Shown here piece after piece: positions 1-41,826 of a stretch of 41,826 nucleotides of DNA (position 1 is its first letter; the number at the start of each line of letters is the position of its first letter). The DNA is from a bacterium (GTDB lineage: Bacteria; Cyanobacteriota; Vampirovibrionia; Gastranaerophilales; Gastranaerophilaceae), in NCBI GenBank assembly GCA_017536545.1, contig JAFXHF010000022.1, positions 1-41,826 on the forward strand, written 5' to 3'. Under the pieces are notes generated by a model. That model was given only the letters and a program-made list of their open reading frames with translations, searched no databases and was not told the origin of the DNA. Both the position numbers and the translations under genes were made by a program.

Positions 1-470
1 AACACTTCACAGCCAATCTCTTGACCTAAAGTTTTCAACTGAGTAACCGCAGCTGGACGATAAACGTCACACGCAACTAAAAGCGGATTTTTACCTTCTT
101 TTTTAAGTTTAACAGCAAGTTTAGCTGAAGATGTAGTTTTACCAGAACCTTGCAAACCTAACATCATAATCAAACTTGGATGCCCTGATAAATCAAGTGG
201 TTTTAACTCTTTCCCTAACAATTCAACCAACTCATCATGAACAATTTTTACCAACTGTTGAGAAGGATTAACACCTTGTAAAACATTTTCACCTTCTGCT
301 TTATCTTTAATAGATGAAATAAAAGTTTTTACAACACGCAAGTTTACATCAGCTTCTAACAGTGCACGTCTAATCTCACGCAAAGCCTCTTGCATATTAT
401 CTTGTGTCAACTCTTGCGAATGAGTTCTTGAAATAATACCTTGTAGTTTTTCACTTAAATTATCAAACAT
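1..470 (-). CDS. ffh: Signal recognition particle GTPase Ffh (N-terminal part, cut by window edge)
   Basis: This is the protein half of the bacterial SRP, which binds signal sequences on ribosomes and delivers them to FtsY at the inner membrane. About 156 codons are visible, starting at the ATG at 468-470 and preceded by an AAAGGG Shine-Dalgarno. The visible part covers the N domain (MFDNLSEKLQGIISR, ALLEADVNL) and the start of the G domain, with the P-loop GLQGSGKTTS and the DVYRPAA motif typical of SRP GTPases. The rest of the G domain and the Met-rich M domain lie to the left of base 1. It is divergent from the small exported-protein genes that start at 577. Identity is very secure. Confidence 0.97.
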   Translation of the reverse strand, partial: MFDNLSEKLQGIISRTHSQELTQDNMQEALREIRRALLEADVNLRVVKTFISSIKDKAEGENVLQGVNPSQQLVKIVHDELVELLGKELKPLDLSGHPSLIMMLGLQGSGKTTSSAKLAVKLKKEGKNPLLVACDVYRPAAVTQLKTLGQEIGCEV

Positions 471-576
471 TTGAATATCCCTTTAAAATTTATATAAGCC
501 AATTTTACCATAAACAAATCCCTACTTTTAAAAAACAGGAAAATATGCTAAACTACCTATATAAATAGGAGCTTTT

Positions 577-975
577 ATGAAAAAGAAAATTATTATAATT
601 TTAAGTATATGGGTAATTTTAAGTACTATCTTTGGAATTTGCTATAAAAAATATGGCCCAAAACCAAAAGGCCCACACATCCAACCAATAAGTAGTGGAG
701 CTAAAGCCGCAAAAGAACCGTTTAAAACAATAGGTATGGCAGCTGTAGAAACCTCATTAAAACGTAATAAACCTGTTCTTGCTCCATTTGCAAAGGAAAT
801 GAGAGAACTTGGTGCAGAAAATATAAACTTACAAATAGAAAGAAATAGTAGTTCAATTACAAAAAGCCTTCCTCCCGTTATAATCGGAGGTAAAACGCAC
901 AAAAATAAAACAATTTGTGGAATAGTTTCATATGACTACAAAGGTAAAAGATACGAAGTTGGAACTTGCAAATAA
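577..975 (+). CDS. Exported or membrane-anchored small protein, unknown function (paralogue of the next gene)
   Basis: The 132-aa product has a Lys-rich start followed by a hydrophobic stretch (residues 5-23), which would serve as an uncleaved signal anchor or a signal peptide. The remainder is basic and ends in a tail of the form C-G-x-x-x-Y-D-Y-K-G-K-x-Y-E-V-G-x-C-K. The next gene ends in almost the same tail, so the two are probably an old tandem duplication. AGGAG at 567-571 lies 5 nt before the ATG. The stop codon overlaps the Shine-Dalgarno of the following gene, so they form an operon. I recognise no family. The paired Cys residues flanking a YxVG segment would suit a small disulphide-closed domain outside the cytoplasm (inference). 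Confidence 0.8.
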   Translation: MKKKIIIILSIWVILSTIFGICYKKYGPKPKGPHIQPISSGAKAAKEPFKTIGMAAVETSLKRNKPVLAPFAKEMRELGAENINLQIERNSSSITKSLPPVIIGGKTHKNKTICGIVSYDYKGKRYEVGTCK

Positions 976-987
976 GGAGAGTTGAGA

Positions 988-1425
988 ATGAAAAAATATG
1001 CATTATTAGGATTGATTTTAGGACTTTGCATAAATAGTGCACTTGCAACAGGCAATCCGTCTGATAAATACAAAAAGAACATCACTTATCCAAGTGCACC
1101 AAATTATTCAACCCAAACAACAACACCAAAAGCATACACAAATACTCAAACTGCGACTGGTAACTCTAAAAAGGCACAACTTGACTCAATAGCAAGACAA
1201 ATGCTAAAGGCTAGTGAAAATCATCAAGATTTATTGCCATATCAAAAGAAATTTATGAAAATGGGCGTAACTGAAATTTGTCCACCTCAAATTATATCCA
1301 AACGTACACCAACTTGCCCACCAATCAAAGTTCAAGTAAATGGACGAACATTAAGTGGAAGTAAATGTGCTATTATGTGTTACAAATATGATGGCAAAGA
1401 ATATGATGTTGGTTATTGCAAATAA
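988..1425 (+). CDS. Exported small Cys-containing protein, unknown function
   Basis: The 145-aa product starts MKKYALLGLILGLCINSALA, a classic Sec signal peptide with a likely cut after ALA (about residue 20). An in-frame TTG at 982 also exists, but the ATG at 988 sits 8 nt after AAGGAG (974-979), which overlaps the upstream stop, so I take 988. The mature part begins with a Thr/Asn/Ser-rich linker (about residues 25-65) and ends in a Cys-rich region with CPPQ, CPPIK, SKC, IMCYKYDGKEYDV and a final CK. The C-terminal 50 residues resemble those of the upstream gene. It probably acts in the periplasm or outside the cell. No known family is recognised. Confidence 0.82.
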   Translation: MKKYALLGLILGLCINSALATGNPSDKYKKNITYPSAPNYSTQTTTPKAYTNTQTATGNSKKAQLDSIARQMLKASENHQDLLPYQKKFMKMGVTEICPPQIISKRTPTCPPIKVQVNGRTLSGSKCAIMCYKYDGKEYDVGYCK

Positions 1426-1446
1426 TTAAAAGCTAAATAAACATAG

Positions 1447-1480
1447 AAAAATCCCGCCTCTTGTTAGAAGCGGGATTTTT
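1447..1480. terminator. Bidirectional intrinsic terminator
   Basis: The arms AAAAATCCCGC and GCGGGATTTTT flank a 12-nt loop. U-runs occur in both reading directions, so it can end both the exported-protein operon (plus) and the fba transcript (minus). Confidence 0.88.
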
Positions 1481-1507
1481 AAATTTGACCTATATTAGGT
1501 TGAGCAA

Positions 1508-1585
1508 ATTGCCCCGTCTGCCTTTTTAGGCAATCTACCAATTTCTAAAAGCCATTGGTAACATATTACCCCGTGCGGCGAGCAC
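1508..1585. repeat. Run of three small stem-loops downstream of fba
   Basis: Three hairpins follow each other between the fba stop codon and the shared terminator: GTGC/GCAC (1573-1576 with 1582-1585), TACCAAT/ATTGGTA (1536-1542 with 1554-1560) and ATTGCC/GGCAAT (1508-1513 with 1529-1534). The third contains an alternative inner pairing GCC/GGC. None has a U-tract. The pattern looks like a structured 3' UTR or a remnant of a dispersed intergenic repeat. CCCCGT occurs twice in it. Confidence 0.5.
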
Positions 1586-2545
1586 CTAGTCTTGAGCGTG
1601 ACCAGCAGTACCTAATACATCTCTCATTTTGTGCATAACCATTTCTTTAACGGCAGTTCTACCTGGTCCCATGTATTCACGTGGGTCGAATTTATCAGGA
1701 TGTTCTGTGAAGAATTCTCTGATAGTAGAAGTCATTGCAAGTCTCAAGTCTGTATCGATATTGATTTTTGCAACACCGTGTTTAGAAGCATAGTTAAGCA
1801 TATCTTCTGGAACACCTTGAGCGTTAGGTAATTTACCACCATATTGGTTACATTTAGCAACGAATTCAGCAGGAACTGAAGATGAACCGTGTAAAACTAA
1901 TGGGAAGTTAGGGAAACCAGCTTCAGCAAGAGCTGATTTGATTTCTTCTAAACGTTTGAAGTCTAATTTAGCTTCACCTGAGAATTTGTAAGCACCGTGA
2001 GAAGTACCGATAGCAACTGCTAATGAATCACAACCAGTTTCTTTAACGAATCTTACAGCTTCTTGAGGATCTGTATAAGTAGAATCAGCTGCAGAAACTT
2101 TAACATCGTCTTCAACACCAGCTAATTTACCTAATTCAGCTTCAACTGAAACTCCTCTTTCGTGAGCATATTCAACAACTTTTTTAGTTAGAGCGATGTT
2201 TTCTTCTAATGGGAATCTAGAACCATCGATCATAACTGATGAGAAACCACCATCGATACAAGCTTTACAAATTTCGAAATCTGCACCGTGGTCTAAGTGA
2301 AGAGCGATAGGTACAGTTGTTGTAGCTAAAGCAGCTTCAACCAATTTGATTAAGTAAGTTTGGTTAGCATATTTTCTAGCACCTGCAGAAACTTGTAAAA
2401 TGATAGGTGATTGAGTTTCTTCAGCAGCTTCTGCAATACCTTGTAAAATTTCCATGTTGTTAACGTTGTAAGCACCAATAGCGTATCCGCCTTCTAATGC
2501 TTTTTTGAACATTTCATTTGTTCCAACTAATTTTCTTTCACTCAT
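1586..2545 (-). CDS. fba: Fructose-bisphosphate aldolase, class II
   Basis: This enzyme cleaves fructose-1,6-bisphosphate to DHAP and glyceraldehyde-3-phosphate, using Zn2+, in glycolysis and gluconeogenesis in the cytoplasm. The 319-aa length is normal for the class. Zinc and catalytic residues are visible: HLDHG (83-87, catalytic Asp and first Zn His), EAELG (135-139), GTSHGAYKF (180-188), LHGSSS (218-223) and the phosphate-binding INIDTD (261-266). A longer reading frame runs upstream, but the ATG at 2543-2545 is preceded by AAGGAG and starts the conserved sequence MSERKLVGTNEMF, so it is the real start. A ROK sugar kinase lies just upstream on the same strand but is separated by a terminator hairpin. 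Confidence 0.97.
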   Translation of the reverse strand: MSERKLVGTNEMFKKALEGGYAIGAYNVNNMEILQGIAEAAEETQSPIILQVSAGARKYANQTYLIKLVEAALATTTVPIALHLDHGADFEICKACIDGGFSSVMIDGSRFPLEENIALTKKVVEYAHERGVSVEAELGKLAGVEDDVKVSAADSTYTDPQEAVRFVKETGCDSLAVAIGTSHGAYKFSGEAKLDFKRLEEIKSALAEAGFPNFPLVLHGSSSVPAEFVAKCNQYGGKLPNAQGVPEDMLNYASKHGVAKINIDTDLRLAMTSTIREFFTEHPDKFDPREYMGPGRTAVKEMVMHKMRDVLGTAGHAQD

Positions 2546-2623
2546 TTGAGTCTCCTTCTTCTTGTATAATATATTACACATGCCTAATCTATAACAAACA
2601 AAACTAAACTTCAAGACAAATAA

Positions 2624-2653
2624 AAAGACCATCATATAAATGTGGTGGTCTTT
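2624..2653 (-). terminator. Terminator hairpin of the ROK kinase gene
   Basis: AAAGACC-ACCA pairs with TGATGGTCTTT (read on the minus strand) with one A-C mismatch, followed by a T-rich stretch. It lies about 50 bp after the ROK stop and before the fba start. Confidence 0.7.
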
Positions 2654-2695
2654 AATATTTTTAGATTTTTCTTTTTAACTAGAATAACAACTCTA

Positions 2696-2707
2696 TATAT
2701 TTACCCC
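2696..2707 (-). repeat. GGGGTAAATATA intergenic tag, copy 1
   Basis: The minus-strand motif begins within the TAG stop codon of the ROK kinase gene (TAGGGGTAAATATATAG). The same core occurs at 26257-26268, 33462-33472 and 41753-41764. Confidence 0.6.
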
Positions 2708-3657
2708 TAGCCTTCAACAAGCATAGAAGCACCGATAACACCAGCACTATTACCAAGTTCAGCAGGTACAATTTCAACTGATTCACGTTGAACTTTCATC
2801 GCTCTATCATTGATAGTTCTTCTGATTGGATCTAAAAGAAGGTCACCACATTCAGCAACACCTCCACCGATAATAATTTTTTCAGGGTTAAGTAAGTTAA
2901 TAACACTAGTTAATCCCATACCGATATAGTAACCCATTTTTTCAAAAATACGTTTTGCAACAGGATCACCAGCTTCAGCAGCTTTAGCAACGATATATGG
3001 AGTAATTTCACCATCACCTGCAAGTTCACGGAATTTAGCTGATTTTCCACCTTTCAAATATTCTTGAGCCATAGCTACAATTGATGGCCCAGAAGCAAAT
3101 GCCTCTAAACAACCACTATCACCGCAACCGCAAAGAGGGCCATCTTCCATTTGAAGTTTGATATGACCAAGTTCACCAGCAGCATTAGCAGCACCACGAA
3201 CAACTTTGCCATTGATTACCAAACCTGAACCAATACCTGTACCAACAGTAATACATACAAAGTTTTCGCAACCACGACCAGCACCAAATTTTAATTCACC
3301 CAAAGCTGCACATCTTACATCGTTATCAATACGAGTTGGGATATGAAATTCCTCTTCTATCATTTGTGCAATTGGTACATTAACCCAACCAGGGATATTT
3401 GGAGCAAGCTTAACAACACCAGTTTTACAATCAACTTGACCAGGGAAATCAAAACCAATACCTTGAATATCTTTTGATTCAGTATTTGTTTCTTTCATCA
3501 AGTCTTTGATTGCTTGTTTAATGTTGTTAACTGTATATTCATAACCCATTTGAGCATATGTTGGAACACTGTTTGAGTAAATAATTTTACCTTCGCCATC
3601 AACTAAAGCAATTTTTACATTTGTGCCACCAACATCAATACCAATTCTTTTTACCAT
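2707..3657 (-). CDS. ROK-family sugar kinase, probable glucokinase
   Basis: It probably phosphorylates glucose (or a related hexose or hexosamine) with ATP at the entry to glycolysis. The 316-aa protein shows the ATP-binding DVGGTN (8-13), DND with the catalytic Asp near 113, GTGIGSG (139-145), GELGH (161-165) and the ROK zinc site H165 plus CGCG..GCLEA (Cys 176, 178, 183). There is no N-terminal HTH, so it is a kinase and not a NagC/XylR-type repressor. The ATG at 3655-3657 follows AGGAAG. A weak sigma-70-like promoter (TTTACA at 3727-3732, 17 bp, TTTAAT at 3704-3709, minus strand) may drive it. The neighbouring fba supports a glycolytic role. Exact sugar specificity cannot be read from the sequence. 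Confidence 0.92.
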   Translation of the reverse strand: MVKRIGIDVGGTNVKIALVDGEGKIIYSNSVPTYAQMGYEYTVNNIKQAIKDLMKETNTESKDIQGIGFDFPGQVDCKTGVVKLAPNIPGWVNVPIAQMIEEEFHIPTRIDNDVRCAALGELKFGAGRGCENFVCITVGTGIGSGLVINGKVVRGAANAAGELGHIKLQMEDGPLCGCGDSGCLEAFASGPSIVAMAQEYLKGGKSAKFRELAGDGEITPYIVAKAAEAGDPVAKRIFEKMGYYIGMGLTSVINLLNPEKIIIGGGVAECGDLLLDPIRRTINDRAMKVQRESVEIVPAELGNSAGVIGASMLVEG

Positions 3658-3726
3658 ATTTCTTCCTCTTCTTTATAAGTCTAGTCTTATACATTAATCA
3701 TACATTAAATATCTAATTTATAAAAC

Positions 3727-3743
3727 TGTAAACTTTTGTAACA
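3727..3743. promoter_or_regulatory. Putative operator D (TGTAAAC-TTT-TGTAACA) upstream of the 592-aa gene
   Basis: This 17-bp imperfect palindrome belongs to a set of five related sites in the window. It ends 37 bp before the -10-like element GCCGTAAT and 17 bp before the -35-like TAAAGTTT. Confidence 0.5.
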
Positions 3744-3760
3744 AAAAGCTCTCTATTTTT

Positions 3761-3788
3761 TAAAGTTTGAACCTTAAAATGCCGTAAT
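3761..3788 (+). promoter_or_regulatory. Sigma-28 (FliA/SigD)-like promoter
   Basis: TAAAGTTT (3761-3768), a 12-bp spacer and GCCGTAAT (3781-3788) match the flagellar sigma-28 consensus TAAAGTTT-N11-GCCGATAA: the -35 is exact and GCCG is exact, with a spacer one base longer. The predicted start of transcription is near 3795, giving a leader of about 40 nt. Confidence 0.6.
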
Positions 3789-3834
3789 ACTACATGAAAG
3801 GCACTAAAAGTTACGAAATTAAGAAAGGAAAGCA

Positions 3835-5613
3835 ATGGGATTAGCAGCATCACAAGCTAGATTATTAACCATAACAGCCCGCAAAGCTGACTGCGAATTC
3901 TTGTCGATGAATTTATCGCATCAAAAGCTTGCTCTTTCTCGTAGCATGGAAAGAGTGTCTAGCGAGTACCAAGATTCTTTAAACAAAACTAAACTTGTTT
4001 ATGATTATTATGGTGCTGGTGATAGCGATATGGCTTTAACTTATGGACTATTAATGAGCCCATCTGTTTACAACGATTATTATCCGAAATTAGTTTCAGA
4101 TAGCAAAAATAGAATTGTACTAAACTCTGCATATGCTCAAGCAGCAAGAGCCGCTGGCATTCCTGCAGAAGGTTTGTTAGGTACACCATCATCAGATGTA
4201 CGTAACAAGTTCGTTGAATCATTGGCTAATTATGGAATTATTACACCTACTCAAGCAGTATCAATTCAAGGTGTTCCATATAATAACGCACTTGGTCTTG
4301 GTAATGGTGTTTCAGCATCTACAAGTTTGACTGAAATTACTTATGATGAATTACTTGAGATGATAGAAGCTCAAGGCGTTGATTCAGAAACTTATGGAAT
4401 AAAATTCGGTGGCAACTGGCCAAATCACGGTGGAACTTTATACTTAACAAAAGAAGAAGGTGCCACATACGATAAAAAGGACGATGGCGGAAATGTAACA
4501 ATCAGTGAATTGTTAAATAAAAACAAAGACATTACTTTGAGTTTATACTCTCAAAAAGGTGAACAATTACCTATCACTGGTGCTGAATTATTACAAAACA
4601 TTGTTGGTGGTGATAGCTACGGTCCAGGTCTTCTAGACTGGATGTTAGATCAATTTGCAAACGTTTTAGGTGGTACTGCAGCAAGCGAAACAGCACTACA
4701 ATATGCATATAATTCAGTTTATGACTTAATTTACCCATCAGAAGCTGTAGATAAAACTTGGGACGATTTTTATAAAAATCACGGTAATACATTATTAAAA
4801 GACAGAGAAAGAAAAGATAGAGCAAATGACACAGACCATGATGATGATGGTAAGGCATTTAAAACAGCTCTTGATGAACTAGCAGTACAAGTTTACTACA
4901 AAGAAGATCAAAGAGATTATTATGATGATATTAACAAAAACTCTAAAAATTATATTGGTTTCACATACACTTGGAACAAAGAAAGATCTGACTGGAACAT
5001 CTTCCACCAAGATAGAAAAGATAGATCTCAAATCCAAATCAATATAAGTAACGTTGCACAAGCCTTCTTGACTTCATATGTTCAATATATGGAAGGTCTT
5101 GGTGACTCTAAATTAGGCTGGCAAAAAGGTAATATTAGTGATAGTACACTTTACGACCCAGAACACAGTGACTTTATGTTCACTATTGTATCAGATACAG
5201 AAGTTGATATGGGAGATTCTCATCTATATGCAAACTTCTACGATACATTATTCAACCAAATCTGTGTAAACGGTTGGACAGAAAATGCTCAAATCGATGA
5301 TCAAGAATACATGTCAGAAATGTTAAAATCTGGTATGGTATTTATATCATCAATGAGTGAAGATGGATACTACTATCAAGGAAACTACACAACAGACAGA
5401 AATATCCTTGAAGTAGCTGATGAAGAAGCAATTGCAAAAGCTGAAGCAAAATACAACACTGAAAAAGCTAAAATTGAAAATAAAGAACAAACTATTGACT
5501 TAAAAATGAAAAACTTAGATACAGAGATATCATCACTCACAACCGAATACGATACGACAAAGAGTATAATATCGAAAGCTATCGAAAAAGGATTTAAGCG
5601 ATATGAAGCATAA
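3835..5613 (+). CDS. Large protein with helical ends, unknown function; possible flagellar-type exported/axial protein
   Basis: The 592-aa protein is acidic and polar and has no Sec signal. It begins MGLAASQARLLTITARK, an amphipathic helical start, and its last 65 residues are a Glu/Lys-rich heptad-like coil ending in a basic, aromatic tail (GFKRYEA). Helical segments at both ends around a large central domain recall flagellar axial and hook-associated proteins, and the gene has a sigma-28-like promoter. The central part is rich in Tyr, Asp and Asn and contains a DxDxDG calcium-loop-like motif near residue 333. GAAAGGAAAG precedes the ATG at 3835. It is a single-gene unit with its own terminator. 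The function is inferred from architecture and promoter only; I recognise no named family. Confidence 0.85.
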   Translation: MGLAASQARLLTITARKADCEFLSMNLSHQKLALSRSMERVSSEYQDSLNKTKLVYDYYGAGDSDMALTYGLLMSPSVYNDYYPKLVSDSKNRIVLNSAYAQAARAAGIPAEGLLGTPSSDVRNKFVESLANYGIITPTQAVSIQGVPYNNALGLGNGVSASTSLTEITYDELLEMIEAQGVDSETYGIKFGGNWPNHGGTLYLTKEEGATYDKKDDGGNVTISELLNKNKDITLSLYSQKGEQLPITGAELLQNIVGGDSYGPGLLDWMLDQFANVLGGTAASETALQYAYNSVYDLIYPSEAVDKTWDDFYKNHGNTLLKDRERKDRANDTDHDDDGKAFKTALDELAVQVYYKEDQRDYYDDINKNSKNYIGFTYTWNKERSDWNIFHQDRKDRSQIQINISNVAQAFLTSYVQYMEGLGDSKLGWQKGNISDSTLYDPEHSDFMFTIVSDTEVDMGDSHLYANFYDTLFNQICVNGWTENAQIDDQEYMSEMLKSGMVFISSMSEDGYYYQGNYTTDRNILEVADEEAIAKAEAKYNTEKAKIENKEQTIDLKMKNLDTEISSLTTEYDTTKSIISKAIEKGFKRYEA

Positions 5614-5642
5614 AAAAAGACCACACAATGTGGTCTTTTTTA
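5612..5642 (+). terminator. Intrinsic terminator of the 592-aa gene
   Basis: AAAAAAGACCACA pairs with TGTGGTCTTTTTT around a 3-nt loop directly after the stop codon. The A/T-flanked stem can work in both directions and may also serve the convergent methyltransferase gene. Confidence 0.88.
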
Positions 5643-5650
5643 AATTTTAT

Positions 5651-5677
5651 GAGATTCTCTGCTTCGCTCAGAATGAC
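5651..5677. repeat. Single-arm intergenic repeat ending GAATGAC
   Basis: The 27-bp element reads, on the minus strand, GTCATTCTGAGCGAAGCAG and then AGAATCTC, with ATTCT/AGAAT arms. It shares the GTCATTC terminus with the 73-bp double palindrome at 33383-33455 and resembles a style of dispersed repeat seen between genes in many bacterial genomes. Confidence 0.6.
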
Positions 5678-5683
5678 TATATC

Positions 5684-6565
5684 TTATACTTTTTGGAATA
5701 CGAAAATATATTCGTGAGTAAAGATACTAAAACCACCAGCCAACGCTCTATAACGCCACAAATTAGCAGTTCTACCTTTACCTCTTTCATTACCTTGAAT
5801 ATCTTTTACAATAGTAGATTTTAAAACAAAACCTAATTTTCTCATTCTATTCATACATTCAAATCCTAAAGGCTGAACTTCAGAATTTTTGTAACTGTCA
5901 CCAATGATTAAACAAGCAAAACGACCTTTTTCAAGCATATCATAACCATTTTTGGCAACTTTTTCAAACATATCATAAAATTCTTCTGTTGATTCACAGT
6001 TTGATAAATCTTCTTTTTTATCAGAGAATTTGATAATATCATCATAAGGTGGGTGTAACATCAAGAATTGAGCTTTCTTTTCACCCAAAATATCAAGACC
6101 TGCTTGAATTTTATCTTTAACAACTTCTGAAGATGAATCACCACAAATAATTCTCACATCTGTAACAAGTTGCTTTGGAGTAAATTTTTCAGAAACACTT
6201 TCTGCTAAATCTTCTTTCAATTCAACACCAATACAACGTCTTTCCATATTGATAGCTTCAATACCAGAAGTACCTGAACCAAAGAACAAATCAAGAACAA
6301 CGTCGCCCTTTTTAGTATATCTTTCATACATTTGTTGAGCGATTTGTGGAATATAATTACCGTGGTATTCGTTTGAATGACCGTGTTGTTTCAATCTTGA
6401 TGGGAATTGCCACAATGTACCTGTCAAAATATGAGCATAATCTTTCCATTTTTTCAAATTGATATCGCTATATTTTGTAGTCTTAACCTCAGGTTGTTTT
6501 ACTACTTGTAAATCAGCCTGCTTTTTTGGTTGTAATTTTAAATTTGTATTAGCTCTTCTCACCAA
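5684..6565 (-). CDS. Orphan DNA methyltransferase (N6-adenine/N4-cytosine type, DNA methylase family)
   Basis: It probably transfers a methyl group from S-adenosylmethionine to an exocyclic amine of A or C in DNA. In 293 aa it shows motif I DLFFGSGTSGIEA (FGSGT at 95-99) for SAM binding, a following acidic strand (IGVEL), and a catalytic motif IV that reads HPPY (171-174) where DPPY is usual. Motif I precedes motif IV. No restriction endonuclease or specificity gene is next to it, so it looks solitary and may act in regulation or mismatch strand marking. It starts at a TTG (6563-6565) or the adjoining GTG, after GAGGGG. It is divergent from mutL. The target sequence cannot be predicted here. 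Confidence 0.87.
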   Translation of the reverse strand: MVRRANTNLKLQPKKQADLQVVKQPEVKTTKYSDINLKKWKDYAHILTGTLWQFPSRLKQHGHSNEYHGNYIPQIAQQMYERYTKKGDVVLDLFFGSGTSGIEAINMERRCIGVELKEDLAESVSEKFTPKQLVTDVRIICGDSSSEVVKDKIQAGLDILGEKKAQFLMLHPPYDDIIKFSDKKEDLSNCESTEEFYDMFEKVAKNGYDMLEKGRFACLIIGDSYKNSEVQPLGFECMNRMRKLGFVLKSTIVKDIQGNERGKGRTANLWRYRALAGGFSIFTHEYIFVFQKV

Positions 6566-6691
6566 AATTGTCCCCTCGTCTGTATATATTTTTCTACATT
6601 CTTAGATTACAAAAATGTTTCAAATTTGTAATCAAACATTTAGATGATTTTGTGTTTGGTGTAGATTGAGATAGAGGTTTAGGGAAAAGTT

Positions 6692-8470
6692 ATGGCAAGA
6701 ATAAAACAATTATCAAAACACTTAATCAATCAAATCGCAGCAGGCGAAGTTATTGAACGTCCAGCATCTGTTGTAAAAGAATTAACAGAAAACTCTATCG
6801 ATGCTGGAGCTACAAAAGTTAGCGTAGAAATAAACAACGACTGCCGTGATATTCGTGTTGCAGATAATGGTTGCGGAATTCATCCTGACGATATTTTACT
6901 TGCTTTTTCTAAACACGCAACAAGCAAACTCCAAGAAGATGAAGACCTATTTGATATTAAAACTCTTGGTTTTCGTGGAGAAGCTCTTGCTAGTATAATC
7001 TCTATTTCTAAACTAACTTGTACAACAAGAACAAAAGATTTTGAAACAGGTACAAAAGTAAAATGTGAAAATTCTGAAGTATCTCAAGTTGAAACAGGTT
7101 GTGCAGTCGGAACAATTATGGACATCAAAGATTTATTCTACAATGTTCCTGTTCGTTTAAAATTTTTGAAAAACTCAAATACAGAATTTTCATATATTCA
7201 AGAAATTGTACAATCACTTGCTCTTTCTCATCCAGAGGTTTCGATTGAGTTGAAAAAATTAGGCAAAACTGTTCTAAAAACAACAGGTCAAGGCAATTTA
7301 ACCCAGACAATTAAAGAAGTTTACTCATCTGATGTAACAAACAATTTAAAAGAAGTTTTAAAAACAGACGAACTTTCTGGACTAAAAATGTCAGGGTTTG
7401 TAAGCACACCTGATTACACACGTTCAAGCAAAAAGAGTTATCACTTATACATCAATTCTCGTAGCGTAAAATGTCCAGTATTCCAAAAAGCCATTGACAC
7501 TGTATATAGAAACCTTACAGCAAACAACAAATACCCATTTGTTGTCTTAAATCTTGAAATCCCGACACACGATGTTGATGTAAATGTTCACCCAACAAAA
7601 AAAGAAGTACGTTACAAAAACCCAAACCAAATTTTCAACTTTATTTACTCTTCAGTTGAGGCGGGTTTGTCTAATTATGTTGAAAAGAATTACACACCAA
7701 TCTATTCTCACAAAACTGAAGAAGCTCCAGTTGAAACTCCAGTAGCTGAACAAAGTGTAATCCAATTTCCAACAGCACAAAAAGAATTTTATGTTGATAA
7801 AGACTCAGATACAATGTTTATCTCAGATAGTGCACTAGATAAAATCGAAACACCAAACTTGTCAAACCCTGAGCAAAAACAAATTTTCACCCCTCAACAA
7901 GTTCAACCACAAGAACCTGAGGAAAAAATTATTGGTCAATACAATGACACATATATTTTAATCGATACCGATGAAGGGCTAGAAATTGTTGACCAACATA
8001 TTGCTGAAGAACGCTACATCTATGAAAAATTAAAATCTGAGAAAAATGTTATTTCACAAATGTTATTCGTTTCTGACGTGATTGAAATTTCATCTTCAGA
8101 AAGCGAATTAATTAAAGAAAACCTAGATAAATTCGAGCGTTTTGGTTACGGAATAGAGTTTCTAAAAGATACTGAAATAATCTTCCGCAAAGTCCCTCAA
8201 TTATTGGCTAAAGCCAACCCAAAAGACATCTTAGCAGACATTTTAGAAAATATTGATGGTGACATTGATAATTTGGAAGAAAAAATTCTAATTACAACAT
8301 CTTGCAAAGCATCAGTTAAGGCAAATACAAAATTATCAATTTGGCAAATGCAAGAGATTATCAAAAAATGGCGAACAACAAAAATGCCATACACTTGCCC
8401 GCACGGACGACCAATTTCAAGGGTTATCCCACATAAAGAACTCGCAGGATTTTTCCAAAGAAATAAATAG
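6692..8470 (+). CDS. mutL: DNA mismatch repair protein MutL (endonuclease-type)
   Basis: MutL links MutS mismatch recognition to strand incision and removal. The 592-aa protein has the GHKL ATPase N-terminus: E in VVKELTENSIDAGA (27-40), DNGCGI (58-63) and TLGFRGEAL (91-99). An acidic, Gln/Pro-rich linker spans about residues 330-415. The C-terminal dimerisation domain carries DQHIAEERYIYE (434-445), the DQHA(X)2E(X)4E metal-binding nuclease motif with Ile in place of Ala, plus SCKASVK and CPHGRP (about 568-573), which complete the nuclease site. It is therefore the latent-endonuclease type of organisms that lack MutH. The start at 6692 follows AGGGA. An orphan methyltransferase is divergent from it and plsY is convergent. 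Confidence 0.97.
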   Translation: MARIKQLSKHLINQIAAGEVIERPASVVKELTENSIDAGATKVSVEINNDCRDIRVADNGCGIHPDDILLAFSKHATSKLQEDEDLFDIKTLGFRGEALASIISISKLTCTTRTKDFETGTKVKCENSEVSQVETGCAVGTIMDIKDLFYNVPVRLKFLKNSNTEFSYIQEIVQSLALSHPEVSIELKKLGKTVLKTTGQGNLTQTIKEVYSSDVTNNLKEVLKTDELSGLKMSGFVSTPDYTRSSKKSYHLYINSRSVKCPVFQKAIDTVYRNLTANNKYPFVVLNLEIPTHDVDVNVHPTKKEVRYKNPNQIFNFIYSSVEAGLSNYVEKNYTPIYSHKTEEAPVETPVAEQSVIQFPTAQKEFYVDKDSDTMFISDSALDKIETPNLSNPEQKQIFTPQQVQPQEPEEKIIGQYNDTYILIDTDEGLEIVDQHIAEERYIYEKLKSEKNVISQMLFVSDVIEISSSESELIKENLDKFERFGYGIEFLKDTEIIFRKVPQLLAKANPKDILADILENIDGDIDNLEEKILITTSCKASVKANTKLSIWQMQEIIKKWRTTKMPYTCPHGRPISRVIPHKELAGFFQRNK

Positions 8471-8525
8471 ACACATTCTGAAACTTCTTAGGATTAACGT
8501 CCTTTGAGTATCGCTGAATGTGTCT
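8469..8525. terminator. Possible terminator hairpin between mutL and plsY
   Basis: AGACACATTC (8469-8478) pairs perfectly with GAATGTGTCT (8516-8525). The loop holds a smaller AGGA/TCCT hairpin. The left arm overlaps the mutL stop codon. The following sequence is A-rich and then T-rich rather than a clean U-tract, so termination is likely but not certain. Confidence 0.5.
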
Positions 8526-8547
8526 AAAAAAATTTGTATTTCTTCTT

Positions 8548-9165
8548 TTACTCTCTAATTTTATTTTCTTCACCGTTTTGAAGCCTTTTAATGTTTTCAC
8601 GATGCAAGTAAATAACATAAATTGCTGCAATAATTGCGTAAACTGTGTATGCTGGTGGAGCATTTAAAATCCACATAAACACTGGTGCAAACGCTAAGGC
8701 AATCATAGAACCTACTGAAACATATCTTGTAATCCAAGTTATAGAAGCCCAAATTATTGCAATCAACAAGCCTGTTTGCCAACTTAGAGCCAACAATGTT
8801 CCGACACCAGTTGCAACAGATTTTCCACCAGTAAAACCTAGGAAAATTGATCTGCTATGACCCAAAATAGCACAAACTGCAGCAACAACAGCTAACAAAC
8901 CTGAATGAGTAAATACTGTACCAAAATATGATGCTAATAATACAGGTATAACACCCTTAATTGCATCTAAAATCATTACAGTAAAAAACCATTTTTTACC
9001 CATCACACGTTTAACATTAGTAGCTCCAGTTGAACCTGATCCTATCGTTCTAATATCTTGCCCTGTAAATAATTTTACAACAATATAACCTGTCGGAATT
9101 GAACCTACTAAATACGCTACAGAAGCAATAATCGCTAACTGTTTTACAATCTCTACGTAATCCAT
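8548..9165 (-). CDS. plsY: Glycerol-3-phosphate acyltransferase PlsY
   Basis: PlsY is an inner-membrane enzyme that transfers an acyl group from acyl phosphate to sn-glycerol-3-phosphate, the first step of phospholipid synthesis in the PlsX/PlsY route. The 205-aa protein has about five membrane spans and all three family motifs: GSIPTGYI (22-29), GSGSTGATNVKR (42-53) and GHSRSIFLGFTGGKSVATG (around 102-120). Length is normal. The ATG at 9163-9165 follows AAGGA. It lies 64 bp downstream of holB on the same strand and could be the last gene of the acetyltransferase-holA-holB transcript. Confidence 0.97.
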   Translation of the reverse strand: MDYVEIVKQLAIIASVAYLVGSIPTGYIVVKLFTGQDIRTIGSGSTGATNVKRVMGKKWFFTVMILDAIKGVIPVLLASYFGTVFTHSGLLAVVAAVCAILGHSRSIFLGFTGGKSVATGVGTLLALSWQTGLLIAIIWASITWITRYVSVGSMIALAFAPVFMWILNAPPAYTVYAIIAAIYVIYLHRENIKRLQNGEENKIRE

Positions 9166-9229
9166 ATCCTTAATTCTCCATCTCTTCTTCTAATAAGGGT
9201 ATTATATCATTTTGCCTATTTATTGGCAA

Positions 9230-10135
9230 TTATTTTAAAATCATTTTAAAACTTAAATTTTCAACAACAGTTTGGATATTCATCGCAGGAGTCAAAGAAA
9301 TTTGGCGTTTTGCATCTTCAACATATGTTAAATCTTCCATAAGTCTATAGTACAAATGCTTATTCTCTAAATTTGATTTAATTGTTGCCAACATATAATT
9401 TTGAATTTGAGTAAATATTTCCTTAGGCTCATTATCCGCCACAAGTTTCAATAGACTTGTTTCAAACTCTAAAACATCGTTTCTAGCAATTGTCCAGTAA
9501 TTCCCTAATACACCTTCGACTAAAGAATAGTCACAATCTTCGTTAATTACCCCTGAAACAAAAAATGATTGAGAACGAGAAACAACAGTAGAAATAACAT
9601 CAGATTTATCTTTAGTTAAGAAAATAAATGTTGTATTTTTTGGCGGTTCTTCAAAAGTTTTCAAAAGAGCATTTGAAGTTGCTTCAGGAAAATTCATCTG
9701 ATTTAGCGGTAAAAGATTGCCATCTTCATCTCTATCACAGAAAATATAAACTCTATGATAATCACTTGTTACCGCAAGTTCATTAATAATTGCTTTTGCT
9801 TGACCAATATTGATATTCTTTTTGCCTTTTGTAGAGTCTTCATCATCAGAACTCCCACCAGCTTCTTTAAAATCCAAACGAGTATAAATTTTCACCGCAG
9901 GATGAGTCTGTTCTTTTATCCAACGACAATTCAAGCAATTACAATCTTTTGATTTGTCTTCTGAACAATTCAAAAGCCTAGCAATTTCTAGTGCCAATTC
10001 GCATTGAGAAGTAATATCTGGCCCCCAGAATAATAAACAGTGACTAATATTTTTATTTTCATCTGATATCCCACCAGAAAAATATTCTAACAATTTTGGA
10101 TATTTTTGAGAGATTTCATTATTGTAATATTGCAT
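9230..10135 (-). CDS. holB: DNA polymerase III delta-prime subunit
   Basis: Delta-prime is part of the clamp loader that opens and loads the sliding clamp at replication forks. The 301-aa protein has the AAA+ layout: a degenerate Walker A (FWGPDITSQ, as expected for delta-prime, which does not hydrolyse ATP), a small Cys cluster (C..CNC..C, residues about 55-71) for zinc, a conserved NALLKTFEEPP block and SRSQ at the arginine-finger region, where SRCQ is common. The frame is open further upstream, but the ATG at 10133-10135, preceded by AGAGAGG inside the end of holA, begins the family-like sequence. It overlaps holA by 17 bp, so the two subunits are translationally coupled. Confidence 0.93.
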   Translation of the reverse strand: MQYYNNEISQKYPKLLEYFSGGISDENKNISHCLLFWGPDITSQCELALEIARLLNCSEDKSKDCNCLNCRWIKEQTHPAVKIYTRLDFKEAGGSSDDEDSTKGKKNINIGQAKAIINELAVTSDYHRVYIFCDRDEDGNLLPLNQMNFPEATSNALLKTFEEPPKNTTFIFLTKDKSDVISTVVSRSQSFFVSGVINEDCDYSLVEGVLGNYWTIARNDVLEFETSLLKLVADNEPKEIFTQIQNYMLATIKSNLENKHLYYRLMEDLTYVEDAKRQISLTPAMNIQTVVENLSFKMILK

Positions 10136-11090
10136 ATTCAACCTCTCTTTCAACATCCATTGTTGCTTGACCTGATTTAATTCTATACTCTGCATTAGTT
10201 AAATTTTCTTTTAACTTGACAAGATTTTTTAACGAAACATTTTTCAATTTTTGCATCTCAAGTTTTACACGATATGGGTGCATATTGATAATTTTTGCAA
10301 TCTCATCTGCCGAATACTTAGAAGCATTCGCTTTAATTTGAATTTTGCCATGAAGTAAAGTATGTAAAACCGAAAGGATTTCTAACGGATGCTTTTTAAC
10401 CAACAATTTTTGAAATTCTTCTATCGCTTTCACTTTCTCATCACAAATTAAATAATCCGCAAACACGAACAAATCTTCATTTGTAACACAGATTTCTTTA
10501 ACCATATCTTTTGTAATAGGTTTATCCCCTGCGTAAATTTTTAATTTTTCTAATTCAGAATCCAACATCCTCAAATTCGAACCAATTTGAATAAGAATTG
10601 TTGATGCAATTTCATCCGTCAATTTTAAATCTTTTGTCTTTGCTTGATTTTTAATCCACGCTTCAAGTTCCGCTGTTTTATATGATGGAATTTGCACAAA
10701 TTCTTGAGCATTGAATTTTGATAATAATTTAAAAAACTTTTTACGTTTATCAATTTTTTTCTGACTATCAGGGGGAATTTGAGCAACAAAAATTATATCA
10801 ACATTTTCACTAGCACCCTCTAAAGCCTCTGTAATTTGTGCTAATTGTTTATCATCAAACCCCTTATCTTCTGCAGTTTTCCCGCTCAAATAAGAAAGAC
10901 AATTTATTTCGATAAGCATTTTCCCAAACATCATTGGTTGAGATTTTATAGCAGCAACCAAATCTGGGAATTTTGGATTGTTGAAATACTTATAACTCAT
11001 TTCAATAAAATCTTTATCAAGTTTGCTTCTAAACTTCTTGATTTCATTTGATATATTAAATTCTTCGTCCCCATAGAAAAAATAAATCAT
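10119..11090 (-). CDS. holA: DNA polymerase III delta subunit
   Basis: Delta is the clamp-opening wrench of the clamp loader. The 323-aa protein starts MIYFFYGDEEFNI, matching the N-terminal fold of HolA, and has the characteristic C-terminal helical collar (LHTLLHGKIQIK, HPYRVKLEMQKLKN, ANAEYRIKSGQ-like). It directly precedes and overlaps holB. No Shine-Dalgarno is visible. Instead a -10-like TATCAT (11097-11102) lies 6 bp before the ATG with TTTACT 17 bp further up, so a leaderless mRNA is plausible. The -35 would lie in the 3' end of the upstream acetyltransferase-like gene. Confidence 0.93.
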   Translation of the reverse strand: MIYFFYGDEEFNISNEIKKFRSKLDKDFIEMSYKYFNNPKFPDLVAAIKSQPMMFGKMLIEINCLSYLSGKTAEDKGFDDKQLAQITEALEGASENVDIIFVAQIPPDSQKKIDKRKKFFKLLSKFNAQEFVQIPSYKTAELEAWIKNQAKTKDLKLTDEIASTILIQIGSNLRMLDSELEKLKIYAGDKPITKDMVKEICVTNEDLFVFADYLICDEKVKAIEEFQKLLVKKHPLEILSVLHTLLHGKIQIKANASKYSADEIAKIINMHPYRVKLEMQKLKNVSLKNLVKLKENLTNAEYRIKSGQATMDVEREVEYAILQ

Positions 11091-11096
11091 ACATAT

Positions 11097-11125
11097 ATGA
11101 TATAAGAAAACTATCTTTTAGTAAA
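11097..11125 (-). promoter_or_regulatory. Candidate leaderless promoter of holA
   Basis: TTTACT (11120-11125), a 17-bp spacer and TATCAT (11097-11102), then 6 bp to the ATG, all on the minus strand. The start of transcription would fall at or next to the A of the ATG. Confidence 0.4.
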
Positions 11126-11710
11126 CTTTTCTTTAAAGAAATTTACCATAAAAGAAAATATTGACCTCTTCTTAGGGTGTTTAATAGCCACTGGTGTATA
11201 CATCATAACATTACCTGAATATTCCCAAGGAAGTTGTTCACCTATAGAAATATAAAAATCCATAACATCATTTAAAAATGATGAATTTGTTTGAAACCCC
11301 AATTTACGATAAAAAAGGTGAGGCGGTCTTCTAGGGGAAAAGGTTCTACTAGCGACCAAATGAACTCTACCTTCACAGTAGGTATGCAAACTTTCACTTT
11401 TTGCTAAATTTATAAAATCTGTTCCATAGTTATAGCCACTATCTACTGTTTCCAAATAAGAAATATAAAACGAATTATATGGAGTATCCATTGGATAAAC
11501 TTTACAACGTTTATTTTTATAATTAACAGGACCAGCTTTCATCAATCCTACAACAGCTTTTGCCTTAGTATCATACATCTTATATGTATAAACATATGTT
11601 TTACCGCCGTTCACCCCATCATATGCCCTTAAAGTATTTGGACTTTTATAAATAAGTCTTTCTGGAAAATTCTTAATTGGTTTTGAAAATAATATCGACC
11701 TTGTCCTCAT
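11111..11710 (-). CDS. GNAT-like acetyltransferase-fold protein, paralogue 1
   Basis: The 199-aa protein contains GRVHLVASRTFSPRRPPHLF followed by YRKLGF, which resembles the end of a GNAT domain, where a FYxKxGF segment closes the acetyl-CoA site. The upstream neighbour has the same layout (PKRIPHIFYRKYGM), so the pair is a tandem duplication. The ATG at 11708-11710 shares one base with the upstream stop (TAATG) and follows GGGAGGG, so it is translationally coupled. The canonical Q/R-x-x-G-x-G/A loop is not clear. The substrate is unknown. The C-terminus is strongly basic, which may suit membrane or nucleic-acid contact. Confidence 0.72.
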   Translation of the reverse strand: MRTRSILFSKPIKNFPERLIYKSPNTLRAYDGVNGGKTYVYTYKMYDTKAKAVVGLMKAGPVNYKNKRCKVYPMDTPYNSFYISYLETVDSGYNYGTDFINLAKSESLHTYCEGRVHLVASRTFSPRRPPHLFYRKLGFQTNSSFLNDVMDFYISIGEQLPWEYSGNVMMYTPVAIKHPKKRSIFSFMVNFFKEKFTKR

Positions 11711-12270
11711 TATTTCCCTCCCAATCCAAGAAAATCTAAAAATATTTGCCAACCTGTTTTCGGATTTTTAATAGGCGGATAAAACATATTTACATCAGAG
11801 AAATCATAATAATCAGCATTTTTACCTTTTGCAATAAACTTATCCAATCTTTTATTTACATTTGCATTTTCCGTATTCATACCGTATTTACGATAAAAAA
11901 TATGTGGTATTCTTTTTGGGGAGTAACCTGCACTCGAATACAAATGAAAGTAACCATTACAACCTTTTTTCTTACTATAGGTTTGTACAAAATCTAGAAA
12001 ATCTGTACCCAAACCCAGACCAGAATATGGAGATAACAAATTTTTCACATATATAGAAGGAACATTTTTAACTCCATCCCTATCAACTGTGGTTTTCATA
12101 CATTCCATAACAGCTTTTACTTTTTCTTCACCTTTTTTGGTGGAAAACATCACAAATCTATCAATAATTTCACCAGTAATCTCATGCCTGCCTGTTGCTT
12201 GATGATAGATTAGATGCTCAGGAAGTTGTTTTGGTTTTATAGGAGGATATTTCAAACAGAGAACTCTCAT
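11710..12270 (-). CDS. GNAT-like acetyltransferase-fold protein, paralogue 2
   Basis: The product has about 186 aa from the ATG at 12268-12270 (MRVLCLKYPP). An in-frame ATG at 12312 is an alternative, and neither has a convincing Shine-Dalgarno. It shares with its downstream paralogue an N-terminal LIYxxxxGR-type segment, a DFLDFVQTYSKKKG helix, YSPKRIPHIFYRKYGM and a VNMFYPP-IKNPK tail. The domain is similar to the acetyl-CoA-binding half of GNAT enzymes. It is divergent from murC, and the two share a 130-bp promoter region. The function is unknown, and its position upstream of holA/holB gives no clear hint. Confidence 0.68.
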   Translation of the reverse strand: MRVLCLKYPPIKPKQLPEHLIYHQATGRHEITGEIIDRFVMFSTKKGEEKVKAVMECMKTTVDRDGVKNVPSIYVKNLLSPYSGLGLGTDFLDFVQTYSKKKGCNGYFHLYSSAGYSPKRIPHIFYRKYGMNTENANVNKRLDKFIAKGKNADYYDFSDVNMFYPPIKNPKTGWQIFLDFLGLGGK

Positions 12271-12356
12271 AGTTATATTTAATTCCAAACATAAAAATTT
12301 TTGCTCAAACATTGTTAAAAAATAATAATATTCAAGACGAAAAGCTATTTTGGTAT

Positions 12357-12362
12357 TATAAT
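12357..12362 (+). promoter_or_regulatory. -10 element of the murC operon
   Basis: A perfect TATAAT lies 41 bp before the murC start. No good -35 is visible at 17 bp, so the promoter may depend on an activator or on the AT-rich upstream DNA. Confidence 0.5.
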
Positions 12363-12402
12363 TAGAAAAGAAGTAGAGATTATAAATAGTAGGGATAAGA
12401 TT

Positions 12403-13794
12403 TTGAAAAAGAAATATCATTTTATAGCAATCGGTGGCGTAGGGATGAGCGGATTAGCAAAATTCTTGTTACAAAAGGGTTTTGAAGTATCTGGCTCTGA
12501 CATAAACGATAGTAAATATGTTCAAAAAGTTAAAAAATTAGGAGCAAAAGTTTTCATTGGACACGATGAAAGCAATTTACCTGATGATTGCGTTGTTATT
12601 GCAAGTACAGCAATTCGTGATAACAACCCAGAAATTCAAAAAGCAAAACGTCTAGGTTTACCGATTTGGCACCGCTCAGATTTGTTAGCAGAAATTTCTG
12701 AAAATGAAGAATATTTCATTGGTTATTCAGGAACTCATGGCAAGACAACAACAAGTGGCTTATGCTCGTATGTAATGGAACTTGCAGGGTTAAAACCATC
12801 TTACGTTGTTGGTGGATTACTTCCTGAAATCGACACAAATGCAAATGCTACAAATGACAAATATTTTATCGCTGAACTTGATGAAAGTGACGGCACAATT
12901 GTTAAATATAGTGCAAACTTGGTTGTAGTAAACAACTTAGAACCTGACCACTTGGATTTCTATAAAAACGGTTTGGACTCCATTTTAGAAACTTTTGAAA
13001 AATTCTTGTCAAATATCCGTCCAAACGGAATAATCTTAGCTAACACTGATAATGACGGAGTTAAAAGACTTGTAAAATATTACACAGAACACGAACTTGC
13101 AAACAACGCTCAGTTTGTAACTTATTCAATTGGCGGAAATACTGACTATTCAGCTAAAAACATCCACTATGACGAAGATTTTACAACATTTGATATTGTT
13201 TATAAAGGTGAAGTTCAAACAAATTTAAAAATTTGCTTAAAAGGTGTTCATAATGTTTATAACTCTCTCGCAGTTTGGGCAAGTTTGCATATAGCAGGTG
13301 TTGATATGAACTTGGTTAACCCACACTTTGCAACATTTACTGGTATGGGTAGACGTTTCCAAAAAGTTGGAGAATTTGACGGAATCACAATTTATGACGA
13401 TTATGCTCACCACCCAACAGAAATTAAAGCAACATTATCATCTTCAAAATCTTTCAAAGAAAGAAATGTTATTGCAGTTTTCCAACCACACAGATACACA
13501 AGATTATCAAATCTTTGGAATGAATTTATGGGTGCATTTGGGGATGTTGACAGAGTAATCGTAACTGACGTATATGCAGCAAGCGAAGACCCAATTGAGG
13601 GTGTAAATTCAATTGCTTTCACAAACGAATTAAAAGAAAAAATCGAAATTCCTTGTGAACAATATTCTGGCAGTATTCAAGAAGTTGCTCAAAAACTTTA
13701 TCCAACACTAAAATCTGGTGATATTGTTATTGGCTTAGGTGCTGGTACAATTACAAATCTAGGCAAAGAATTACTTACACTAAACAAGGAGTAA
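12403..13794 (+). CDS. murC: UDP-N-acetylmuramate--L-alanine ligase
   Basis: MurC adds L-alanine to UDP-MurNAc in the cytoplasm, the first amino acid of the peptidoglycan stem. The 463-aa protein shows the nucleotide fold GGVGMSGLA (9-17), the ATP loop SGTHGKTTTSG near residue 110, the LDESDGT segment, NLEPDHLDFY and YDDYAHHPTE typical of MurC. Translation begins at a TTG (12403-12405) weakly preceded by AGGGA; no ATG lies nearby upstream. It is the first gene of a plus-strand envelope operon in which neighbours touch or overlap. Confidence 0.97.
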   Translation: MKKKYHFIAIGGVGMSGLAKFLLQKGFEVSGSDINDSKYVQKVKKLGAKVFIGHDESNLPDDCVVIASTAIRDNNPEIQKAKRLGLPIWHRSDLLAEISENEEYFIGYSGTHGKTTTSGLCSYVMELAGLKPSYVVGGLLPEIDTNANATNDKYFIAELDESDGTIVKYSANLVVVNNLEPDHLDFYKNGLDSILETFEKFLSNIRPNGIILANTDNDGVKRLVKYYTEHELANNAQFVTYSIGGNTDYSAKNIHYDEDFTTFDIVYKGEVQTNLKICLKGVHNVYNSLAVWASLHIAGVDMNLVNPHFATFTGMGRRFQKVGEFDGITIYDDYAHHPTEIKATLSSSKSFKERNVIAVFQPHRYTRLSNLWNEFMGAFGDVDRVIVTDVYAASEDPIEGVNSIAFTNELKEKIEIPCEQYSGSIQEVAQKLYPTLKSGDIVIGLGAGTITNLGKELLTLNKE

Positions 13795-13800
13795 ATCTCA

Positions 13801-14703
13801 TTGACAACAGTTTCTGAAAAAAACTTTGATATTAAAACACTAACTTCATTCAAAATGGGTGGAGTTATTAAAGAGGTGTTTTTCCCTGAAAACATTGAAG
13901 AATTTGAACAAATTTTAAAAGAAAATAAAGGGATAAAAGTTTTCGGAAACCTTTCAAACACTTTGATTTCATCAGACGGCTACAACGGAAAAATCATTTT
14001 AACTACAAAGATGAATAATATCCAAATTGATGGAACAAAAGTTGTTGCAGATGCGGGTGTTAAAGGTCCAATGCTAGCTCAAAAAGTTTGTGAAAATGGA
14101 CTTTCTGGATTTGAATTTATGATAGGTTTCCCAGGGTCAATTGGTGGCGAAGTTTGTATGAACGCATCGGCAAATTCTCAAGCTATTAGCGATACTTTGA
14201 CTTCAGTAACTTGTTATTCACCAGAAAAAGGCATTATAAAATTATCAAAAGATGAGATGAATTTTGATTATAGAACTTCTCGTTGCCAAAGTGAAGATTT
14301 AATTGTTCTTCAAGCTGAATTTGAACTTACACAAAAAACAAAAGATGAAGTTCGAGCAAAAATGGATGAATGCTTAGAATTTAGAAAATCACATCAACCA
14401 CTTCTTTCATTGCCAAACTGTGGAAGTATTTTCAAAAATCCTCAAGGTGATTCTGCAGGCAGAATGATAGAGGCAGTTGGAGCTAAAGGTTTGACTTTTG
14501 GTGGTGCTAAAATCTGGGAACATCACGCAAACTTTATTGTTAACTACAAAAGCGGAAACTCTTTAGATGTTCTTGAATTGATGAATACAATGTACTCTAA
14601 AGTAAAAGAAAGATATAATGTAGAATTAGAACCAGAAATAAGATTTTTGGGTGGAAATAATAAAAGGGAAAACGAAATATGCAAAACGTTATACAGAAGA
14701 TAG
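13801..14703 (+). CDS. murB: UDP-N-acetylenolpyruvoylglucosamine reductase
   Basis: MurB reduces UDP-GlcNAc-enolpyruvate to UDP-MurNAc using NADPH and FAD. The 300-aa protein has the FAD-binding features GNLSNTLI and GFPGSIGGEVCMNA, the catalytic Ser in NCGSIFKNP and the Glu in LEPEIRFLG. The start is a TTG at 13801, 9 nt after AAGGAG, which itself overlaps the murC stop. The 3' end overlaps ddl by 25 bp. Having murC, murB and ddl together matches a common peptidoglycan gene order. Confidence 0.96.
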   Translation: MTTVSEKNFDIKTLTSFKMGGVIKEVFFPENIEEFEQILKENKGIKVFGNLSNTLISSDGYNGKIILTTKMNNIQIDGTKVVADAGVKGPMLAQKVCENGLSGFEFMIGFPGSIGGEVCMNASANSQAISDTLTSVTCYSPEKGIIKLSKDEMNFDYRTSRCQSEDLIVLQAEFELTQKTKDEVRAKMDECLEFRKSHQPLLSLPNCGSIFKNPQGDSAGRMIEAVGAKGLTFGGAKIWEHHANFIVNYKSGNSLDVLELMNTMYSKVKERYNVELEPEIRFLGGNNKRENEICKTLYRR

Positions 14704-15629
14704 AAAAAAATGCAAAAATAGCAGTACTATCGGGAGGCTTATCTTCAGAAGCTGAAGTTTCAAGACGTTCTGGAAAAGGTTGCTATGAAGCATTAAAAAG
14801 ACTTGGTTATACAAATGTTGAACTAATCGAAGTCGATACAAATATCGCTCAAAAATTAAAAGAGGGAAATTACGATTACGCATACAATGCACTTCACGGA
14901 AAATACGGCGAAGATGGTTGTATTCAAGGGATTTTAGAAACATTACAAATTCCATACACTGGTTGTGGTGTTATGGCATCTGCAGTTTGCATGAACAAAG
15001 AATATACAAAACGTATTCTTTCAACTTGCCCAGATATTCCACTTATTAAATCTGCTTTTGTGAAAAAAGGAGAAAACGTTAAAGAAAAAACTAAAGATTT
15101 AAAATATCCACTTATCACAAAACCTGTATCAGAAGGTTCAAGTTTCGGTATGACAAAAGTAAACACTCCAGACGAGTTAGAAAAAGCATATCAAGATGCA
15201 ATCAAATACAACGATGATGTTTTAATCGAAGAATATTTGGTGGGAATTTGTGCAACTGTTGGGATTTTAGAAGGGGAAGACGGCCTTTTTGCGACAGAAA
15301 TTCTAGAACTTCGACCAAAAAATGAATGGTATGATTACGAAGCAAAATATACAAAAGGTATGACAGAATTTATTTTACCTGCTGAATTATCAGATGATAT
15401 GACAAAACAAGTGAAAGAAATTGCCATTAAAGCCTTTGATATTGCTGGTTGTAAAGGGGTTTCAAGAGTAGATTTCTTAATTGTTAATAATATTCCATAC
15501 GTTCTTGAAATAAACACATCTCCAGGGATGACAGAAACAAGTGATCTTCCAGCCCAAGCAAATGCTATGGGAATAAATTATGATAACTTGGTACAAATTA
15601 TCTTAAACGGAGCAGGATTAAACAAATAA
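14679..15629 (+). CDS. ddl: D-alanine--D-alanine ligase
   Basis: Ddl joins two D-Ala molecules with ATP to form the terminal dipeptide of the peptidoglycan precursor. In 316 aa it has LSGGLSSEAEVS (the serine loop), ALHGKYGEDGCIQG, the ATP-grasp segments KPVSEGSSFG and LEINTSPGMT, and an omega-loop Tyr in YEAKYTKG, the residue that favours D-Ala over D-lactate. The organism should therefore make normal D-Ala-D-Ala ends. The ATG lies inside the end of murB with GGGAAAACG upstream. The stop codon shares a base with the ftsQ start (TAATG). Confidence 0.97.
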   Translation: MQNVIQKIEKNAKIAVLSGGLSSEAEVSRRSGKGCYEALKRLGYTNVELIEVDTNIAQKLKEGNYDYAYNALHGKYGEDGCIQGILETLQIPYTGCGVMASAVCMNKEYTKRILSTCPDIPLIKSAFVKKGENVKEKTKDLKYPLITKPVSEGSSFGMTKVNTPDELEKAYQDAIKYNDDVLIEEYLVGICATVGILEGEDGLFATEILELRPKNEWYDYEAKYTKGMTEFILPAELSDDMTKQVKEIAIKAFDIAGCKGVSRVDFLIVNNIPYVLEINTSPGMTETSDLPAQANAMGINYDNLVQIILNGAGLNK

Positions 15630-16525
15630 TGTCAGATAAACATCACAAAAAACATCGCCATGAAGAAGAACATCACGATGAATTTACATCTGTGAAACAT
15701 ACTGTTAAGCGAAAAAGAACAGAAAGAAAACTTAGAAAAAAACGTAAAAAGGTTAATCATTTAAAAACTTTTTTATCTTCTATATTGCTTATTATTTTAA
15801 TTCTTCTTGGGTATGAACTTTGCACCCTTCCTCAATGGAACCTGCCACAAGATGCTTTTTCTAACGTAAACTCAGAAAGAGTAGAAATTATCAATAATAG
15901 GATTTTACCAACATATGTTATTCAAAACGAATTGAAAGATGTTGAAGTTTCAAAATTACCAATTTTCTTAACAAGTGTAACTCCAATAAAAAAAGAGCTT
16001 TACGAAAATCCTGTAATCAAAAAAGTTTATGTAAGACGTTACGGATTTCCTGCAAGAGTACAGATTATTATTAGAGAAAGAACTCCTATTGCAATAATTA
16101 AAAATGATATCAATGCAAAACAACCACTTGCATTCTATACTTCTGACGGATTTCTTGTAACTCATAAACGTTATATGAATATTTCACATTACGAAACAAA
16201 TTTATTAAAAATTATCACATCCTCTAAAAATATTCACAAAGATATCCCATTTGAAAAATACCAAGAAATTGAGAAAATTGTTCAATCCGTTGAAACATAT
16301 TCAAATGAAAAAGTTGAATATATTGATTTGAGAAAACCTAATGATGTATATGTAAAAATTCAAACAACAAGTATCAGACTTGGCGTTTTAGATAATACGG
16401 TATTCGAGAGAATAAAAAGAATATACACAATTCTTCCTCAAATTACCGAAGTGAATAATAAAATCAAGTATATTGATTTAAGCTGGGATAGAGTAAACTA
16501 TTTAAAATTACAAAAATCTAAATAA
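15629..16525 (+). CDS. ftsQ: Cell division protein FtsQ/DivIB
   Basis: FtsQ is a single-pass inner-membrane protein that links early and late divisome parts. The 298-aa protein has a very His/Lys/Arg-rich cytoplasmic N-terminus (residues 1-45, with KHHKKHRHEEEHH), a membrane span at about 46-66 and a periplasmic POTRA-like domain with the pattern NPVIKKVYVRRYGFPARVQI followed by RERTPIA. Position after murC-murB-ddl agrees with the classic division and cell wall cluster. It is coupled to ddl by TAATG and has only one base before the next ATG. The N-terminal His cluster is unusual and could bind metal or simply be charged (inference). Confidence 0.93.
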   Translation: MSDKHHKKHRHEEEHHDEFTSVKHTVKRKRTERKLRKKRKKVNHLKTFLSSILLIILILLGYELCTLPQWNLPQDAFSNVNSERVEIINNRILPTYVIQNELKDVEVSKLPIFLTSVTPIKKELYENPVIKKVYVRRYGFPARVQIIIRERTPIAIIKNDINAKQPLAFYTSDGFLVTHKRYMNISHYETNLLKIITSSKNIHKDIPFEKYQEIEKIVQSVETYSNEKVEYIDLRKPNDVYVKIQTTSIRLGVLDNTVFERIKRIYTILPQITEVNNKIKYIDLSWDRVNYLKLQKSK

Positions 16526-16526
16526 T

Positions 16527-17408
16527 ATGAATTTTAATGAAAAATACAACAAAATAAAAAGTCTTGCAAAAGATGAAATAAAAACAATTGAAGAAAATAT
16601 GGTTCAACAAATTCAAACACGAGAACCATTAAAATCTTCTCTTGTTAAGTTTCTAACATCCCCAGCTAAAAGAATTCGCCCACTTTTAGCAATTTTGTAT
16701 ACAAAAGCATTAGGTGAAGAGCTTAATAATAACCAAATCGAACATTTAACGGTTATTGAAATGGTTCACAATGCCTCTTTAATTCACGATGACATTATTG
16801 ATGAAAGCAAAGTTCGTCGTGGACAGGATACAATAAACGCAAATTTTGACAATAAATTAGCAGTAATTTCTGGAGACTACATTTTATCCCTTTCGATGGA
16901 AAAATTGGCAACTATCGGCAATTCTGAAATTATCAAAGACTTTTCTCAAACAATTCGAAAAATGTGTATCGGTGAAATCAATCAGAATTTCGATAGGTTC
17001 AAAATTGGGACAATCGAAGATTATATTGAAAAAAACAAAAATAAAACAGCACATCTTTTTGAAATTGCACTAACAGGATGTGCAAAACTAAGTAATCAAC
17101 AACACAATCTAAAAGAGGTTAGTGAACTTGGGCTAAATATTGGAATAGCGTTCCAAATTCGTGATGATTTAATCAATATGATAAGCTCAGACACATCAAA
17201 ACCAACAAATAACGATTATCAAGACGGCATTTATACCGCTCCCGTAATCCTTGGTAATAAGTCTGATAACTATACCTCAGGTATTGAAAAAACGAAAATT
17301 TTATTGAATAATTATTTACAAAGTGCAAAAGAACAAGTTACAAAGTTACCTGATAATGAATACAAAGAAGCACTAGAAGAGTTTTTGGAGCTATTAAATA
17401 ATGTTTAG
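16527..17408 (+). CDS. Polyprenyl diphosphate synthase (trans-isoprenyl chain elongation)
   Basis: It condenses isopentenyl diphosphate with an allylic diphosphate to make a longer all-trans chain. The 293-aa protein has the first Asp-rich motif HDDIIDES and a second FQIRDDLINM, which is DDxxN rather than DDxxD. Eukaryotic GGPP synthases use a similar DDYxN. The usual GK of the downstream DxxEGKxTLP block is replaced (DYQDGIYTAPV). Both catalytic Asp pairs remain, so it is probably active. Chain length is uncertain: a quinone side-chain or a C20-C35 product is possible. It is embedded between ftsQ and lepB and overlaps lepB by 8 bp. Confidence 0.9.
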   Translation: MNFNEKYNKIKSLAKDEIKTIEENMVQQIQTREPLKSSLVKFLTSPAKRIRPLLAILYTKALGEELNNNQIEHLTVIEMVHNASLIHDDIIDESKVRRGQDTINANFDNKLAVISGDYILSLSMEKLATIGNSEIIKDFSQTIRKMCIGEINQNFDRFKIGTIEDYIEKNKNKTAHLFEIALTGCAKLSNQQHNLKEVSELGLNIGIAFQIRDDLINMISSDTSKPTNNDYQDGIYTAPVILGNKSDNYTSGIEKTKILLNNYLQSAKEQVTKLPDNEYKEALEEFLELLNNV

Positions 17409-18192
17409 AATAAGAAAAAATTGGGAAGACTTCAAATCAAGATTAAAAGAAAAACAGAACGCAGCTTGGATGAATTTCAAATCTAAGTTACCTGAAAATG
17501 CCCAAAACTCTTTAGATAAATTTGAAGATTGGTATAGAGGCTACAAAGAAACTGCCCTTTGCGAAATTATTGAAACTGTTGTTTTTGTACTTGTAATGGT
17601 AATTATTATAAGATTTTATGTTGGCGAAATTCGTTGGATTCCTTCTGGTTCAATGAAACCAACTCTTGTAGAAGGTGATAGAATTATCGTTGAAAGATAC
17701 TCAAGATTTTTCACAACACCAAAACGTGGTGATATTATGGTATTTTACCCACCATCAACACAATTATCAAGAAAACCTCTTCCACTTTTAGCAAGACTTA
17801 CAGGTATCAAATGCAAAGATGTTGCTTATATCAAACGTGTAATTGGTCTGCCTGGAGATACTCTAGAGATTAAATTTAATAAAGATAATTCCGCATACGT
17901 TTATATCAACGGTGAAAAATATGAAGAAGCTTACATAAAAAGTATTTATGAATTTTCACCTTGCAAAAAAGATGAAAATACATACACCCTTGCTACAGGA
18001 ACCCTTGCAAATTGTGGGCCAATCACTATTCCTGAAGATAATTATTTTATGATGGGCGATAACCGTGGATATTCACTAGATAGCCGTTATTGGGGCACAA
18101 TAACAAGCGATCGTTTTGTAGGTCGAGCTGTTGCAGTCTTTTGGCCAATCAAAAGAATGCAATCACTTCCACGCTTAGAAGATAAAAATTAA
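17401..18192 (+). CDS. lepB: Signal peptidase I
   Basis: LepB removes Sec signal peptides at the outer face of the inner membrane. The 263-aa protein has a 50-residue basic cytoplasmic extension, one membrane span (about 54-73), the catalytic Ser in IPSGSMKPTL (Ser84), the catalytic Lys in YIKRVIGLPGD (Lys145) and the MGDNRGYSLDSRYWG box. It has one N-terminal span, as in Gram-positive and cyanobacterial enzymes, not the two of E. coli. It is the last gene of the envelope operon. Its stop overlaps the convergent stop of the 127-aa gene. Confidence 0.97.
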   Translation: MFRIRKNWEDFKSRLKEKQNAAWMNFKSKLPENAQNSLDKFEDWYRGYKETALCEIIETVVFVLVMVIIIRFYVGEIRWIPSGSMKPTLVEGDRIIVERYSRFFTTPKRGDIMVFYPPSTQLSRKPLPLLARLTGIKCKDVAYIKRVIGLPGDTLEIKFNKDNSAYVYINGEKYEEAYIKSIYEFSPCKKDENTYTLATGTLANCGPITIPEDNYFMMGDNRGYSLDSRYWGTITSDRFVGRAVAVFWPIKRMQSLPRLEDKN

Positions 18193-18572
18193 AGCATATG
18201 ATAATATTTCATATAATCTGCCATAATAACTGAACTTGTACCATTGGCAAGATTAGCTTTAACAACGTGTTCTTTATCCTGAGCTGTAATATTATTTACT
18301 TTTTGAGTTTCATCGTTTTTAGGATTTTGCTCTTGATGTTGCTGTGCAGCCTGAGTTTCTTCAATAAATTGAGCAATTTTTTCCATAACTTGAGAATGTA
18401 GTTTTACATCTCCATTGAAAGTACCTGTTGACTGAATTCCTGCAGCATCTAAATCCTCTAGGATTTGTTCCCATTGGTTGTAATTAGTGATACTCGTTCC
18501 TTGAGCTTGTGCAGCAGCCTGTGCCTTGCGAAGCTCATCAATCGATTTAATTTCTTCTACATTATCAGCCAT
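18189..18572 (-). CDS. Small Ala/Gln-rich protein, unknown function (member of the shared-operator gene set)
   Basis: The 127-aa acidic soluble protein has no signal peptide or membrane span. It is helical and Gln/Ala-rich (ELRKAQAAAQAQGT, TQAAQQHQEQN) with a C-terminal Tyr/Met-rich end. AAGGAG at 18579-18584 precedes the ATG. No family is recognised. Its promoter region shares an upstream palindrome and a TACGAGAG -10-like element with the 170-aa gene at 38866, which suggests a common regulon. It converges on lepB with overlapping stop codons and no terminator between them. Confidence 0.8.
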   Translation of the reverse strand: MADNVEEIKSIDELRKAQAAAQAQGTSITNYNQWEQILEDLDAAGIQSTGTFNGDVKLHSQVMEKIAQFIEETQAAQQHQEQNPKNDETQKVNNITAQDKEHVVKANLANGTSSVIMADYMKYYHML

Positions 18573-18590
18573 AGTACTCTCCTTGTTAAT

Positions 18591-18618
18591 CTCTCGTATA
18601 AATATAAAAAGATTTTTA
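18591..18618 (-). promoter_or_regulatory. Sigma-28-like variant promoter of the 127-aa gene
   Basis: On the minus strand TAAA (18615-18618), a 16-bp spacer and TACGAGAG (18591-18598). CG falls at the same place as in GCCGATAA. The predicted start of transcription is close to the Shine-Dalgarno, so the leader would be very short. Confidence 0.4.
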
Positions 18619-18646
18619 TTGCTTAGATTTCAGAAAACCTCATTTT

Positions 18647-18663
18647 TGTAACATGTTTTTACA
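18647..18663. promoter_or_regulatory. Putative operator A (TGTAACA-TGT-TTTTACA)
   Basis: A 17-bp imperfect palindrome (6 of 7 arm positions agree with TGTAACA/TGTTACA) located 48 bp upstream of the -10-like element of the 127-aa gene, next to the 3' end of ispD. Confidence 0.5.
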
Positions 18664-18664
18664 T

Positions 18665-19318
18665 TTATTCATTCAAGTATATTTTTACCAGAGCTAAATC
18701 CGATTTTGTTGTAACCTTTATATTGCGATAATCACCTTCTACAATATAAACGTCTTTCCCAAATTCTTCCACCATGCCTGCATCATCAGTAAAGTTTAAT
18801 CCTTTGTATTTTTCATGAACCTCTTTTATCAGGCTATATTCAAATGCTTGTGGAGTTTGAGTATTATAAAGCTGGATTCTATCAATTGTTGTAATAATTT
18901 TGCCATTTTCATCAACTTTTTTTATTGTATCTACAGTTTTTGTCATAACAGATACGGCTTTTTTCTCTACAACTTCATCCATAGTTTTTTTAATGATTTC
19001 TGAAGTAATCATCGGTCTTGCACCATCATGAATTAAAACATAATCACAATCCACAGCCTGCAAACCATTATAAACCGATTCCTGACGAGTAGTGCCACCT
19101 TCTATAATTCTTACATTTTTATAATCAGCAAAAATATCACTTAAAATAGATATAATAGATACATTTGCACAAATTACAATATCTTCAACACCAGCATTTG
19201 TAAATGCATCAACGGTATATTTAATAATTTCTTTTCCGTAGATTTTTTCTAGCAGTTTGTTTGTATTACCAAACCTTGAAGATGTTCCACCTGCAGTAAT
19301 TATTGCACTAAATTTCAT
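18665..19318 (-). CDS. ispD: 2-C-methyl-D-erythritol 4-phosphate cytidylyltransferase
   Basis: IspD joins CTP and MEP to give CDP-methylerythritol in the non-mevalonate isoprenoid pathway. The 217-aa protein has the glycine-rich CTP loop ITAGGTSSRFG followed by a Lys (NKLLE), LIHDGARP, the NTQTPQAF motif, TDDAGMVE and GDYRNIKVTT. The ATG at 19316-19318 follows GAGGGG and begins MKFSAIITAGG. It overlaps thiL by 11 bp, so the two are coupled. The isoprenoid precursor would feed the polyprenyl synthase encoded 1.3 kb away on the other strand. Confidence 0.96.
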   Translation of the reverse strand: MKFSAIITAGGTSSRFGNTNKLLEKIYGKEIIKYTVDAFTNAGVEDIVICANVSIISILSDIFADYKNVRIIEGGTTRQESVYNGLQAVDCDYVLIHDGARPMITSEIIKKTMDEVVEKKAVSVMTKTVDTIKKVDENGKIITTIDRIQLYNTQTPQAFEYSLIKEVHEKYKGLNFTDDAGMVEEFGKDVYIVEGDYRNIKVTTKSDLALVKIYLNE

Positions 19319-20231
19319 CTTTCCCCTCAAAATGGTTATAAATTTTATTTTCTACATCTTCTTTTGAATAGTGGGTAACATTTTGACCAAATCTTAAATC
19401 AACACCTAAGCCTTTTTTTACTTCGCCAATTTCAACACCACCACATTCAAGGTCTTTTGGAACAACTGCAACAATACCATAATCCTCACCACCAAACAGA
19501 ACCAAATCTTGAATATCTTCAAAATTTACAAGGTGATAATCATACGGAATTTTATCAAAATAAACTTCTAATAAAACAGCACTTTCATTGGCAATTGTTG
19601 ATAATGCATCCATCAACCCGTCTGATGTATCCATCATTGCGTAATCAACCTGAATATTTTTGCCAATATTTTTACCAAATTCAACCTGTGCCATAGGCTC
19701 TAAGTGTGCTTTTGTAAAATTATTTTCTGCATTGTTACCTGCTAAAAGTTGTCTTAAACCTGCAGCACTAGAACCATGTAAACCAGCAACAACAACTTTA
19801 TATCCAACTTTTGCGTTTTTGCGAGAGGCGATTTTTCTGTATTCAGTTGCCCCAATTGCACTCACTGAGACATAAACTTTGTCAGCTCCTGTGATATCTC
19901 CACCAACAATTTTAATCTCACCACCACAAGCTTGTTGAGCTCCTTTATAAAACTCATCAATAAAATTCTCATCAATATTTGACGGCAAAGAAAGTGCTAT
20001 GGTCAAATATTTAGGATTTGCCCCACTTGAGGCAATGTCTGAAAGGTTCACCATCACAGACTTATAACCCAATTGATATGGAGTCATATAATCAAGTGAA
20101 AAATGCACCCCTTCTACCAAACTATCTTGTGTAACAACTATGCCTAAATCAGGCAAATACGCACAATCATCCCCAATATAATTGGAATTTAACATATTTT
20201 TTATTTTAGATATAAATTCTTTTTCCCTCAT
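19308..20231 (-). CDS. thiL: Thiamine-monophosphate kinase
   Basis: ThiL phosphorylates thiamine phosphate to the active cofactor thiamine diphosphate. The 307-aa protein fits the AIR-synthase-like fold with NYIGDDCAYL (metal-binding Asp pair), QDSLVEGVHFSLDY, GYKSVMVNLSDIASSGA, GGDITGAD, MDTSDGLMDAL and LFGGEDYG. Its ATG lies only 2 bp after the stop of the GGDEF gene, with at most a weak Shine-Dalgarno, so translation probably depends on the upstream gene. The order GGDEF protein-thiL-ispD forms one minus-strand operon. Confidence 0.96.
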   Translation of the reverse strand: MREKEFISKIKNMLNSNYIGDDCAYLPDLGIVVTQDSLVEGVHFSLDYMTPYQLGYKSVMVNLSDIASSGANPKYLTIALSLPSNIDENFIDEFYKGAQQACGGEIKIVGGDITGADKVYVSVSAIGATEYRKIASRKNAKVGYKVVVAGLHGSSAAGLRQLLAGNNAENNFTKAHLEPMAQVEFGKNIGKNIQVDYAMMDTSDGLMDALSTIANESAVLLEVYFDKIPYDYHLVNFEDIQDLVLFGGEDYGIVAVVPKDLECGGVEIGEVKKGLGVDLRFGQNVTHYSKEDVENKIYNHFEGKDEI

Positions 20232-20233
20232 AC

Positions 20234-22141
20234 CTAAACTATATCATGCTCAATCAAGGAAATAAATTCATCAACTAAAGTATTGTTCCATTTTTTACCA
20301 GCATCAGCTTTTACAATTTCTATTGCATCACGAGTCGACAATTTTGAACGATATGGACGTGGTTCAATCAATGCAAAATACTGATCTAAAATCAAAATAA
20401 TTTGAGATGTTAACGGAATTTCTTCTTTAGACATTTTGTTTGGATAACCTGAGCCATCCCAATTTTCGTGGTGATGTTCAATAATCGGTAAAACATCTTG
20501 AACATAAGAAATAGGTTTCAAGATTTCACGAGCAGCAATCACTGGGTGATTTTTAATTGTATCACGTTCATCATCAGTTAATGGAGTTGCTTTTTGCAAC
20601 AACTCATCTGGCAACATCAAGTTACCAATATCATATAGTAATACCGCAACTCTTAAATTATCAATCTCTTCTTTTGGTAAATCAAATCTCTTAGCCAAGC
20701 TAACAGCCATTAGAACCTTATTTTTTGTAACCCCTGGTGTATGAACTGGATTATAAAGTTTTGTCAGCATATCTGCTACTGAATAAAGTGTTTCTTTTGT
20801 ACGTTCATCTTTATTAGCTGGAGCTTTTAGTTTTAAACATAATTCTTTCGATAAATGTTTCGCTTTTGGAATACGATTTTTTGATAAAATATCTAAGAAT
20901 GTATTAATTGCAACTTCTTGCCAATAACCTTCAGAAACAGGCTGAGCGATAGTTACACGGTTTCGACCTTCACGTTTTGAAGTATACATAGCTTGATCTG
21001 TCAATTCTAACAATTCATCAACATTTTCACTATGTTCAAAATATGTCGCAACACCTAAACTTCCTGTAATTTTGCCAATAGTATCTAACTCCAATGATTC
21101 TATTGACTTACGAATTCTCTCTGCGGCTACCATAGCACCTTCAGAATTGATACCAGGAAGCAACACATTGAATTCTTCTCCGCCAATACGTGCCGCAACG
21201 TCGACAGAACGAGCATTTGCTTTCAAAACATCCGCAACCGCTTTTATCGCAATATCCCCAAAGTTGTGTCCGTGCGTATCATTAATCTTTTTAAGGAAAT
21301 CCAAATCGATACCCACAACAGAAAACGGTTGTTTTTGACGTTTTGCACGTTGAACTTCTTTGTTTAATGACTCTTCAAAATATCTTCTATTATAAAGCCC
21401 TGTCAATGAATCTGTTACAGCTTGTTCTCTAACTGCTTGGAACAAATCCGCAATTGTGATTGCCATTTCAATCTGCTTTGCAAATAATCCTAAAAAGTCC
21501 ATTTCTGCACTTGCTAACTCTTCTCTGGCAGAAAATACGCAGAACCAACCAAACTCTTTTTTCTGTGCAATAAGTGGAATTACAATAATCGAGCGTACTG
21601 GTTGATTTGAATTTACTTTATCTATGACCTCTTTTGGGACATCAGGCAAAATACCAGCTAATGATATATCAATTGAAGTAGACTGAATAATAGTTCTTTG
21701 TCGCATTGAATCTGCATAAATACTATCTTTAGAATAGTTTAAACGACGTGTTTGAATTCCTGGACCACCGATAATGTTATTCAATCTATCAATTAAATTA
21801 TCATTCGATTGTGCAATAATTCTAAGAAATTCGCCCTCTTCATCTTCATATTTTCTAATAATAGCACAGTGCATATAACCTAATTCGCCCTGAGTACTAT
21901 TAACAATTGCCTCCAAAACATTTTCTAATGGTGTTGAAGAATTCATCATATCCCAGATATGCTGAAGGGTAAACATTCGCTTATTTGCATCATTTAACTC
22001 TTCAGTACGCTCAGCAATTTCTTTTTCCAGCTCAATATTGCGTTCATATATTTCTAAATAATCACGCTTTTCATGATAAATATTGCTTTCAACTTCAGAG
22101 ACCTTTCTGGTAATCTCTTTAAACTTATCAAATAAACCCAT
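20234..22141 (-). CDS. GAF-GGDEF diguanylate cyclase with degenerate C-terminal HD-GYP domain
   Basis: It probably makes cyclic di-GMP in response to a signal sensed by its N-terminal part. The 635-aa protein has an N-terminal coiled coil (about 1-60), a GAF-like domain (65-235), and a GGDEF domain starting at TDSLTGLYNRR with an intact active site GGEEF (320-324) and an inhibitory I-site RSVD (311-314) five residues before it. The C-terminal HD-GYP-like domain keeps HHHENWDGSGYP (556-567), but the HD pair reads YD (LLYDIGN, 502-507) and the earlier GHS-type His context is altered, so phosphodiesterase activity is unlikely. The start at 22141 gives MGLFDKFKEI; an in-frame ATG at 22183 also lies after the predicted transcription start. 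Confidence 0.93.
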   Translation of the reverse strand: MGLFDKFKEITRKVSEVESNIYHEKRDYLEIYERNIELEKEIAERTEELNDANKRMFTLQHIWDMMNSSTPLENVLEAIVNSTQGELGYMHCAIIRKYEDEEGEFLRIIAQSNDNLIDRLNNIIGGPGIQTRRLNYSKDSIYADSMRQRTIIQSTSIDISLAGILPDVPKEVIDKVNSNQPVRSIIVIPLIAQKKEFGWFCVFSAREELASAEMDFLGLFAKQIEMAITIADLFQAVREQAVTDSLTGLYNRRYFEESLNKEVQRAKRQKQPFSVVGIDLDFLKKINDTHGHNFGDIAIKAVADVLKANARSVDVAARIGGEEFNVLLPGINSEGAMVAAERIRKSIESLELDTIGKITGSLGVATYFEHSENVDELLELTDQAMYTSKREGRNRVTIAQPVSEGYWQEVAINTFLDILSKNRIPKAKHLSKELCLKLKAPANKDERTKETLYSVADMLTKLYNPVHTPGVTKNKVLMAVSLAKRFDLPKEEIDNLRVAVLLYDIGNLMLPDELLQKATPLTDDERDTIKNHPVIAAREILKPISYVQDVLPIIEHHHENWDGSGYPNKMSKEEIPLTSQIILILDQYFALIEPRPYRSKLSTRDAIEIVKADAGKKWNNTLVDEFISLIEHDIV

Positions 22142-22211
22142 TAACGACCTTTTTCTTTTCAGAGCTATGAAATTTCCGTACACTATCTATATTTATCGAC
22201 AGCAACAACCC

Positions 22212-22240
22212 ATTATAACACGTAATTACAACAATTTCAA
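22212..22240 (-). promoter_or_regulatory. Sigma-70 promoter of the GGDEF-thiL-ispD operon
   Basis: TTGAAA (22235-22240), a 17-bp spacer and a perfect TATAAT (22212-22217) on the minus strand. The -35 overlaps the last codons of the heptosyltransferase gene. The predicted start of transcription is near 22205, about 64 nt before the chosen start codon. Confidence 0.75.
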
Positions 22241-23329
22241 GCCCTGAACTACTTTTACAACATCATTTGGACAAGGAAAATCCATACAGATATTTCTATT
22301 TTTACGTCTTGGACATTTTCTTCTAAAACAAGGCTGACAACCTAAGCCTTCACCACCTACTGCGATGTACTTTTTCTTATCGCCATATGGTGCTAAAAGA
22401 CCTTTAGGCGTACAAGTGAAAATTGTTACAACAGCAGGATTTCCTGATGCCCAAGCAAGATGAGCACTTCCACTATCAGGAGCCAAAACTACTCTTGCCC
22501 TTGAAAACACTTCAACCAAATCCATTAAATCTGTTTTCCCAGCAAGACTAATATGTTTTCCATTTCTAATATAATCAATTAATTCCTTATCATTAGGACC
22601 ACCTGTAAAGACAATATTGTAATCATCTTCAATTTCATTTACAACATTACGCCAATAATCTTTATTCCAATGTTTAGCAACCCAAGTTGTTGCAGGTGCA
22701 ATAACTGCAAGAGGTTTTGACTTATCAACATCTGCTAATAAATTATCGATTTTTTTCACAACCATTTCACTACGAGGAGGAAGTGAAACTTTGACATCTT
22801 TCGGGAAACAATCCAAATGTGTTGCATATTTTAAGTAATTTAAAACTATTGGATTTTCTTTATCAAAGATTTTTTCAATCCATTCATTGCCCCCTAATAT
22901 TGAACCTTCACGAGCATCTTTTGCCACAATTCTGCGTTTTGCACCACAAAATAATGTCCAAACCATACTCTTTAAAATCATTTGAGAATCAATTGCGATA
23001 TCAAATTTTTCATCACGGAGCTGTTTTATTAAAGCAAAATATTCTTTGAAATTTTCTAATTTTAATCCTCTTTTTCGCCATTTTTGGACAGGAGCTAAAA
23101 TAACCTTATCAACGCAAGGATTACCTTCAACTACTTGAATTCCACGTTCAGATACAAGCCAAGTAACCTCATACCCTGCATCTTTTAATGCATTTGCTAA
23201 TGGAATATTAAAAACCACATCACCTAAGGATGATAATTTTATAAGTAAAACTTTTTTCTTTTCTGTATTTTCTTCATTCTGAACATTTTCAACTGATTCA
23301 GAAATTTCTACTTTTTCCATTTCTTCCAT
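22226..23329 (-). CDS. Glycosyltransferase family 9 (LPS heptosyltransferase-like)
   Basis: Enzymes of this family add heptose to the lipopolysaccharide core at the cytoplasmic face of the inner membrane. The 367-aa protein has an acidic N-terminal extension (residues 1-27), then the GT9 start VLLIKLSSLGDVVFNIP, a second Rossmann half with APATTWVAKHWN, FTGGPNDKELI, and the sugar-nucleotide-binding VLAPDSGSAHLAWASG. A C-terminal Cys cluster (CQPCFRRKCPRRKNR, then C..CP) is typical of this family. The ATG at 23327-23329 follows GGGAGC. Its presence argues for an outer membrane with LPS. The acceptor position is not determinable. Confidence 0.92.
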   Translation of the reverse strand: MEEMEKVEISESVENVQNEENTEKKKVLLIKLSSLGDVVFNIPLANALKDAGYEVTWLVSERGIQVVEGNPCVDKVILAPVQKWRKRGLKLENFKEYFALIKQLRDEKFDIAIDSQMILKSMVWTLFCGAKRRIVAKDAREGSILGGNEWIEKIFDKENPIVLNYLKYATHLDCFPKDVKVSLPPRSEMVVKKIDNLLADVDKSKPLAVIAPATTWVAKHWNKDYWRNVVNEIEDDYNIVFTGGPNDKELIDYIRNGKHISLAGKTDLMDLVEVFSRARVVLAPDSGSAHLAWASGNPAVVTIFTCTPKGLLAPYGDKKKYIAVGGEGLGCQPCFRRKCPRRKNRNICMDFPCPNDVVKVVQGLKLL

Positions 23330-23405
23330 AAAATAGCTCCCGTATCTGACATTTGTAATCAATTATACGTCAATCTAATACGAGAGTCTATATTGTAATA
23401 ATTTA

Positions 23406-25586
23406 TTATGCAGCTTCTTTTTTAGGAAGATTTGGCAACAAGTTTAGTGGAGGTAATCCATGAGTTTTATAAACCTCAGGTTGAGTTTTTAAATTTCCAC
23501 CAGAATGCCTAATTCCATTTAATCTTTCCATTTCAGCAGTCATAACACTCAACTGCTCAGCCAAGGCTGTATCATTAGGATTATTTAGAACTTGAGTATA
23601 CAAGTCATAATATTGTTTACCTACTCTATTGTATTCTAACAAGAAATCTAATCTATCAATTCTTGATGCGATTTCAGCTTGTTTTTCAGCAGTTAATGTT
23701 GTATCTTGTAACATTGCCTGTAATTTTGCTTTTTCAAATTGTGCAGCAGTATTTCTTGCTAATAATTCTTCATATGAGAATTGATATTGATTAAACTCAG
23801 CCTCTGTTGGTCCAAAAATTTTAAGCCCACCAGTTCTAGCATTACCTTCAACAGTTGAAATACGACCAACTAAAGATTCAACAGCTTGTTGATGTTGCTC
23901 TGGTGTCAATTGTATTGGATTTACACCATCGATTTTTGTATTAGAAAATACTTTAAATCTAACTTCATGAGATTTTGTGTATTTTAGTAATGTTTCTAGA
24001 GCTTGAGCTTCTGAACCGCCATTTTCAGCCACAAATTCAGGATTATTTCTAATCATTTCTTTTAACCTTGTAACAACTGATTGCAACTGTTGTTTTGCCG
24101 TAACACTAGAAGGGTTTATAGTACTACTTTCATTTGCAATTATTGCATTAAGAATATCATCAGATTGGTACAACAAGTCATCTGCAAATTGAGCATATTC
24201 TGCTCTCATTTTTGGTGACATTTTTGGTGCAGGCATCATTTCTGGTCCTACAAAAGAGCCCCCGACTAAGATTTCTTCAGCCTCACCATGTTTGATTCTA
24301 TTCATCAATTCTTGCTTAATAATCTGTGCAGCTTCTTCTTTTGTCAAAGAGTTTCTTAAAATTGCCATTTTAGCATGAAGAGATTCATGAACTGCCGTAC
24401 TCATTGATGAGAATCTACCTTCTCTCCAACCACCCGTATTAAAGGTGATTTGATGAGTTCCGTGATTGTATGAACCACCTGCAGTTGGTGATTGTTTATT
24501 AAGTAATGATCTTAATAAATGTTCGTCATTTGCAAATTTTTGGGTATCATCTGCTTGAGATAAAACAGATTTAATTCTAGCAATAATTTCTTCATGTGTC
24601 ATTTCTGATAATTTTTCACCAGCTTGAAAGAATTTCTTATTATAAGTTCCTTTTTGATAACCAGTTGAATAATTTGCATAATATAATTTTTCGTCAATTG
24701 CATTAGAAATAATAGCATTAGCATCATCAATAGCTTGGTATTTCAATTCATCTTGAATAACAATTTTTGGACGAGCTTCTTTTGGAATACCCATTTCATC
24801 AAACGCTTGATTAATAATTTCTGTTACCTCACGTTCCACATCTTTTGTTGACATATTTGCACGACGCTGAGCTTCTGCCGTTTGGTCAAATGGTTTTGGT
24901 TTTGCTGGAGGCACAAGTTTCTTAAATTGAGCCGCAATATTTGATGGTTTAAATCCAGCAATTAAAGCTGAACGACCTTCTGCTGTCGTAATTATTGACA
25001 AGTTTTCTTTTAACGCTGAAAGCATTGAGCCATTTTGAACGTGTTGAGAAATTGCAACTTTTTCAGCCTTAGTAAGCATTCTACCTAATTGATTTGCTTG
25101 CTTAACTTCTGCCGCAACCTTAGCTGATGATTTTAAACCCGCAGCGGTCAAAATTGTACCAATTGTACCTGTACCAATTTTTTCAAAAGATTTTTCTGCT
25201 ACATCATATTCCCCTTTTCGGTAATTTTTAACAGCATCATATGTACCTTTTCCAACTTCAAATAAACTCAATGCACCAAAACCAACTGTTAAAATTGGAG
25301 TTAATGCTGGAATTGCAAAACAAGCTAAACCAGTCGCAGCTAGTGCTCCAATTGCAATCAATGGATGATCAATAATGGCTTTAATTGGACTAATTAAACC
25401 TTTACCAAAATTTCTTAATGCTTCTTTGCCAGTAAACCTACCGTCATTTGAAGCGTCAATTTTATCTTCTTTTTTATCTTCAAATAAAGGTTTTGTTGTT
25501 TCTTTGGCTTTAAAATTAACATTATTCGTTTTGCCGTAATTTACGTACGGGTTGGTGTTAACACCATTAATTGATCCTATTGGCAT
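23406..25586 (-). CDS. Large protein with glycine-rich membrane segment and HEXXH zinc-protease-like motif, unknown function
   Basis: The 726-aa protein has an Asn/Tyr-rich N-terminus (NPYVNYGK, NNVNFKAKE), a hydrophobic Ala/Gly-rich stretch that could form one or two membrane spans (about residues 70-110), a long mostly helical middle and a coiled C-terminus. At residues 400-404 it has HESLH inside STAVHESLHAKMA, a fit to the HEXXH zincin consensus with flanking hydrophobic helix residues, so it may be a metallopeptidase. A third zinc ligand is not obvious. It lacks a Sec signal. AAAGGA precedes the ATG. Its promoter resembles those of the 127- and 170-aa genes. No family is recognised. Confidence 0.82.
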   Translation of the reverse strand: MPIGSINGVNTNPYVNYGKTNNVNFKAKETTKPLFEDKKEDKIDASNDGRFTGKEALRNFGKGLISPIKAIIDHPLIAIGALAATGLACFAIPALTPILTVGFGALSLFEVGKGTYDAVKNYRKGEYDVAEKSFEKIGTGTIGTILTAAGLKSSAKVAAEVKQANQLGRMLTKAEKVAISQHVQNGSMLSALKENLSIITTAEGRSALIAGFKPSNIAAQFKKLVPPAKPKPFDQTAEAQRRANMSTKDVEREVTEIINQAFDEMGIPKEARPKIVIQDELKYQAIDDANAIISNAIDEKLYYANYSTGYQKGTYNKKFFQAGEKLSEMTHEEIIARIKSVLSQADDTQKFANDEHLLRSLLNKQSPTAGGSYNHGTHQITFNTGGWREGRFSSMSTAVHESLHAKMAILRNSLTKEEAAQIIKQELMNRIKHGEAEEILVGGSFVGPEMMPAPKMSPKMRAEYAQFADDLLYQSDDILNAIIANESSTINPSSVTAKQQLQSVVTRLKEMIRNNPEFVAENGGSEAQALETLLKYTKSHEVRFKVFSNTKIDGVNPIQLTPEQHQQAVESLVGRISTVEGNARTGGLKIFGPTEAEFNQYQFSYEELLARNTAAQFEKAKLQAMLQDTTLTAEKQAEIASRIDRLDFLLEYNRVGKQYYDLYTQVLNNPNDTALAEQLSVMTAEMERLNGIRHSGGNLKTQPEVYKTHGLPPLNLLPNLPKKEAA

Positions 25587-25598
25587 TTACATTCCTTT

Positions 25599-25638
25599 AA
25601 AAAATACTTTCCACCTATATGCATATAAAGTATTTTTT
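25599..25638. terminator. Perfect 12-bp inverted repeat between rsmD and the 726-aa gene
   Basis: AAAAAATACTTT (25599-25610) and AAAGTATTTTTT (25627-25638) flank a 16-nt loop. It may be the rsmD terminator. It also spans the -10-like region of the 726-aa gene and touches its Shine-Dalgarno. Confidence 0.55.
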
Positions 25639-25639
25639 A
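25612..25639 (-). promoter_or_regulatory. Putative promoter of the 726-aa gene
   Basis: On the minus strand TAAA (25636-25639), a 16-bp spacer and TATAGGTG (25612-25619). The intervening AATACTTTATAT is shared with the promoter region of the 170-aa gene. The fit to sigma-28 is weak; it is listed because of the shared spacing and upstream operator. Confidence 0.3.
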
Positions 25640-25666
25640 GATGGGAAATTGCTCACACAAAAATAT

Positions 25667-25684
25667 TGTTGACATTACTTAACA
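25667..25684. promoter_or_regulatory. Putative operator E (TGTTGACATTACTTAACA)
   Basis: This 18-bp site matches operator C in 14 of 18 positions. It overlaps the rsmD stop codon and lies 47 bp before the -10-like element of the 726-aa gene. Confidence 0.4.
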
Positions 25685-26205
25685 GAAATAAATGTAATAT
25701 ATTTATCACCATATTTTTTCTGCTTTAATATGGTATATTCTGCCAAATCTAGCTCTATAACATGTTCTAATATAATAATTCCACCACAGATTTTTGTAGC
25801 AACTTCTAGACTTTGCTCATAAACCCCTGAAAAATAAGGCGGATCAATATAAACAATATCAGGATTAAATGTATTTTCAAACTTTTCACAAACTTTTAAA
25901 CTATCACCCAAAAGTAATTTAACATCATTATCTTTTTCGTATTTTTTCAAATTCGATTTAATAACATTGAAAACTTTCTTATTTTTTTCAATCATTACAA
26001 CTTTATCAAAACCTCTAGACATCGCTTCTAAGCCCATAATTCCAGAACCCGCAAACATATCCAAAAAGCTACTTCCCTCAAAATCAATCATTGCCTGCAA
26101 AGTATTAAACACACTCATCCTAACTTTTGATAAAGTCGGACGAGTAATATTTTCATCAGGTGCAATAATTTTTTGACCTTTGTATTTTCCAGCAGTAATG
26201 TTCAT
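25675..26205 (-). CDS. rsmD: 16S rRNA (guanine(966)-N2)-methyltransferase RsmD
   Basis: RsmD methylates G966 of 16S rRNA during small-subunit assembly using SAM. The 176-aa protein starts MNITAGKYKGQKI, the family's RxxxGxxKG-like opening, and has TRPTLSKVRMSVFNTL, the SAM loop LDMFAGSGIMGLEAMSRG, a VMIEKN acidic strand, and the catalytic DPPY in IYIDPPYFSG. An upstream in-frame ATG at 26247 adds 14 poorly fitting residues, so 26205 is preferred. GGAG is very close to that ATG, so the start is somewhat uncertain. Confidence 0.94.
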   Translation of the reverse strand: MNITAGKYKGQKIIAPDENITRPTLSKVRMSVFNTLQAMIDFEGSSFLDMFAGSGIMGLEAMSRGFDKVVMIEKNKKVFNVIKSNLKKYEKDNDVKLLLGDSLKVCEKFENTFNPDIVYIDPPYFSGVYEQSLEVATKICGGIIILEHVIELDLAEYTILKQKKYGDKYITFISVK

Positions 26206-26256
26206 AACTCCATTATAAGTGAAAAGAAAATAATTAAACAAATTCATTGAGTTTTA

Positions 26257-26268
26257 TATATTTACCCC
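26257..26268 (-). repeat. GGGGTAAATATA intergenic tag, copy 2
   Basis: Minus-strand copy placed just downstream of the leuS terminator and upstream of rsmD. Confidence 0.6.
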
Positions 26269-26276
26269 AAATGAAA

Positions 26277-26300
26277 AAGAGCCCCATTTCTGAGGCTCTT
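26277..26300 (-). terminator. Intrinsic terminator of leuS
   Basis: AAGAGCC and GGCTCTT arms with a 10-nt loop, followed on the minus strand by TTTTTCATTT. Confidence 0.85.
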
Positions 26301-26322
26301 CCTTGGTAAACCATATTTTTAC

Positions 26323-28821
26323 TTACTTAACTACTATGTTTACCAACTTTCCTGGAACTACAATTGTTTTAACAACTGTTTTTCCTTCGATTTGTGCTTT
26401 AATTTTTGGACTATCAAGAGCTGTTTGTTTCATTTGTTCTTGATCCAAACCTTCATCAACTTCAATTTTATCTTTTACTTTACCGTTGATTTGAACAACT
26501 AAAGTAATTGAACTTGATTTAGCCAAGTTTTCATCCCAAGCACACCAATCTTGTTCATGAATTGAACCAACACCACCTAATTCACTCCAAGCTTCTTCAG
26601 TTAAGTGAACTGCAACAGGTGACATCAATTTCATCAATGATACGACTGCAAAACTTAGAACTTGTTTGTCTTCATCGCTAAGTTCGGAGCCATCTTTACA
26701 TTTACCCCCTTGCCAATCATAGATTGCGTTAGTCAATTCTCTGTATTTTGAAATTACAGTGTTGAATTGGAAATCATTTGAAATGTCATTTGTAATACCT
26801 TTGATTGCAATATGAACAGTTCTCACTAAATCATCATTTGATTTTTCTAATGGGAAGTTCAATTTGTAATCTAAAGTGATATTATCAGCATTTGTTGAAA
26901 TTAATCTCCAAACTCTATTCAAGAATTTGTAACAACCTTCAACCCCTGCATCTGACCAGTCAAAATCTCTTGCTGGAGGTGAATCTGAAAGGATAAATAA
27001 TCTTGCAGTATCTGCACCGTAGTTCTCAAAGATTTCATCAGGATCAACTGTGTTACCTTTAGATTTTGACATTTTAGCACCATCTTTCAATACCATACCT
27101 TGAGTAAGTAGGTTTTTGAAAGGTTCATCAAAGTCTAATAAACCGCAATCTCTCAATGCTTTTGTAAAGAATCTTGAGTACAACAAGTGTAAAATTGCAT
27201 GCTCAATACCACCAACATACTGATCAACTGGTAACCAGTGATTTACTGTATCTCTATCAAAACATTTATCTGCATTGTTTGGATCAGCATATCTTAGATA
27301 ATACCAACTTGAACAAACAAATGTGTCCATTGTATCTGTTTCACGAGTAGCTTTACCTCCACAAACTGGACAAGTTGTGTGTTTAAATGTTTCAGAAGTT
27401 GTAATTGGTGATTTACCAACAACTTTAAAGTCAACATCTTTTGGTAATAATACTGGAAGTTGATCTTCTGGAACTGGCTGAATACCACATTTTTCGCAAT
27501 ACACAACAGGAATTGGAGCTCCCCAATATCTTTGACGAGAAATTAACCAATCACGAAGTCTGTATTGAGTTTTGAATTCACCAAAACCTTTATCAACAGC
27601 CCATTTTGTAATTGCTTGTTTTGCTTGTTCGTTTTTCATTCCGTTAAATTCACCAGAATTTACCAACACACCAGGATCTGTGTAAGCTGCATCTTTACAA
27701 TCTGATGGATTTTCAGGATTTTCGATAACAACTTTCATTGGTAATTCGTATTTTTTAGCGAAATCAAAGTCACGAGTATCGTGAGTTGGAACAGCCATAA
27801 CAGCACCAGTACCATATTCAACTAAAGCATAATCTGCAGTCCATAATGGGAAAATTTCACCATTAAATGGGTTGCGACAGTGAGTTCCTAGAGGAACACC
27901 TGTTTTAACTCTATCAGTTGAAAGTCTTTCAATTTCAGACATTTTGCGAGCATTTGCTCTATATTCTTCAACAGCTTGAGAATTTTCAGCAGTTGTAAGT
28001 TTTTCAATATCTTTGTATTCAGGTGCAACAACAAGATAAGTAATACCAAATACTGTATCTGGTCTTGTTGTATAAACTGGAACATACATTTCTTCGCCAC
28101 TTGGAGCATCAATTACAGGGAATTTGAAAATTGCACCTTTTGATTTGCCAATCCAGTTAGCTTGCATTGTTTTAACGTTGTCGCCCCAACCTGGAAGTTT
28201 ATCCAAATCTTCTAGCAATACATCAGCATATTCTGTAATTTTGATAAACCATTGAGATAAGTATTTTTTCTCAACAACATTATCACATCTCCAGCATTTG
28301 CCATCAATAACTTGCTCATTTGCAAGAACTGTTCCACACTCATCACACCAGTTTACGGCAGCTTCTTTTTTATAAACTAAGCCTTTTTTATAAAGTTGTA
28401 AGAACAACCATTGAGTCCATTTATAATAATCAGGTTTGCAAGTTGTAACTTCTCTATCCCAATCATAAGATAGACCCAACATTTTTAATTGTTTTGTCAT
28501 ATATGCAATGTTTTCATCTGTCCAAGTTTCAGGGTCAGCGTTGTGTTTCATTGCAGCGTTTTCTGCAGGTAAACCAAAGCTATCCCATCCGATTGGATGT
28601 AAAACATTAAATCCATTTGCTTTTTTAAATCTTGCAATTACGTCTGTAATTGTATAGTTTCTAACGTGTCCCATGTGAAGTCTTCCTGATGGATATGGGA
28701 ACATAGAAAGGGCATAATATTTAGGTTTGTCAGATTCATCTAAAGTTTTGAATGCTTTAGTTTCTTCCCAAATTGATTGCCATTTTTTTTCTATTTCTTG
28801 TGGAAAATAACTTTCTTTCAT
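26323..28821 (-). CDS. leuS: Leucyl-tRNA synthetase
   Basis: LeuRS charges tRNA-Leu. The 832-aa class I enzyme has the HIGH-type motif HMGH (49-52, in GRLHMGHVRNYT), the CP1 editing domain with YTTRPDTVFG, a zinc-binding Cys set (CDECG, CWRC and a second CEKCG..CPVCGG), KMSKS in AKMSKSKGNTVDP and the C-terminal anticodon and tail domains. The ATG at 28819-28821 lies downstream of a promoter predicted to start near 28846, which rules out the longer frame that begins at 28854. It is a single-gene unit with its own promoter and terminator. Confidence 0.98.
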   Translation of the reverse strand: MKESYFPQEIEKKWQSIWEETKAFKTLDESDKPKYYALSMFPYPSGRLHMGHVRNYTITDVIARFKKANGFNVLHPIGWDSFGLPAENAAMKHNADPETWTDENIAYMTKQLKMLGLSYDWDREVTTCKPDYYKWTQWLFLQLYKKGLVYKKEAAVNWCDECGTVLANEQVIDGKCWRCDNVVEKKYLSQWFIKITEYADVLLEDLDKLPGWGDNVKTMQANWIGKSKGAIFKFPVIDAPSGEEMYVPVYTTRPDTVFGITYLVVAPEYKDIEKLTTAENSQAVEEYRANARKMSEIERLSTDRVKTGVPLGTHCRNPFNGEIFPLWTADYALVEYGTGAVMAVPTHDTRDFDFAKKYELPMKVVIENPENPSDCKDAAYTDPGVLVNSGEFNGMKNEQAKQAITKWAVDKGFGEFKTQYRLRDWLISRQRYWGAPIPVVYCEKCGIQPVPEDQLPVLLPKDVDFKVVGKSPITTSETFKHTTCPVCGGKATRETDTMDTFVCSSWYYLRYADPNNADKCFDRDTVNHWLPVDQYVGGIEHAILHLLYSRFFTKALRDCGLLDFDEPFKNLLTQGMVLKDGAKMSKSKGNTVDPDEIFENYGADTARLFILSDSPPARDFDWSDAGVEGCYKFLNRVWRLISTNADNITLDYKLNFPLEKSNDDLVRTVHIAIKGITNDISNDFQFNTVISKYRELTNAIYDWQGGKCKDGSELSDEDKQVLSFAVVSLMKLMSPVAVHLTEEAWSELGGVGSIHEQDWCAWDENLAKSSSITLVVQINGKVKDKIEVDEGLDQEQMKQTALDSPKIKAQIEGKTVVKTIVVPGKLVNIVVK

Positions 28822-28852
28822 CTTATTTTTTACTCCATTTATCCTCAATTTC

Positions 28853-28880
28853 ACTATAACACAAAGGGGGCAAAATACAA
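28853..28880 (-). promoter_or_regulatory. Sigma-70 promoter of leuS
   Basis: TTGTAT (28875-28880), a 16-bp spacer and TATAGT (28853-28858) on the minus strand. It directly abuts the hairpin repeat at 28881, so the upstream terminator and this promoter are back to back. Confidence 0.65.
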
Positions 28881-28914
28881 ATAAAATAGAGTGAACAAAT
28901 GTCCACTCTATTTT
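28881..28914. repeat. Left hairpin repeat of the XRE cassette; terminator of the XRE gene
   Basis: A 30-bp sequence (28881-28910) is repeated exactly at 29505-29534. Here it is extended to an 11-bp perfect stem (28883-28893 with 28904-28914; AAAATAGAGTG/CACTCTATTTT) with a 10-nt loop. Read on the minus strand it ends the XRE transcript. Confidence 0.85.
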
Positions 28915-28935
28915 TAAAAACTATATTTAAAAATT

Positions 28936-29211
28936 CTACTTATCAATTAAATCTATATCTTCACCAATATCATCTTCTATTAATTTGATAAATTCCGATA
29001 ATTTCATATCACAAGCATTTGCTAATCTCCACAAAGAAAATAGTTTTGGTTCATTCGCACCATGTTCAAAACGGCTAATCATAGATTTTTGAAAATCATT
29101 TTCGAAAGCAAACATTCTTTGAGATTTTTCTAATTCTTTTCGCTTGTTAATAACAACATTGCCCAATGCTGATAATATAAGTTGTTCTTTTTTAGAAAAT
29201 TTTGGTTGCAT
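28936..29211 (-). CDS. XRE-type helix-turn-helix regulator (small)
   Basis: The 91-aa protein from MQPKFSKKEQL has a Cro/C1-type HTH: NVVINKRKELEKSQRMFAF (helices 1-2), MISRFEHGANEPKLFSLWR (recognition helix, with SRFEHG matching the xxxE.G pattern) and ANACDMKLSEFIKLIE. A Leu/Ile/Asp-rich acidic tail follows. The frame is open upstream to 29343, but that part is hydrophobic and implausible. There is no Shine-Dalgarno, and TAGAAT lies 7 bp before the ATG, so a leaderless start is possible. It is divergent from a 72-aa helical ORF, an arrangement seen in regulator-target and toxin-antitoxin-like pairs, and may repress that gene. Confidence 0.85.
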   Translation of the reverse strand: MQPKFSKKEQLILSALGNVVINKRKELEKSQRMFAFENDFQKSMISRFEHGANEPKLFSLWRLANACDMKLSEFIKLIEDDIGEDIDLIDK

Positions 29212-29289
29212 ACATAGAATTCTAATGATAAAATACAAAATAGGTTTCCTACGCATAGAACCACACAAGAATATTTTTTGGAGAGTAAA

Positions 29290-29508
29290 ATGTTTCTTAA
29301 AATTGCAAAAGAACAAACAAACTATTATAAAGAGAATGTTCAAGCTCTAATCTATAAAGGCAATAGCATTATTGAATTTTGTGAAACTCCAATATTAGAT
29401 AAAAACATCAAAATATCGAAATATAAAAAAAGGGAATTAGAAAAAATCATAAATGAAATTGCACAAATAACAAAAAGTTTAAAAGAATCATTAGACTTAT
29501 TACAATAA
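29290..29508 (+). CDS. Small helical protein paired with the XRE gene, unknown function
   Basis: The 72-aa product from ATG 29290 (a TTG at 29278 is possible) follows GGAGAG at 29280-29285, which favours the ATG. It is Lys/Glu/Ile-rich, probably an N-terminal helix, a short YKGNSIIEF strand segment and a long C-terminal coiled helix (KKRELEKIINEIAQITKSL). It has no signal or membrane span. It is divergent from the XRE regulator and ends inside the second copy of the hairpin repeat. It could be a partner or target of the regulator (inference). No family is recognised. Confidence 0.65.
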   Translation: MFLKIAKEQTNYYKENVQALIYKGNSIIEFCETPILDKNIKISKYKKRELEKIINEIAQITKSLKESLDLLQ

Positions 29509-29534
29509 AATAGAGTGAACAAATGTCCACTCTA
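29505..29534. repeat. Right hairpin repeat of the XRE cassette
   Basis: Exact 30-bp copy of 28881-28910 in the same orientation. The stem here is 7 bp (TAGAGTG/CACTCTA) and the flanking U-tract is weaker. It overlaps the stop codon of the 72-aa ORF. Confidence 0.85.
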
Positions 29535-29563
29535 CTTATAAAAATTTTTAATTCAGCAGAATA

Positions 29564-29851
29564 CTAAATTCTGTTTTTCCAAACTCCGCCTTTTCTATCA
29601 ACTAATGCATCATAGAAAGACCAAAGTCTAAATACACCAGTCAAACCTAAAACTGCGTGAGTAACATTTTTTTCTTTAGTATTTTTGTTAACAGCTTGTC
29701 CAATACCAGGCCATACAATTAATGATAAACAAGCAGCACCAACAGATCTTCCTGATACTTCACCATCAACCCCGTGAGTACCTGAAGCAAACGCTGGAAT
29801 ACCCATAGATAACATTGATAAAACTAATACTGATGCGAATAATTTTTTCAT
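29564..29851 (-). CDS. Small exported/membrane protein, unknown function
   Basis: The 95-aa protein has a signal peptide (MKKLFASVLVLSMLSMGIPA then FAS, cut near residue 22), then a short hydrophilic part, a hydrophobic SLIVWPGIGQAVN segment and HAVLGLTGVFRLWSFYDALV with two possible membrane helices joined by an Asn/Lys turn. The GIGQ..N.....H..LG.....WS.YDA..DR pattern resembles small TM2-like membrane proteins. AGGAGGG precedes the ATG, and a TATAAT (29890-29895, minus strand) lies upstream, so it can be expressed on its own. The role is unknown. Confidence 0.8.
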   Translation of the reverse strand: MKKLFASVLVLSMLSMGIPAFASGTHGVDGEVSGRSVGAACLSLIVWPGIGQAVNKNTKEKNVTHAVLGLTGVFRLWSFYDALVDRKGGVWKNRI

Positions 29852-29906
29852 ACTTCCCTCCTGAATTTTATGTCTTAAAACACATTTTTATTATACACAA
29901 ACAAAA

Positions 29907-30425
29907 TTATTTTTTGTGCACTTTGTAATCAAATGTAAATTGAACATCTACCTTGTCACCAGTAAAACCTTCTGGTAATGGTTCAAATGGTGAAGATTTT
30001 TTCAAGGCTTTTATCGCAGCTTTCTCAACTTGCTTGTCTGCTGAAGATGATATAATTTCGTAATCACCTAACTTACCATCTTTCATAATCTCGTATTTTA
30101 CAACAACAGTTGAAGAAACTTCTCTTTTTACAGGTTCCCAATTGGATTTAATTTTGTGTTGCATTTTTGGCATATAGTCATTAAACAACCCTAAATTATA
30201 TGTCTTTCCATCTGGCATATCATTTATAGCAAGCTTTGTAGAATGAACTTCTGTTTTAGTTTTAGGTTTCTTACCTGTATCCCAAAATTTTTCAATCTTC
30301 TCACTTGAAGCTAAAATTACAATAAAAGAAAAAATCCCTAAAATAATCGTTGCTAAAGTAATACCCACAACTAGAGCAAAACTATTAGTCTTTTTTTCTT
30401 CTAACTCGTTAAAATTTTCGGTCAT
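29907..30425 (-). CDS. TonB/TolA C-terminal-domain protein
   Basis: The 172-aa single-pass membrane protein has one span (about 17-42), a short linker and a C-terminal TonB-like domain (KIKSNWEPVK, SSTVVVKYEIMKDGKLGDYE, and KAAIKALKKSSPFEPLP), ending VDVQFTFDYKV. The YMPKMQHKIKSNW opening is more like TolA/TonB-type energy transducers of non-proteobacteria. The linker is much shorter than in classic TonB and lacks Pro-Lys repeats, so it may not reach an outer-membrane receptor. GTAGGAGG precedes the ATG and overlaps the end of mtnA, 8 bp away. The specific partner is unknown. Confidence 0.87.
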   Translation of the reverse strand: MTENFNELEEKKTNSFALVVGITLATIILGIFSFIVILASSEKIEKFWDTGKKPKTKTEVHSTKLAINDMPDGKTYNLGLFNDYMPKMQHKIKSNWEPVKREVSSTVVVKYEIMKDGKLGDYEIISSSADKQVEKAAIKALKKSSPFEPLPEGFTGDKVDVQFTFDYKVHKK

Positions 30426-30433
30426 TTAACCTC

Positions 30434-31492
30434 CTACATTTTAAAAGCTTCTGCAATTGATTTGTTGTAATCAGGTCTTAAAATACCTTTTTCTGTAATA
30501 ATACCTGCAATTAATTCGTGTGGAGTTACATCAAATCCAGGGTTGATTACATTTACACCTTCAGCACAAATTGTTTTACCATTGATATGTGTAACTTCTT
30601 CACGAGATCTTTCTTCAATTACAATTTCATCACCTGATTTGATACTTGTATCAATTGTAGAAAGTGGAGCTGCAACATAGAATGGGATGTTGTGATATTT
30701 AGCAGCAATTGCGACAGTGTATGTTCCGATTTTGTTTGCAGCATCACCGTTTGCAGCAATTCTATCAGCCCCAACACAAACCATATCAATCATACCTTTT
30801 TTCATAAAATATGAACACATACCATCTGTAATCAATGTTGTTGGGATGCCATCCATTGTAAGTTCAAGAGTTGTAATTCTTGCACCTTGCTGACGTGGTC
30901 TTGTTTCATCTGCAAAAACTTGAACTGTATTATCTTTTGCAAAAGCTGAACGAACAACACCTAATGCCGTACCATAACCAACAGTAGCCAAAGCCCCAGC
31001 ATTACAATGAGTTAAAATTGTTGCACCTTTTGGAACAACTTCTGCACCATAATCACCAATTTTTTTGTTAATTTCAATATCTTCGTTTTCTAATTTGATA
31101 CCATTAACTTTTAATTCTTCAATCAAACCTTTAATATCAGATTTTGAATTTCTAATAACTTCGATTTGTTTTTCAACAGCCCACATCAAATTAACTGCAG
31201 TCGGACGAGAAGTTTTCATATATTCAGCTTTTTCAATTAACCAATTTACAAATTCTTCCCTTGAGTCGAATTTATCAGCACCTTCTAATGCATACAAAAC
31301 AACCCCGTGAGCACCACCAATACCAATAGCTGGAGCCCCTCTAACAATCATTGTTCTAATCGCATCAAACATTTCATCCCCTGTTTTGATATCAATATAT
31401 TCAAATTTTTCAGGGAATTTTGTTTGATCTACCATTCTTGAAACATTATCTACCCACTGAATTGTTCTGATTTTTGATGTAAATTCTGCCAT
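30434..31492 (-). CDS. mtnA: S-methyl-5-thioribose-1-phosphate isomerase
   Basis: MtnA turns methylthioribose-1-phosphate into methylthioribulose-1-phosphate in methionine salvage. The 352-aa protein has IRTMIVRGAPAIGI, SRPTAVNLMWA, the catalytic Cys in THCNAGALAT (Cys163), ETRPRQQGARIT and the catalytic Asp in VGADRIAANGD (Asp243). No other salvage genes are nearby, so the rest of the pathway must be elsewhere or incomplete. A role on ribose-1-phosphate-like substrates cannot be excluded. It lies between a small membrane protein and the TonB-like gene in a minus-strand operon. Confidence 0.95.
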   Translation of the reverse strand: MAEFTSKIRTIQWVDNVSRMVDQTKFPEKFEYIDIKTGDEMFDAIRTMIVRGAPAIGIGGAHGVVLYALEGADKFDSREEFVNWLIEKAEYMKTSRPTAVNLMWAVEKQIEVIRNSKSDIKGLIEELKVNGIKLENEDIEINKKIGDYGAEVVPKGATILTHCNAGALATVGYGTALGVVRSAFAKDNTVQVFADETRPRQQGARITTLELTMDGIPTTLITDGMCSYFMKKGMIDMVCVGADRIAANGDAANKIGTYTVAIAAKYHNIPFYVAAPLSTIDTSIKSGDEIVIEERSREEVTHINGKTICAEGVNVINPGFDVTPHELIAGIITEKGILRPDYNKSIAEAFKM

Positions 31493-31510
31493 TTTATTTT
31501 CCTTTTCTAA

Positions 31511-32002
31511 TTATTTCTGTAGTGTAAAATCATCGTCATCTTTATTTTGTGGCAATTGCTTTTCATACATATCACGAATAAAGTTAATCAAATAATATGT
31601 TAAAAATCCACCAAATGCATTTGTAGTAGCACAAAGCACACCAATAAAGATTATAAAAACTCCCAACAACCAAATCGGAGAGTTCACAATCATTGTTGTT
31701 AAAATATAATTTGAACTGTAATTTATAGTTTTAGCCAAAATTGCCACGACAGAAGCATATGCAACTGAAAACGAAATATTTACAGCAAACCCAACTATAG
31801 CACCAGTAATAATACTATCTTTTGTTGTTGTTAATTCTAGTTTATTATCCATAATCAAGTAAAACATAATTATTGGTGCAGATAACAATAAAGCTACCAC
31901 CAACATAACTGTACCTACGTAAGGAATAGGTGCCAACAAACCTAGAATAACACCTAATATCAAACTAAAAATAATAATATTTTTTACAACAAATTTATCC
32001 AT
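31511..32002 (-). CDS. Four-helix integral membrane protein, unknown function
   Basis: The 163-aa protein is largely hydrophobic with four predicted membrane helices (about 8-28, 31-50, 65-90 and 108-140) and a short acidic, charged C-tail (QNKDDDDFTLQK). The second-half Gly/Ala-rich helix has a TNAFGGFLTYY segment. AAGAAG lies before the ATG. It sits 42 bp after the pilin gene and 18 bp before mtnA, probably in the same transcript. No family is recognised with confidence. Confidence 0.8.
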   Translation of the reverse strand: MDKFVVKNIIIFSLILGVILGLLAPIPYVGTVMLVVALLLSAPIIMFYLIMDNKLELTTTKDSIITGAIVGFAVNISFSVAYASVVAILAKTINYSSNYILTTMIVNSPIWLLGVFIIFIGVLCATTNAFGGFLTYYLINFIRDMYEKQLPQNKDDDDFTLQK

Positions 32003-32044
32003 ATCTTCTTGTGTATTTTAACATTCACACACAAAAATTTCAAA

Positions 32045-32761
32045 TTATTTCCAAGGATAATCTTTAGGAATTGTCCAACCTGCGTTCTTAATTCTTTCAA
32101 CACCAATCTTCAATCCTGGGAAATTAAAAACACCATACTTTCCACCAGCATCTGTTGGAACAACAGTAAATTTTTCCTGATCTACATGAAACCAGAATAA
32201 ATCTCTACCCAACCTATTAGGAGCAACATGACTACCATTGATATCAACAAATATTGTCGCCCTATCTGCATTATTTACGATTCTATTATTAAATCCAATA
32301 CAAGAACCATCTTGCAACATTATAGACGCAGTTTGATTTGGCATAAACGGAGTTTGAATATAACCTGAACTTAACCCTTTATTATTCACTGAAGCATATT
32401 GAGTATCGTTAGCTTTTGCTCCCAAATAATAATTTTCAGGGTTCCAACACATAATTTTTCTATGATTTGAAGTTGGAGCAAAATACGTTGAACCAGCATA
32501 GTGAGGTTGAATATATTTAGGAACAAAATTAGATGCGTTTGAATCCAATACATCTAATCCTGGATCTTCAGATATTCGCAATAACACTTGGTTTAATTGA
32601 GAATAATGTTTCTTTAATTGCGTTGCAGCAACTTGCTTTTGATATTTTGTAATTAACCCTGGAATTGTCATCGCAGCTACGACACCAATTATACCTAGAG
32701 TAATCAAAACTTCTGCCAATGTAAATCCTGAATTTTTCTTATTATATAAACCTTTAAGCAT
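32045..32761 (-). CDS. Type IV pilin-like / pseudopilin protein
   Basis: The 238-aa protein has a type III prepilin signal: a short basic leader (MLKGLYNKKNSG) cut before Phe at G|FTLAEVLITLG, a glutamate at +5, and the hydrophobic assembly helix continuing as IIGVVAAMTIPGL. The C-terminal domain (about 170 residues) has Cys in IMCWNP and GSCIGF, compatible with a disulphide, a DGS and a VDINGSHVAPN segment common to minor pilins. GGAGGGGG precedes the ATG. Such proteins build pili or type II-like secretion pseudopili; no assembly genes are in the window. Confidence 0.92.
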   Translation of the reverse strand: MLKGLYNKKNSGFTLAEVLITLGIIGVVAAMTIPGLITKYQKQVAATQLKKHYSQLNQVLLRISEDPGLDVLDSNASNFVPKYIQPHYAGSTYFAPTSNHRKIMCWNPENYYLGAKANDTQYASVNNKGLSSGYIQTPFMPNQTASIMLQDGSCIGFNNRIVNNADRATIFVDINGSHVAPNRLGRDLFWFHVDQEKFTVVPTDAGGKYGVFNFPGLKIGVERIKNAGWTIPKDYPWK

Positions 32762-32828
32762 TGCCCCCTCCCCCGAAATTCAAGCTATGACTAGATTTCA
32801 GAGTTTTGCATTTTCTATCATCATCTTT

Positions 32829-32857
32829 ATTATAATTTAAATTTTTACACTTTGCAA
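32829..32857 (-). promoter_or_regulatory. Sigma-70 promoter of the pilin operon
   Basis: TTGCAA (32852-32857), a 17-bp spacer and a perfect TATAAT (32829-32834) on the minus strand. The -35 lies within the end of ruvC. The leader would be about 60 nt. Confidence 0.7.
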
Positions 32858-33337
32858 GTTTTCTAAAGCTTCAGCACTTCTGGTATATGTAATCGCAATT
32901 GCAATAGAATCAACTGTATCATCCAATTTTGGTAATTTATCAACACCTAACGCAATTTTCACCATCTGTTCAACTTCTTTTTTCTCAGCTCTGCCATAAC
33001 CCGTTAATGTCTGTTTTACTTGAATCGGTGTATATTCATAAATCGGAACATTAAATTTTTCTAATACTGTCAAAATCACGCCTCGAGCATGAGCAACAGG
33101 CATAACAGTTGTAGTGTTTCTAAAGAAAAATAACTTTTCTATGGCACAAACATCTGGCTGATATTTTTCGACAATACAATTCATATCTTCGAAAATTTCT
33201 AAAAGCCTAGCTGATTCTCTTTCACCTTTTTTTGTCTGAATAGAACCAGAATGCAAAAGCTCGATATTTTGACCATCATAATCGAGAATACTATAACCAA
33301 CTATTGCCATTCCTGGGTCTATACCTAAAATCTTCAT
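32837..33337 (-). CDS. ruvC: Holliday junction resolvase RuvC
   Basis: RuvC cuts four-way DNA junctions in recombination and repair. The 166-aa protein keeps the RNase H-like acidic residues Asp7 (ILGIDPGM), Glu67 (CAIEKLFF), and Asp140/Asp143 (KLDDTVDSIAIA). The last helix, often AxxH in the family, ends with Thr (AITYT). GYGRAEKKEVEQMV is the normal DNA-contact region. Length is normal. No ruvA or ruvB is adjacent. The ATG at 33335-33337 has only a weak Shine-Dalgarno. Confidence 0.96.
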   Translation of the reverse strand: MKILGIDPGMAIVGYSILDYDGQNIELLHSGSIQTKKGERESARLLEIFEDMNCIVEKYQPDVCAIEKLFFFRNTTTVMPVAHARGVILTVLEKFNVPIYEYTPIQVKQTLTGYGRAEKKEVEQMVKIALGVDKLPKLDDTVDSIAIAITYTRSAEALENLQSVKI

Positions 33338-33382
33338 ACATTTATTTTAGCATTAAATACAAAACTGGTAAATAATATTAAT

Positions 33383-33455
33383 GTCATTCCGGACTTGATC
33401 CGGAATCTATCAATGCCAATAAAATTGATAGACTCTGAATCAAGTTCAGAGTGAC
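33383..33455. repeat. Nested palindromic intergenic repeat (73 bp)
   Basis: The whole element is an imperfect inverted repeat from GTCATT to GTGAC, with inner arms ATCTATCAAT/ATTGATAGA at the centre. Each half is also a palindrome: ATTCCGGACTTGATCCGGAAT on the left (one base over a 20-mer is split here as ATTCCGGACT + TGATCCGGAAT) and ACTCTGAA..TTCAGAGT on the right. It can form one long hairpin or two side by side. It lies between ruvC and the upstream 180-aa gene. Confidence 0.85.
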
Positions 33456-33461
33456 ACCTTA

Positions 33462-33472
33462 ATATTTACCCC
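33462..33472 (-). repeat. GGGGTAAATAT intergenic tag, copy 3
   Basis: It overlaps the TAG stop of the 180-aa gene (TAGGGGTAAATATTAAGG) and is separated from the 73-bp palindrome by 6 bp. Confidence 0.6.
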
Positions 33473-34014
33473 TAATCATCCATTTCAGTAGTAGGAACAG
33501 TAATTACATAGTAATGACCTTTAACCTCTTTTGTCATTTCTTTTAAATTCACGTTATCTCCAAACAAATAACTCTGTTGAAATTCTGAAATCTGCTGATT
33601 TCTTTTTGATTTTTTAATAGATTGACCATTAATCGTTAGAATATTTCCATTTGAGCCAACTTTCACATTATTTTCATCATTATCAAACGCTCTTAAATCA
33701 ATCAAAATTGTATAAGCATCTTTTCCTTGTTCTAAATGAATTACTTGAGCTGAATGTTTGGATAAATTACGTTCTGCTTGAAACATTTTATCCATTTCAC
33801 GCATTTCTCTTTTCATCATTCTGTCCATTTTTGCAAATGGTGGATGCATCATTCTTTTAAATTGCCAATCTGAAACAACATAAAAAGCACAAAAAGCCCC
33901 TAAGAAAGTTAATAATCCAGTCAATAGAGCTTTCCAAAAAGGATGCCTATCACAAGTTGAATAATGATAATTTTCATTAATAGTTTTGTGTTCAATATTT
34001 TGATTTTCGTCCAT
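33472..34014 (-). CDS. Membrane-anchored protein with Hsp20-like C-terminal domain
   Basis: The 180-aa protein has a His/Asn-rich cytoplasmic start, one membrane span (about 29-48), a Met/Arg/Lys-rich linker (KRMMHPPFAKMDRMMKREM) and a C-terminal domain with the strand pattern of small heat-shock proteins: DAYTILIDLRAFD, NVKVGSNGNILTINGQ and a final GHYYVITVPT resembling the alpha-crystallin end. The AxxxxGxL motif of true sHSPs is only loosely present (VKGHYYVI). AAAGGAG precedes the ATG. It may act as an envelope chaperone (inference). Confidence 0.75.
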   Translation of the reverse strand: MDENQNIEHKTINENYHYSTCDRHPFWKALLTGLLTFLGAFCAFYVVSDWQFKRMMHPPFAKMDRMMKREMREMDKMFQAERNLSKHSAQVIHLEQGKDAYTILIDLRAFDNDENNVKVGSNGNILTINGQSIKKSKRNQQISEFQQSYLFGDNVNLKEMTKEVKGHYYVITVPTTEMDD

Positions 34015-34101
34015 ATTTAACTCCTTTCTTCGATTTAATTTTATTTATTTAAGAAGTTTTAACAATATCAATCTGGATAACCCAAATTGGATAGTTTTTG
34101 C

Positions 34102-34130
34102 TTGATAAAAGAATATAGACGTGTTATAAT
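34102..34130 (+). promoter_or_regulatory. Strong sigma-70 promoter of the RHH gene
   Basis: TTGATA (34102-34107), a 17-bp spacer and a perfect TATAAT (34125-34130), with a predicted start of transcription near 34137, 18 nt before the ATG. Confidence 0.8.
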
Positions 34131-34154
34131 CATGCCAAAGAAAGGGTTAGTTAT

Positions 34155-34343
34155 ATGGCTAAAATTTTGGTTACCATGCCTGATGAGTTTCTTAATAAGG
34201 TAGATGGTCTTGCAGATAAAGAGAGTTGTTCAAGAAGCGAATTAATCAGAGAAGCTTTAAGAAATTATATGCGTAGAATTTCAAAACAACAACTTCAAAA
34301 TGCATCTAAAAATGCTGAAATTTTAGATGAAATTTTAAGTTAA
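34155..34343 (+). CDS. Ribbon-helix-helix (CopG/MetJ-type) regulator
   Basis: The 62-aa protein has an N-terminal beta-strand (AKILVTMPDEF), then helix A (LNKVDGLADKES) and helix B starting with SRSELIREALRNYM, the hallmark of RHH DNA-binding dimers. A short charged C-tail follows. AAGGG lies 8 nt before the ATG. No toxin gene follows it, so it is not an obvious antitoxin; an autoregulated or global repressor is more likely. It has a strong promoter of its own and converges on the L,D-transpeptidase gene. Confidence 0.88.
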   Translation: MAKILVTMPDEFLNKVDGLADKESCSRSELIREALRNYMRRISKQQLQNASKNAEILDEILS

Positions 34344-34352
34344 ACTCTATTC

Positions 34353-35072
34353 TTATCTAACACGTCTGAATACTTTAATCAAATCCCCACGTTTAACATC
34401 TTTTGCAAGGTTCTTGATTACGGTGTTATCCATACGCATACACCCCTGTGAAACGTGTTTACCAATGCAACTTGCATCTTTATTGCCATGGATAAATTCA
34501 CCAGTTATACCTTTTTTCCCTGTTAGTGGGTCAAAGGTGTCTAAAATTATGCATCTAGGACCATAATCTCTAGGATTTTTATGACGTTTTGTATGCGAAG
34601 GAGCTGTTTTGTATGGATAAGTTTCAACATGAGAAACGACTCTCAACCCCTCATCTGTTTGCATATCTGGAGTTAATTTACCACTTGCAATACGATATCC
34701 CATAATAGGATTACCCTCTTTATCATAGTGATAAAGAATATTATTAGTAACATCTACTGCAAATGTTAGAACTTTTTCCTGACCCTGAACAATTATTCGA
34801 GGATCTGGAGCAAAAGCCAATATTGAATCCGCAGCACTGCCTAATGCAGGTGGAAGTGCTACATGGTCTGAAAAACTTCTTGTTGCCCAACGCACAAATT
34901 TTGACTTCAATGTTGGTTGTGTTGAAGGTCGACTATCAATATATTCAAATGTATCTTGTTGTAGGGTTTCTGACTTGCTTCTAGCAATCATTGGGGCTGT
35001 AAATGTAATTGTCCCAGCTACCGCTAGTATTCCCAAGCTGGCTTTTAATCCCGTAATTTTATTAATTTTCAT
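34353..35072 (-). CDS. L,D-transpeptidase (YkuD domain)
   Basis: Such enzymes form 3-3 peptide crosslinks or attach proteins to peptidoglycan outside the inner membrane. The 239-aa protein has an N-terminal signal or anchor (about 10-30), a Ser/Pro linker and a YkuD catalytic domain with TFAVDVTNNILYHYD, GYRIASGK, FIHGNKD (His195) and the active-site Cys211 in HVSQGCMRMDN. The catalytic HG...S.GC.R signature is intact. It follows rpoD with a terminator between, so it is probably independently transcribed. It can act on peptides made by the murC-murB-ddl products. Confidence 0.92.
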   Translation of the reverse strand: MKINKITGLKASLGILAVAGTITFTAPMIARSKSETLQQDTFEYIDSRPSTQPTLKSKFVRWATRSFSDHVALPPALGSAADSILAFAPDPRIIVQGQEKVLTFAVDVTNNILYHYDKEGNPIMGYRIASGKLTPDMQTDEGLRVVSHVETYPYKTAPSHTKRHKNPRDYGPRCIILDTFDPLTGKKGITGEFIHGNKDASCIGKHVSQGCMRMDNTVIKNLAKDVKRGDLIKVFRRVR

Positions 35073-35109
35073 TGGAATTCCATTTTAGCATAAACATTTT
35101 TCAAAATAA

Positions 35110-35131
35110 AAGCTCCTTTATTTAGGAGCTC
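35110..35131 (-). terminator. Intrinsic terminator of dnaG-rpoD
   Basis: AGCTCC (35111-35116) pairs with GGAGCT (35125-35130), with an 8-nt loop, followed on the minus strand by TTTTATTTTG. Confidence 0.85.
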
Positions 35132-35148
35132 TCATTTTTTAATTTTCA

Positions 35149-36249
35149 TTACTCAACGTATTCTTCTAAACGTTTTTTACGATTTGGATGACGTAATTTT
35201 CTTAAAGCCTTTGCTTCAATTTGTCTGATACGCTCACGAGTAACACCGAATAATTGGCCAACTTCTTCTAATGTTCTTTGACGTCCATCGTCCATACCGA
35301 AACGTAATCTCAATACATCACGTTCTCTTGGTGATAATGTGCAAAGAACTTCAGCCAAATCTTCTTTTAATAATTCAGAAGCAACCATTTTAACTGGAGC
35401 ATCAGCTTCTTTGTCTTCAATGAAATCACCTAGTCTAGAATCTTCTTCTTTACCAATCGGAGTTTCTAAAGAAAGAGGTTCTTGAGCAATTTTGATAATT
35501 TCACGAAGTTTTGGAATAGAAACATTCATTTCTGCTGCCAATTCATCTTCGGTTGGTTTTCTTGACAAGTCTTGAGCCAATTTTCTTGTAACTTTTTTCA
35601 ATTTGTTGATTGTTTCAACCATGTGAACAGGGATTCTGATTGTTCTAGCTTGGTCAGCAATAGCACGAGTGATTGCTTGTCTAATCCACCAAGTAGCATA
35701 AGTTGAGAATTTGAAACCTCTTTCGTGGTCAAATTTTTCAGCTGCACGGATAAGACCCAAGTTACCTTCTTGGATAAGGTCTAAGAACAACATTCCACGT
35801 CCAACATATTTTTTAGCAATACTTACAACTAAACGTAAGTTAGCTTGAACAAGTTTTCTTTTAGCGATAGCACCAGGTGTACCACCTTCTAAAATTTTTC
35901 TTGCTAATTCAATTTCTTCATTGGCAGATAATAATTTAATTCTACCAATTTCACGCAAGTATAATCTTACAGGGTCGTCAATTGCAACGTTTCTAGGTAA
36001 TTCTAAGTCATTTGGATCCGGTTCATCATCCATGCCATGAAGCATATAGATATCCTCCGGATTCACTTTATCACCCATTTTTGATGTTACAATGTCTTCG
36101 ATATTATCTGTTGAAATATCAACATTCATATAATTAATCGCATCATGTTCAGAGTCTAAAACTGAATCCTCGCTAATATCTTGTAAATCTAGTGCATCAT
36201 CATCCATTACACTGATTACTGAGGAGCTTGATTGTCTTTTCTTTGTCAT
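35149..36249 (-). CDS. rpoD: Primary RNA polymerase sigma factor (RpoD/SigA)
   Basis: It directs RNA polymerase to housekeeping promoters of the TTGACA/TATAAT type, which are found in this window. The 366-aa protein has an acidic N-terminal extension (1-60), region 1.2/2 ([25 protein letters not shown], the 2.4 helix [17 protein letters not shown]), region 3 and region 4.2 ([28 protein letters not shown]). Its length is that of SigA proteins without the long nonconserved region. It directly follows dnaG: the dnaG stop and rpoD start are adjacent (TAGATG), as in the macromolecular synthesis operon. Confidence 0.98.
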
Positions 36250-38139
36250 CTAAAATTTCTCCGATTTTTGTCTTAATTTCTTTATTTTATCTCTTAGTTG
36301 TATTTGAAGCTTAAGTGCTTCGGGGTCGTCATCGCTAATCCCTTTATACAAACTCTTAATGTGTTCGGTTTCTTTAACTTGCCTGCAATGATTAATCTTG
36401 TTAATTATCTCTTGAATAACGTTTACAAAATCTTCTTCTTCCAGACCTCTATATACTTCTGATGTCGCTATCAACTCTGGCAAAATTGCCTGAGCATCAG
36501 GGTTGTCAACAAATTCTGTATATAAGTGTTCGATTAATTCCTTCACATTATTTACGCTACATATCAATTTGTCAATTGTAGATTTTACATTTATTAATAT
36601 TTCATCATCGAATGCAACGTCGACTATCATTTCATTTATTTGAGTAAATGTTAATGGACTGTCAGGAACTAGAAAAACGCTCAATAAATTTTTTTGCGTT
36701 TTTTGTAGTACAGAAGAACTTTTTGTTACATTCTTAACAATTCTATCAGATTGTGGCGAATTTGCCCGCTCAAAAATTCTCATTTCTGTACGAATAGCAT
36801 TAGCGTCTATTGATAACGATTGGGCAACCATATCAATATATTCTGAGCGTATAATCCTATTTTTAATCTCTGCTAAAATTGGAATAATTTGTTTTACGTA
36901 TTGTGCTTTTTCTTGCGGAGATTTAAAGTTATGTTTCTGCTTTAAGATATTATCCAATTGGAAATCAATGAATAATGGAGCATTTTCCATATACATTTTA
37001 TAAGCATCTGCCCCAACTGAACGAACAAATTCATCTGGATCTTTTCCCTCAGGAGGTGCAATTACACGGATTTCACAAGCATATTTATCTTTATCAGAAG
37101 CCACATAACTTTCGTCAAATTGCTTGATATCGCCCAAACCTGCAAAAACATCTCTAATAATTTCTGCTCCACGAGCAGTAGCTTTTTGTCCTGCTGAATC
37201 TGTATCAAACGACAAATAAATTCTTCTTGATTTTGTATAACGTGATAAAAGTTTCACGTGATCTGCAGTTAATGATGTTCCGCAAGATGCAACACAGTTT
37301 TCAATACCGTGTGCCTGAGATGAAATTACATCAAAATAACCTTCCATCAATACAACAGAATCTTCTTTTCTAATCGCATCTTTAGCAGTATAAAGTCCAT
37401 ATAACAAACGACTCTTATTATATATTAATGAATCAGATGAATTTAGATATTTAGGATTTTGATCAGCTTCTAGGGCTCTTGCACCGAAAGCAACAAACTC
37501 ACCATTTTCATTTTGAATAGGAATAATTACACGATTTCTAAATCTGTCAATGTAACCACCTTTTTCACTTTTCAAAATTAGACCAGCTTTTTCCAAAATA
37601 TCATTAGAAAAATCTTTTCTCAATTCATCGTACAGAGCCGAATACGCTTTTGGAGCAACACCAATGTGGAATTTTTTAATAATATCTGTTCCAATACCAC
37701 GTTTTGTAAGATATTTCAAAGCAACTTCAGCATTAGCATCTTTTTGTCTTAATAACAAATCATGATAATATTCTGCCGCAACCATTGTTGCCGCAAGCAT
37801 TTGTTCTTTAACCTCTTTAGTTGAAGTTCCATCTGATTTGTGGGTTTTTGGTAATTCTAGACCAAACTTATCCGCCAACTCAACAATCAAATCTTTAAAC
37901 TCCATATTACGAGTTTTCATAATGAACTTTAAAGCATCACCAGCTTCACCACAACTGAAACACTTATAAATTCCCATATGTGGAGTCACACAAAATGATG
38001 GATTTTTGTCCTTGTGAAACGGACATAATCCCCAAAAACTGTTCCCACGTTTTTTCAAAACAACTTGCTCAGATATAACTTCCACAATATCCAAGCGATC
38101 TTTTATTTGTTGTACTAATTCATCCCACGTAACAGCCAT
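36250..38139 (-). CDS. dnaG: DNA primase
   Basis: Primase makes RNA primers at the replication fork. The 629-aa protein has the N-terminal zinc site (Cys39, His42, Cys60, Cys63 within GLCPFHKDK...YKCFSCGE), the catalytic core with the TOPRIM sequence VVLMEGYFDV and LSFDTDSAGQKA, and a C-terminal helicase-binding part. It overlaps no gene upstream and has no Shine-Dalgarno: TACAAT (38146-38151) lies 6 bp before the ATG, so the mRNA may be leaderless. It is cotranscribed with rpoD. Confidence 0.98.
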   Translation of the reverse strand: MAVTWDELVQQIKDRLDIVEVISEQVVLKKRGNSFWGLCPFHKDKNPSFCVTPHMGIYKCFSCGEAGDALKFIMKTRNMEFKDLIVELADKFGLELPKTHKSDGTSTKEVKEQMLAATMVAAEYYHDLLLRQKDANAEVALKYLTKRGIGTDIIKKFHIGVAPKAYSALYDELRKDFSNDILEKAGLILKSEKGGYIDRFRNRVIIPIQNENGEFVAFGARALEADQNPKYLNSSDSLIYNKSRLLYGLYTAKDAIRKEDSVVLMEGYFDVISSQAHGIENCVASCGTSLTADHVKLLSRYTKSRRIYLSFDTDSAGQKATARGAEIIRDVFAGLGDIKQFDESYVASDKDKYACEIRVIAPPEGKDPDEFVRSVGADAYKMYMENAPLFIDFQLDNILKQKHNFKSPQEKAQYVKQIIPILAEIKNRIIRSEYIDMVAQSLSIDANAIRTEMRIFERANSPQSDRIVKNVTKSSSVLQKTQKNLLSVFLVPDSPLTFTQINEMIVDVAFDDEILINVKSTIDKLICSVNNVKELIEHLYTEFVDNPDAQAILPELIATSEVYRGLEEEDFVNVIQEIINKINHCRQVKETEHIKSLYKGISDDDPEALKLQIQLRDKIKKLRQKSEKF

Positions 38140-38145
38140 AATAAA

Positions 38146-38174
38146 ATTGTAACATCAACATGATTTTTGGTGAA
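38146..38174 (-). promoter_or_regulatory. Candidate leaderless promoter of dnaG-rpoD
   Basis: TTCACC (38169-38174), a 17-bp spacer and TACAAT (38146-38151) on the minus strand, 6 bp before the dnaG ATG. Confidence 0.4.
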
Positions 38175-38215
38175 TGTTTAAGTAGAATTTTCATCTTTAA
38201 ATATTACAAAACAAA

Positions 38216-38239
38216 AAGCTGATTTTAAAAAATCAGCTT
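38216..38239 (-). terminator. Intrinsic terminator of the 136-aa gene
   Basis: AAGCTGATT and AATCAGCTT arms with a short A/T loop, followed on the minus strand by TTTGTTTTG. Confidence 0.8.
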
Positions 38240-38272
38240 AAAAGTGTGAGTAAGTAAGTATATTTATAAGTC

Positions 38273-38683
38273 TTATGCAAATAATTCTGCGAATGGGCCG
38301 TTAGGGTCTTGGATATGAGCAGCAACAGCACCATCCTCTGCTAATCTTAAACCTGGTTCTACCACTGTTTTAACGCCGTTAGCAACACTTGCAACTTGAG
38401 CTGCTGTAACTTTGTAGTTATAACCCAAGCTTGCTAAAATAGCGTTTGTTTGATCAGCTAAATCTTTGTCTGCAGCAGTAAATTTGCCTAATTGAACGCC
38501 ATATAAATTTTGTGCGTTTCTTGTTAAAAGATCTGTTTCATTTTCTAAACCTTTAAATTGGTTAGCACTTACTGCTTCTTGTTTTGTTTCTTCTGCCTTC
38601 TTTACTTCTTCCTTTGATACACCGGCAGCAATACCTAAGTTATAATTATTATAACCTTTGAATTTGTTAAACTCGATTGCCAT
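38273..38683 (-). CDS. Small soluble protein with sigma-28-like promoter, unknown function
   Basis: The 136-aa protein starts MAIEFNKFKGYNNYNLG and has no Sec signal or membrane span. Its middle is Lys/Glu-rich (EEVKKAEETKQEA), followed by a helical Ala-rich domain (LADQTNAILASLGYNYKVTAAQVASVANGVK) that I give here only in part as LADQTNAILASLG and TAAQVASVANGVK. AAGGAG (minus strand) precedes the ATG. It is a single-gene unit with a near-perfect sigma-28 promoter and its own terminator, which suggests a role tied to flagella, motility or a type III-like export. It is next to another small protein gene with a related control region. No family is recognised. Confidence 0.82.
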   Translation of the reverse strand: MAIEFNKFKGYNNYNLGIAAGVSKEEVKKAEETKQEAVSANQFKGLENETDLLTRNAQNLYGVQLGKFTAADKDLADQTNAILASLGYNYKVTAAQVASVANGVKTVVEPGLRLAEDGAVAAHIQDPNGPFAELFA

Positions 38684-38716
38684 ATCGGGACTCCTTATCT
38701 TTTACTCACATGTTAC

Positions 38717-38743
38717 TTATCGGCATGTTTTTAATTATCTTTA
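38717..38743 (-). promoter_or_regulatory. Sigma-28 (FliA/SigD) consensus promoter
   Basis: On the minus strand TAAA (38740-38743), exactly 15 bp and GCCGATAA (38717-38724), the complete FliA consensus core. The predicted start of transcription is near 38710, leaving a leader of about 28 nt with AAGGAG. Confidence 0.75.
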
Positions 38744-38770
38744 ATATTTTGGCTAAATTTCTTTCGTTTT

Positions 38771-38787
38771 TGTAACATTTGTTAACA
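38771..38787. promoter_or_regulatory. Putative operator B (TGTAACA-TTT-GTTAACA)
   Basis: A 17-bp imperfect palindrome ending 46 bp before the GCCGATAA element of the 136-aa gene. It is followed by ATGGAGAAA, similar to ATGGCGAAA beside operator C. Confidence 0.5.
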
Positions 38788-38801
38788 TGGAGAAAACAAT
38801 A

Positions 38802-38831
38802 AAAAAGGCTCACCTTTTGGTAAGCCTTTTT
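38802..38831 (-). terminator. Intrinsic terminator of the 170-aa gene
   Basis: AAAAAGGCT and AGCCTTTTT arms with an inner ACC/GGT pairing, followed on the minus strand by a T-run. Confidence 0.85.
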
Positions 38832-38865
38832 GTATGTATGTGAGTGAAAATTCGATTTTATTTTA

Positions 38866-39378
38866 TTAAACTAAACCTGGAAGGTTTTCAAATAATGCTG
38901 CAATGTTTGCTTCAGTTTGAGCTACTGTAGGTTTTTCACCACCAAAATAATGTGGGTTACCTAATAATTGTAATGCAGGAAAGACATCGCCTAAATCACT
39001 AGCTAAATTTTGTTCAACTCTTTGTGGATTTGCATTTATGATGTATTGAATAACTTTTGCTTTATCAGTTGGTTTTCCATCTGGTCTAACATCAAATTCT
39101 GCATTGTTTACAATTTGTCTTGCTGCATCTAAATCTTCTGTACCATCAACTTTGCCAGTTAATGCAATACCCATAGCAACTTTTAACTCTGCACCTGCTC
39201 TGTCTAAATATGCAGATAAATCGCCTTTTACGATAGCTGCTTCAATTTCTTTATAATCAGCTTTTGATAAATCAAAATTGTCATTCGCTTTATCAGCTTT
39301 TTTTAATTCTTGCTTAAAAGCTTTGAATTCTTGTTTGTTGATACCGTAGCTGTTACCATTAAAGTTAATGCCGCCCAT
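38866..39378 (-). CDS. Small soluble protein of the shared-operator set, unknown function
   Basis: The 170-aa protein starts MGGINFNGNSYGINKQEFKA, with no Sec signal. It is acidic, mostly helical and has Asp/Asn-rich segments (DKANDNFDLSKAD and TGKVDGTEDLD) that recall EF-hand loops without meeting the full consensus. The N-terminus is Asn/Gly/Phe-rich, like those of the 136-aa and 726-aa proteins. AAAAGGAG precedes the ATG. It has its own terminator and a promoter region with operator C and TACGAGAT. It is divergent from the LuxR-type gene. The function is unknown. Confidence 0.82.
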   Translation of the reverse strand: MGGINFNGNSYGINKQEFKAFKQELKKADKANDNFDLSKADYKEIEAAIVKGDLSAYLDRAGAELKVAMGIALTGKVDGTEDLDAARQIVNNAEFDVRPDGKPTDKAKVIQYIINANPQRVEQNLASDLGDVFPALQLLGNPHYFGGEKPTVAQTEANIAALFENLPGLV

Positions 39379-39464
39379 TTTTCGAATCTCCTTTTGTACT
39401 CACATACTCTTAACTAGAGTGTTTTCATTTTCTTTTTCTTTATAATCAATCCTATTAGATTTTC

Positions 39465-39472
39465 ATCTCGTA
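39465..39472 (-). promoter_or_regulatory. TACGAGAT -10-like element of the 170-aa gene
   Basis: Aligned with TACGAGAG of the 127-aa gene and set at the same 48-bp distance from its operator. No TAAA lies at 15-16 bp (the nearest is 20 bp upstream), so the sigma-factor assignment is unsure. Confidence 0.35.
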
Positions 39473-39520
39473 TATATATAAAGTATTTCACTTTTAAATA
39501 ATTGCGTTAAGTAAACAAAA

Positions 39521-39538
39521 TGTTACAATTTCTTAACA
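39521..39538. promoter_or_regulatory. Putative operator C (TGTTACAATTTCTTAACA)
   Basis: An 18-bp member of the shared operator set in the divergent region. It lies 48 bp from the -10-like element of the 170-aa gene and about 160 bp upstream of the LuxR-type start. Confidence 0.5.
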
Positions 39539-39701
39539 TGGCGAAATCCATGCTACGACCATGTTTCGGGGTGGACACATCATTTACACCTTTTGTACAA
39601 AAGACCAGACAAATCTAATATTGTGCCCAGATGGCTAATAGCACTTCGGGTTATTTATAACTACTATTGAATTGTGAAATAAGAATAATGGGAGAACTAA
39701 T

Positions 39702-39911
39702 ATGAATGAAACCTCAACAAAAACTCTTACCGAAAGAGAATGTGAAGTTATAAAATATGTTGCTCAAGGGCTAACAAATAAAGAGATTGCAGAAATATTA
39801 ACAGTAACTCACCATACTGTTAAAGCACATATTGCATCTATTATAAGAAAACTCGGTGCTCGAAATAGAATTGATGTTGCAATATTTGCTCAAAAAGAAG
39901 GGTTCTCTTAG
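39702..39911 (+). CDS. Stand-alone LuxR/GerE-type DNA-binding regulator
   Basis: The 69-aa protein is almost only the Ger[24 protein letters not shown] (helix 1 and 2), [20 protein letters not shown] (recognition helix with TVKAH) and [14 protein letters not shown]. It has no receiver, PAS or ligand-binding domain. GGGAG lies 7 nt before the ATG. Small GerE-only proteins exist in cyanobacteria (for example PedR), which would suit a sister lineage. It is divergent from the 170-aa gene and convergent with lepA, overlapping its stop by 3 bp. It is a candidate for the protein that binds the operator set (inference). Confidence 0.92.
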
Positions 39912-41710
39912 TCCTCATCAAGACTAAGTACCGCCATAAATGCTTCTTGTGGAACTTCTACACTACCAACAGATTTCATACGTTTTTTACCTTTTTTCTG
40001 TTTTTCAAGAAGTTTACGTTTACGAGAAATATCCCCACCATAACATTTAGCAAGTACGTTTTTACGCATCGCTTTGATTGTTGTTCTTGCGATTACTCTA
40101 CCGCCAACTGCAGCCTGAACAGGGACCTCGAAAAGCTGACGAGGAATAATATCTTTCAATTTAACTGTTAATTTCTGACCAATATAGAATGCACTGTCTT
40201 CGTGACAAATTACCGATAACGCATCGACAATTTCACCAGCAAGCATTACATCTAATTTAACAAGTTTTGAACGTTTGTATTCACTAAATTCATAATCCAA
40301 ACTTGCATAGCCCTTTGTACGAGATTTTAGTTGATCATAAAAATCTGTAATAACTTCACTCAATGGAATTTCATAAGCCAAATCAACACGTACCTTATCA
40401 AGGTATGTCATATTTAAGAAAATACCACGCTTAGTTTGAGCCAAATCCATTAAAGTTCCAACATATTCATTTGGAGTAATAATTTGAACTTTTACATAAG
40501 GCTCTTCGATAAAATCTCTATATTGAGCAGCTGGCAAATTCGCAGGGTTATCAATTTCTACAACTTCACCATTTGTCTTATGAACCTTATAAACTACAGA
40601 TGGAGCTGTAGTTACAAGCGACAAATCGTATTCTCTTTCCAAACGTTCCTGAGCAATTTCCATATGCAACATACCCAAGAAACCACAACGGAAACCAAAT
40701 CCTAAAGCACTTGATGTTTCAGGCTCAAATGTAATACTGCTATCATTAAGTTTTAGCTTTTCTAATGCTTCTTTTAAATCACCGTAATCTTCGTTATCAA
40801 CAGGATACAAACCAGAAAATACCATTGGCAACGCTTCTTTATAACCTGGTAAAGGTTCTGTTGCAGGACGATCGACTGTTGTAATTGTATCCCCAACAAA
40901 ACGGGTTAGTTCTTTGATAGAACCCGCAAAATACCCAACATCACCACAAGTAAGTTTTTTTACAGACTTTCTTGCTGGTGTTTGATATCCTAATTCAACA
41001 ACTTCACACTCTTTGCCTGATGCCATAAAACGAACTTTATCACCAATATTAATTGAACCGTCAACAACTTTGAAGTAGCAAACTGTACCTAAATATTGGT
41101 CATATACACTATCAAAAACCATTGCTCTTAATGGTTTGTCTGAATTATCGTCTGGAGCTGGAATATAATTTACAACAGCTTCTAAAATATCCTCAATTCC
41201 TTCCCCTGTTTTTGCACTAACAGGAATTGCCATAGAAGCATCAATACCTAAAATTTCTTCAATTTCTTGTCTTACACGCTCAACATCAGCTGAAGGCAAG
41301 TCAATTTTATTAATTACAGGAATAATTTCCAAGTCTTGTTCGATTGCTAAATAAACATTTGCAAGAGTTTGAGCTTCAACCCCTTGAGTAGCATCAACAA
41401 TTAGAAGTGCACCTTCACAAGCCGCCAAAGAACGAGAAACCTCGTAAGAAAAGTCAACGTGCCCAGGAGTGTCGATTAAGTTTAATTCATAATCTTTACC
41501 ATCTTGAGATGTATAATTCATCCTAGCAGCATTTAATTTGATAGTAATACCACGTTCACGCTCAATATCCATAGAATCTAACAACTGCTCTTGCATATCT
41601 CGTTGAGCAACAGTACCTGTTTTCTCTAATAATCGGTCTGCTAGCGTAGATTTGCCATGGTCAATATGGGCAATAATACAAAAAGTTCTTACATTGTCTC
41701 TTGTTTTCAT
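39908..41710 (-). CDS. lepA: Translation elongation factor 4 (LepA)
   Basis: LepA is a ribosome-associated GTPase related to EF-G that remodels stalled or assembling ribosomes. The 600-aa protein has the G motifs [13 protein letters not shown], the effector [20 protein letters not shown] and SAKTGEG, EF-G-like domains, and the LepA-specific C-terminal domain ending with [17 protein letters not shown]. The ATG at 41708-41710 begins [13 protein letters not shown]; an upstream in-frame ATG at 41752 is outside the transcript predicted here. There is no Shine-Dalgarno, and a TATAAT ends 7 bp before the ATG, so the mRNA is probably leaderless. Confidence 0.97.
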
Positions 41711-41717
41711 AATTCTG

Positions 41718-41745
41718 ATTATATATAAAAAAAATCTATTGTAAA
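41718..41745 (-). promoter_or_regulatory. Sigma-70 promoter of lepA giving a leaderless transcript
   Basis: TTTACA (41740-41745), a 16-bp spacer and a perfect TATAAT (41718-41723) on the minus strand. Seven bases separate the -10 from the ATG, so transcription should start at or beside the first codon. Confidence 0.7.
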
Positions 41746-41752
41746 ATACCAA

Positions 41753-41764
41753 GGGGTAAATATA
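41753..41764 (+). repeat. GGGGTAAATATA intergenic tag, copy 4
   Basis: Plus-strand copy located between the lepA promoter and the rightward promoter; the only copy in this orientation. Confidence 0.6.
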
Positions 41765-41773
41765 TGGAATAAC

Positions 41774-41802
41774 TTGACAAATCTGCCAAATACTACTATA
41801 AT
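41774..41802 (+). promoter_or_regulatory. Perfect consensus sigma-70 promoter directed off the right edge
   Basis: TTGACA (41774-41779), a 17-bp spacer and TATAAT (41797-41802) all match the consensus exactly. The transcribed gene lies outside the window. A strong constitutive promoter like this often drives a stable RNA or an abundant protein. Confidence 0.88.
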
Positions 41803-41826
41803 AGTAGGATAGATTGACTTTGCCGA

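What the first reader, a model, noticed from the sequence alone, without database searches (positions are those of the whole stretch)
3761..3788. Second sigma-28-like promoter drives the 592-aa protein with helical ends
TAAAGTTT is the exact extended -35 of FliA promoters, followed 12 bp later by GCCGTAAT. The encoded protein has amphipathic or coiled segments at both ends and no Sec signal, like axial proteins exported through the flagellar channel. Promoter and architecture support each other.
Basis: partly seen in the sequence, partly recalled or inferred. Interest (0 to 1): 0.65.

Follow-up and report, generated by a model that had tools for sequence, protein, structure and literature searches.

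The report
Sigma-28 switch for flagellin-like secretion proteins
A promoter normally used for late flagellar genes sits in front of a multi-copy family of unnamed, flagellin-shaped proteins in gut relatives of cyanobacteria that mostly lack flagella, suggesting that their supposedly leftover flagellar genes form a working export machine with its own cargo.

Summary
TAAAGTTT-N12-GCCGTAAT is at 3761-3788, 74 bp before the ATG of the 592-aa gene (3835-5613). The site is not chance: 19 such sites occur in the 1.9-Mb genome (reversed control 0), eight before members of the same protein family, and 82 of 82 relatives from other genomes carry the box. The genome encodes a FliA-type sigma factor. The protein belongs to an unnamed family (conserved ~50-aa N-terminus MGxAASQAR..., conserved C-terminal coiled coil, variable middle), with 1-23 copies per genome in all 146 family-level relatives (Gastranaerophilales). 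The long terminal helices are predicted with confidence. For a short paralogue, the top 26 PDB structures in the second-look alignment are all flagellar axial proteins. There is no sequence homology to axial families. The genome has a divergent flagellar-type export apparatus and rod (FliE/F/H, FlhA, FliM/O/P/Q/R, FlgB/C, two FlgF/G-like) but no canonical-class FlhA and no hook-type hit. Every genome with the family (211 of 289 at class level) also has an FlhA-type gene, and relatives' genes sit beside fliM-O-P-Q-R or fliI. Best reading: sigma-28-controlled, axial-like substrates of a flagellum-derived type III exporter. Export and assembly are inferred, not shown.

The parts
3761..3768 (+). 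-35 element TAAAGTTT of the sigma-28-type promoter
3781..3788 (+). -10 element GCCGTAAT; spacer of 12 bases (3769-3780)
3824..3832 (+). likely ribosome-binding site AAAGGAAAG
   Evidence: read from the sequence
3835..5613 (+). 592-aa member (P0001) of the MGxAASQAR family, proposed axial-like export substrate
3838..3981 (+). codes the conserved N-terminal helix (residues 2-49), likely export/assembly segment
5422..5607 (+). codes the conserved C-terminal helix (residues 530-591)
5613..5642 (+). terminator-like hairpin AAAAAAGACCACA-CAAT-GTGGTCTTTTTT, suggesting a single-gene transcript
   Evidence: read from the sequence
38717..38743 (-). second sigma-28-like promoter in the window (TAAAGATA-N11-GCCGATAA)
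38273..38683 (-). 136-aa protein without signal peptide downstream of that promoter, candidate member of the same regulon

Best explanation
The site is a sigma-28 (FliA) promoter. It transcribes, as a late gene, one of about nine paralogous axial-like proteins that are exported without a Sec signal through a divergent flagellar-type type III apparatus (FliE-FliF-FliG-like-FliH-FlhA, FliM/N-O-P-Q-R, rod proteins FlgB/FlgC/two FlgF/G-like) kept by these mostly non-flagellate gut bacteria. The N- and C-terminal helices pair as in flagellin-type subunits, and the paralogue-specific middle domain faces outward. The proteins therefore most likely dock on or polymerise from the rod as a short surface appendage, or are released. 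Shown: promoter and conservation, FliA gene, family, export genes, co-occurrence and linkage, predicted folds. Inferred: transcription by FliA, export, assembly.
For: Promoter. FliA over the NCBIfam cut-off in this genome (C14:104627-105289) and in 140 of 146 relatives. Export and rod genes in this genome. N-terminal family model in 146 of 146 genomes while canonical-class FlhA is in only 57. Class level: family in 211 of 289 genomes, all 211 with FHIPEP; family without FHIPEP 0. Linkage: the 592-aa orthologue is head-to-head with fliM-O-P-Q-R in seven genomes and fliE lies 3.6 kb away in an eighth; a FliI/YscN-family ATPase gene is 115 bp downstream of a member in L126 and nearby in L115. Fold: 592-aa model pLDDT 84 with terminal helices; short paralogue pLDDT 87, Foldseek top nine all flagellar, VIA rows 1-26 all flagellar axial proteins (Z 9.0-6.5), first unrelated row at rank 27.
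Against: No sequence match of the family to axial proteins (Pfam, NCBIfam, PDB sequences, HHalign). Foldseek E-values are weak (best 2.8e-3), and the 592-aa model itself matches generic coiled coils as well as flagellar proteins. FlhB and FliI were not located in this genome, and absence of flagellin was not tested directly. One paralogue (C3:20812) lacks the box. Twenty-four genomes have FHIPEP but not the family. Co-occurrence within one clade is confounded by descent.
Confidence: 0.7

Rival explanations
1. The proteins are soluble secreted effectors or adhesins that use the exporter but never assemble, as the sigma-28-dependent flagellum-secreted proteins of Campylobacter do.
For: Very different middle domains (347-716 aa in one genome); high and varying copy number (1-23); other sigma-28 targets are unrelated signal-less proteins.
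Against: Both termini are strongly conserved and helical, whereas a secretion signal alone would need only the N-terminus; the paralogue fold resembles polymerising subunits.
Confidence: 0.2
2. They belong to the ordinary flagellum (accessory axial or filament proteins), and non-flagellate genomes keep decaying copies.
For: Sigma-28 promoter, axial-like fold, flagellar-type export genes; earlier papers read the partial gene sets as loss of flagella (PMC3787301, PMC4040986).
Against: All 89 family-level genomes without canonical FlhA keep the family and all but one an FHIPEP gene, mostly full-length open frames; promoters are intact; several flagellate genomes carry both FlhA classes.
Confidence: 0.07
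3. The proteins are cytoplasmic coiled-coil proteins that merely share a sigma-28 promoter with unrelated genes.
For: No secretion data; sigma-28 also precedes an HD-domain protein gene.
Against: Adjacency to fliM-O-P-Q-R and fliI in other genomes, strict co-occurrence with FHIPEP, and flagellin-like paralogue fold.
Confidence: 0.03

Closest known systems
Bacterial flagellin and other axial proteins (FliC, FlgL, FlgK, FlgE, FlgG, FliD)
   Same: Late sigma-28-type promoter, no Sec signal, conserved helical N- and C-termini that pair, variable middle, many paralogues; nearest solved folds for a short paralogue.
   Different: No detectable sequence homology; none of the axial-protein families is matched; present in species without canonical FlhA or hook-type hits.
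[quoted passage not shown] PMC5223770, PMC2764114)
   Same: Non-flagellar proteins exported through a flagellar apparatus, some under sigma-28 (own knowledge for the Fed proteins).
   Different: There they accompany a working flagellum; here the exporter stands alone in most species, and the proteins have axial-like termini at both ends.
Non-flagellar type III secretion systems (injectisomes)
   Same: FlhA/SctV, FliPQR/SctRST and FliI/SctN type core without a swimming filament.
   Different: FlhA here is closer to flagellar FlhA than to SctV (691 vs 581 bits, both below the curated cut-offs) and flagellar rod proteins are kept.
Partial flagellar gene sets of Melainabacteria (PMC3787301, PMC4040986)
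   Same: Same organisms and same kind of gene set; no filament, cap, junction or L/P rings in MEL.A1.
   Different: Those papers read them as gene loss; here they appear as a conserved divergent system with its own regulon and cargo family.

Membership tests
Sigma-28 (FliA) promoter | -35 TAAAGTTT-like, -10 GCCGATAA-like, spacer about 11 | tested here: met
   Spacer 12 here, 11-12 in relatives; 82 of 82 within 1 mismatch of the core
Sigma-28 (FliA) promoter | FliA-type sigma factor in the genome | tested here: met
   TIGR02479 237.9 bits against cut-off 189.6, C14:104627-105289
Sigma-28 (FliA) promoter | Transcription start depends on FliA | not testable with these tools
   needs RNA or reporter data
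Flagellar axial protein families (flagellin, FlgE/K/L, FliD, rod) | Sequence homology to the family models | tested here: not met
   No Pfam/NCBIfam match; HHalign of termini to FlgB/C/E/F/G termini none
Flagellar axial protein families (flagellin, FlgE/K/L, FliD, rod) | N- and C-terminal helices that pair, as in D0/D1 | tested here: inconclusive
   Helices at both ends confident; short paralogue matches flagellar axial chains first, e.g. 8sug_A Z 8.6, 109 residues, 1.7 A; for the 592-aa protein generic coiled coils score as high
Flagellar axial protein families (flagellin, FlgE/K/L, FliD, rod) | No Sec signal; exported by a flagellar exporter | tested here: inconclusive
   No hydrophobic N-terminus; exporter genes present; export itself not testable
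Bacterial flagellum (complete, in this genome) | Canonical FlhA, hook and rod proteins | tested here: not met
   Only divergent FlhA plus a C-terminal-only copy; Flg_bb_rod finds just FlgB- and FlgC-like weak hits, with two FlgF/G-like genes beside them
Bacterial flagellum (complete, in this genome) | Flagellin gene | not tested
Non-flagellar type III secretion system (injectisome) | SctV/SctN-type core above curated cut-offs | tested here: not met
   FlhA homologue 581.5 bits vs 692.25 for SctV; relatives' ATPase 539.6 and 550.8 vs 604.75 for SctN
Non-flagellar type III secretion system (injectisome) | Outer-membrane secretin and needle | not tested
   only a small T2SS-T3SS_pil_N-like protein next to fliR in relatives

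The most novel reading that the evidence does not exclude
Non-flagellate gut Gastranaerophilales build a previously undescribed rod-based surface appendage: a flagellum-derived secretion organelle without hook or motility, whose sigma-28-controlled subunits share flagellin-like ends but display interchangeable outer domains.
Probability: 0.35. Interest if true: 0.88.

Novelty: new variant of a known kind. Interest (0 to 1): 0.72.

Why it matters
The partial flagellar gene sets of gut Melainabacteria have been read as leftovers of lost flagella. If they are instead a conserved exporter with its own sigma factor, promoter class and up to 23 surface-protein genes per genome, these common but little-studied gut bacteria have a way of presenting or secreting many proteins that has not been described. 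It would also be a useful intermediate for the question of how flagella and type III secretion systems turn into one another.

Tried and rejected
Sequence searches of the family in Pfam, NCBIfam and PHROGs (one weak match of unknown function in PHROGs) and against PDB sequences gave no usable relative. HHalign of both termini against rod/hook termini from the same clade gave nothing. Foldseek with the 592-aa model gave no significant hit. The glycosidase match in one alignment row came from locus L098, a chimeric contig in which the family gene runs into a GC-rich alpha-galactosidase gene, so it is not a fusion protein; that row was in the alignment used for the 592-aa model (1 of 53). A 110-aa helical protein under its own sigma-28 box at C3 looked like a minimal family member but matches only weakly (A2 model, 13 bits). 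No FlgM was recognised near fliA. FlhB was not found in the stretches held, and FliI only in two other genomes.

Full report
The observation. The window holds TAAAGTTT at 3761-3768, a 12-base spacer and GCCGTAAT at 3781-3788, 74 bp before the ATG of a 592-aa gene at 3835-5613. A terminator-like hairpin follows the stop codon (5613-5642), so the gene looks like a single transcription unit. The exact motif occurs only twice in the 1.9-Mb genome, and the other copy precedes a 695-aa paralogue. The looser pattern TAAAGWWW-N11-13-GCCGWWWW gives 19 sites against none for the reversed pattern; 18 of the 19 are not inside an ORF of 100 aa or more.

The protein is one of a family. A search of this genome found other members on contigs C18, C5, C1, C14, C3, C27 and C11. 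They share an N-terminal stretch of about 50 residues (MGxAASQARxLxxTAR...E) and a C-terminal coiled coil of about 60 residues, while the middle differs in length and sequence (347-716 aa in all). Eight of nine genes carry the sigma-28 box 64-75 bp before the ATG. The exception is the 351-aa gene at C3:20812.

The promoter is conserved. A scan of one genome per species found 452 relatives, of which 79 loci were kept; where the records name the organism it is mostly Gastranaerophilales or Melainabacteria. In 82 of 82 distinct upstream regions TAAAG and GCCG are present with at most one mismatch in nine letters (48 exact), spacer 12 or 11, and 79 of 82 lie 59-101 bp before the ATG. Shuffled sequences reach one mismatch in 18 of 410 and an exact core in none. 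Base counts give TAAAGTTT and GCCGTAAT/GCCGATAA as the common forms, close to the enterobacterial FliA consensus (own knowledge). A FliA/WhiG sigma factor above the NCBIfam cut-off is encoded in this genome and in 140 of 146 family-level relatives. Transcription itself was not tested.

The export machine. This genome encodes a full-length FHIPEP (FlhA) protein in an operon with FliE, FliF, a FliG-like protein (weak MgtE_N match only) and FliH; a FliM/N-FliO-FliP-FliQ-FliR operon; and FlgB, FlgC and two FlgF/G-like rod proteins. The FlhA is divergent: 691 bits against the FlhA model (cut-off 772) and 581 against SctV (cut-off 692); among solved structures it is nearest to flagellar FlhA. Across 146 relatives FHIPEP proteins fall into two classes with a gap between them: 57 genomes have one of 847 bits or more, the others stop at about 736 bits. 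Flg_bb_rod hits are few and weak in most genomes without the high class, and usually five to ten with strong best hits in genomes with it. This genome has only the divergent class, so a complete flagellum is unlikely. Flagellin was not searched for directly, and FlhB and FliI were not located here.

The family follows the exporter, not the flagellum. It is present in 146 of 146 family-level genomes, with 1-23 copies, including all 89 without canonical FlhA. At class level it is in 211 of 289 genomes, and all 211 have FHIPEP; 24 genomes have FHIPEP without the family, 54 have neither, and none has the family alone. These counts are not independent of descent. Linkage adds to them: in seven other genomes the orthologue of the 592-aa gene lies head-to-head with fliM-fliO-fliP-fliQ-x-fliR, about 200 bp apart, with the sigma-28-like box between them, and in an eighth fliE is 3.6 kb away. 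In L126 a FliI/YscN-family ATPase gene starts 115 bp after a family gene; in L115 one lies 2.1 kb upstream of a member.

Structure. The 592-aa model (53 sequences, pLDDT 84, pTM 0.52) has helices at 2-49 and 530-591. Matches span both ends, so the helices appear to pair, but generic coiled-coil hairpins (MukB and others) rank with flagellar cap and junction proteins. A short paralogue (347 aa, pLDDT 87) has the same end helices around a strand-rich middle. Its nine best Foldseek hits in the whole PDB are flagellar filament, cap or junction entries, though the E-values are weak (best 2.8e-3). In the VIA-align second look, rows 1-26 are all flagellar axial proteins (flagellin, FliD, FlgL, FlgG, FlgE; Z 9.0 to 6.5), and the first unrelated chain is rank 27. 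No flagellar sequence was in the alignment. Sequence comparison finds no homology to axial proteins, so the family works like axial proteins in architecture but cannot be filed as a member of any of their families.

Interpretation. The best-supported reading is a sigma-28-controlled set of axial-like substrates of a divergent, flagellum-derived type III exporter. Published accounts describe the same kind of gene sets as lost or reduced flagella (PMC3787301, PMC4040986), and the library searches made found no paper that treats them as an exporter with its own cargo. The closest functional parallel is secretion of non-flagellar proteins through the Campylobacter flagellar apparatus (PMC5223770, PMC2764114). 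Whether the proteins assemble on the rod or are released cannot be decided here.

Noticed in passing
L027:8788-10263 (G000:C7): A 491-aa protein carries only the C-terminal (cytoplasmic) part of FlhA behind a coiled coil; most relatives also have a second FHIPEP match, so a separate soluble FlhA-like docking protein may be general in this clade.
   Followed up: partly
L080:707-1099, L095:693-1061, L110:691-1077 (and the same position in four other loci): A small secreted-looking protein with a weak T2SS-T3SS_pil_N (secretin N-domain) match sits between fliQ and fliR in seven relatives, but not at that place in this genome.
   Followed up: partly
L038:1501-2270 (G000:C3 about 22783-23552): A sigma-28 box precedes 90-aa and 110-aa genes; the 110-aa helical protein is weakly similar to the family's C-terminus and might be a minimal, needle-like member.
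   Followed up: partly
L049, L041, L042, L045, L047, L048; window 38273-38683: Other genes behind sigma-28-like boxes: an HD-domain protein and several unnamed proteins without signal peptides, candidates for further export substrates.
   Followed up: partly
L020:2813-3868 (G000:C3:20812): The 351-aa family member about 11 kb from flhA is the only one without the sigma-28 box; it may be an early, structural member.
   Followed up: no
L027:14618-15298 and L026:5210-6214: A 226-aa protein resembles the N-terminal part of the 334-aa FliG-like protein of the flhA operon.
   Followed up: no
L021:4668 and L022:336 upstream regions: Two short family genes on different contigs share nearly identical coding starts and promoters, suggesting recent duplication or a split assembly.
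   Followed up: no
L098:1900-3879: Assembly chimera in a public record labelled Ruminococcaceae: the family gene runs into an alpha-galactosidase gene.
   Followed up: yes
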